Assembly: GCA_009838965.1 (NCBI GenBank)
Contig: VXQP01000045.1
Location: forward strand, 1-34,036
DNA length: 34,036 nt
From: Chloroflexota bacterium
Lineage (GTDB): Bacteria; Chloroflexota; Dehalococcoidia; Lucifugimonadales; Australimonadaceae
Reading direction: 5' to 3'
The notes beneath the pieces are model-generated. The model did not search any database. It was not told the DNA's origin and worked only from the letters and a program-made list of their open reading frames with translations. Positions 1 to 34,036 of the stretch are shown here, one piece after another. The translations under genes and the position numbers were made by a program. Positions within the stretch are counted from its first letter, which is position 1, and every line of letters starts with the position of its first letter.

Positions 1-1
1 G

Positions 2-166
2 CCTACCCCCACGCCCGAGACCGCGGCCCCGGCAGCGCCGACGCCCACCGCCATGGCTCCGTCTGAACCGACGGCCACTCCGGTGCCGGGTGCTCCCACC
101 CCGACTCCGGCACCGCCTACTCCCACGCCCACGCTGGCGCCGACGCCCACACCGCCGCCGTCATTC
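2..166 (+). repeat. Pro/Thr-rich low-complexity linker coding region
   Basis: Codes for alternating PTPTP / APTPTP units between the missing N-terminus and the TctC domain. It resembles the stalk of the NHL protein encoded at 8432-11779. The repetition is at the level of protein composition; it is not a tandem DNA array of fixed period. Confidence 0.8.
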
Positions 167-1177
167 GACGTGGAGGCGCACTTCCGCGGCAAGACGATCA
201 GGCTGATCGTGGGATTCAACCCCGGGGGAGGCACAGACACACAGGCCCGGTTCCTCGCAGCGAACTGGGGCCGCTTCATCCCGGGCAACCCGCGCATCGT
301 CGTCTCCAACCACACGCCGCAGATGGCGGCGTCCAACTTCGTCTGGAAGTCTGAACCGGACGGGACAGTGCTCCAGTACACGGCCGGCACCCTGATCACC
401 GACTCCTTCGAACCGGAGGCCGAGTTTACGGTGTCCGAGTTCGGCCTCATCGGCGCACCCCAGGGCGGCAACCCCTTCTGGGCCCACCGCGGAACGCTGC
501 CCTACACAGACATCAGGGACGCGATGGGGAAGCCGGACGGTGAGCCGCTCATCCAGACGGGTCCCGGCAGCGCGCCGGAAGTGACCGGCAGCGCTCTCGG
601 CGGGATGCTGATAGCCGACTGGCTCAACCTGCCCATGGACTACAGGGTCGTCGCAGGCACGGGCACGGAACAGTCGCTCCTCATGCTGGAGCGCGGCGAC
701 ATCAACGCATTGATCATCTCGCCGGGGAGTTCCTGGTACACGTTGCCCGCCCGGCGCCCCGGCTGGTTCGCCGAGGGGTTCCTGAAGCCTTTCGCGAGCC
801 TGCTGGTGCCGGGACAGGAGATCCATGCCAACGCGGAGGTCGAGTTCACTGCTCCCCACGCGCGGGAGCTGCTCGAACCGGACCAGGCGTCCCTGTTCAA
901 TGCGCTCACGTCCCCCCAGCACGTCGCGTTGAAGCACCTCGCTGGACCACCCGGCATGGATCCCGCAGTCCTCGGAGCGCTACGCAAGGCATGGGACGAC
1001 GCGAACGCCGACCCGGAGTTCAGTGCGGACTTCTCCCGCGTTCTCGGAACCGAAGTGGCCCCGGTACAGGGTGCACGACTCCAGCAGATCTATATAGCGA
1101 CGGTCGACGGCTACCGCGAGCACCTGGACTCGCTTGGCGAGATACAGGAGAGGTTGTTCAGCAAGTACATCGAGTGA
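2..1177 (+). CDS. TctC-family solute-binding protein of a tripartite tricarboxylate transporter (5' partial)
   Basis: Extracytoplasmic binding protein that would deliver a carboxylate-type ligand to the TctAB permease encoded next. The frame is open to the left edge, so the start and the expected signal peptide or lipobox lie outside the window; the first in-frame ATG (53) sits inside a Pro/Thr-rich linker and is probably not the start. After the linker (to about base 166) comes a typical TctC fold: a first strand with IRLIVGFNPGGGTD (the family's phosphate-loop-like PGGGTD motif), then the two-lobed domain of about 320 residues ending in YREHLDSLGEIQERLFSKYIE-like helices. The Pro/Thr linker looks like a spacer lifting a lipid-anchored protein through a cell wall or S-layer, which fits a monoderm envelope. 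The ligand cannot be told; TctC paralogs bind citrate, aromatic acids and others. Only 47 bp separate it from tctAB, so they probably share a transcript. Confidence 0.85.
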   Translation, partial: PTPTPETAAPAAPTPTAMAPSEPTATPVPGAPTPTPAPPTPTPTLAPTPTPPPSFDVEAHFRGKTIRLIVGFNPGGGTDTQARFLAANWGRFIPGNPRIVVSNHTPQMAASNFVWKSEPDGTVLQYTAGTLITDSFEPEAEFTVSEFGLIGAPQGGNPFWAHRGTLPYTDIRDAMGKPDGEPLIQTGPGSAPEVTGSALGGMLIADWLNLPMDYRVVAGTGTEQSLLMLERGDINALIISPGSSWYTLPARRPGWFAEGFLKPFASLLVPGQEIHANAEVEFTAPHARELLEPDQASLFNALTSPQHVALKHLAGPPGMDPAVLGALRKAWDDANADPEFSADFSRVLGTEVAPVQGARLQQIYIATVDGYREHLDSLGEIQERLFSKYIE

Positions 1178-1224
1178 GGTGACCGCCCGGCCCAACGTGG
1201 ATACGGCCTGCCGGAGAGGAACCG

Positions 1225-3279
1225 ATGCCTGATTTCAGCCAGGTGTTCGTTGGCCTCGGACACCTGGGAACTTCGACCTACTGGATCACGTTCGGGGCCG
1301 CGGTCCTGATTGCGGCGGCCGCGGGCGTGATACCCGGACTGTCCGCGCCGCTCCTCATGGCGCTGGCCATCCCGTTCGTCGTCTTCACCATCGACGACCC
1401 GGTTGTCGGCATCGTCTTCCTCGCGACCATCACGGGTGTCGAGGAGATGCTGGACGTGTTGCCCATCATCGCGATGGGCCATCCGGGAGGCGGCCAGGTC
1501 ACGTTCATCGAGGGGAGGCCGCTCTCGCAACGGGGCCAGGCCGCGAGAGCGCTGGGTTTCGTATACGTCGTTTCGGCGATAGGCGGCGTGGTTGGCGCGG
1601 TCGTGCTGCTTCTCGCCATGCCGGTCCTCAAACCCTTCATCCTCCAGTTCGGGTTCGGCGAGATCGGGGCGATGGGCCTGTTCGGCGTAGCCCTTGTCGG
1701 AGCCCTGAGCAGGGGAGCGATGGTGAAGGGGCTCGCCGCCGGGCTGTTGGGCATCCTGCTGGCCACGGTGGGCACCGACCCATTCACCGGAACCGATCGC
1801 TATACGCTCGGCTCCCTGCAGCTCGACGCAGGGCTGCCCCTCATCGCCATGACGGTGGGGCTCTTCGCCCTGCCTGAGATGATGGACCTCACGATGACGC
1901 GGAGGGCGCTGGCGTCGTCCAGCGCCGCGTTGAACGTGCGTGAGGTGTTCCGGGGCGCGGGCCTTGCCCTCAGCAAGACGCCGCTCATCATCCGCCACTC
2001 CATCCTGGGCGTCATGATGGGCGCGATACCGGGCGTGGGCTCGCGGGTGGTCTCCTGGCTGTCGTACGGCGTGGGGATAGCGCTCACCAAGGACAAATCG
2101 CAGTTCGGCAAAGGCTCCTTCGACGGCCTGGTCTTCTCCGAATCGGTCCAGAGTTCGAAGGAGGGCGGGCAGGCGATCCCGACCCTGGCGATGGGTATCC
2201 CCGGCGGCTTCAGCTGGGCGTTCGTCCTCGTGGCGATGCTGGCCTACGGCATCTCTCCCGGCCCGCCGATGCTTACCCGCTTCGCGGACATCACCACCCT
2301 CATCGTGGTGAGCCTTGTACTGGGGAACGCGGCGCTGGCCGTCATCGGACTGCTCGCCTCCGGTCAGCTCGCCAAGCTGAGCCGCATCCCGTACCCACTT
2401 CTTGCAGCCGCCATAATCCCGCTCGCATTCCTCTCATCCTTCCAGGACATGCGTCACTGGCTGGCCATCCCCATCGTCCTTGGCTTCGCGGTGGTCGGGA
2501 TGCTCATGAAATACTTCCGCTGGCCGCGCCCGCCGATGATCCTCGGGTTCATCCTCGGCCCCATCATCGAACACAACCTGATGTCGGCTGTCAGCATCCA
2601 TGGTTCGGTGGGGATGCTGACCCGGCCGATAACGATCACGCTGATACTCCTCTCCATCGGCATCGGCGTGGGCTTCACTGTCCTCGCCTCCAAGAGCGAG
2701 TCGACGGAACGCATGATGACCCAGGCCGGCGGCGCTGCGCCCTCAGGCGGAAGCCCGGACCCACCACCCGCCGAGAGCAGTCCGGGGAAGGAGACGCGCT
2801 TCGTGTGGCGCTCATGGGAGCACCTCTTCCCGATCACGGTGATGGTCGTGGCGCTCGTGTTCGTCGTCGAGGCCATCGACTTCCCAACGAGAGCGCGCTC
2901 CATGCCCGTTATGGTGGGTATCGCTCTGTTCGGACTGGCCGGACTGCAGATGCTGCTTCAACTGCGGGGAGTGAGGTCTGGCGACATCCTGGACCTGGGC
3001 ATGATGAGCAAGGCTGACGAGCAACGCCGTACGGGTAAAGTGCTGCTGGGCCTGATAGGCCTCTTCGTCCTGATATCGATCACGTTCGGGCTCAAGTGGG
3101 CCGCCATCGTGCTCGCCCTGGTCTTCCCCGCCGCCGTGTCCGGCAGGGCGTATGCGAAGTGGGGCCTGCTGACCGGCGGTCTCATCGCGGCGCTCGTGAT
3201 CATCCTCTTCGACAACGTCCTGTTCGTCATCTGGCCCCAGCCCGCAGTGTGGCTGCTGCTCAAGGACCTGTTCGGCTGA
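1225..3279 (+). CDS. Fused TctA-TctB permease of a tripartite tricarboxylate transporter
   Basis: Membrane component of a TTT secondary transporter driven by an ion gradient. Residues 1 to about 500 are the large TctA subunit, with many hydrophobic segments and the family signatures VIPGLSAPLLMALAIPF, MGHPGGGQVTFIEGRPLS, GAIPGVGSRVVSWLSYGVG and LAMGIPGGFSWAF. A hydrophilic linker at about 500-530 (SGGSPDPPPAESSPG) leads into about 150 residues with four further membrane segments (starting near HLFPITVMVVALVFVVEAID) that match the small TctB subunit. TctA and TctB are usually separate genes; here they are one 684-residue chain. A GGAGAGG ribosome site precedes the ATG by 5 bases. It follows the TctC gene directly, and the two form a complete system. 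The 3' end faces the CopD-like gene only 16 bp away. Confidence 0.9.
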   Translation: MPDFSQVFVGLGHLGTSTYWITFGAAVLIAAAAGVIPGLSAPLLMALAIPFVVFTIDDPVVGIVFLATITGVEEMLDVLPIIAMGHPGGGQVTFIEGRPLSQRGQAARALGFVYVVSAIGGVVGAVVLLLAMPVLKPFILQFGFGEIGAMGLFGVALVGALSRGAMVKGLAAGLLGILLATVGTDPFTGTDRYTLGSLQLDAGLPLIAMTVGLFALPEMMDLTMTRRALASSSAALNVREVFRGAGLALSKTPLIIRHSILGVMMGAIPGVGSRVVSWLSYGVGIALTKDKSQFGKGSFDGLVFSESVQSSKEGGQAIPTLAMGIPGGFSWAFVLVAMLAYGISPGPPMLTRFADITTLIVVSLVLGNAALAVIGLLASGQLAKLSRIPYPLLAAAIIPLAFLSSFQDMRHWLAIPIVLGFAVVGMLMKYFRWPRPPMILGFILGPIIEHNLMSAVSIHGSVGMLTRPITITLILLSIGIGVGFTVLASKSESTERMMTQAGGAAPSGGSPDPPPAESSPGKETRFVWRSWEHLFPITVMVVALVFVVEAIDFPTRARSMPVMVGIALFGLAGLQMLLQLRGVRSGDILDLGMMSKADEQRRTGKVLLGLIGLFVLISITFGLKWAAIVLALVFPAAVSGRAYAKWGLLTGGLIAALVIILFDNVLFVIWPQPAVWLLLKDLFG

Positions 3280-3295
3280 GGAGCTCCGCCCAGGC

Positions 3296-3781
3296 TCAGC
3301 CTCCCAACTCCTGCTCCACGATGTAGCGCAGCACGTCCGACAGCAGGAAGACGACGATCCCGAGGATGACGACCGTGTTGACGTGCCCGAGCGCGGCCGC
3401 GATGGCACGTATGCGCCCCGGTGACGTGGTGACGGCCTCGGCTACACGCCTGCGGCGGCGGATGGCGATGAAGAACATCCAGGCGGAGAGCGCGACCTTG
3501 AGGGCGAGCACGGCGGCGTAGCGCGCGGTGGCGGTCGGTTCCGAGATGCGGGTGAAGAAGAGGACAGCGCCGGTCACCACGAGCGTCCACATCGCGAGCT
3601 TTACGAGCCCGCCGAAGCGCTCGGTCGCGGCGCGTGCGCTGTCGGATGAGAGCGAGCCGCTCGTGACGGCAGGCCTCAGGACCAGCAGGTAGAAGATGCC
3701 GCCTCCCACCCATGCCACGGCGGCGATAGCGTGCGCCCAGCGGGCGGCGAGCAGAGCAGCGTCGGTCATGTCGGGCGGCAT
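3296..3781 (-). CDS. CopD-like four-helix integral membrane protein
   Basis: About 161 residues with four hydrophobic segments: WAHAIAAVAWVGGGIFYLLV near the N-terminus, LAMWTLVVTGAVLFF, a third helix around ALKVALSAWMFFIAI, and VNTVVILGIVVFLLSDVLRYIV at the end. The first helix, with a His and a WVGGG turn, is characteristic of the CopD / copper-resistance D membrane domain family. In that family conserved His residues are thought to handle copper or haem, but many members are uncharacterised. Two starts are possible: ATG at 3781 (MPPDMTDA) or ATG at 3769 (MTDA). Neither has a good ribosome site. The much longer open frame reaching 4357 is rejected because that part is compositionally random and overlaps the divergent selenoprotein gene. 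It converges on tctAB. The specific function is unknown. Confidence 0.7.
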   Translation of the reverse strand: MPPDMTDAALLAARWAHAIAAVAWVGGGIFYLLVLRPAVTSGSLSSDSARAATERFGGLVKLAMWTLVVTGAVLFFTRISEPTATARYAAVLALKVALSAWMFFIAIRRRRRVAEAVTTSPGRIRAIAAALGHVNTVVILGIVVFLLSDVLRYIVEQELGG

Positions 3782-4151
3782 GGTAGGGGAGCGCAGGGCG
3801 TTCGGCAACGCAATGTGACATCCGCCCCTTACGCGCAACCCCACGAGCGGGTACGTTGTCTCCGTCGCGGATGCGGCTGTTCGCTCGCACACCGGGTCCC
3901 GGTCCGGCAGGCAGAAGCGATTCAGAGCGGTTATGGGCGGGTCTTGCGCGGCGATGAGCGGTATTGAGCGGTCTGGATAGCGTGGGCAGAGGGTGAAACC
4001 AGAGGTGGATGTGCACAGGATGAGCGGAGATGAGCGGTTAAGCCTCGTGGCACAGAGATTCGGGGCAAGGCGCAGCAATCGAGGGATGATATCGCTAGCG
4101 CGCATGTGAGGCCGGTGCGTACTATGAGATGACTGAACCGGAGGTGTGTGG
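3782..4151. other. 370-bp intergenic region between divergent genes, with short phased repeats
   Basis: No credible coding sequence was found on either strand. It contains five copies of a decamer close to GATGAGCGGT at 3923, 3953, 3963, 4019 and 4029. Pairs 3953/3963 and 4019/4029 are exactly 10 bp apart, that is, one helical turn. A possible -10 element TACTAT (4120-4125) lies about 27 bp before the plus-strand gene, with no recognisable -35. The region must hold promoters for the CopD-like gene and for the selenoprotein-mutL operon. Confidence 0.6.
4140..4146 (+). promoter_or_regulatory. Shine-Dalgarno site for the ArsC-like selenoprotein
   Basis: GGAGGTG lies five bases before ATG 4152. 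It matters because it fixes the start upstream of the in-frame TGA at 4185-4187, showing that translation begins before that codon. Confidence 0.8.
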
Positions 4152-4502
4152 ATGGCAGGCGTCGCGCTGTACCACTGGGTGGGGTGAGGAACGTGCAAGA
4201 CGGCGAGAGCGGCGCTCTCGCAGGCAGGGGTAGCGTTCGACGAGCGCGACTTCTTCAAGCATCGTCTCTCCCGTGAGGAGATCGAGGCGCTGCTCGACGG
4301 CGAGCCTCCCAGCGCGCTGTTCAACCTGAGGTCCGCGACGTTCCGCAAGAGCGGCATAGACCCGGAGTCGTTGACGGAGGAGCGGATGCTGGATCTGCTC
4401 GTGGAGGAGCCGCGCTACTGGAAACGTCCGGTTGCGGTGGTGGACGGCAAACTGATGGCAGGCGCGAACGCGAAGCAGCTTGGGGCAGCGCTGGGGTTCT
4501 GA
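4152..4502 (+). CDS. ArsC/Spx-family thioredoxin-fold selenoprotein (UxxC), in-frame TGA read as selenocysteine
   Basis: Read straight through the TGA at 4185-4187, the frame gives 116 residues, the normal length of this family. The start MAGVALYHWVG aligns with ArsC ITIYHNPA, and codon 12 (TGA) falls exactly on the catalytic Cys12 of E. coli ArsC, with Cys15 giving a U-G-T-C motif like the CxxC of Spx. Beyond it the family pattern continues: LFNLRSATFRKSG (Arg60, equivalent to ArsC Arg60), then YWKRPVAVVDGKLMAG (the conserved RP before the last strands). A perfect hairpin at 4203-4221 sits where a bacterial SECIS belongs. Family members reduce arsenate with glutathione/glutaredoxin or act as redox regulators (Spx); with UxxC this one may be a general thiol-dependent reductase. 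The stop overlaps the mutL start by one base, so mutL translation probably depends on read-through. Alternatives are a nonsense mutation or an assembly error, both less likely given the exact position. Selenocysteine machinery is not visible in the window. Confidence 0.82.
4203..4221 (+). promoter_or_regulatory. Candidate bacterial SECIS hairpin
   Basis: GCGAGAGC (4203-4210) and GCTCTCGC (4214-4221) form a perfect 8-bp stem around a GGC loop (or 7 bp around CGGCG). The loop begins 23 nt after the TGA at 4185-4187. Known bacterial SECIS elements lie inside the coding sequence just downstream of the UGA, with a small apical loop that begins with G and starts roughly 16-37 nt away. This hairpin meets those criteria; a bulged U on the 5' side is not apparent. 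Confidence 0.65.
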
Positions 4503-6235
4503 TGACGATACGGGTACTGCCTGCGGGAGTTGCGGCGAGGATCGCTGCGGGGGAAGTCATCGAGCGCCCGGCGTCGGTCGTCAAGGAGCTGATCGAGAAC
4601 TCGCTGGATGCGGGAGCGCGCGTCATCGGTGTCGAGATACGGCATGGCGGCCTGGCCTCGATACGAGTGACCGACGACGGCTGTGGCATACCGGCGGACG
4701 AGGTTGCGCTGGCGTTCGAGCGTCACGCAACGAGCAAGCTGGGGTCGGTGGACGACCTCGCCGACATCGGGACGCTCGGGTTCCGGGGTGAGGCGCTGGC
4801 AAGCATCGCGGCAGCCGCAAGCGTGCGCATGACAACGCGCACGTCTGACGCGGGGTCCGCGACGACAGTGGAGATGGAGGGCGGCGCGATCGCGCGGCAG
4901 TCGGAGGCGGGCGCCGGCGTGGGGACGACGATCGAGGTCGAGGCGCTTTTCTCGACGATACCGGCGCGGCTCAAGTTCATCCGCTCTCCGGCCGCGGAGA
5001 CGGCGCGTGTGCGGCAGACGGTGGACCATCTGGCGATGGCGCACCCGCACATCCGGTTCACGCTCAATACAGACGGCAGGTTGCAGCTCTCCACGTCCGG
5101 CAACGGCAACCTGCGCGACGCGGTCGCTGCGGTGCATGGCGCGGGGCTGGCGCAGGCGATGATCGAGGTCGGTTCGTGGACCGGGCCATACCCCGTGTGG
5201 GGCCTCGTGGGTACGCCGGAGCAGAGCCGCGCGAACCGCACCGGCATCAGCCTGTTCGTGAACAGCCGCTGGGTGCAGCACCGCGCAGTGGGCGTCGCCA
5301 TCGAGGAAGCGTACCGGGGCCTGCTGATGGAGGGCCGCTTCCCGATAGCAGTCGTGTTCCTCGATGTGCCGCCGGGCGAGGTGGACGTGAACGTGCACCC
5401 GAACAAGCGCGAAGTGCGGCTGTCGCACGAGGGCGACGCATTCTCGAGTGTGCAGCACGCGGTGCGCGAGGCGCTGCTTGCGGCGTCGCCCATCGCCGAG
5501 GGAGAAGGGCTGCTTTCGCAGGCCGCACCCCCTGCGCCGCCTCCTGTGCCGTCTTTCGAGATGACATTCGCATCCCAGGAGCGTGAGCAGTCGCCTCTGC
5601 CAGAGCCCGCACCTGTCGCAGAGGAAGCGCATGCACCGCTGGTACTTCCTCTCGGAGCGTCGCCGCTGTCGCGCCTGCGGGTGCTGGGGCAGATCGCGAA
5701 CACGTACATCGTGGCCGACGGGCCCGACGGCATGTACCTGATCGACCAGCACGCGGCGCACGAGTCGGTGCTCTACTACCGGCTGCTGCGGCAGTGGGCG
5801 AACAGCGCGCCGGAGGTGCAGCCGATGCTGGAGCCGCTGCCGATGGGCCTGACGCCGCAGCAGATGGACGCGCTGGGCGAGGGACGGGCGGTGCTGGAGG
5901 GGTACGGCCTGCTGGTGGAACCGTTCGGCGACGACACGCTGCTGGTGCGCGCAGTGCCGGTCATGGCGCGCCGCGTGGACGCGGCGAAACTCGTCGCCGA
6001 GACGTTGGACAACTTCGCAACGCGCGCCAATGGGGTGGACACCCACATGGCTGCTGCGGCGTCCATCGCGTGTCACAGCGCGGTGCGGGCAGGGCAGACG
6101 CTCGACCACCAGGAGATGACGGCGCTTGGCGAGGTGCTGGCCTCCGAGATGAACCCGCAGCACTGTCCGCACGGCAGGCCGACGGTGATCCGCGTCTCAA
6201 CGGACGTGCTCGGGAGGCAGTTCGGGAGGCTGTGA
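4502..6235 (+). CDS. mutL: DNA mismatch repair protein MutL
   Basis: Mismatch-repair ATPase that couples MutS recognition to downstream nicking and excision. The N-terminal GHKL ATPase domain is intact: ELIENSLDAGA (the Mg-binding Asn), VTDDGCGIP and GTLGFRGEALASI motifs in residues 30-105. The S5-like domain follows (SLFVNSRWVQHRAV, VDVNVHPNKREVR). After a Pro-rich linker (about 335-385) is the C-terminal dimerisation/endonuclease domain with DQHAAHE starting at Asp415, ACHSAVRAG and CPHGRPTVIR. These match the endonuclease motifs DQHAxxExxxxE, ACR/K and CPHGRP, except that the second Glu is Tyr426. At 577 residues it is of normal length. The start shares a base with the stop of the selenoprotein gene and the stop overlaps the next gene (TGATG at both ends). 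No mutS is in the window. Confidence 0.96.
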   Translation: MTIRVLPAGVAARIAAGEVIERPASVVKELIENSLDAGARVIGVEIRHGGLASIRVTDDGCGIPADEVALAFERHATSKLGSVDDLADIGTLGFRGEALASIAAAASVRMTTRTSDAGSATTVEMEGGAIARQSEAGAGVGTTIEVEALFSTIPARLKFIRSPAAETARVRQTVDHLAMAHPHIRFTLNTDGRLQLSTSGNGNLRDAVAAVHGAGLAQAMIEVGSWTGPYPVWGLVGTPEQSRANRTGISLFVNSRWVQHRAVGVAIEEAYRGLLMEGRFPIAVVFLDVPPGEVDVNVHPNKREVRLSHEGDAFSSVQHAVREALLAASPIAEGEGLLSQAAPPAPPPVPSFEMTFASQEREQSPLPEPAPVAEEAHAPLVLPLGASPLSRLRVLGQIANTYIVADGPDGMYLIDQHAAHESVLYYRLLRQWANSAPEVQPMLEPLPMGLTPQQMDALGEGRAVLEGYGLLVEPFGDDTLLVRAVPVMARRVDAAKLVAETLDNFATRANGVDTHMAAAASIACHSAVRAGQTLDHQEMTALGEVLASEMNPQHCPHGRPTVIRVSTDVLGRQFGRL

Positions 6236-6849
6236 TGGGTGTGGCGCTCGTGCTGGCGACGCGGAACCCTGCGAAGGCGGCCCAGCTGCGCGAACTGCTG
6301 GCAGGGCTCGGCGTGGAACTGTCGGACGGAGCGTCGGTCCTAGATGCGCCGGACGTCGAAGAGGAAGGCGGCTCACACCTCGCGATAGCCATCGGGAAGG
6401 CGGTGGCGTGGTCCAGGTCGCTCGGCGCGCTCGTGGTGGCGTCGGACGGCGGGCTGAGCATCCCTGCGCTCGGCGACGGTTGGTCGAGCCTCATCACGCG
6501 TCGCGGGACGGGCGCGGACGTGTCGGACGAGGAGCGCGCGCGGCGTCTGCTGCGACGTATGCGCGACCTTGAAGGAGAGCATCGCGCGTGCTGGTGGACG
6601 GAGGCAGTATCGGTCGCGCGGTCAGGTGAACTGCTGGGAGCGTGGGAGGCGAACGGGCTGGAAGGCTACATCGCGCACGACTTCGTCCCGCCTTCAGGCG
6701 GCACGAACGGGTTCTGGGTCGGCGGACTGTGGGTGACGCGCGACGGCGTGCGACGCTGGGCGCTGACGGCGGATGACACGGAGCGGCTGGGCGATCCGTG
6801 GATGTCGCTGCGCGAGCCGCTGCGGGGGCTGGTGCGTCGGCTGGGGTAG
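6235..6849 (+). CDS. Divergent RdgB/HAM1-like non-canonical purine NTP pyrophosphatase
   Basis: A 204-residue protein, the size of RdgB/Ham1 enzymes that hydrolyse dITP/XTP to keep damaged purines out of DNA. It starts with ALVLATRNPAKAAQLRELL, matching the family's TGNxxKxxE opening. Then come a DVEEEGGSHLAIAIGKA segment (usual form ETGxTFxENAxxKA) and ALVVASDGGLSIPALGDG (usual ADDSGLxVxALxGxPG). The usual GYDP-containing C-terminal motif is replaced by HDFVPPSGGTNGFW, so catalysis may differ or be lost. The ATG overlaps the mutL stop by one base, arguing for co-translation. The 3' end stops one base from the end of the convergent mutY gene. An ITPase-like role beside mutL and mutY fits nucleotide-pool and DNA repair, but it rests on fold-level resemblance. 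Confidence 0.75.
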   Translation: MGVALVLATRNPAKAAQLRELLAGLGVELSDGASVLDAPDVEEEGGSHLAIAIGKAVAWSRSLGALVVASDGGLSIPALGDGWSSLITRRGTGADVSDEERARRLLRRMRDLEGEHRACWWTEAVSVARSGELLGAWEANGLEGYIAHDFVPPSGGTNGFWVGGLWVTRDGVRRWALTADDTERLGDPWMSLREPLRGLVRRLG

Positions 6850-6850
6850 G

Positions 6851-7771
6851 TTACGGCAACCGTACCCGCCCGTTCTCACGGCGGATGAGCCCGTCGCGTT
6901 CGAGAGCGGCGAGGAGGTCGGAGAGCGAAACGGGGCAGGGCGCGCCGGAGGCAGCTTCGGAGTCGCTGAGGACTGCTTCGAGCGCGGACTCCTCGACTCC
7001 GGCGTCGGACTGCTCGCGCAGGTAGTCGACGATGCGCCCGCGGAAGTAGCGTGCCGAACCCTGGAATCTCGACTGTCGCGGCGCGTAAGGGATCGACGCC
7101 TCGGCAAGCGCGGGGTCGCCGCCGGACTGCAGGTGCGGCGCCGCGGCACAGAGCGCACGGAGCGGACAGAGCATGCAGCGCGGCTGGCGCGCCGTGCAGA
7201 GCGTCGCGCCGATGTCCATCAGCGCCTGGTGCCAGTCGGCAGTAGTGAGGGGGCTGTCCGGCTGTGGCAGCAACTCTTCGGCGAGCGGATGGAGCGTATC
7301 GCGCGCTGGAGCGTCGATGCCGTGGAAGACCCGGCTCAGCACCCGGTAGACGTTCGTGTCGAGCACCGCGACAGGCTCGCCGAACGCAAAAGAGGCGACG
7401 GCTGCGGCGGTGTAAGGGCCGATGCCGGGAAGCTTGCGGAGCTCGGCAGCCGTGCGCGGGAGTTCGCCCCCGTAATGCTCTGCCACCTCCTTCGCGAGCT
7501 TGTGCAGTCGCACGGCACGTCCGTTGTAGCCCATGCCGGCCCAGAGACGGATGACGTCGGCGGGTTGGGCATCGGCGAGTGCACGGATTGTGGGAAAGGC
7601 ATCGAGGAAAGCGCGGTACTTCGGGATGACGCGCTCCACCTGTGTCTGCTGGAGCATGACCTCCGACACGAGGATGGCGTACGGATCATCTACGCCCCGC
7701 CAGGGGAGGACGCGGGCGTTGCGCGCGTACCAGGCGGCAACAGCTTCGTGGAGGGCATGGGCGTCGACCAT
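6851..7771 (-). CDS. mutY: A/G-specific adenine DNA glycosylase MutY
   Basis: Removes adenine mispaired with 8-oxoguanine. With the start at ATG 7771 (MVDAHALHEA), residue numbering coincides with E. coli MutY: catalytic Glu37 in LVSEVMLQQTQ, HhH motif LPGIGPYTAAAV, catalytic Asp138 in VLDTNVYRVLSR, and the 4Fe-4S ligands Cys192, Cys199, Cys202 and Cys208 (C-x6-C-x2-C-x5-C). The protein is 306 residues, shorter than the roughly 350 of classic MutY. The last 75 residues (GSARYFRGRIVDYLRE to LERDGLIRRENGRVRLP) look like a small winged-helix-type domain instead of the NUDIX-like 8-oxoG reader, a layout I recall from actinobacterial homologs. The start follows the tlpA-like stop by 4 bp, with no separate ribosome site, implying coupling. 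The open frame reaching 7900 is an out-of-family N-terminal extension. Confidence 0.94.
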   Translation of the reverse strand: MVDAHALHEAVAAWYARNARVLPWRGVDDPYAILVSEVMLQQTQVERVIPKYRAFLDAFPTIRALADAQPADVIRLWAGMGYNGRAVRLHKLAKEVAEHYGGELPRTAAELRKLPGIGPYTAAAVASFAFGEPVAVLDTNVYRVLSRVFHGIDAPARDTLHPLAEELLPQPDSPLTTADWHQALMDIGATLCTARQPRCMLCPLRALCAAAPHLQSGGDPALAEASIPYAPRQSRFQGSARYFRGRIVDYLREQSDAGVEESALEAVLSDSEAASGAPCPVSLSDLLAALERDGLIRRENGRVRLP

Positions 7772-7775
7772 CGTG

Positions 7776-8399
7776 CTACAGAGCCGTGAGCAGATCGTCG
7801 AGGATACCGCGCAGCTCCTCAGCGGAGACGGGGCCGATGAGCTTGCGGACGATGCGCCCCTCAGCGTCGAGGAAGAACTTCTCGGGGACGCCGCGCACAC
7901 CGTAAGAGACGGCCATCGTGCCGCGCGGATCGAGAATGTTGAGGTAGGTCACGTCGTAGCGCTCGATGTGTTCCTCGGCATCAGCGGGGCGGTCCCAGAC
8001 GGCGATGCCCACGAACTCGACGTCCGCTGAGTCATACTCGCGGTATACCTGTGCGAGGTCGGCGGCCTCGATGCGGCAGGCGACGCACCACGACGACCAG
8101 AAGTCGACCATCACGACGCGCCCGCGCAGATCGTCCAGGTCCACGCGTTCCCTGGAGACGAGGTCGTACCCGCCGAACCAGGGCGCCAGGCGCACGAGGA
8201 CCTGTGACTCGCTCGACTCTTCGTGCACCAGCACGCCGCCGGGGTTATCGTCGGAGCGGAACTGGCCCCAGAAGAGCAGGGCGATGATCGCGAGCACGGG
8301 CGTCATGCTCAGCAGGAAGAAGAGGAGGCGTCTCCTCCCGGAGGCAGGCGCAGCGCTGGAAGATGGGTCGGTCTGGGGCGTTTCGTCGGGGAGTGTCAT
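7776..8399 (-). CDS. Membrane-anchored TlpA/ResA-type thioredoxin
   Basis: Extracytoplasmic thiol-disulfide oxidoreductase of 207 residues. A short cytoplasmic N-terminus (Pro/Ser-rich, then RRR) leads into one membrane helix (LLFFLLSMTPVLAIIALLFW, about 25-44), so the redoxin domain is outside the cytoplasm. The active site is WCVAC (Cys105, Cys108) after VVMVDFWSS. The expected cis-proline region is GVRGVPEKFFLD, close to the common GVxGxPTxFxID. TlpA/ResA proteins reduce cytochrome c maturation partners or other exported thiols; the client here is unknown. It lies between the NHL surface protein gene (32 bp upstream) and mutY (4 bp downstream) on the same strand, so the three may be co-transcribed. 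Confidence 0.88.
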   Translation of the reverse strand: MTLPDETPQTDPSSSAAPASGRRRLLFFLLSMTPVLAIIALLFWGQFRSDDNPGGVLVHEESSESQVLVRLAPWFGGYDLVSRERVDLDDLRGRVVMVDFWSSWCVACRIEAADLAQVYREYDSADVEFVGIAVWDRPADAEEHIERYDVTYLNILDPRGTMAVSYGVRGVPEKFFLDAEGRIVRKLIGPVSAEELRGILDDLLTAL

Positions 8400-8431
8400 G
8401 GCGCGGTCGAGGTTAAGGGTAGCATCCCGTG

Positions 8432-11400
8432 CTACCGGCGGCGTCTGACGAACAGGCCCGCGACGACCACGAGGGCCACCACACCTGCCGCTAGCACCGC
8501 AATGAGCAGAATGGGAGCAGGGTTGTCCCCGTCTCTCGACTGATCAGGTGGTGAGACGGTGGCAACCGGCTCCGGAGTGGGTGAGGGCAGGGGTGTGGGA
8601 GTCGGCGGGACCGGTGTCGGCGTTGGCGCCGGTGTCTCCGTGGGAGTGGGTGTCAGTGTGGGTGTTGGCGCAGGCATGGGAGTGTCAGCAGGAGTGGGCG
8701 ACGGCGCCGGGGTGGACGTAGCGGTCGGCTCCGGCGTGGGCGTCGGAGTGGGCGGCGCAGGCGTTGGGGTCGGCCTCGGCATCGGAGTTGCGGTAGGCGG
8801 CGGGACCGGAGTGGGTGTGGGCGCGGGCAGGGCGACGCCGCACGCAGCGACGTTCTCGGCCAGTACGAACGCCGGAGACCAGTTGGAGAGCGGCTCACCA
8901 CTGGCGCGCACGACCCTGACGGTCAGCTGCACCCGCTCATCATCGCCCCAGAGCGACTGGCCGAGGCTGCTCATATCGATGGTGAAGCGGTCCCCGGCCA
9001 TGCGGAGCCTGGGGTCGGATAGAGATACCTCGTAGACGTAGGCTGCGGTCAGCTTTCGGAACTCCAGCTGGAGGGTCCCATCGGCTGAAAGCCCCAGGAC
9101 ATGCAGGGACACTCGCCGCTCGTAGGTATTCGATGAACTCCGCACGGCACAGAAGGGCGGTTCTGGGTCGACTGACTGGATAGTCACGGGGTATTCGGGC
9201 AGGGGCGCGGGCTGCGGGGATGTGCTGCCGCCCGGGGGTGTCGGGTTCCCGAACGGGTTGCGATAGACCAGCACCCTCCCGCGGTTGATGTCCGCCATGT
9301 ACAGGTTGTCGTTGTCGTCGAATGTGGCGGAGTACGCCATCGACCAGAGATCGCGGAGATATGCGTCCGGCCGCGTTCCCGGACCAAGCGGGTTTTCGTA
9401 GACGCCTGCAAACCTCCCGCCCCTGTACATGTTGTATCCAACCACCATCCTGTTCGTGCTGTCGAAGGCGGGCTCCCACGTCGACGCCAGAAGAGGCCCC
9501 CACCAACTGTTGTCGATAACCGGGCGGGGTTCGTAATCGCTCACCACCAGATTCTGGCCGCCTCCATGTTCTTCGAACACCTTGGTTGCGCGGACGGCGT
9601 ATAGCGTCGTGGAGTTGTCGAGCGGGAGCCGCTCCGCCGGGAAGACCAGCAGCCGGTGATTGCCATCGAATTCGAGGGCATGGTCGGAGACGTACAGATT
9701 CCCGGACCAGTCGAGCGACAGGGCGCCGGGGAAGCAGAGCATGTCCATGGTGACGTTCTGGAAGACGCTCCGATCGGACGCTTGGTGCGCTCCCAGATCG
9801 GCCCGCCGGTTGCACCGTGTGCCGGTCGCATCGACCTGCCCCAGTATGACGTCGACGACCGGGTCGGACAGGGGGTCGCGTATCCGCAGCACGCGATGGT
9901 TGTCCGTATCGCTGAGCCAGAGGAACCTTCCTCCATCCGACGGGGCCAGGCCGAAGACGCGCCCGCCGGTCTGTACCCGGTTGCTGCTTCCAAGGACGGG
10001 ATAGGATTCGCTGTCAGTCCACAGCGTCGCTATGGGAGCGGAAGACTCATCCAGCGGAAGCTGGTAGACGTCGATGAAATGCCGTCCCTCCCAACTCAAG
10101 CTCCACAGCCGGCCCACGTCGTCGGCCTTGACCCTTCCGCAGCAGTCGGCTCGCGGACGCCACTCCGCGTTGCCGACTGCGCCGTCCGCCTCCTGGCCGT
10201 TGCTGAGTTCGTCCAGGCCGTTCCAGTACAGCAGGCGCTGGAAGTCCGGAACAACCAGTTGGTCCGCATAAACAGCAACGCCTCTCGGAGTACGAAGACC
10301 TTTGAGGCCCTGGCTGTTGTACTCGCCAGGAGGGTAGAACAGGCGTTTGTCCGCTTGGAATGTCCGGGTCCGAAGGTCGCCTTGGCTGCCGATGGGGATG
10401 CGGAGCACGTCCTGGGGGCCTGCTGCCAGGGAGACCAGCATGTTGTCATGGGTGTCGAAGGCGATGCCCGTCGCGTCCCAGATCGAAGGCCATCCCGGCA
10501 CGCTGCCGAAACCGGGCCCGCTGCCTTCCTGCGGCTCGTACGACGGCTTTCCGATGAACGCGAGGAGTTCAGAACCACCCCAGTCCCAAAGCTCGACCAT
10601 GCCGTTGCGCTGGTCGTTGACCCAGAGTCCTCGGTCATGGGGGTCGACCTCGATGGACACAGGGTTGTTCAAGCGCGAACCGATGGTGGCGTCGGCTTCC
10701 ATGCCCGAGGTGAAAGGAGGGTGGAACACGAGCACCCTGTTGTTGTCCGTTTCCACAACATACAGCCGTCCCCGGTTATCGAACCTGAGCGCGGACGGTG
10801 TGTGGAACGAGCGCATCGAAGTTCCGGGGGCAGTACCTCGGAAGTCTTGCTGTCCCAGCACCAGGTCCGCACGCTTTGCGATCTCCCCGGAACCACTGGC
10901 CGGGAACCGCAGCACGCGGTTGTTGCCGCTGTCCGCCACCCACAGGTTGCCGTCGGCGTCCAGTTCCACCCCGGCGCCGTACAGACCATCCACGAACCGG
11001 TTGCTGTCCGCATGGAAGCAGAGCGTTTCGGCGGTTGCAGAGCCGAAATTGCCCCGGTTGCACATCATGCCGGAGAAGTTGCGCTGTCCCCAGACTTCAT
11101 CGGCGCGGGCATCGGACCCGAAAGGGTCGTCGTACCGCAGCACCCGATTGTTGTAGGAGTCCGGTACGTAAAGCGCACCGTCGCCGTCGATCGCCATGGA
11201 GGCCAAAGACTTGTGCTCGGTTGGACTTGCAGACACATCCGGTATGCCGCAGAGCGTGTCGGCGCTGGCCGGGGCCCTGTTCGGGAAGTTCTGCACGCCG
11301 CTGTCCCCGTTGCAGGCGCCATGGTCGGACGCAGCCGGTTGACCAATGACGATGTCAGCACTGCACGGGCTCTCACCTGCGTAGCACTTCGCGAGGTCGA

Positions 11401-11779
11401 TCCCGAGGATGCGGCTGTTGCCTGCGTCCCACACGTATGCGCGTCCCGGGGTAACGGAGCGGTCGATAGCGACGCCGCCGGGGTTGAACGTTTTGTAAGG
11501 CACGATCTCGCCAGGCCCGATCTGCGAGAAATCAGGCTTGCCGAGGATCACGTCCGCCCAGAGGTCACCGGCCTGACCGCGGACCGGTTGTCCCAAAGGA
11601 GCTTCGGTGACCGAGCGGGCGAGGGCAGGGACGTCGTGGACCGTTGTGCCTGTGCTGCGGGCGTGAGCCGGGTCTCGGGGGGATGGATCGATGGGGAGAT
11701 AGAAGGCGGAAACCGCGAACAGGGCTGCTACCGCCAGCGTTGTCAGGAGCACGGACAGCGGCCTGGTGACGCGGTTCAT
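8432..11779 (-). CDS. Large NHL-repeat beta-propeller surface protein with Pro/Thr stalk and C-terminal membrane anchor
   Basis: A 1115-residue exported protein. It has a signal peptide or anchor ([19 protein letters not shown], about 10-28), then about 800 residues with repeated NHL-type blades, recognisable by [56 protein letters not shown] and [14 protein letters not shown]. Between blades a second motif recurs, with GQ near its start and paired cysteines (for example [13 protein letters not shown] then [18 protein letters not shown] then MLCFP), which suggests conserved disulfides. A region near 870-985 with a Cys at each end looks like an Ig-type beta domain. A PTPTP stalk (about 982-1075), one membrane helix ([20 protein letters not shown]) and RRRR finish the chain. 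NHL propellers usually bind ligands or proteins and some are enzymes; no catalytic signature is recognised. No ribosome site precedes the ATG; TAGATT lies 6 bp before it. Confidence 0.88.
8545..8835 (-). repeat. Pro/Thr-rich stalk coding region
   Basis: About 95 codons of alternating PTPTP, PAPTPTP and PEPTATP units between the last folded domain and the C-terminal membrane helix of the NHL protein. The plus-strand shadow reads as Gly/Val repeats (GVGVG) and should not be taken as a gene. The DNA repeat is irregular in period. Confidence 0.85.
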
Positions 11780-11785
11780 GTGGCT

Positions 11786-11791
11786 AATCTA
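11786..11791 (-). promoter_or_regulatory. Possible -10 element of a leaderless promoter for the NHL protein gene
   Basis: TAGATT on the minus strand ends six bases before ATG 11779. With the usual 6-7 bp to the transcription start, the mRNA would begin at or next to the start codon. No Shine-Dalgarno is present. No clear -35 is seen. The geometry is the same as before birA. Confidence 0.4.
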
Positions 11792-11857
11792 GCATAGCTG
11801 GAGAGAGCCATCCGCCCAGCATCCTCTCTCCCGGACAGCGCCTCTGACTCCCGCCGA

Positions 11858-11863
11858 TAGAAT
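11858..11863 (+). promoter_or_regulatory. Possible -10 element for the VOC-family gene
   Basis: TAGAAT lies about 31 bp before ATG 11895, leaving room for a short leader that carries the AAGGAG ribosome site. No convincing -35 is present. Confidence 0.35.
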
Positions 11864-11894
11864 CCCGTCGTATCTCAGCCCCAAGGAGAATCTC

Positions 11895-12374
11895 ATGCAG
11901 AAGATCACGCCGTGCCTGTGGTTCGACGACAAAGCCGAGGAAGCTGTCAATCTCTACACCTCGGTGTTCGAGAACTCCGAGATCACGTCAGTGAGCCGCT
12001 TCGGCGAGGCGGACGCCGCGATATCGGGACAACCGGAGGGTTCTGTCCAGCTCATGACATTCACGCTGGAAGGGCAGGAGTTCACTGCGCTGAACGGAGG
12101 GCCGATCTACCAGTTCTCTCCGGCGATCTCATTGCAGGTGACGTGCAGGACGCAGGATGAGATCGACACGGTGTGGGGGGCGCTGAGCGAGGGTGGGGAG
12201 GAGGAGATGTGCGGCTGGCTGCGCGACCGGTTCGGAGTGTCGTGGCAGGTGATGCCGGAGTCGCTGGGAGATCTGCTGGGCGTACCTGAGCCTGCGCGGA
12301 CGCGCGTCTGGGAGCGGATGCTGCAGATGCGGAAGATCGACATCGCAGTGCTGCGGGAGGCCGCCGAGGGCTGA
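11895..12374 (+). CDS. VOC-superfamily (PhnB/3-demethylubiquinone methyltransferase-like) protein
   Basis: A 159-residue protein of the glyoxalase/VOC fold. It opens with MQKITPCLWFDDKAEEAVNLYTSVFENSEI, the standard start of the PhnB-like family, and later shows FTLEGQEFTALNGGP and CGWLRDRFGVSWQVMPESLGDLL. Many members are annotated as 3-demethylubiquinone-9 3-methyltransferase, but that name is not experimentally secure, and the metal-ligand pattern of true glyoxalases is incomplete. The enzymatic role is therefore unassigned. An AAGGAG ribosome site lies 6 bp before the ATG (11883-11888). It stands alone: the next gene is convergent, and the hairpin at 12396-12421 lies just past its stop. 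Confidence 0.88.
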   Translation: MQKITPCLWFDDKAEEAVNLYTSVFENSEITSVSRFGEADAAISGQPEGSVQLMTFTLEGQEFTALNGGPIYQFSPAISLQVTCRTQDEIDTVWGALSEGGEEEMCGWLRDRFGVSWQVMPESLGDLLGVPEPARTRVWERMLQMRKIDIAVLREAAEG

Positions 12375-12395
12375 CCCCCCGGCACAAAAAGAGAC

Positions 12396-12421
12396 AGGCA
12401 GGGGTAATGACACCCCTGCCT
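12396..12421 (-). terminator. Intrinsic terminator of the 69-aa gene
   Basis: AGGCAGGGGT (12396-12405) pairs perfectly with ACCCCTGCCT (12412-12421) around a six-base loop. On the minus strand the stem is followed by GTCTCTTTTTG, a U-rich tail. The same hairpin may also help end the plus-strand VOC transcript, though no T-run follows on that strand. Confidence 0.85.
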
Positions 12422-12449
12422 GAGTTGCAGTCCTGCCGGTCGGCGCAGC

Positions 12450-12659
12450 CTACTGGTCTGCGCCGGAAAGCTCGTGGGCGACGATAGACGCCTCACCGAG
12501 AGTCATGACCGTCTCGGTGGTGCTGCCGCAGACGACCTCGTAGCTGGAGGACATGACGCCGGATGTGGCCGACGTCGTGCTGCCGCCCTCGGATACCTCG
12601 TAGACTTCTGCGCGGCCCTTGGGGCCTTCGATAACCGTGATGAGTTCTCTGTCCGCCAT
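12450..12659 (-). CDS. Small 69-residue Ser/Thr-rich protein of unknown function
   Basis: I do not recognise the family. The start is supported by a strong ribosome site (GGGGAGGGAA just before ATG 12659). The gene is an isolated unit, with an intrinsic terminator directly after it (12396-12421) and the terminator of the upstream amidohydrolase gene just before it (12722-12760). The chain MADRELITVIEGPKGRAEVYEV looks like a beta hairpin, followed by a Ser/Thr/Gly-rich middle with one Cys (YEVVCGSTTET) and an acidic end. It has no signal peptide or membrane segment, so it is probably cytosolic. The compact own-promoter, own-terminator layout suggests a separately regulated small protein. Confidence 0.65.
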   Translation of the reverse strand: MADRELITVIEGPKGRAEVYEVSEGGSTTSATSGVMSSSYEVVCGSTTETVMTLGEASIVAHELSGADQ

Positions 12660-12721
12660 CGGTGTTCCCTCCCCGGATGTCTGCGGTTACGGCGTGTGTG
12701 TGACGCGCGAGGTCAAAAATA

Positions 12722-12760
12722 TACCACGAGCGCCCGCTGTTCAAGCGGGCGCTCGTGGTA
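12722..12760 (-). terminator. Strong intrinsic terminator of the LigJ-like gene
   Basis: A perfect 17-bp stem (12722-12738 with 12744-12760) with a five-base GTTCA loop. On the minus strand it is followed by TATTTTTGACC, a U-rich tail. It lies 18 bp after the stop of the gene at 12779-13858. The TTGACC overlapping the T-run resembles a -35 box for the 69-aa gene, but no good -10 is seen at the right distance. Confidence 0.93.
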
Positions 12761-12778
12761 GCTGAGGGGCAACGGGGG

Positions 12779-13858
12779 TTAGAAGTTGGCCCGGCTGAAG
12801 AGGCGGCGGATGTTGCCTTCCATGATGTTGTACTTGTCCTCGTCGGTCAGCCAGTCGATCTGGTTGAGGATGACAGGCGCGATGTCGTCGGTCTCCCAGC
12901 CTTCGAGGTCGCCTGCAGGCACCTTCTTACCCTTCTCCCACTTGTAGGCGGGATGGACGGATGAGCCGCTGCCGGGGTTCTCCGTGCCGAACACCACACG
13001 GTCGGGTCCGCAGATCTGGAGGCAGTAGTCCAGCGACTCCTTCGTGTAGAGAGCGCTGTCGTAGTACATCTTCCGCATGCTGGTGTCGAAGTCTTCCAGG
13101 TCGGGGTTGTTCTTCATGGCGTTGTAGCGGTTGACGCGCCAGCGACCGATCTGGTAGGGGACGGAGCCGCCGCCGTGGCCGACGATGATCTTGAGGTTCG
13201 GGAACGTCTCGAAGACCTTGCTCGACGGCCGGGCGAGGTTCAGGACGGCCTGGGACTCGGTGGTGATGAAGTGCTGGCTGTAGTGCTCGCGCGGGTCCTT
13301 GGACGAAGCGGAGTGGATGAGTCCGGGTACGTCCAGTTTCTCCATCGCCTCGTACAGCGGGAACCAGTACTCGTGGTCCAGCGGCGGTGCGTAGTACGGG
13401 TCGGCGGGGTTGCCCTGTCCCTCCTCGGGGTCGGGGTTGATGAGGCAGCCGATGAAGCCGAGCTCGTTGACGCAGCGTTCGAGTTCGGGGATGACGTGCG
13501 AGGCGTCTTTCGCGCCCGTGACGTGCGGGAGGCCGCAGATGCCCCCGAAGCGGTCCGGGTGGGCCTTCACCTGGGTCGCGATGACATCGTTGTTCATCTC
13601 GTTCCACCAGCGGACGATGCTCTCAGGCTTCTCGGAATGCATCAGCTGGAAGGGACGGGGGGAGAGTATCTGGACGTCGGTCTTCACCTTGTCCAGTATC
13701 TTGATGTTGTTCTGGGCGAACTGCTCGATGCGGTCCTCGGAGATGGGACTCTTGCCGTGGTAGCCGCGTCCCGACAAGAGCGACGCCTTCGCCGCGTACA
13801 ACTCGGGCGGGGCCACGGTGTGGCCGTGCATGTCTATGATCTTCTGTCCATTGAGCAT
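12779..13858 (-). CDS. Amidohydrolase-2 family protein, LigJ-like (4-oxalomesaconate hydratase type)
   Basis: A 359-residue TIM-barrel metal enzyme. The N-terminal strand carries IIDMHGH (His11, His13 metal ligands); later come a central His in GLIHSASS, a second cluster VGHGGGSVPYQIGRWR and the last-strand acid as FGTENPG, Glu in place of the usual Asp. These details, together with ILSPRPFQLMH and the length, resemble LigJ-type 4-oxalomesaconate hydratases of the protocatechuate/gallate meta-cleavage route more than ACMSD decarboxylases. The resemblance is from memory, so substrate and reaction are inferred. A GAGGAGGAG ribosome site precedes the ATG. It is divergent from the extradiol dioxygenase gene at 14161, whose product could be upstream in the same pathway, and it ends in a strong terminator. 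Confidence 0.85.
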   Translation of the reverse strand: MLNGQKIIDMHGHTVAPPELYAAKASLLSGRGYHGKSPISEDRIEQFAQNNIKILDKVKTDVQILSPRPFQLMHSEKPESIVRWWNEMNNDVIATQVKAHPDRFGGICGLPHVTGAKDASHVIPELERCVNELGFIGCLINPDPEEGQGNPADPYYAPPLDHEYWFPLYEAMEKLDVPGLIHSASSKDPREHYSQHFITTESQAVLNLARPSSKVFETFPNLKIIVGHGGGSVPYQIGRWRVNRYNAMKNNPDLEDFDTSMRKMYYDSALYTKESLDYCLQICGPDRVVFGTENPGSGSSVHPAYKWEKGKKVPAGDLEGWETDDIAPVILNQIDWLTDEDKYNIMEGNIRRLFSRANF

Positions 13859-14160
13859 CTCTCCTCCTCGTGTTCCCGGCTCGTGGCCTGGTTGGGGTTA
13901 GGGCGGCGAGCATACATACGACAGCGCCGCAACAATACGCCTGACACTGCGGCGCTTGTACATTGGCCGGGCGGGGGATGTCAAGCGCGGAAACGTTATC
14001 GAGACACGCTGCCAACAGCAACTGATACGCCGCTGACGGCAAGTGATACTGGATAGCGCGCGCCGTTTGCGGTGCGTGGTAGACTAGGCGCAGATCCAGA
14101 CCGAACAACGTTTTCCGGCGGGCGTCCGCGTCCGCAACATTTGCACAACGGAGGTCAACG
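13859..14160. promoter_or_regulatory. 302-bp divergent control region of the LigJ-like and LigB-like genes
   Basis: No coding sequence is apparent. An inverted repeat AGCGCCGCA (13923-13931) / TGCGGCGCT (13948-13956) lies 65 bp upstream of the minus-strand start. A direct repeat CAACTGATAC (14019-14028) / CAAGTGATAC (14040-14049) is spaced exactly 21 bp, two helical turns. A possible -10 TAGACT is at 14080-14085. These are candidate operator sites for a shared regulator; no regulator gene is adjacent. Confidence 0.45.
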
Positions 14161-15240
14161 ATGGCCGAGATAGTGCTTGGAGCAGGAACGTCGCACAGCC
14201 CGATGCTCGCACTGAACGCCGAGCAGTGGCCGCGCTACGCCGTAGGTGACCTGCGGCATCCCGAACTGGTCTTCCCGCCGGAAGGCTGGGCGATGCCGTA
14301 CGACGAAGGACTGGCCCGCGTGCCGACGGCGGTGAAGGAGAAGCCGCTGACGGACGAGGTATTCTCGGCGCAGGTAGACGCCTGCCAGCGCGGGATAGCC
14401 GAACTCGCCCGGACGTTCAACGAAGTGAAGCCGGACATCACCGTCATCATCTCCGACGACCAGGACGAATGGTTCTTCGAGGACAACATGCCGACGTTCT
14501 CCGTGTTCTGGGGGGAGTCGGTGCCTATCAAGCCGCGATCGCTGGCCGCAGGGTTCCGCGACCCGGACATCACACAGTCGATCGCGGACGGCTACGGCGA
14601 CGTTGAGATGGACGTGCCGGTGGCGTCCGGCCTGGGGCGTCACGTGATCGAGCACATGATCCAGAACGACTTCGACGTGTCGCACTTCACGTACCTGCAC
14701 GACACCTACGGCGGCAGGGTCGCCCGGCGTTACCCGAAGGAGCAGGGCGAGTTGGACTCAGTGCGCACCACGGAGCCCCGGGAGCAGGGCCTGCCGCACG
14801 GGTTCGCTTTCGTGGTGAAGCGGCTGTTCGACAACGAACCGCGCACCATCCTCCCCATCTTCCAGAACACCTGCTACCCGCCGAACCAGCCGACGCCGAA
14901 GCGCTCGTTCGAGTTCGGACGCGCGGTCGCGAACGCGATCCGCGCATGGGACAGCGATGCGCGGGTGGCGATCATCGGCTCTGGCGGGCTGAGTCACTTC
15001 GTCGTCGACGAGTGGCTGGACCGGACGGTGCTGAAGGCGCTCGAAGAGAAGGACTCCGAGACGTTGATGACGGTCCCGCGCAACCACCTCTACTCGGCGG
15101 CGTCCGAGACGCAGAACTGGATAGCGGTCGGCGGCGCGATGGCGGACACGGATCTGAACTACGAGACCATCGAGTACGTGCCGGTCTACCGGACGCCCGC
15201 GGGTACCGGCGGCGGCTGGGGATTCGGCCGCTGGGTGTAA
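14161..15240 (+). CDS. Class III extradiol ring-cleavage dioxygenase (LigB superfamily)
   Basis: A 359-residue protein of the LigB superfamily of non-haem Fe(II) dioxygenases that open catecholic rings. The first strand has LGAGTSHSP with His12, the position of the LigB iron ligand. IIGSGGLSHF is the GGLSH motif with the catalytic His, and SASETQNWIAVGG supplies the Glu ligand. In place of the NDH motif with the second His it reads IISDDQDEWFF, a variant I associate with gallate or 3-O-methylgallate-type and other single-chain members. Length suggests a single-chain enzyme with no separate LigA-type subunit seen nearby. A GGAGGT ribosome site precedes the ATG. It is divergent from a LigJ-like hydratase gene, fitting gallate-type cleavage followed by hydration. 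The substrate is inferred. Confidence 0.85.
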   Translation: MAEIVLGAGTSHSPMLALNAEQWPRYAVGDLRHPELVFPPEGWAMPYDEGLARVPTAVKEKPLTDEVFSAQVDACQRGIAELARTFNEVKPDITVIISDDQDEWFFEDNMPTFSVFWGESVPIKPRSLAAGFRDPDITQSIADGYGDVEMDVPVASGLGRHVIEHMIQNDFDVSHFTYLHDTYGGRVARRYPKEQGELDSVRTTEPREQGLPHGFAFVVKRLFDNEPRTILPIFQNTCYPPNQPTPKRSFEFGRAVANAIRAWDSDARVAIIGSGGLSHFVVDEWLDRTVLKALEEKDSETLMTVPRNHLYSAASETQNWIAVGGAMADTDLNYETIEYVPVYRTPAGTGGGWGFGRWV

Positions 15241-15268
15241 GCCGCACCCTCACAATGTGTGAACGGAT

Positions 15269-15294
15269 AGCGCCGGTGGACATCCACCGGCGCT
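15269..15294 (+). terminator. Hairpin terminator after the extradiol dioxygenase gene
   Basis: AGCGCCGGTGG (15269-15279) pairs with CCACCGGCGCT (15284-15294) around an ACAT loop, 11 bp perfect, then TTCTGCTTT. It lies 28 bp after the stop at 15240. The T-run is imperfect. It may serve both strands, since the minus-strand ABC operon ends at 15362. Confidence 0.75.
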
Positions 15295-15361
15295 TCTGCT
15301 TTACGGCGTGGTTCGACAGGCCCACTGCGAGCCGCTTGTTCCATCAGTACGGAGTGATTGT

Positions 15362-16543
15362 CTAACTCGCAGAGACGGTGCGGAAGCGCGTGACGGCCAC
15401 GGCGAGGAACACGGCGGCGAAGAGCAGGAGCGCGGCCATGTGCATGAGCACGTCCTGGCCTTCCGCGCCGAAGAGCATCAGCTTGTTGAAGGCGTCGTTC
15501 GCCCAGCCGTGCGGAGTGAGGCGTCCGATCGCCTGCATCCAGTCCGGCGTGATGAACAGCGGCCACCAGCATCCGCCGAGCGGCGCGAGCGTGAGTGAGG
15601 CGAGCACCGCCGCTGACGAGGCGCTCTTCACCGTACGGACGAGCGAGGCGAGCATGACACCGAAAGCAGACGACGCAACGGCCATGAGCACGGAGACAGC
15701 GATAACCGCAACAGGGGAGACGCCGAAGTCTATGGAGAAGGCGAAGATGCCCAGCGCCCACAGGAAGGCGAGCTGGATGAGCCCGCGGTAGAGGCTCGCG
15801 AGCATCTTGCCGGCGACGATAGCGGAACGCCGGACGCCGTTCGAAAGCAGACGCTCCAGGGTCTGGGTCTGACGCTCGCGAGCGATGGCTTCCGCCCCCA
15901 ACGCAGCGGCGAAGAACAGGAACATGGTGAGGTAACCGGGCAGAGTGAAGTTGGAGGCGTTGAACGGCTCCACGTCTCCCACCTGCTCGGTCGTGAAGAC
16001 GATGGAAGGCGGCGCAGCACCGAGTTGGCCGAGTTTGACGAGGTCCAGCGACCCGAACCCTTCCAGTTCGGTTACACCCCGCGCCGCAAGGCTGAGCGTG
16101 CCGATACGTCCGCCTATGGAGCGTGCGAGCCCGCCCAGCACGGCCTCGGTCTCGGGGTCGCCGTCGGCGGTGACGACCAGTATCTCCGTGCCCTCTCCGC
16201 TGAAGATGCGCTGTGTGAAGTCCACGGGGAAGAGCAGGTAGCCGGGGATGCGGCCTTCATGGAGCGCCAGCCCGGCATCCTTCGGGTCCCATTCGTCCAC
16301 GCCGGTGGAGTCGGTGATGGTGAGGACGTCGATGACCTCGCGGGAGAAGCCGCTCTCTTCCTCGGTTGCGACGGCCATCCGCAACTGATCGTCCTCCGGG
16401 CCGAGGTCTCCCAGTGCGAGCGAGAAGGCGACGATGAACAGGATCGGAAAGAGGAGCGCGAACCCCAGGGCGAACCTGTCTTTGAAGAACAGGCGCGTGT
16501 CCTTGAACGAAAGGAGCAGGGCTTGCCGGATGACGAGGCGCAT
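15362..16543 (-). CDS. ABC-2 type transporter permease (second subunit)
   Basis: A 393-residue membrane protein with one N-terminal helix (FALGFALLFPILFIVAFSLAL), a large extracytoplasmic loop (about 50-215) and a block of five helices at the C-terminus, the ABC-2/ABC2_membrane_3 layout. The cytoplasmic coupling motif EAIARERQTQTLERLLSNGVRR is clear. The start is ATG 16543, whose A overlaps the TGA of the preceding permease gene; a GTG three bases upstream is the alternative. It probably forms a heterodimer with the adjacent permease under the ATPase encoded at 17729-18484. Substrate is unknown; such exporters move drugs, lipids or peptides. Confidence 0.9.
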   Translation of the reverse strand: MRLVIRQALLLSFKDTRLFFKDRFALGFALLFPILFIVAFSLALGDLGPEDDQLRMAVATEEESGFSREVIDVLTITDSTGVDEWDPKDAGLALHEGRIPGYLLFPVDFTQRIFSGEGTEILVVTADGDPETEAVLGGLARSIGGRIGTLSLAARGVTELEGFGSLDLVKLGQLGAAPPSIVFTTEQVGDVEPFNASNFTLPGYLTMFLFFAAALGAEAIARERQTQTLERLLSNGVRRSAIVAGKMLASLYRGLIQLAFLWALGIFAFSIDFGVSPVAVIAVSVLMAVASSAFGVMLASLVRTVKSASSAAVLASLTLAPLGGCWWPLFITPDWMQAIGRLTPHGWANDAFNKLMLFGAEGQDVLMHMAALLLFAAVFLAVAVTRFRTVSAS

Positions 16544-17727
16544 CACTTCGCCTCCGACGAGACACGGAAGAGCATGCGCGCGACGATGAGGCAGACCACT
16601 GCTACACCGCCGAGGAGCGCCATCTCGAACGTGGCATCCCCGAGGGTTGCCGTCTCACCGAGGATGCCTTCGTAGGCGTCGATGGCGTAGCGGTTCAGCG
16701 TGAACCGGCTGAGAAGTTCGAGGACGCCGGAGTCGCCGATGGGGAAGAATGTCCCGCCGAACACGGTCATGAACATCGTGATGAACACGGCGCCCCAGGT
16801 GGCCTGGTCCTCCGTCCGCGCAACCGTGGCGATGACGAGCGCTATCGCACTGGCAGCCGCAGAGACCACGAGGGCCAGTACCGCGCTCTGCGCCAGCGCG
16901 GAGGGCCCCGCGATACGCAGCACGACGAACGCCAGCACGAGCAGGACGATCGTTTGCAGCATGCCGCGGCTGACGCCTGCGAGGAACTTCCCTGCGAATA
17001 GTTGGCTGGTATTCAACTGCGTGGTAAGCAGCCGCTCCAGCGTGCCGTTGCGTCGCTCCTCGATGAGCGTCTGGGCGTTGAGAGTGACCGAGAAGAGCAG
17101 GAACATGACGATGACGCCCGGGAGCAGACGGTCGAGGATGTCTTCTTCCTCCGCTTGCTCGTTGAGCGTCTGACTGACGACGCGGACAGGCGGGTTCCTG
17201 CGTGCATCGCCGAGGAGGAGCCCGGTGTGAAGTTCGACCTGCTCGGGCGACACGTTTTCGCTGACGAGGGCGCCGAGCGCGCGGCGCAACTCGTACTCGG
17301 AGGCGAGGCTGTCCGCCACGCCCTGGACGATGGCCGCGGTTATCTGGCCCGCGTCGCCGCCGTTGCCGCGCCGTTTGACGCGTACGACGGCCGGCGTGCC
17401 TGACTCGAGCGCGCCGGTGAACCCCGCAGGGATGACGAACCCCGTGAGGACGGCCGAGCGGTCGAGCGCATCGTTGAGTTCCGCCTCCGTGTACTGCCTT
17501 ACATCGAGGCCGTCCACGTCCTCGACGCGCTCGACGAGCTTGCGCGCGGCGTCCCCGCCGTCGAGGTCGGCAACGTGAGCGGTGGAGTTGAACGACGTGT
17601 CGCCGCCGAACACGCCGACCATCAGAGCGAACAGCACGATCGGAAGCGCGATGCTGAACGCAAGGGCGCCACGGTCTGCAAGGAAACGCTTGACCTCGAA
17701 GAGCGCGAGCAGGCTGGGGCGGCCCAT
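16543..17727 (-). CDS. ABC-2 type transporter permease (first subunit)
   Basis: A 394-residue permease, paralogous in layout to the next one: N-terminal helix LAFSIALPIVLFALMVGVFGG, a long outer loop (about 45-215), then the helix block beginning LLPGVIVMFLLFSVTLNAQ with the coupling segment QTLIEERRNGTLERLLTTQLN. The start is ATG 17727 (MGRPSLLALFEVKRF); the open frame continuing to 17835 is an upstream extension overlapping the ATPase gene. The ATG follows the ATPase stop by one base and the end overlaps the next permease start, so all three transporter genes are translationally coupled. Confidence 0.9.
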   Translation of the reverse strand: MGRPSLLALFEVKRFLADRGALAFSIALPIVLFALMVGVFGGDTSFNSTAHVADLDGGDAARKLVERVEDVDGLDVRQYTEAELNDALDRSAVLTGFVIPAGFTGALESGTPAVVRVKRRGNGGDAGQITAAIVQGVADSLASEYELRRALGALVSENVSPEQVELHTGLLLGDARRNPPVRVVSQTLNEQAEEEDILDRLLPGVIVMFLLFSVTLNAQTLIEERRNGTLERLLTTQLNTSQLFAGKFLAGVSRGMLQTIVLLVLAFVVLRIAGPSALAQSAVLALVVSAAASAIALVIATVARTEDQATWGAVFITMFMTVFGGTFFPIGDSGVLELLSRFTLNRYAIDAYEGILGETATLGDATFEMALLGGVAVVCLIVARMLFRVSSEAK

Positions 17728-17728
17728 G

Positions 17729-18484
<756 letters not shown>

Positions 18485-18537
18485 GGTATCAGAGCGGATG
18501 GAGTGGCACCGGCTAGCCGGGGGAGTAGAGACCGGTG

Positions 18538-19236
18538 TCAGTCCGGCGCCTGGAAGTCGGGAACGCCCTCTGCGATGGTGGACGTCCAGCTGTCGAGGTC
18601 GGTGACCCAGCCGTAGCGGCGCTTGATGGCGAACAGCGCCTGGTCGTGCGTCTCCAGGATGATGCCTCCGCAGCAGTCCTCGATGAGGACGGGGAAGTAC
18701 TCATGGAAGTACGCGTCCCGCGCGGTGGCCTCGACGCAGGTGGGAGTCCCGATGCCGGTGATGAAGAGGTGCCGAACGCCAAGGCGCTTCAGCACGAGGT
18801 CGAAGTCCGTCCGCTGGAACGCGCTGTAGAGGTTCTTCGCGATGACGTACTCGCCATCCTGTGGGCTGAGCTCCTCGACGATCTCGCCGCCCCAGGTGCC
18901 GTCGATGCCGACGGCGCGCTCCATCGCCGGATCGCTCAGGTCCGCCCGGTAAGCGGCGCTCTTCCAGTACCAGGGTGAGTCTGGACCCGCGCGCAGCATG
19001 GGGTCGGCGGGGATGACCATGCGGGTGAACAGGACGGGCATGCCCGCTGCACGGGCGTACGCCAGTGCACGCTGGATCGTCGGGATGACGCGCCTGCCGT
19101 GCTCCGTGTCGACGCCTGTGAGATCGAAGAAGCCGCCCGGTTTGATGTCGTAGTTCTGCATGTCGATGACGCACAGGGCGCTCTTCGACACCTCGAAGTC
19201 GATGGCCTCGGGCTCGGCTCTCAGGTTCAGTTGCAT
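18538..19236 (-). CDS. Isochorismatase-fold cysteine hydrolase (RutB-like)
   Basis: A 232-residue hydrolase with the catalytic triad Asp25 (CVIDMQNYD), Lys134 (VIAKNLYSAF) and Cys167 (GIGTPTCVEATARDAYFHEY). The family includes isochorismatase, nicotinamidase, biuret hydrolase and ureidoacrylate amidohydrolase RutB; the EIVEELSPQDGE and LYSAFQRTDFD stretches are most like RutB and N-carbamoyl-type members. The start at ATG 19236 is chosen because GGAGG lies six bases upstream; a GTG one codon earlier is too close to it. It lies 56 bp after the LLM oxidoreductase gene, an arrangement that recalls pyrimidine (RutA/RutB) or other heterocycle breakdown. The actual amide substrate is unknown. Confidence 0.88.
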   Translation of the reverse strand: MQLNLRAEPEAIDFEVSKSALCVIDMQNYDIKPGGFFDLTGVDTEHGRRVIPTIQRALAYARAAGMPVLFTRMVIPADPMLRAGPDSPWYWKSAAYRADLSDPAMERAVGIDGTWGGEIVEELSPQDGEYVIAKNLYSAFQRTDFDLVLKRLGVRHLFITGIGTPTCVEATARDAYFHEYFPVLIEDCCGGIILETHDQALFAIKRRYGWVTDLDSWTSTIAEGVPDFQAPD

Positions 19237-19292
19237 CACGCCCCTCCGTCACAGGCGGTTCGCACGGACGGTATAGGTGCTCTCCGGGGGTG

Positions 19293-20312
19293 TCAACCGG
19301 ACGGTCGGAGGACGCTTTCCCCACCGGCGGCACGCAGTGCGGAGGCGAACGCCTCGATAGCGCTTAGCGGGTCCTCGCCCGCGAGCTGCACCCGCGCGAT
19401 GAAATGTCGCGTCGGTGCGCGCTCCGCGAAAGCGAGCGCCCGTTCGGCCGCCTGCTGGGGTGTGCCGTGCGCAACCATGGCATCGACCAGCCGGTGCAAC
19501 TGCTCCGTCGAGAGGTCGGACGCCTGCGAGACGTCTTCGAGCGAGGGCATGCGTTCGCGCATCAGGCGGGAGTAGACCCTGTTGCGGTTCAGCAGGCCGG
19601 AGAGGGCGTACCGGGCAGCGCTCTCGTACGCACGCTGCTCGGAGTCCGCCATGAACACCGGCAATCCGAGCGCAACCGGGATACTGTCTGCGTCTCGCTG
19701 CGCTTCGCGGGCGCCGGCTGCCACGTGGTCCATCGCTGTCGCGACCACTTCAGGGTCGACGCCGACCATGGCGTAGACGCCGTCGGCGGCAGCGCCTGCA
19801 GCCTCCAGCATCCTCGGACTGCTGGCATTGATGTAGACCGGCACGGGCGCCGCGAGGGCGAACTCGGAGTCCAGGGTGCGGCGGATGGTCTCCGCTGCGT
19901 CGGCCAACTGGGAGGCGGTTGCGCCGGGTTCGCCCAGGTACTTCACCGCGAGATCGCCGCTGCCGATCATCAGGCAGGCGCGGCCCGGCGCCGATTCTCC
20001 GAGAGTTGCGGCCAAGCTCGCCAGCATCTTGGGGTGCCGTGTCACGGGGTTCGCCACCGACGGGAAGAGCGTCACCCGTTCCGTCTGCTGAGCCGCGAGC
20101 ACGAGGCGCACGAACACGTCCCTGCCGGTGTGCGGATGGTCGGGCATCCCCACGCCGGAGAAACCCAGTTCCTCGGCCCGCACGGCGAACCGCGACGACT
20201 CGGCAAGCGGCAGATCCGTGGCGTCGTTGACGTCGATGCGGAGATCCGAGGCCGATGTGGGGTAGGGCATGGGGAAGGCTGCCTCACAGGGAGTTCCAGT
20301 CGTACTTACCAT
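19293..20312 (-). CDS. LLM-class flavin-dependent oxidoreductase
   Basis: A 339-residue luciferase-like TIM-barrel protein. Characteristic segments are AVRAEELGFSGVGMPDHPHTGRD, TERVTLFPSVANPVTRHPKMLASLAATL, RACLMIGSGDLAVKYLG and a late PQQAAERALAFAE. The overall pattern is that of Mer/FGD-type members that use F420H2 or FMNH2; which cofactor is used cannot be decided by eye. The start could be ATG 20312 or ATG 20270 (MPYPTSASDLRIDV); neither has a strong ribosome site. It heads a minus-strand series (hydrolase, ABC transporter) and is divergent from the SRAP gene, 40 bp away. Confidence 0.85.
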   Translation of the reverse strand: MVSTTGTPCEAAFPMPYPTSASDLRIDVNDATDLPLAESSRFAVRAEELGFSGVGMPDHPHTGRDVFVRLVLAAQQTERVTLFPSVANPVTRHPKMLASLAATLGESAPGRACLMIGSGDLAVKYLGEPGATASQLADAAETIRRTLDSEFALAAPVPVYINASSPRMLEAAGAAADGVYAMVGVDPEVVATAMDHVAAGAREAQRDADSIPVALGLPVFMADSEQRAYESAARYALSGLLNRNRVYSRLMRERMPSLEDVSQASDLSTEQLHRLVDAMVAHGTPQQAAERALAFAERAPTRHFIARVQLAGEDPLSAIEAFASALRAAGGESVLRPSG

Positions 20313-20325
20313 ATCAACGCCCCGG

Positions 20326-20331
20326 TATCAT
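20326..20331 (+). promoter_or_regulatory. Possible -10 element for the SRAP gene
   Basis: TATCAT lies 21 bp before ATG 20353, which would give a leader of about 15 nt that still contains the GAGAGGAA ribosome site. No convincing -35 is seen. It sits in the 40-bp gap shared with the divergent LLM gene. Confidence 0.35.
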
Positions 20332-20352
20332 CCACCCGAGAGGAACGCTCCC

Positions 20353-21033
20353 ATGTGCGGAAGATACAGCCTCATAGCGGAGATAACGCAACTCGCCCTG
20401 CGATTCGAGTTCGAGGCTGGCGGGCTGGCGCAGCCTCCCCGCTACAACGTCGCGCCCACCCAGATGGTGCTCACCGTCGGGAGCGGCGAGCCGAGACAGG
20501 CCTCGTACATGCGCTGGGGGCTGGTCCCGTCCGGGGCAGGGGGCGTCTCCGCAGGCGCGCCGATGATCAACGCGCGTGCCGAGACCATCGCTGAGAGGCC
20601 GAGCTTCCGCACCGCACTGCGGGAGCGGCGCTGTCTCATTCCCGCCGACGGCTTCTACGAATGGCGGCGCGGCAACGGCAGCCAGTCGCCCGTGCGTGTC
20701 ACGCTGGCGTCAGGGGAGCCCTTCGCCTTCGCCGGTCTCTGGGAAACGTGGCGCGACCCGAATGGCGACCCCGTCGGGTCGTGCACCATCATCACGACGC
20801 AGGCGAATGAACTGCTCCGGCCTATCCATGACCGGATGCCGGTCATCCTGACGAGAGACCTGGAATCGCTCTGGCTGGACGACGAGATGCGAGACACTGC
20901 TGCTCTCGGCAGCCTGCTGGTCCCATACGACTCCGGCCTGATGGACCTCTACGAGGTCTCCACCCTGGTCAACTCCGCCTTCAACGACGGCCCGGAGCTA
21001 TTGGCGCCCCCACGGCAGACGAGGCTCCTCTAG
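20353..21033 (+). CDS. SRAP-family abasic-site protein (YedK/HMCES)
   Basis: A 226-residue SOS-response-associated peptidase domain protein. After Met removal the nucleophile Cys2 (MCGRYS) can form a thiazolidine crosslink with abasic sites in single-stranded DNA. Family signatures are RYNVAPTQ, MRWGLVP, INARAETIAERPSFR, RRCLIPADGFYEW (the conserved Glu) and PIHDRMPVIL (the conserved His). The start is ATG 20353 because Cys must be residue 2 and GAGAGGAA precedes it; the open frame extending to 20269 is an artefact. It protects replication at abasic lesions. It is transcribed alone and ends in a hairpin. Confidence 0.95.
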   Translation: MCGRYSLIAEITQLALRFEFEAGGLAQPPRYNVAPTQMVLTVGSGEPRQASYMRWGLVPSGAGGVSAGAPMINARAETIAERPSFRTALRERRCLIPADGFYEWRRGNGSQSPVRVTLASGEPFAFAGLWETWRDPNGDPVGSCTIITTQANELLRPIHDRMPVILTRDLESLWLDDEMRDTAALGSLLVPYDSGLMDLYEVSTLVNSAFNDGPELLAPPRQTRLL

Positions 21034-21044
21034 CGGACGAAGGA

Positions 21045-21070
21045 ACGGGGCAGCCTCATGGCTGCCCCGT
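21045..21070. terminator. Hairpin between convergent SRAP and Rieske genes
   Basis: ACGGGGCAGCC (21045-21055) pairs perfectly with GGCTGCCCCGT (21060-21070) around TCAT. Neither side has a long T-run, so termination efficiency is uncertain, but the position between two convergent stops suits a bidirectional terminator. Confidence 0.65.
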
Positions 21071-21095
21071 CAGGTCTATCCGCTGTGGGATGCGT

Positions 21096-22433
21096 CTAGT
21101 GTTCGCGGCCGTCCGAGAACCACTTGCCCTTCCTGAGCGCGCCGCCGCTGTCGATCCGCTTGCCGGAGATCTGGTACTCGGCCTTGATGCCTTCCCATTC
21201 GCCCAACCGTGCCCCCGAGCCGGAAAGCACTGCCTCCACGTCCGGCTTGCGGGGCGTCGTGCCGCGGTAGGGGCCGCCCATCTCTTCGTAGCCGGGGTAC
21301 ATGTAGTGCTCGCAGGGCAGCACGATGGTGCCCTCCTCCTCGCGGTGGACGTTCATCGGCTCGCCGCCGTCCTCGACGACAGCCGCCTGTTCGTCGAGCA
21401 TGCGGCGGAACATGATGATGCCGACGTCCGTCACGCCGAGGCGCTCGGTCGTGCGGTCGGAGACGGCGCCCTGGATGACCCACGCGACCTGGTCCTGCGC
21501 GGCGACGTAGTCGCGGATGATGCGCCCGTTCGCGTCGAAGAGAGGGCGTTCGTCGTAGGGGATCTCGGTCTGCGGCTCTTCGCCGTCGTTGTACTGCCGG
21601 TAGTTAGTGATGATGTGGTAGGTGTGGGTGTCGTCAACGGGGACGCGGATCTCGAGCCCGTGGCTCACGCGGAGGATGTTGGGGAAGAGGATGGGGTGGC
21701 CAATGGCCCAGTGGTCGTCGCTCTCCTGCTCATCGCCGACGAGCCTGCGCTTGATGACGCCGTAGTCCGTGACCTCGAACCCGATCTTGCGGTGGTCGGC
21801 CCCGCGCGCGCCGACGGCGGTGTTCCATGCGTCGCGCTCCTCGGGCGACTTGATGCGGTTCATCTGCCAGCCACCCCAGTATCGGTGGAGCCACTGGAAG
21901 TGCAGGGGGTCGAGCGAGTTCTCCTGGCACTGCAGCCAGTTGCAGGGGAGCATCGTTCCCCAGTTGTCCTTGTGGCCTTCCCAGTTGAGCACGTCCCACT
22001 TGGGGAGGACGGGAGCGGGCAGGGGGCCCATGTAGACGAAGACGAGACCGCCCAGCTCCTCCACGGGGTAGGACTTGATGCGCACCTTGTCCTTGAACTT
22101 GGAGCCTTCGGGCTCCGACGGTTGGTCGACGCACTGGCCGTGCTCGTTGAATATCCAGCCGTGGTAGGCGCACCTGATCCCGTTCTCCTCCGGTATGCCG
22201 TAGGAGAGGTTCGCTTTCCGGTGCGCGCACGATGGCTCGATACAGCCGACGGTGCCGCTGGCGTCGCGGTAGAGGACGAGGTCCTCGCCGAGGAGGCGCA
22301 CCTCTTTCGTGGGGGTCTCGGCGTTCAGTTGGGCGCTGCCGGCGATGGGGTGCCAGTAGCGGCGCATCAGTTCGCCCATCGGCGTGCCGGGCCCGACCTT
22401 CGTGAGGCGATCGTTCATCTCCGCAGTGAGCAT
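21096..22433 (-). CDS. Rieske non-haem iron oxygenase, alpha subunit (phthalate dioxygenase-like), paralog 1
   Basis: A 445-residue ring-hydroxylating or demethylating oxygenase. The Rieske 2Fe-2S site is Cys69, His71, Cys88, His91 (CxH-x16-CxxH, ending YHGW). The mononuclear iron site is NSLDPLHFQWLH with Asp175, His178 and His183; the third ligand, a carboxylate, is probably the Asp in YVAAQDQVAW. The opening (LTKVGPGTPMGELMRRYWHP) is typical of the phthalate 4,5-dioxygenase oxygenase group. Such enzymes need a reductase, which is absent here. It is the last gene of a minus-strand cluster after a bicupin (gap 93 bp) and is a paralog of the oxygenase at 23916. The aromatic or methoxy substrate is unknown. 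Confidence 0.92.
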   Translation of the reverse strand: MLTAEMNDRLTKVGPGTPMGELMRRYWHPIAGSAQLNAETPTKEVRLLGEDLVLYRDASGTVGCIEPSCAHRKANLSYGIPEENGIRCAYHGWIFNEHGQCVDQPSEPEGSKFKDKVRIKSYPVEELGGLVFVYMGPLPAPVLPKWDVLNWEGHKDNWGTMLPCNWLQCQENSLDPLHFQWLHRYWGGWQMNRIKSPEERDAWNTAVGARGADHRKIGFEVTDYGVIKRRLVGDEQESDDHWAIGHPILFPNILRVSHGLEIRVPVDDTHTYHIITNYRQYNDGEEPQTEIPYDERPLFDANGRIIRDYVAAQDQVAWVIQGAVSDRTTERLGVTDVGIIMFRRMLDEQAAVVEDGGEPMNVHREEEGTIVLPCEHYMYPGYEEMGGPYRGTTPRKPDVEAVLSGSGARLGEWEGIKAEYQISGKRIDSGGALRKGKWFSDGREH

Positions 22434-22493
22434 GGCCGTCCTCCTCTGCTATCTGCGTCCATCGTATGTTCGGCTTGAAACGCGGTCAATGTG

Positions 22494-22519
22494 AATGGCC
22501 GGGGAGTTCCCCGACCATT
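22494..22519 (-). terminator. Hairpin between the bicupin and Rieske 1 genes
   Basis: AATGG-C-CGGGG (22494-22504) pairs with CCCCG-A-CCATT (22509-22519) around AGTT, with one C/A mismatch. It lies 7 bp after the bicupin stop. No T-run follows on the minus strand, so it may be a weak terminator or an mRNA-processing/stability hairpin. Confidence 0.5.
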
Positions 22520-22526
22520 CCCTTGC

Positions 22527-23648
22527 TTACGTGGACGAGACCGAAGCGGTCTTGAACTTGAAGTCGCGGTCGGTGTAAACCTCCGGCGCCATCTTCGACT
22601 CGAGGCCGCGCTCTGCCAACTGGTTCTCGAAGTACTCGCGGATCCACGGGTCCTCGTCGACGTACTCGATGTTGACGCCCTCGGCGTTGCCCTGCTCGTC
22701 CTCGTCCTTCCCGAGGAACTGGACGGGCGGGTGGAGCGCGAAGTAGCGCGCGGCCTTGAGACCCAGGTTGAAGTGCTGGTGGAAGTACTGGTCCGGCGGA
22801 GTGACGGCGCTGCCTTCGTGCCAGGGGTAGACCTTCTTCTCGCCCCCGTCCTGGGGCCACATGATGGAGTAGCCTTCGCCGCCCGGGATAACGATGAGAC
22901 GCCCGGGACCGTGCCGGTGCGCCTTCTTGTACGTGCCGGGTGGGAATACGGACATGTGCGCCGATATCTCCGAGCCGGGGACGTACATGGCGATGGATGA
23001 CCCGCCTGCGCCTCGGCTGCCTGCCGCGGTGAGCTTGTCCCACGCGAGCAGGTCCGGCCAGAAGTTGCCGCGCCAGACGGTGCCGCCGACGGCGCCCCAC
23101 GCGCTGCCGAAGTCCTTCTCGACGTCCTTGGCCTCGGAGAAGAAGTCCTGGTCTGCGTCGTCCAGGATGCTCTTGTTGACGTGCGGGTTGTTCATGAAGA
23201 ACTCGGGGTCGGGGATGGTGCTCATGGCGATGGGGAGGTAGTTGAAGAACAGGAGCCGCACCGGCGTGTTGCCCATGTTGCGCAACTCGCACCACGAGTT
23301 GCGCGGGATGACGAACACGCTGCGGTCCGACCACTCGAAGTCGCGCTTGGCGTTGCTGATCTCGCCCCAGACGGAGGCGAAGCCCCGGCCTGCGAGGACG
23401 TAGACCATCTCCTCCACACCCAGTTTGAAGGGGTTGAGCGACGCTCCGGCCGGAATCTCCTGCACGCGTGCCTCGGTGACGCCTTCCATGTTGGTGAAGC
23501 GGACGAAGGCCGTGTCGCAGCCTCGAACGTCCCAGTAGGCAAGGTCGAGGGTGCGGAGGTCCTCAACGTAGCAATCGGAGAGCACGGGTACTCCCTTGGC
23601 GGCCTGCTCGTCGAGCCAGTTGTCGTGGGTAAAGTAGCTGCGAACCAT
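22527..23648 (-). CDS. Bicupin protein (gentisate 1,2-dioxygenase-like fold)
   Basis: A 373-residue protein with two cupin barrels. The first (about 55-145: VQEIPAGASLNPFKLGVEEMVYVLAGRG, then VIPRNSWCELRNMGN) lacks the HxH and later His of metal-binding cupins. The second (about 225-310) has AHRHGPGRLIVIPGGEGY and PPDQYFHQHFN, so it keeps an HxH plus a later His and probably binds Fe or Mn. One metal site in a bicupin is the pattern of gentisate/salicylate ring-cleaving enzymes, but those usually have the metal in the N-terminal cupin, so the reaction is open. A GGAGAG ribosome site precedes ATG 23648. It lies between two Rieske oxygenase genes, suggesting action on a hydroxylated product. 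Confidence 0.8.
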   Translation of the reverse strand: MVRSYFTHDNWLDEQAAKGVPVLSDCYVEDLRTLDLAYWDVRGCDTAFVRFTNMEGVTEARVQEIPAGASLNPFKLGVEEMVYVLAGRGFASVWGEISNAKRDFEWSDRSVFVIPRNSWCELRNMGNTPVRLLFFNYLPIAMSTIPDPEFFMNNPHVNKSILDDADQDFFSEAKDVEKDFGSAWGAVGGTVWRGNFWPDLLAWDKLTAAGSRGAGGSSIAMYVPGSEISAHMSVFPPGTYKKAHRHGPGRLIVIPGGEGYSIMWPQDGGEKKVYPWHEGSAVTPPDQYFHQHFNLGLKAARYFALHPPVQFLGKDEDEQGNAEGVNIEYVDEDPWIREYFENQLAERGLESKMAPEVYTDRDFKFKTASVSST

Positions 23649-23700
23649 CGTTGTGCTCTCCTCTCTCTTTTCTGTTCAGACAGGCTGCTTGCGGCAGGCC

Positions 23701-23916
23701 TCAGAGGGCGCGTACCTCGGTCATCGCTTCGTCCAGGAAGACGCCGTAGATGTCGTCCGGGTCGGCCTGTACAGAGTCGCCGGGGCTCTCCGGGCCGAAC
23801 GGCGAGTCGATGATGGTCACAGGCACCGTACCACCGGCGAGCGGGCCGGCGACCTGCGCGGTCGCACCGTTGGCAAGTTCCACCTTGTCGCCTGCTTTCA
23901 ACGTCTCTGCGCCCAT
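23701..23916 (-). CDS. 71-residue protein translationally coupled to Rieske oxygenase 2, unknown function
   Basis: The ATG at 23916 shares its A with the TGA of the Rieske 2 gene (TGATG), and a GGAGGTGG lies just upstream, so the start is well supported. The chain MGAETLKAGDKVELANGATAQV followed by GGTVPVTII looks like a small beta-barrel (SH3/KOW-like) with an acidic tail (ADPDDIYGVFLDEAMTEVRAL). There are no cysteines, membrane segments or signal peptide. I do not recognise the family. Fixed stoichiometric coupling to an oxygenase alpha subunit suggests an accessory or assembly partner, but that is inference. Confidence 0.75.
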   Translation of the reverse strand: MGAETLKAGDKVELANGATAQVAGPLAGGTVPVTIIDSPFGPESPGDSVQADPDDIYGVFLDEAMTEVRAL

Positions 23917-25286
23917 CAGCGAGCCACCTCCTGCGCGATCTCCTTGTTGCGCTCGTCGGCATCCTCGCCGCCCTCGACACCGCGCTGGTTCATGATGGGG
24001 CTGTACTTGCTCGCCATGCCCTGGCGCTCGAACGCGAACGCCTGGCCGCCGCCGAGCTCGGCGCGCTTCGACCAGTGCTCCGTGTCCATGCCGAGGTAGA
24101 CGTTGCGCTCCGGGTCGCGGAACGTGTTGATGGGGTCGCCGCCGTCCTCGACGATGCGTATCTGCTCCTCCAGCATACGGCGGAACATGATGACGCCCTT
24201 GTCCGAGCGCCCGAGGTGCTCGCCCGTGCGGTCGGCGATGAGTCCCTGCGTGATCCACGCGGCAACGTCCTGCGCCGAGTTGGAGTCGAGGATCTCGAAG
24301 CGCACCCGGCCGTCCTCCTTCAGCTGGATGAGCGGTGGATGGAAGAGGGGGATGTCCTCGTCGCGCTGGTCGGGGTCGTCCGGCGATACCTTCGGGTGGC
24401 ACATCACCCACCAGTGGCCGGTGCGGTGGTCGTCCAGCGGCACGCGGATCTGGAACGACGGCCCGACGCCCCGCGCGATGCCGGGGGTGTCGCCCGGGTC
24501 CTTCCAACTGTCGAGTGCGATGCCGCTGCCGCCCTGGCGCAGGAAGTAGGGGAACACGATGGGGTGGCCCTGCGCCCATTCAGGGTCGTCGTAGTCGCCG
24601 CCCTTGACGAGGCGGCGCTTGATGATGCCGAACTCGAACTTGTCGAAGCCGATGCGTACGTTCTCGTACCGCGCGCGCACCTTGTCGCCCTGGCCGTTCA
24701 TGATGGCGACGTAGTTGCCCCACTCGCCGTGCAGCCACTCGGAGTGCACCGGGTCGAGCGAGTTCTCCTGGCACTGCAGCCAATTGCTCGGCAGTTCGGT
24801 GTAGCCGATGTCCCGCACGACGTTGTCGAGCGCGAACACGTCCCAGTTGGGGAGGAGTGGAACGGGAGAGGGGCCTAGGTAGGCGAAGATGAGGCCCGCC
24901 TTGACCTCCAGCGGGTACGCCTTGATGCGCACCTTGTCCTTGAATCGGTTGTCCGGAGCTTCGGTCTCTTCGTAGGGCTGCTCCAGGCATCGCCCGGTCT
25001 CGTCGAACATCCAGCCGTGGTAGGGGCAGCGGATGCCCTCGTCGGTCGGGATGCCGTAGACCATCCCCATTCGCCGGTGGGGACAGTAGTTGTCCACGAG
25101 ACCGAATACGCCCTGCTTGCTCTTGTAGAGGATGAGGTCCTCGCCGAGCAGGCGGATGGGCTTCGTGGAGCGGTCGTTCATCATGGCGACGGCGGCGATG
25201 GGATGCCAGTAGCGGCGCATAAGCTCGCCGGTCGGCGTGCCGGGGCCGACACGGGTCAAGCGGTCGTTCTGTTCAGCGGTCAGCAT
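23916..25286 (-). CDS. Rieske non-haem iron oxygenase, alpha subunit (phthalate dioxygenase-like), paralog 2
   Basis: A 456-residue oxygenase subunit. Rieske ligands are Cys68, His70, Cys87 and His90 (CPHRRMGMVYGIPTDEGIRC then PYHGW); the catalytic iron site is NSLDPVHSEWLH with Asp178, His181 and His186. The N-terminus (LTAEQNDRLTRVGPGTPTGE) and many later blocks match the paralog at 21096, although they differ enough for distinct substrates. A GGGAGGT ribosome site lies seven bases before ATG 25286. A possible -10 (TACACT, 25332-25337) precedes it, making it the first gene of the cluster Rieske 2, 71-aa protein, bicupin, Rieske 1. No ferredoxin or reductase is encoded nearby, so electrons must come from elsewhere. 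Confidence 0.92.
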   Translation of the reverse strand: MLTAEQNDRLTRVGPGTPTGELMRRYWHPIAAVAMMNDRSTKPIRLLGEDLILYKSKQGVFGLVDNYCPHRRMGMVYGIPTDEGIRCPYHGWMFDETGRCLEQPYEETEAPDNRFKDKVRIKAYPLEVKAGLIFAYLGPSPVPLLPNWDVFALDNVVRDIGYTELPSNWLQCQENSLDPVHSEWLHGEWGNYVAIMNGQGDKVRARYENVRIGFDKFEFGIIKRRLVKGGDYDDPEWAQGHPIVFPYFLRQGGSGIALDSWKDPGDTPGIARGVGPSFQIRVPLDDHRTGHWWVMCHPKVSPDDPDQRDEDIPLFHPPLIQLKEDGRVRFEILDSNSAQDVAAWITQGLIADRTGEHLGRSDKGVIMFRRMLEEQIRIVEDGGDPINTFRDPERNVYLGMDTEHWSKRAELGGGQAFAFERQGMASKYSPIMNQRGVEGGEDADERNKEIAQEVAR

Positions 25287-25331
25287 GCATGTACCTCCCT
25301 GCAGCGGACTCGGATAGACGTGCGTGCGCGG

Positions 25332-25337
25332 AGTGTA
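25332..25337 (-). promoter_or_regulatory. Possible -10 element of the Rieske cluster
   Basis: TACACT on the minus strand, 45 bp before ATG 25286, between the tRNA gene and Rieske 2. It gives a leader of about 39 nt with a good ribosome site. No recognisable -35. Confidence 0.35.
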
Positions 25338-25383
25338 GCAGAGAACGGCGAGGCGTGCGCTCTCCAGAGGTGATTGGCGAGGG

Positions 25384-25458
25384 TGGAGCGGGAGACGGGA
25401 CTCGAACCCGCGACATCTTGCTTGGAAGGCAAGAGCTCTACCACTGAGCTACTCCCGC
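25384..25458 (-). tRNA. tRNA-Gly(TCC)
   Basis: Full cloverleaf on the minus strand. The acceptor stem GCGGGAG pairs with CTCCCGC, with D arm TAGCTCAGTGGTAGAGC, anticodon loop CTTCCAA with TCC (complement of 25424-25426), T arm GCGGGTTCGAGTCCCGT, discriminator T and an encoded CCA (25384-25386). The TCC anticodon and U73 discriminator fit glycine. No integrase or repeat of its 3' end is seen, so it does not look like a used attachment site. Confidence 0.97.
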
Positions 25459-25490
25459 TGATGGCCCTCCCATTATAGCGGCGCATCCTG

Positions 25491-26741
25491 CTACGGCGGG
25501 TCCTCGCCTGTTTGCTGCCGCCCTCGCCGTGTCTCCACGCCGAACAGGGTGACGATGAGCGCGGCGGCGACAAGGAAACCGGACACGGTGATGAAGGCCG
25601 TCTGAAAGCCTGCGTTGTCGGCTACGGAGCCGATGACGATGGGACCGAACACTTGGCCTGCGATCATCGAGAGCGACCAGACGCCGAGGAATGCGCCGCG
25701 GCGGTCGTCCGGAGCGAGGTCCATCGCGTAGACCTGGTTCGTACCGGTTGCGAACGCCTCCGCGAACCCGAAGGCCAGCACGGCCAGGAGCGCACTCTCG
25801 AAGTCGGACATACCGGACATCATCCACACGGTGAGCGACGTCGCGAGGAGGGCGAAGATCAGCGTGCGCTTCCGCCCGATGCGGTCGTTAGCAATCCCGG
25901 CAGGGATGGCTGCGCCGAGTGCGAGGATGCCGGAGAACATGAGGAGCGTGCCGACTCGCGCCTCGTCCAGTCCGGCGGCGTTCGCTCCCTGCACCGGGAA
26001 GAACGTGCGGAATACCCCGGTCCCTCCGGTGACAAGGTTGACGGAGAACGTCGCGATGATGAGTACGAGGAAGGCCCGCGACCGGAACATGGCGAGGTTC
26101 AGGCGCTGCAGGATGCCGCCGCGGCTCGTGGGACTCGGAGCGGGTCGCGGCCTCCCACGGGAGTCGCGCACCCAGAGCAGTGTCACGATGATGACCCCCA
26201 CCTTGCATGCCGCGATGAACAGGAATACGTCGCGCAGGTCGCCGGTAACGGCGACGAGCCCTGCCACCAGCGGACCGAGGAGGGTTCCCGCCCGCGAGGA
26301 GGTCTGTCGGAGCGCAACCGCTCTTCCGCGCGTCGCGAGTTGGGTGTAGTCGGCCATCAGCGCGTTGGAGGAAGTCATCCATGCCCCGATGCCCAGGCCT
26401 GCAAGCAGTTCCATGAGGAAGTACTGGAGATATGTAGTCGAGTTGAACTGCCCGATGAGGGCGACGATGTGGATGACCGCGCCGAGGATGACGAACCACT
26501 TCCTGCCGAAGCGGTCAGTGAGGTAGCCGGTGAGCGGGCCGGTGAACGACCGGGGCGCTGCGCTGACGGCGGAGACGAGCGCCACCAACAGGAACGATTC
26601 GCTGAGTTCGTAGGCGAAGAGCGGCCTGACGAGCCATAGCCCGCCGGTGCCGAACCCCCAGAAGAAGAACATCAGGAAGATGGGCAGCGTCCTGGGCGTG
26701 AACAGGTCCATGAACCGTTCGGAGGACGAGGAAGAGCGCAT
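25491..26741 (-). CDS. MFS transporter
   Basis: A 416-residue major facilitator protein with twelve predicted membrane segments in two halves. The loop 2-3 motif A is GYLTDRFGRKWFV and its second-half counterpart is IPAGIANDRIGRKRTL. ALRQTSSRAGTLLGPLVAGL in the fifth helix region resembles drug-efflux-type motif C regions. The direction and substrate are unknown. ATG 26741 is used; ATG 26711 (MDLFTPRTLP) is a plausible alternative, and neither has a ribosome site. TACCAT nine bases before 26741 could be a -10 for a nearly leaderless message. It is divergent from birA with only 44 bp between starts. Confidence 0.9.
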   Translation of the reverse strand: MRSSSSSERFMDLFTPRTLPIFLMFFFWGFGTGGLWLVRPLFAYELSESFLLVALVSAVSAAPRSFTGPLTGYLTDRFGRKWFVILGAVIHIVALIGQFNSTTYLQYFLMELLAGLGIGAWMTSSNALMADYTQLATRGRAVALRQTSSRAGTLLGPLVAGLVAVTGDLRDVFLFIAACKVGVIIVTLLWVRDSRGRPRPAPSPTSRGGILQRLNLAMFRSRAFLVLIIATFSVNLVTGGTGVFRTFFPVQGANAAGLDEARVGTLLMFSGILALGAAIPAGIANDRIGRKRTLIFALLATSLTVWMMSGMSDFESALLAVLAFGFAEAFATGTNQVYAMDLAPDDRRGAFLGVWSLSMIAGQVFGPIVIGSVADNAGFQTAFITVSGFLVAAALIVTLFGVETRRGRQQTGEDPP

Positions 26742-26773
26742 CGCCCGGCGATGGTACTACGTTGGAGCACAGG

Positions 26774-26779
26774 TAGAAT
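26774..26779 (+). promoter_or_regulatory. Possible -10 element of a leaderless promoter for birA
   Basis: TAGAAT ends six bases before ATG 26786. A start of transcription at or beside the ATG is expected, and no Shine-Dalgarno lies in range. Only 44 bp separate this ATG from the divergent MFS start. Confidence 0.45.
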
Positions 26780-26785
26780 CGCAGT

Positions 26786-27541
26786 ATGAGCAGCCAGGAC
26801 GAACAACGCGGCGCCATCGGCGGGCAGGTGATGCGCTTCCAGCGCGTCACGTCAACCATGGACGTGGTGTGGCAACTCGTGGAAGCGGAAGCCCCGCACG
26901 GTATGACCGTGGTCGCGCAGGTGCAGACGGCAGGCCGTGGCCGCTTCTCGCGACGCTGGGTGTCCGGCGAGAACGACTGCCTGCTGACCTCGGTGCTGCT
27001 CCGCCCGCCGGCGGATGCCGCGCCGCTGCTGAGCATCGCGGGCGCGCTCGCGGCGTCGGACGCGGTACGGGCGCTGACGGGGCTGGCGTGTACGTTCAAG
27101 TGGCCGAACGACGTGCTGCTGAACGGCAGGAAGGTCTGTGGCGTGCTGACGGAGGTCCGCGCGGACACGGACGGCAACGTCATCGCTGTGCTCGGCGTCG
27201 GCCTGAACGTGAACCTGCGCCCCGAGGAGCACTCCGACATAGCGGAAGGCGCAGCGAGCCTGGCGTCGGAGATGGGCATCGAGTTCGCGGTTGCCGATGC
27301 GGAGCAGGCGTTCCTTGCCGAGCTGCGTGAACGCTATGCACAGTGCCTCGACGCTCCGCAGGCGCTGATCGGCGACTGGTCGGCACGGCTATCGACCATC
27401 GGCAAAGAGGTCACGGTGCGTCGACAGGACGGTGCAGTGCACGGGATAGCGGAGGGCGTGGACAGCGAGGGGCGCCTGCTCGTGCGCCTCGCATCGGGCG
27501 ACGTTCATGCGCTGCATGCTGGGGAGCTCGCGGCGACCTGA
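26786..27541 (+). CDS. birA: Biotin--[acetyl-CoA-carboxylase] ligase
   Basis: Attaches biotin to carboxylase carrier domains through biotinyl-AMP. The 251-residue chain has the ligase domain from the start: TSTMD, QTAGRGRFSRRWVS (48-60, the GRGRxxRxW nucleotide/biotin loop), KWPNDVLLNGRKVCGVL (105-121, with the Lys116 region) and VLGVGLNVNL. The C-terminal SH3-like domain ends GRLLVRLASGDVHALHAGEL. It lacks the N-terminal winged helix, so it is a group I enzyme that does not act as the bio repressor. It stands between the divergent MFS gene and the his operon, whose promoter begins about 50 bp after the birA stop. Confidence 0.95.
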   Translation: MSSQDEQRGAIGGQVMRFQRVTSTMDVVWQLVEAEAPHGMTVVAQVQTAGRGRFSRRWVSGENDCLLTSVLLRPPADAAPLLSIAGALAASDAVRALTGLACTFKWPNDVLLNGRKVCGVLTEVRADTDGNVIAVLGVGLNVNLRPEEHSDIAEGAASLASEMGIEFAVADAEQAFLAELRERYAQCLDAPQALIGDWSARLSTIGKEVTVRRQDGAVHGIAEGVDSEGRLLVRLASGDVHALHAGELAAT

Positions 27542-27591
27542 CCTGCGAGTAGAGGCACCCGTATCCGGCCTGCACCTCGTTTCGTGTGCGT

Positions 27592-27597
27592 TACAAT
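27592..27597 (+). promoter_or_regulatory. -10 element of the his operon promoter
   Basis: TACAAT, one mismatch from consensus, lies in the 84-bp gap between birA and the his operon. It overlaps the ATG at 27596, so translation from that ATG would not be possible from this promoter; the next in-frame ATG (27626) is about 22 nt after the predicted transcription start. The -35 region is poor. Confidence 0.5.
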
Positions 27598-27625
27598 GAC
27601 GGAACAGTCCCGATTGGCGTATCCC

Positions 27626-29026
27626 ATGAGCAACGCACGAGAGCAATCGCTTGCCCGCCAGCGCGTCGTCGCGGGCAGCCGCATACGCCTGGAACGATTC
27701 CTCCAGCGCAGGGGCTACCAGCCGGTAACGACGCCGATGCTCGAACCGACCGACCTCTTCCTCAAGAAGTCGGGCGGGGAGCTCGCGGCGCGCATGTACT
27801 CGTTCACCGACCCCAGCGGGCGGCGCGTGAGCCTCCGCCCGGAGTTCACGTCGTCGGTCGTGCAGGCGTTCGTGGACGGTGATCTGCCGGGGCCACTGCC
27901 GCAGCGCTGGTGCTACTCCGGCCCGGTGTTCCGCTACGAGAAGGGCGGCGACTCCGGCGAGTTCGAACAGCTCGGCGCGGAGCTGATCGGCGCAGGAAGC
28001 GTCGCGGCTGACGCGGAGATGCTGGCGCTTGCCGTGCAGGGGCTGACCGTGTTGGGCGTTCGAGGCCACCGGCTGCGCATCGGGCACGTCGGCGTCGTGG
28101 CAGCGATGTACGAGGCGCTCGGTCTCTCCGAGCGTTCCAGCATGTTCCTGATGGGGAGCCTCGCCGCGCTGCGCTCCGGTAGCGAATCGCCGGAGGACGT
28201 GCGCGCGAAGGCGGCGCAGCTTGGGCTGCTCGCGCCGGAGGCGAACGAGCACGTCTCACGCATCACGCGGGCGATGGCGCCGGAAGACGCCGCGGAGATG
28301 GTGCGCAGTTTCGTGGGGCAGGGCGTCGCCGGATCGACCGGACAGCGCACGCCCGACGAGATACTGCGACGCTACCTGAAGAAGCTGCGGCTGGCCGACG
28401 AGCCGGGTGCGTTCGAGAAGGGCCTCGCGCTCTGCGGCGAACTCGCCCGGGCGGCAGGGCCCGCGGCACGCGTTCGAGGCAGGCTCACGCGCATCGCGTC
28501 GCGGTTCCGCATCCGCAAGAGCGTTCTTGCCCCGCTGGAAGGTGTGCTTACGGCGCTCGAGCAATACGACCTGCGCGGCGTACCGGTCGTGCTCGATCTG
28601 GGGCTGGCGCGCGGACTCGCCTACTACACCGGGCTGCAGTTCGACATCGAACACCAGCGGATACACGGCACGCACGCGCTTGGCGGCGGCGGACGCTACG
28701 ACGACCTGATCGGGGCCCTCGGCGGAAAGCGTTCCACACCGGCGATAGGGTTCGCCTACGGGCTGGACCACGTGGCGCGCCTGCTCCCGGCGGGGTTCGG
28801 CGATGACGACGTCGACGGCCCGGCGCAGGTGCTGGTGACGGCGCAGGAGACCGCATTCAGCGAGGCCGTGGCCACGGCGGAGCGCCTGCGCGCGCAGGGC
28901 ATCCCCGCGGAACTCGACCTGGAAAGCAAGAGTGACGCCGCGGCTGCGAAGTACGCGAGGCAGCGCGGCATCGAAACGATCATGCGGGTAGGGCAGGACG
29001 GCCGTGTTGCAGAACAGTTCGTCTAA
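27626..29026 (+). CDS. hisZ: HisZ-like ATP phosphoribosyltransferase regulatory subunit (HisRS paralog)
   Basis: A class II aminoacyl-tRNA synthetase-like protein of 466 residues at the head of a his operon. HisRS-type blocks are present: RIRLERFLQRRGYQPVTTPMLEPTD, SLRPEFTSSVVQ, GPVFRYEKGGDSGEFEQLGAELIG, LGLARGLAYYTGLQF and GGGGRYDDLIGALGG, then IGFAYGLDHVARLL where active HisRS has an ER-containing motif 3. This and the operon context favour HisZ over a working synthetase. It is longer than usual HisZ because it keeps about 65 residues of anticodon-binding-like domain (VLVTAQETAFSEAV onward). The start is ATG 27626 (MSNAREQS); upstream ATG 27596 and GTG 27584 are in frame but lie in or before the -10 element. 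The end overlaps hisG by 23 bp. Confidence 0.82.
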   Translation: MSNAREQSLARQRVVAGSRIRLERFLQRRGYQPVTTPMLEPTDLFLKKSGGELAARMYSFTDPSGRRVSLRPEFTSSVVQAFVDGDLPGPLPQRWCYSGPVFRYEKGGDSGEFEQLGAELIGAGSVAADAEMLALAVQGLTVLGVRGHRLRIGHVGVVAAMYEALGLSERSSMFLMGSLAALRSGSESPEDVRAKAAQLGLLAPEANEHVSRITRAMAPEDAAEMVRSFVGQGVAGSTGQRTPDEILRRYLKKLRLADEPGAFEKGLALCGELARAAGPAARVRGRLTRIASRFRIRKSVLAPLEGVLTALEQYDLRGVPVVLDLGLARGLAYYTGLQFDIEHQRIHGTHALGGGGRYDDLIGALGGKRSTPAIGFAYGLDHVARLLPAGFGDDDVDGPAQVLVTAQETAFSEAVATAERLRAQGIPAELDLESKSDAAAAKYARQRGIETIMRVGQDGRVAEQFV

Positions 29027-30041
29027 CGGCCAGGTGCGTGACCGCCTACGCCTTGCCGTCCCGAGCGACGGCGTCATGTACGAAGGCACGCTCGATTTCC
29101 TGAGCGCCAGCGGCATGCGCGTGCGGCGTCCGAACCCGCGCGGCTACACCGGAGAGATGCGCGCACTGCGCGGCGTGGAGATCGTCTTCCAGCGCAACTC
29201 CGACATCACGGCGCGTGTGGAAGAGGGCGATGCTGACCTCGGCCTCGTGGGGTTCGACAACTTCGCGGAGACGCGCATAGACGACGGCGATGCGCTCGTC
29301 GTGATCGAGGCGCTGGGCTACGGTCACTGCGAACTCGTGACGGCAGTGCCGGACTCGTGGGTGGACGTGGAATCGATGGCCGATCTCGCCGACCTTTCCA
29401 TCGATTTCCAGGAGAGCGGGCGCGAGCTGCGCATCGCGACGAAGTACCCGGTGCTCACCCGCCGATTCCTGCACCAGCACGACGTGAACTACTTCACCCT
29501 GAAGCGCCTCTCCGGTGCGGTGGAACCCACGCCGGCCATCGGCTACGCGGACTTCATCGTCGACCTCACGGCGAGCGGTCAGACGCTGAGCGAGAACCAC
29601 CTGAAGCGCGTTGCGGACGGCACCGTGCTCGAATCGGAAGGCGCACTCATCGCGAACCGCCGGATGCTGCGCGAACACCCCGAACGCCTGGAGACGGCAC
29701 GCGAGATCATCGAGCGCATCGAGGCGAGCCAGTCGGCGTCGACCTACTCGCGTCTCACGGCAAACATCGAAGGCGAGAGCGAGCAGGCCGTGGCCGCGAA
29801 AGTGCTGGAGCTGCCCGAAGCGAGCGGCATCAGCGGCCCGACGATATCGCCGGTCTACTCGCGCGACGGGCGGCAGGTCTACTCGATAACCGTGTCCATC
29901 CCCAAGCGCGACCTGACGGCGGCGGTGGACCACCTGCGCAGCATCGGCGGAGCATCGGTGAGCGTGTCGGACGCCGTATACCTCTTCCGCGAGGAGAGCA
30001 ACATCTACGCACGACTGCTCGACGCGCTGGGACTATCGTGA
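29004..30041 (+). CDS. hisG: ATP phosphoribosyltransferase, long form
   Basis: First enzyme of histidine synthesis: joins ATP and PRPP to phosphoribosyl-ATP. The catalytic part starts LRLAVPSDGVMYEGTLDFL and includes DITARVEEGDADLGLVGFDNF, RIATKYPVLTRRF and the PRPP-loop-like region GYADFIVDLTASGQTLSENHL. At 345 residues it has the C-terminal regulatory (ACT/PII-like) domain (SGPTISPVYSRDGRQVYSITVSIP to LFREESN), so it is the HisG-L type that normally works without HisZ. A GTG start at 29004 has AGGA five bases upstream and overlaps the hisZ end; GTG 29034 is an alternative. The stop overlaps hisD (TGATG). Confidence 0.93.
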   Translation: MLQNSSSNGQVRDRLRLAVPSDGVMYEGTLDFLSASGMRVRRPNPRGYTGEMRALRGVEIVFQRNSDITARVEEGDADLGLVGFDNFAETRIDDGDALVVIEALGYGHCELVTAVPDSWVDVESMADLADLSIDFQESGRELRIATKYPVLTRRFLHQHDVNYFTLKRLSGAVEPTPAIGYADFIVDLTASGQTLSENHLKRVADGTVLESEGALIANRRMLREHPERLETAREIIERIEASQSASTYSRLTANIEGESEQAVAAKVLELPEASGISGPTISPVYSRDGRQVYSITVSIPKRDLTAAVDHLRSIGGASVSVSDAVYLFREESNIYARLLDALGLS

Positions 30042-31375
30042 TGCGCGTGCTGCGCGGCATCGACGCGGGGCTTGCAGCGCTGACGCGGCGTCCGGGCTAC
30101 GAGGAACCGGCACTGACGCCTGCATCCTCGGCGCGTACCGAAGCGCTCTTCGGCGAACCGCTCACGGCGACACAGGCGGTCGAACGCATCCTTGCGGACG
30201 TGCGAGCAAGCGGCGATGCCGCGGTCGGGGACTACGCCAACCGGATTGACGGTGCAGACCTGGATGTACTTGAGGTCCCGCGCAGTGTGTGGGAGGCCGC
30301 CGCACAGTCCGTCGGTGCCGAGTTGCAGGATGCTCTCTCAGTGGCGGCAGGCAGGATCCGTGCCTTCCACGAGGCAGCGATGCCGCGTGCGTGGGACGAC
30401 ACCGGCGCGGGTTACGGACTGCGAAGCGTCGCCATCGAACGCGTGGGCCTGTACGTGCCCGGCGGCTCGGCGGCGTACCCCTCGACGGTGCTGATGTCGG
30501 CGATACCCGCGAAGGTTGCCGGCGTAGCCGAGGTCATCGTCTGCACGCCGGACCCGGCGCCTGTGACGCTCGCCGCGGCACTCTTCGCAGGCGTCGACCG
30601 GCTGTTCGGCATCGGCGGAGCGCAGGCGATAGCTGCGATGGCATTCGGGACCGAGAGCGTTCCGCAAGTCGACAAGATATGCGGGCCCGGGAACGTGTTC
30701 GTCTCCATCGCCAAGCGGCTGGTCTACGGCCACGTGGACATCGACGGCCTTTACGGCCCGACCGAAACGCTCGTCATCACCGACGACACCGCCACACCGG
30801 AGGTCGTCGCTGCAGACCTGCTGGCGCAGGCGGAACACGACGAACTCGCCTCACCTGTACTCGTCACGACGAGCGATGTAGTCGCGGCAGCCGTCGAGCG
30901 CGAGTTGGAGCGCCAGGTCGCGCTGCTGGAGCGCGAACCCATCGCACGTGAGGCGCTGGCGCGGCAGGGAACGATCGTCATCGTGGACAGCATCGAAGAG
31001 GCCGCGACCGTCGCCAACGCTTTTGCGCCTGAGCACCTCTGTCTGCTCACAGCAGACCCGCACGCATGCGTCGGTCTGATACGCAATGCGGGCGGCATCT
31101 TCGTCGGCGAGACGTCGCCCGAAGTGATGGGCGATTATGCGGCAGGGCCGAGCCACGTCATGCCGACGGGTGCGACGGCGCGCTTCGCTTCGAGCCTCGG
31201 CGTACACACCTTCCTCAAGCACGTGCCGGTCGTCAGCCTTTCGTCGGAGACCGCGCGAGAGATCGGCCCTGCGGCGTCGGCGCTGGCGCGAGCGGAAAGA
31301 CTTACGGCGCACGCCCGTGCGGCAGAGCTGCGGCTGGAAGGCGCAGGGCAACCGTCCGGAAGGAGGCGCCCATGA
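30041..31375 (+). CDS. hisD: Histidinol dehydrogenase
   Basis: Zn-dependent NAD enzyme for the last two steps, histidinol to histidine. A 444-residue chain, normal length. Recognisable blocks are VGLYVPGGSAAYPSTVLM, GIGGAQAIAAMAFGT, VDKICGPGNVFVSIAKR, LYGPTETLVI, LLAQAEHDELASPVLVT (the Gln and His Zn ligands), AFAPEHLCLL and GDYAAGPSHVMPTGATARF. The start ATG overlaps the hisG stop by one base and the stop overlaps hisC (ATGA), so the operon is translated as a coupled series. An unrelated upstream extension of the open frame inside hisG is not part of the gene. Confidence 0.97.
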   Translation: MRVLRGIDAGLAALTRRPGYEEPALTPASSARTEALFGEPLTATQAVERILADVRASGDAAVGDYANRIDGADLDVLEVPRSVWEAAAQSVGAELQDALSVAAGRIRAFHEAAMPRAWDDTGAGYGLRSVAIERVGLYVPGGSAAYPSTVLMSAIPAKVAGVAEVIVCTPDPAPVTLAAALFAGVDRLFGIGGAQAIAAMAFGTESVPQVDKICGPGNVFVSIAKRLVYGHVDIDGLYGPTETLVITDDTATPEVVAADLLAQAEHDELASPVLVTTSDVVAAAVERELERQVALLEREPIAREALARQGTIVIVDSIEEAATVANAFAPEHLCLLTADPHACVGLIRNAGGIFVGETSPEVMGDYAAGPSHVMPTGATARFASSLGVHTFLKHVPVVSLSSETAREIGPAASALARAERLTAHARAAELRLEGAGQPSGRRRP

Positions 31376-32472
31376 CGCGCCGGAATGTACTCGACTTCGT
31401 GCAGCCGCACTGGCGCAACCTCGACCCGTACGAGGCTGCGGAGCCCCCGGAGTCGCTCGCGGAACGCGGCGGCGTCACAGAGGCCGAGGTCGTCAAACTG
31501 AACGCGAACGAGAACCCGTACGGGCCGTCGCCGAAAGCGCTCGAGGCGTTGAACCACTCGGCGCGGGCGCACATCTACCCGGACCCGGGGCAGGTAGCGA
31601 TGCGGCGGGCGCTCTCTCACTACACCGGCGCCAGACCGGAGCAGATCGTCGTCGGGAACGGCAGCGACGAGATCATCGACCTCGTCTTCCGCGCGACGCT
31701 CTCGCCCGGCGACGTCGTTGTGAACGCACCGCCGACGTTCGGCATGTACGACGTGACGGCCCACATCTGCGGTGGAGTCATCGTGGAGGTCGAGCGCGAC
31801 GAGCATTTCGACATCGACGTTGACGGCATGCTCACAGCCGCGGAAGGAGCGAAGCTCATCGTGCTCGCGTCGCCGAACAACCCCTCCGGCAACGGCACAC
31901 CCCTCGAAGACGTCGAGCGATTGCTCAGTGGGGACTGCCTCGTCGTCGTGGACGAGGCGTACGCCGAGTTCGCGGGGCGGAGCGTGCTGCCGCTCGTGGA
32001 CAAGTATCCGAACCTCGTCGTGCTCCGCACGATGAGCAAGTGGGCTGGGCTGGCCGGACTGCGTGCCGGTTACGGTGTGATGAACGAGGAGATGGCCGAG
32101 GTGCTGATGCGCGGCAAGCCGCCGTACAACGTCTCCCAGGTGGCGGAGGCGGCGCTGCTGGCGTCGCTGGAGGATGCGGAGATACTGGACGAGCGAGCAC
32201 GGCTCATCGTACAGGAACGCGAACAGATGGCCGGGTTGCTCGCGGAGATGCGCGGGGTCGAGCCGATGCCGTCGGACGCCAACTTCATCCTCTGCCGCCT
32301 GCCGGAAGGGCGAGGGAAAGCGATCTACGACGCCCTCGCTGACCGTGGTGTGTCGGTGCGATACTACTCACGCGGCAAACTCGCCGATTACCTGCGCGTC
32401 AGTGTCGGAACGCCGGAACAGACCGGACGGTTCGTCGAGGCGCTGCGCGCAGCCCTGCAGCAGACAGCATGA
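31372..32472 (+). CDS. hisC: Histidinol-phosphate aminotransferase
   Basis: PLP-dependent fold type I aminotransferase of 366 residues that makes histidinol phosphate from imidazole-acetol phosphate. Substrate-side block VVKLNANENPYGPSPKAL, IVVGNGSDEIIDLVFRA, LASPNNPSGNGTPL (the NNPSG motif), VVVDEAYAEFAG with the conserved Asp and Tyr, and the PLP lysine Lys223 in RTMSKWAGLAGLRAGYG. The C-terminal YLRVSVGTPEQTGRFVEAL carries the substrate-binding Arg. An AAGGAGG ribosome site precedes ATG 31372, which overlaps the hisD stop by 4 bp. Confidence 0.96.
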   Translation: MTRRNVLDFVQPHWRNLDPYEAAEPPESLAERGGVTEAEVVKLNANENPYGPSPKALEALNHSARAHIYPDPGQVAMRRALSHYTGARPEQIVVGNGSDEIIDLVFRATLSPGDVVVNAPPTFGMYDVTAHICGGVIVEVERDEHFDIDVDGMLTAAEGAKLIVLASPNNPSGNGTPLEDVERLLSGDCLVVVDEAYAEFAGRSVLPLVDKYPNLVVLRTMSKWAGLAGLRAGYGVMNEEMAEVLMRGKPPYNVSQVAEAALLASLEDAEILDERARLIVQEREQMAGLLAEMRGVEPMPSDANFILCRLPEGRGKAIYDALADRGVSVRYYSRGKLADYLRVSVGTPEQTGRFVEALRAALQQTA

Positions 32473-33068
32473 CGGACCGCATCGGAACATACAGCAGGAC
32501 CACGGGCGAAACGTCCGTATCGGTCACTATCGGGCTGGATGGCACAGGGCAGGGGAGCATCGCAACCGGCAACGGGATGCTGGACCACCTGCTGAACCAG
32601 CTCTCCCGCCACGGCCTGTTCGACCTCGACATCGAGGCGACCGGCGACAGTGCGCTGACCGGCTGGCATCACACCGTGGAGGACTGCGGCATCGCGCTCG
32701 GGCGTGCGTTCGCCGACGCCATAGGCAGTGGCGCGGGCATCCGTCGCATGGGCCACGCGATCACGCCGCTCGATGAGACGCTCGCGCGCGTGGCACTGGA
32801 CATCAGCGGGCGCGGCTATGCGGTTATCGAACTCGGCGTCAGCGGTACTACCATCGCCGACCTGCCGGGCGACCTCGTGCGCCACTTCCTGGAGTCGTTC
32901 GCGGTGGAGGCGCGCATCACGCTGCATGTCCACGTGCTGCACGGCGTCAACGCGCACCACAAGGTCGAGGCGTCGTTCAAGGGACTCGCAAAGGCGCTGC
33001 GCGACGCCGTCGAGATCGACCCCCGCGCAGGCAGCAGCACCCCGAGCACGAAGGGCGTCATCGGGTAG
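32469..33068 (+). CDS. hisB: Imidazoleglycerol-phosphate dehydratase
   Basis: Mn-dependent dehydratase, single-function form of 199 residues. Metal-binding motifs are NGMLDHLLNQLSRHGLFDL, GWHHTVEDCGIALG (the HHxxE-type motif) and HGVNAHHKVEASFKGLAKALR. The usual DDHHTVED reads GWHHTVED here. The start overlaps the hisC stop (ATGA). It is the last gene of the his operon in the window: hisH, hisA, hisF and hisIE are not adjacent, so the pathway is split. A hairpin at 33103-33124 lies 35 bp past the stop. Confidence 0.96.
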   Translation: MTDRIGTYSRTTGETSVSVTIGLDGTGQGSIATGNGMLDHLLNQLSRHGLFDLDIEATGDSALTGWHHTVEDCGIALGRAFADAIGSGAGIRRMGHAITPLDETLARVALDISGRGYAVIELGVSGTTIADLPGDLVRHFLESFAVEARITLHVHVLHGVNAHHKVEASFKGLAKALRDAVEIDPRAGSSTPSTKGVIG

Positions 33069-33102
33069 GCCGACCAATCTCGAATACGGCCCGGTTTTCC
33101 GT

Positions 33103-33124
33103 CAGGCAAGCATTGGCTTGCCTG
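33103..33124. terminator. Hairpin between convergent hisB and purS
   Basis: CAGGCAAGC (33103-33111) pairs with GCTTGCCTG (33116-33124) around ATTG, 9 bp perfect. Lacking a T-run on either side, it may act as a weak bidirectional terminator. It occupies most of the 60-bp gap. Confidence 0.55.
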
Positions 33125-33128
33125 GTAC

Positions 33129-33380
33129 TCATGCCGGCGTAATATCCGCCTCGTAGGCCTCGATGACCGGGTTGGCGAGGAGCTTGTCGCACATCTCGTG
33201 CACGTTGCGATGGGCCGCCGACTCGTCCGGCGCGTCGACGGCCAGCGTGAGCATCTTGCCGACCCGTACGTCGCGCACCCCGTCGAACCCCAGAGAGTGC
33301 AGGCTGCCGAGCACGGCGTTGCCCTGCGGGTCGTTGACGGCGGGTTTGAGCATCACCTGGATGCGCGCGGTGAACCGCAT
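33129..33380 (-). CDS. purS: Phosphoribosylformylglycinamidine synthase subunit PurS
   Basis: An 83-residue small subunit of the three-part FGAM synthase (PurS-PurQ-PurL) of purine synthesis, as used by Firmicutes, Actinobacteria and related groups. MRFTARIQVMLKPAVNDPQGNAV and LGFDGVRDVRVGKMLTLAVDA are family-typical, and so is NPVIEAYEADI near the end. The start ATG 33380 overlaps the stop of the upstream DUF3105 gene (TGATG); a GTG one codon earlier is possible. Unusually, purQ does not follow: the gene ends against the convergent his operon. Confidence 0.93.
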   Translation of the reverse strand: MRFTARIQVMLKPAVNDPQGNAVLGSLHSLGFDGVRDVRVGKMLTLAVDAPDESAAHRNVHEMCDKLLANPVIEAYEADITPA

Positions 33381-34036
33381 CACGCGCCGCTTCCGGAGCC
33401 GCAGGAATCCCCGCGGGACTCGGAGTCCGGGCCGTTGGCGCGGTGATCGTCGACGAAGTCACGCATGGCGTTGGTCTCGCTGGGAGTCACGCTGTCCAGC
33501 CAGCCCCACGCCGTCAGTTGGATCTCGCCTTCGTCGACGCCCGCGTGCGGCTGCAGCACGTAGCAGTCCGGGAAACCGGGCAGCGATTCGACGAATGCCT
33601 GCAACTCGGTACGCTGCGACCCGCTCGCCAGTTGGTAGTTGAACACGATCCCGCCGTTGCGCAGGTTGCGGACCACGGCCTCGTCAGCCACCTGCTCCCC
33701 GTGAACGCCCCAGGCGGCGGCCTCAGCCCAGCTGGGGCCGGACGTCGGCGGCGACGTATCGTACTCGGCCATTTCGCCGGGTTCCAGCAGGTCGCCTTCC
33801 TGGATGGCGAGCTGCGTCCCCGCGACGTCCCGTGTTTCCGGCTCGACGGGAGTCGGCGTGACGCCGAATGACGGCAGGGCGAGTCCCGTGATGAGCGCCA
33901 GCGCGATGATCAGGCCGCCCGCCATGAAGAAGCGGCGCTTCCGTGCGCGCTTCGCCTGGGAACGCTGACGGCGCTCCTGCCGTGCGGTGGTGCGGCGTGA
34001 GGGACCCCTGCGGTCGGGTGCGGGGCGGGTGGGTTG
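33380..34036 (-). CDS. DUF3105-family membrane-anchored protein (5' partial)
   Basis: The frame is open to the right edge. Internal ATG 33925 lies within the membrane anchor region, and upstream codons encode a basic cytoplasmic tail (RRTTARQERRQRSQAKRARKRR), so the real start is beyond the window. One membrane helix (FFMAGGLIIALALITGLAL) is followed by an extracytoplasmic domain with the DUF3105 signature YDTSPPTSGPSWAEAAAWGVHGEQVADEAVVRNLRNGGIVFNY (in parts), a pattern with conserved Pro-Pro-Thr-Ser-Gly-Pro and Asn-Gly-Gly. A His in the common HNLEHGG motif is Arg here. It ends with a Cys/Gly/Ser tail. The function of the family is unknown. Its stop overlaps the purS start. Confidence 0.82.
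   Translation of the reverse strand, partial: QPTRPAPDRRGPSRRTTARQERRQRSQAKRARKRRFFMAGGLIIALALITGLALPSFGVTPTPVEPETRDVAGTQLAIQEGDLLEPGEMAEYDTSPPTSGPSWAEAAAWGVHGEQVADEAVVRNLRNGGIVFNYQLASGSQRTELQAFVESLPGFPDCYVLQPHAGVDEGEIQLTAWGWLDSVTPSETNAMRDFVDDHRANGPDSESRGDSCGSGSGA

Follow-up and report, generated by a model that had tools for sequence, protein, structure and literature searches.

The locus at 4152 to 4502 (+) raises the question whether an in-frame TGA in an ArsC/Spx-like reading frame is translated as selenocysteine (Sec) and, if so, what such a protein might do directly ahead of mutL. The window, i.e. the whole stretch of 34,036 nucleotides that was analysed, is contig C101 of a 3.01 Mb genome (106 contigs, 96.6% complete). 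Among named records, those most closely related to it are assemblies of Dehalococcoidia, Chloroflexota and SAR202.

Reading frame and conservation of codon 12

The sequence-only reading had described a strong ribosome site, an ATG at 4152, a TGA at codon 12 and 104 further codons, giving 116 residues in total. All of these were found. The ribosome-binding site GGAGGT (4140–4145, +) lies 6 nt ahead of the ATG, which is followed by eleven codons, the TGA (4185–4187, +), 104 sense codons and the terminal stop TGA (4500–4502). Calculated duplexes with the anti-Shine-Dalgarno sequence amounted to -13.3 kcal/mol at this gene versus -5.9 kcal/mol at mutL. A start codon 10–13 codons ahead of the TGA, together with 20 nt of upstream sequence, was found in 87 of 89 relatives carrying the TGA. 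The best duplex reached -7 kcal/mol or lower in 62 of these 87 loci versus 172 of 2040 random positions, a comparison that took the best of up to four starts per locus and thus favours the genes. A scan of the locus for promoters and terminators returned zero sites.

The gene with its in-frame TGA is real. Within the family, 13 of 16 genomes have it, each of the 13 matches contains exactly one in-frame stop, which is TGA, and substitutions between close relatives downstream of the TGA fall mostly on third codon positions, so that a chance reading frame does not account for it. At E ≤ 0.001, matches were obtained in 175 of 250 genomes of the order, at least 10 of them without a stop among the matches listed, as well as in 64 of 393 genomes from an even draw of the class and in 49 of 400 genomes of a phylum sample.

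Codon 12 was compared in 102 distinct loci, in which sequences with identical 120 bases from codon 12 onward were counted once and L080 was left out as codon 12 could not be aligned. TGA occurred in 89 loci, TGC in nine and TGT in four; the share of Cys forms is inflated because stop-free loci were deliberately added. In these loci the variable residue is therefore either Sec or Cys without exception, and the random residues that would have spoken against the proposed selenoprotein were absent. Moreover, the TGA recurs across many separately assembled genomes. Codon 15 (TGC, 4194–4196, +), the presumed resolving Cys of a UxxC motif, specifies Cys in 102 of 102 loci, as expected from the UxxC motif proposed earlier. 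One relative (L136, genome G588) contains a second in-frame TGA at codon 9, three codons ahead of the Sec codon, where relatives mostly have Trp; this may mark a further recoded position, or else a mutation or an error. Two copies of the gene (L030 and G145:C9:3654-3989) occur in genome G145, one 54% and the other 45% identical to that of the window, and each has one TGA.

That standard gene callers would miss the gene had also been anticipated correctly. In a public protein set 32 clusters match, with coverage of the query never exceeding 81%; the eight public sequences inspected all lack the stretch around codon 12. Public gene predictions therefore carry this gene in truncated form only.

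A stem-loop following the TGA and the selenocysteine genes

Selenocysteine insertion in bacteria calls for a stem-loop immediately downstream of the TGA whose apical loop starts with G. Such an element, a predicted SECIS that the sequence-only reading did not mention, is located at 4203–4221 (+). It begins 15 nt past the TGA and consists of a perfect 8-bp stem (4203–4210 paired with 4214–4221) and the loop GGC. In the same alignment columns of the 89 TGA forms, all eight pairs are formed in 60 loci, seven in 23, six in one, four in four and three in one. At least six of eight pairs were thus present in 84 of 89 TGA forms versus none of the 13 Cys forms, which have one to five pairs. A G opens the loop in 87 of 89 TGA forms. 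The five TGA forms without the canonical stem (L117, L125, L140, L143 and L144) have alternative hairpins in the same stretch.

Covariation was analysed separately in both groups. In the TGA forms (86 distinct rows), 93.5% of the paired cells were complementary versus 82.2% in shuffles, and the covariation score was 0.447 versus 0.248; 0 of 500 shuffles reached either value. Five of eight stem pairs changed on both sides, a number that 76 of 500 shuffles also reached. Sliding the stem partners against each other reduced pairing to 34–63%. Pairing and covariation in the 13 Cys forms (12 distinct rows) remained at shuffle level. As the stem lies inside coding sequence, a synonymous recoding control was applied to the segment: 300 runs gave a mean of 4.36 pairs and a maximum of 4.71 versus 7.48 observed, and none reached the observed value. 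The codon of Leu22 is exclusively CTC or CTT in all 89 TGA forms. At residue 23, 85 of these 89 have Ser or Leu, and at residue 24, 78 have Gln; the Cys forms differ at residue 23, where 11 of 13 have Asp, Ala or Val. These preferences suggest that the RNA stem-loop constrains residues 23 and 24 of the protein.

The evidence for the stem-loop is comparative. Taken by itself the stem in the window is unremarkable, its sequence folding only slightly better than shuffles (z -1.45). An Rfam search across the stem-loop gave one chance match (E 0.76). The 54.8 bits that the window obtained with our SECIS model R1 are no independent test, because R1 had been trained with that sequence included. As a means of revealing further selenoproteins in the genome the model was discarded: its next three matches scored 24.4, 20.4 and 20.0 bits versus 54.8, and none of the three, which were inspected closely, nor a fourth lay in a sensible frame.

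The genome encodes the full set of genes required for a bacterial selenoprotein, as a search for selA, selB, selD and tRNA-Sec, proposed along with the selenoprotein reading, demonstrated. SelA (432.5 bits), SelB (339 bits) and SelD (386.5 bits) all scored above cut-off. The selD frame has an in-frame TGA of its own (L154, G000:C46:37313-38233), and SelD is likely itself a selenoprotein. A tRNA-Sec model gave four matches above cut-off. ARAGORN identified the best one as tRNA-Sec with anticodon TCA and the other three as tRNA-Ser, so that the tRNA-Sec was found by two programs.

Across the order, some SelA match was found in 241 of 250 genomes, about forty of these matches being weaker than 1e-100. 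In seven genomes with a completeness of 90% or more, there is no SelA match better than 1e-100. Among them, G009, G086, G087 and G134 have no match to the ArsC-like gene, G150 and G245 have a Cys form and G162 has a TGA form with a SelA match of just 1.2e-24. Within one genus, G243 combines the TGA form with SelA, and G244 (83% complete) has a Cys form without strong SelA. Two groups run counter to a simple rule linking Sec and SelA. Five Cys-form genomes of genus g41 (G067, G069, G071, G072 and G073) retain SelA, and 14 genomes of 55–88% completeness (G013, G021, G032, G052, G165, G197, G198, G201, G205, G212, G215, G222, G230 and G231) have a TGA form without a strong SelA match. We tentatively put these 14 and G162 down to incomplete assemblies.

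The comparisons of sequence establish the reading frame, the conserved TGA, its replacement by Cys only in the loci examined, a covarying stem-loop limited to TGA forms, the Sec machinery genes and the adjacency to mutL. The assignment of gene 4152–4502 as a selenoprotein with Sec at codon 12 is strongly supported.

Protein family and predicted function

The read-through protein belongs to the Pfam family ArsC (PF03960) with 45.4 bits versus a gathering cut-off of 24, which, together with TGA or Cys at codon 12, upholds the proposal of an ArsC/Spx-like selenoprotein. Its predicted fold (pLDDT 94.4) was placed next to YffB and Spx, and structure look-ups returned ArsC, Spx and YffB first, followed by glutaredoxin- and GST-type folds. 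Four distant ArsC/Spx-type matches with 26–30% identity were found in phage records. Sec/Cys12, Cys15, Leu22 and Arg92 are invariant in 76 aligned proteins. Of the further residues that the sequence-only reading named as kept, Arg92 is indeed present in 89 of 89 TGA forms; His8, which the window protein has, occurs in just 16 of 89, and at position 60 R is found in 56 of 89, K in 20 and N in 10.

A probable reading, in which we have considerable confidence, is that the gene directly ahead of mutL encodes a predicted UxxC thiol-disulfide oxidoreductase whose TGA is read as Sec by means of the stem-loop 15 bases on. SelB, bound to the stem-loop, would deliver Sec-tRNA. In the finished protein, disulfides or oxidised substrates would be attacked by U12 and the selenenyl-sulfide resolved by Cys15, after which a thioredoxin-like protein would return the enzyme to its reduced state. 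Judged from motif and fold, a selenocysteine-dependent thiol-disulfide oxidoreductase is the most likely function.

Profile comparison placed the family closest to Spx, which counts against the oxidoreductase and leaves room for a regulatory role. The protein might accordingly be a selenium version of Spx, binding to the alpha subunit of RNA polymerase, in which a U12-Cys15 selenenyl-sulfide serves as redox switch of transcription. We regard this as unlikely, since the window protein scored 56.8 bits with the Spx/MgsR model TIGR01617 (cut-off 75.05) and only one of ten tested relatives passed. Furthermore, Gly52 of Spx, described as important for alpha-CTD contact (PMC12822559, a source in which selenocysteine serves as a toxic analogue), is replaced by Pro in the window protein, and Gly is found at this position in 10 of 89 TGA forms. 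In comparison with the structures of Spx (1z3e, 3gfk) and YffB (1rw1), the window protein has Sec in place of the first Cys.

A Sec form of glutaredoxin-dependent arsenate reductase is very improbable. The score with TIGR00014 was 32.2 bits versus a cut-off of 106.05, Arg does not occupy position 60 in every case, and the residue at position 107 is variable. In contrast to the E. coli enzyme (1i9d), the protein has a second redox residue at position 15, the invariant resolving Cys, and no ars gene was seen beside the gene when the neighbourhood was checked by eye.

That there is no selenoprotein at all, the TGA being a plain stop with a downstream restart (public gene calls do start downstream of it), another residue, a sequencing error or the mark of a pseudogene, is scarcely conceivable given the same TGA in 89 distinct loci, Cys and never Trp as the alternative in 13 of 13, the use of TGA as terminal stop by the window gene and several relatives, the coding constraint downstream, the full Sec machinery and a stem-loop that tracks the TGA forms; the latter three variants were rejected on these grounds.

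Selenoproteins of this kind are already known from earlier listings. The statement in the sequence-only reading that ArsC-like selenoproteins had been reported from marine metagenomes was right, as they appear in ocean surveys (PMC2398784, PMC1088965). The 2008 survey lists 'Arsenate reductase 2' (cd03032) with a UxxC motif, 42 Sec sequences from 21 samples and 238 Cys homologues (PMC2398784), and a UxxC ArsC-like entry from it is repeated in a 2022 review (PMC9312934). In the Sargasso paper of 2005 the form listed is UxxS (PMC1088965), and a 2006 survey includes ArsC-like selenoproteins, two deltaproteobacterial species among their sources (PMC1794560). The window protein, with UxxC in an ArsC/Spx-type domain recognised through Pfam ArsC, agrees with 'Arsenate reductase 2' of the Global Ocean Sampling (GOS) set, which likewise has Sec and Cys forms. 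The likeness is one of description; the GOS entry comes from ocean metagenome samples and, in the part of the survey available, has no genomic context. NF041106 (ArsC_rel_Se_1), a named ArsC family of Sec and Cys proteins, shares the fold, but the window protein is far below its cut-off (19.8 bits versus 85), and a scan of the source genome with this model gave zero matches at E ≤ 0.001. PMC5029168 contains neither ArsC or arsenate reductase nor Chloroflexi or Dehalococc as terms. We found no description of a UxxC ArsC/Spx selenoprotein in Chloroflexota or beside mutS or mutL in the open-licence literature, which does not demonstrate its absence from print. The window gene is a new, now genome-anchored member of the known UxxC ArsC/Spx selenoproteins. 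A selenoprotein from metagenome lists thereby gains genomes, neighbours, a covarying predicted SECIS and natural Cys-form controls.

Linkage to mismatch-repair genes

The stop codon of the gene shares one base with the ATG of mutL at 4502. MutL (4502–6235, +; Pfam MutL_C and DNA_mis_repair) is followed by a Ham1-like gene (6235–6849, +; Pfam Ham1p_like, 51.7 bits), and on the opposite strand by a MutY-like HhH-GPD DNA glycosylase (6851–7900, -; Pfam HhH-GPD and EndIII_4Fe-2S) and a thioredoxin-like/AhpC-TSA protein (7776–8399, -). The Ham1-like, MutY-like and thioredoxin-like genes recur in the four same-genus loci with 5-kb flanks. Upstream lies a divergent membrane-like ORF (3296–3782, -), retained at this place among related loci, that has relatives in 14 loci and no Pfam match. 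Further downstream, an ORF of 1115 residues (8432–11779, -) contains repeats of NHL-like appearance, judged by eye, together with an extended Thr-Pro-rich linker that precedes a C-terminal hydrophobic segment.

Among the 102 loci, 32 have mutL downstream and 19 have mutS upstream, in each case on the same strand; 18 have both genes and 33 have either. These counts use the best match per locus, none of which had the other orientation. MutL alone adjoins the gene in the window's own family f1 (13 of 13) and in f29 (1 of 1), and both genes flank it in f36 (13 of 13), f23 (2 of 2) and f16 (1 of 1). All three f11 loci have mutS and two of them also mutL; the contig of the third ends before that point. 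The proposed coupling to mutL therefore applies throughout its own family but not to most other families sampled: linkage to mutS or mutL was found in 6 of 39 families and neither gene in the others within the DNA examined, which for some loci was just about 1.5 kb per side or reached a contig end. The order is mutS, the seleno gene, a HAD-like ORF in most loci and mutL in four families, and the seleno gene followed by mutL in two more. The HAD-like ORF, assigned by eye and without Pfam match, lies downstream in 18 of 19 mutS-bearing loci. An example of about 145 residues between the seleno gene and mutL is L108:4416-4850 (-), with 17 other loci comparable. The one-base overlap with mutL occurs in the window, L023, L025 and L030 and is extended to four bases in L026; the other f1 loci have gaps of 9–132 nt.

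A tree of 101 proteins (the remote L077 was left out) requires six changes between Sec and Cys, at least three of which are forced by supported branches, and many forks stay open because just 116 columns were kept. The f47 loci (L127, L128 and L027) are close relatives (66–68% identity) that belong to another order and have no mutL nearby. They branch within the clade formed by the window's family, so that horizontal transfer of the selenoprotein gene is likely.

It is a doubtful idea that the selenoprotein takes an active part in a mismatch-repair operon linked to selenium. Synthesis of MutL might depend on decoding of Sec at codon 12 where the mutL start overlaps the seleno stop and has a weak ribosome site, or the protein might act as a redox guard of MutS and MutL. 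If translation of mutL were coupled to Sec decoding in this way, selenium supply or oxidative state would set the mismatch-repair capacity of the cell. With a selenoprotein inside the mismatch-repair gene cluster of 6 of 39 families, a possible link between selenium, redox state and control of mutation becomes directly testable.
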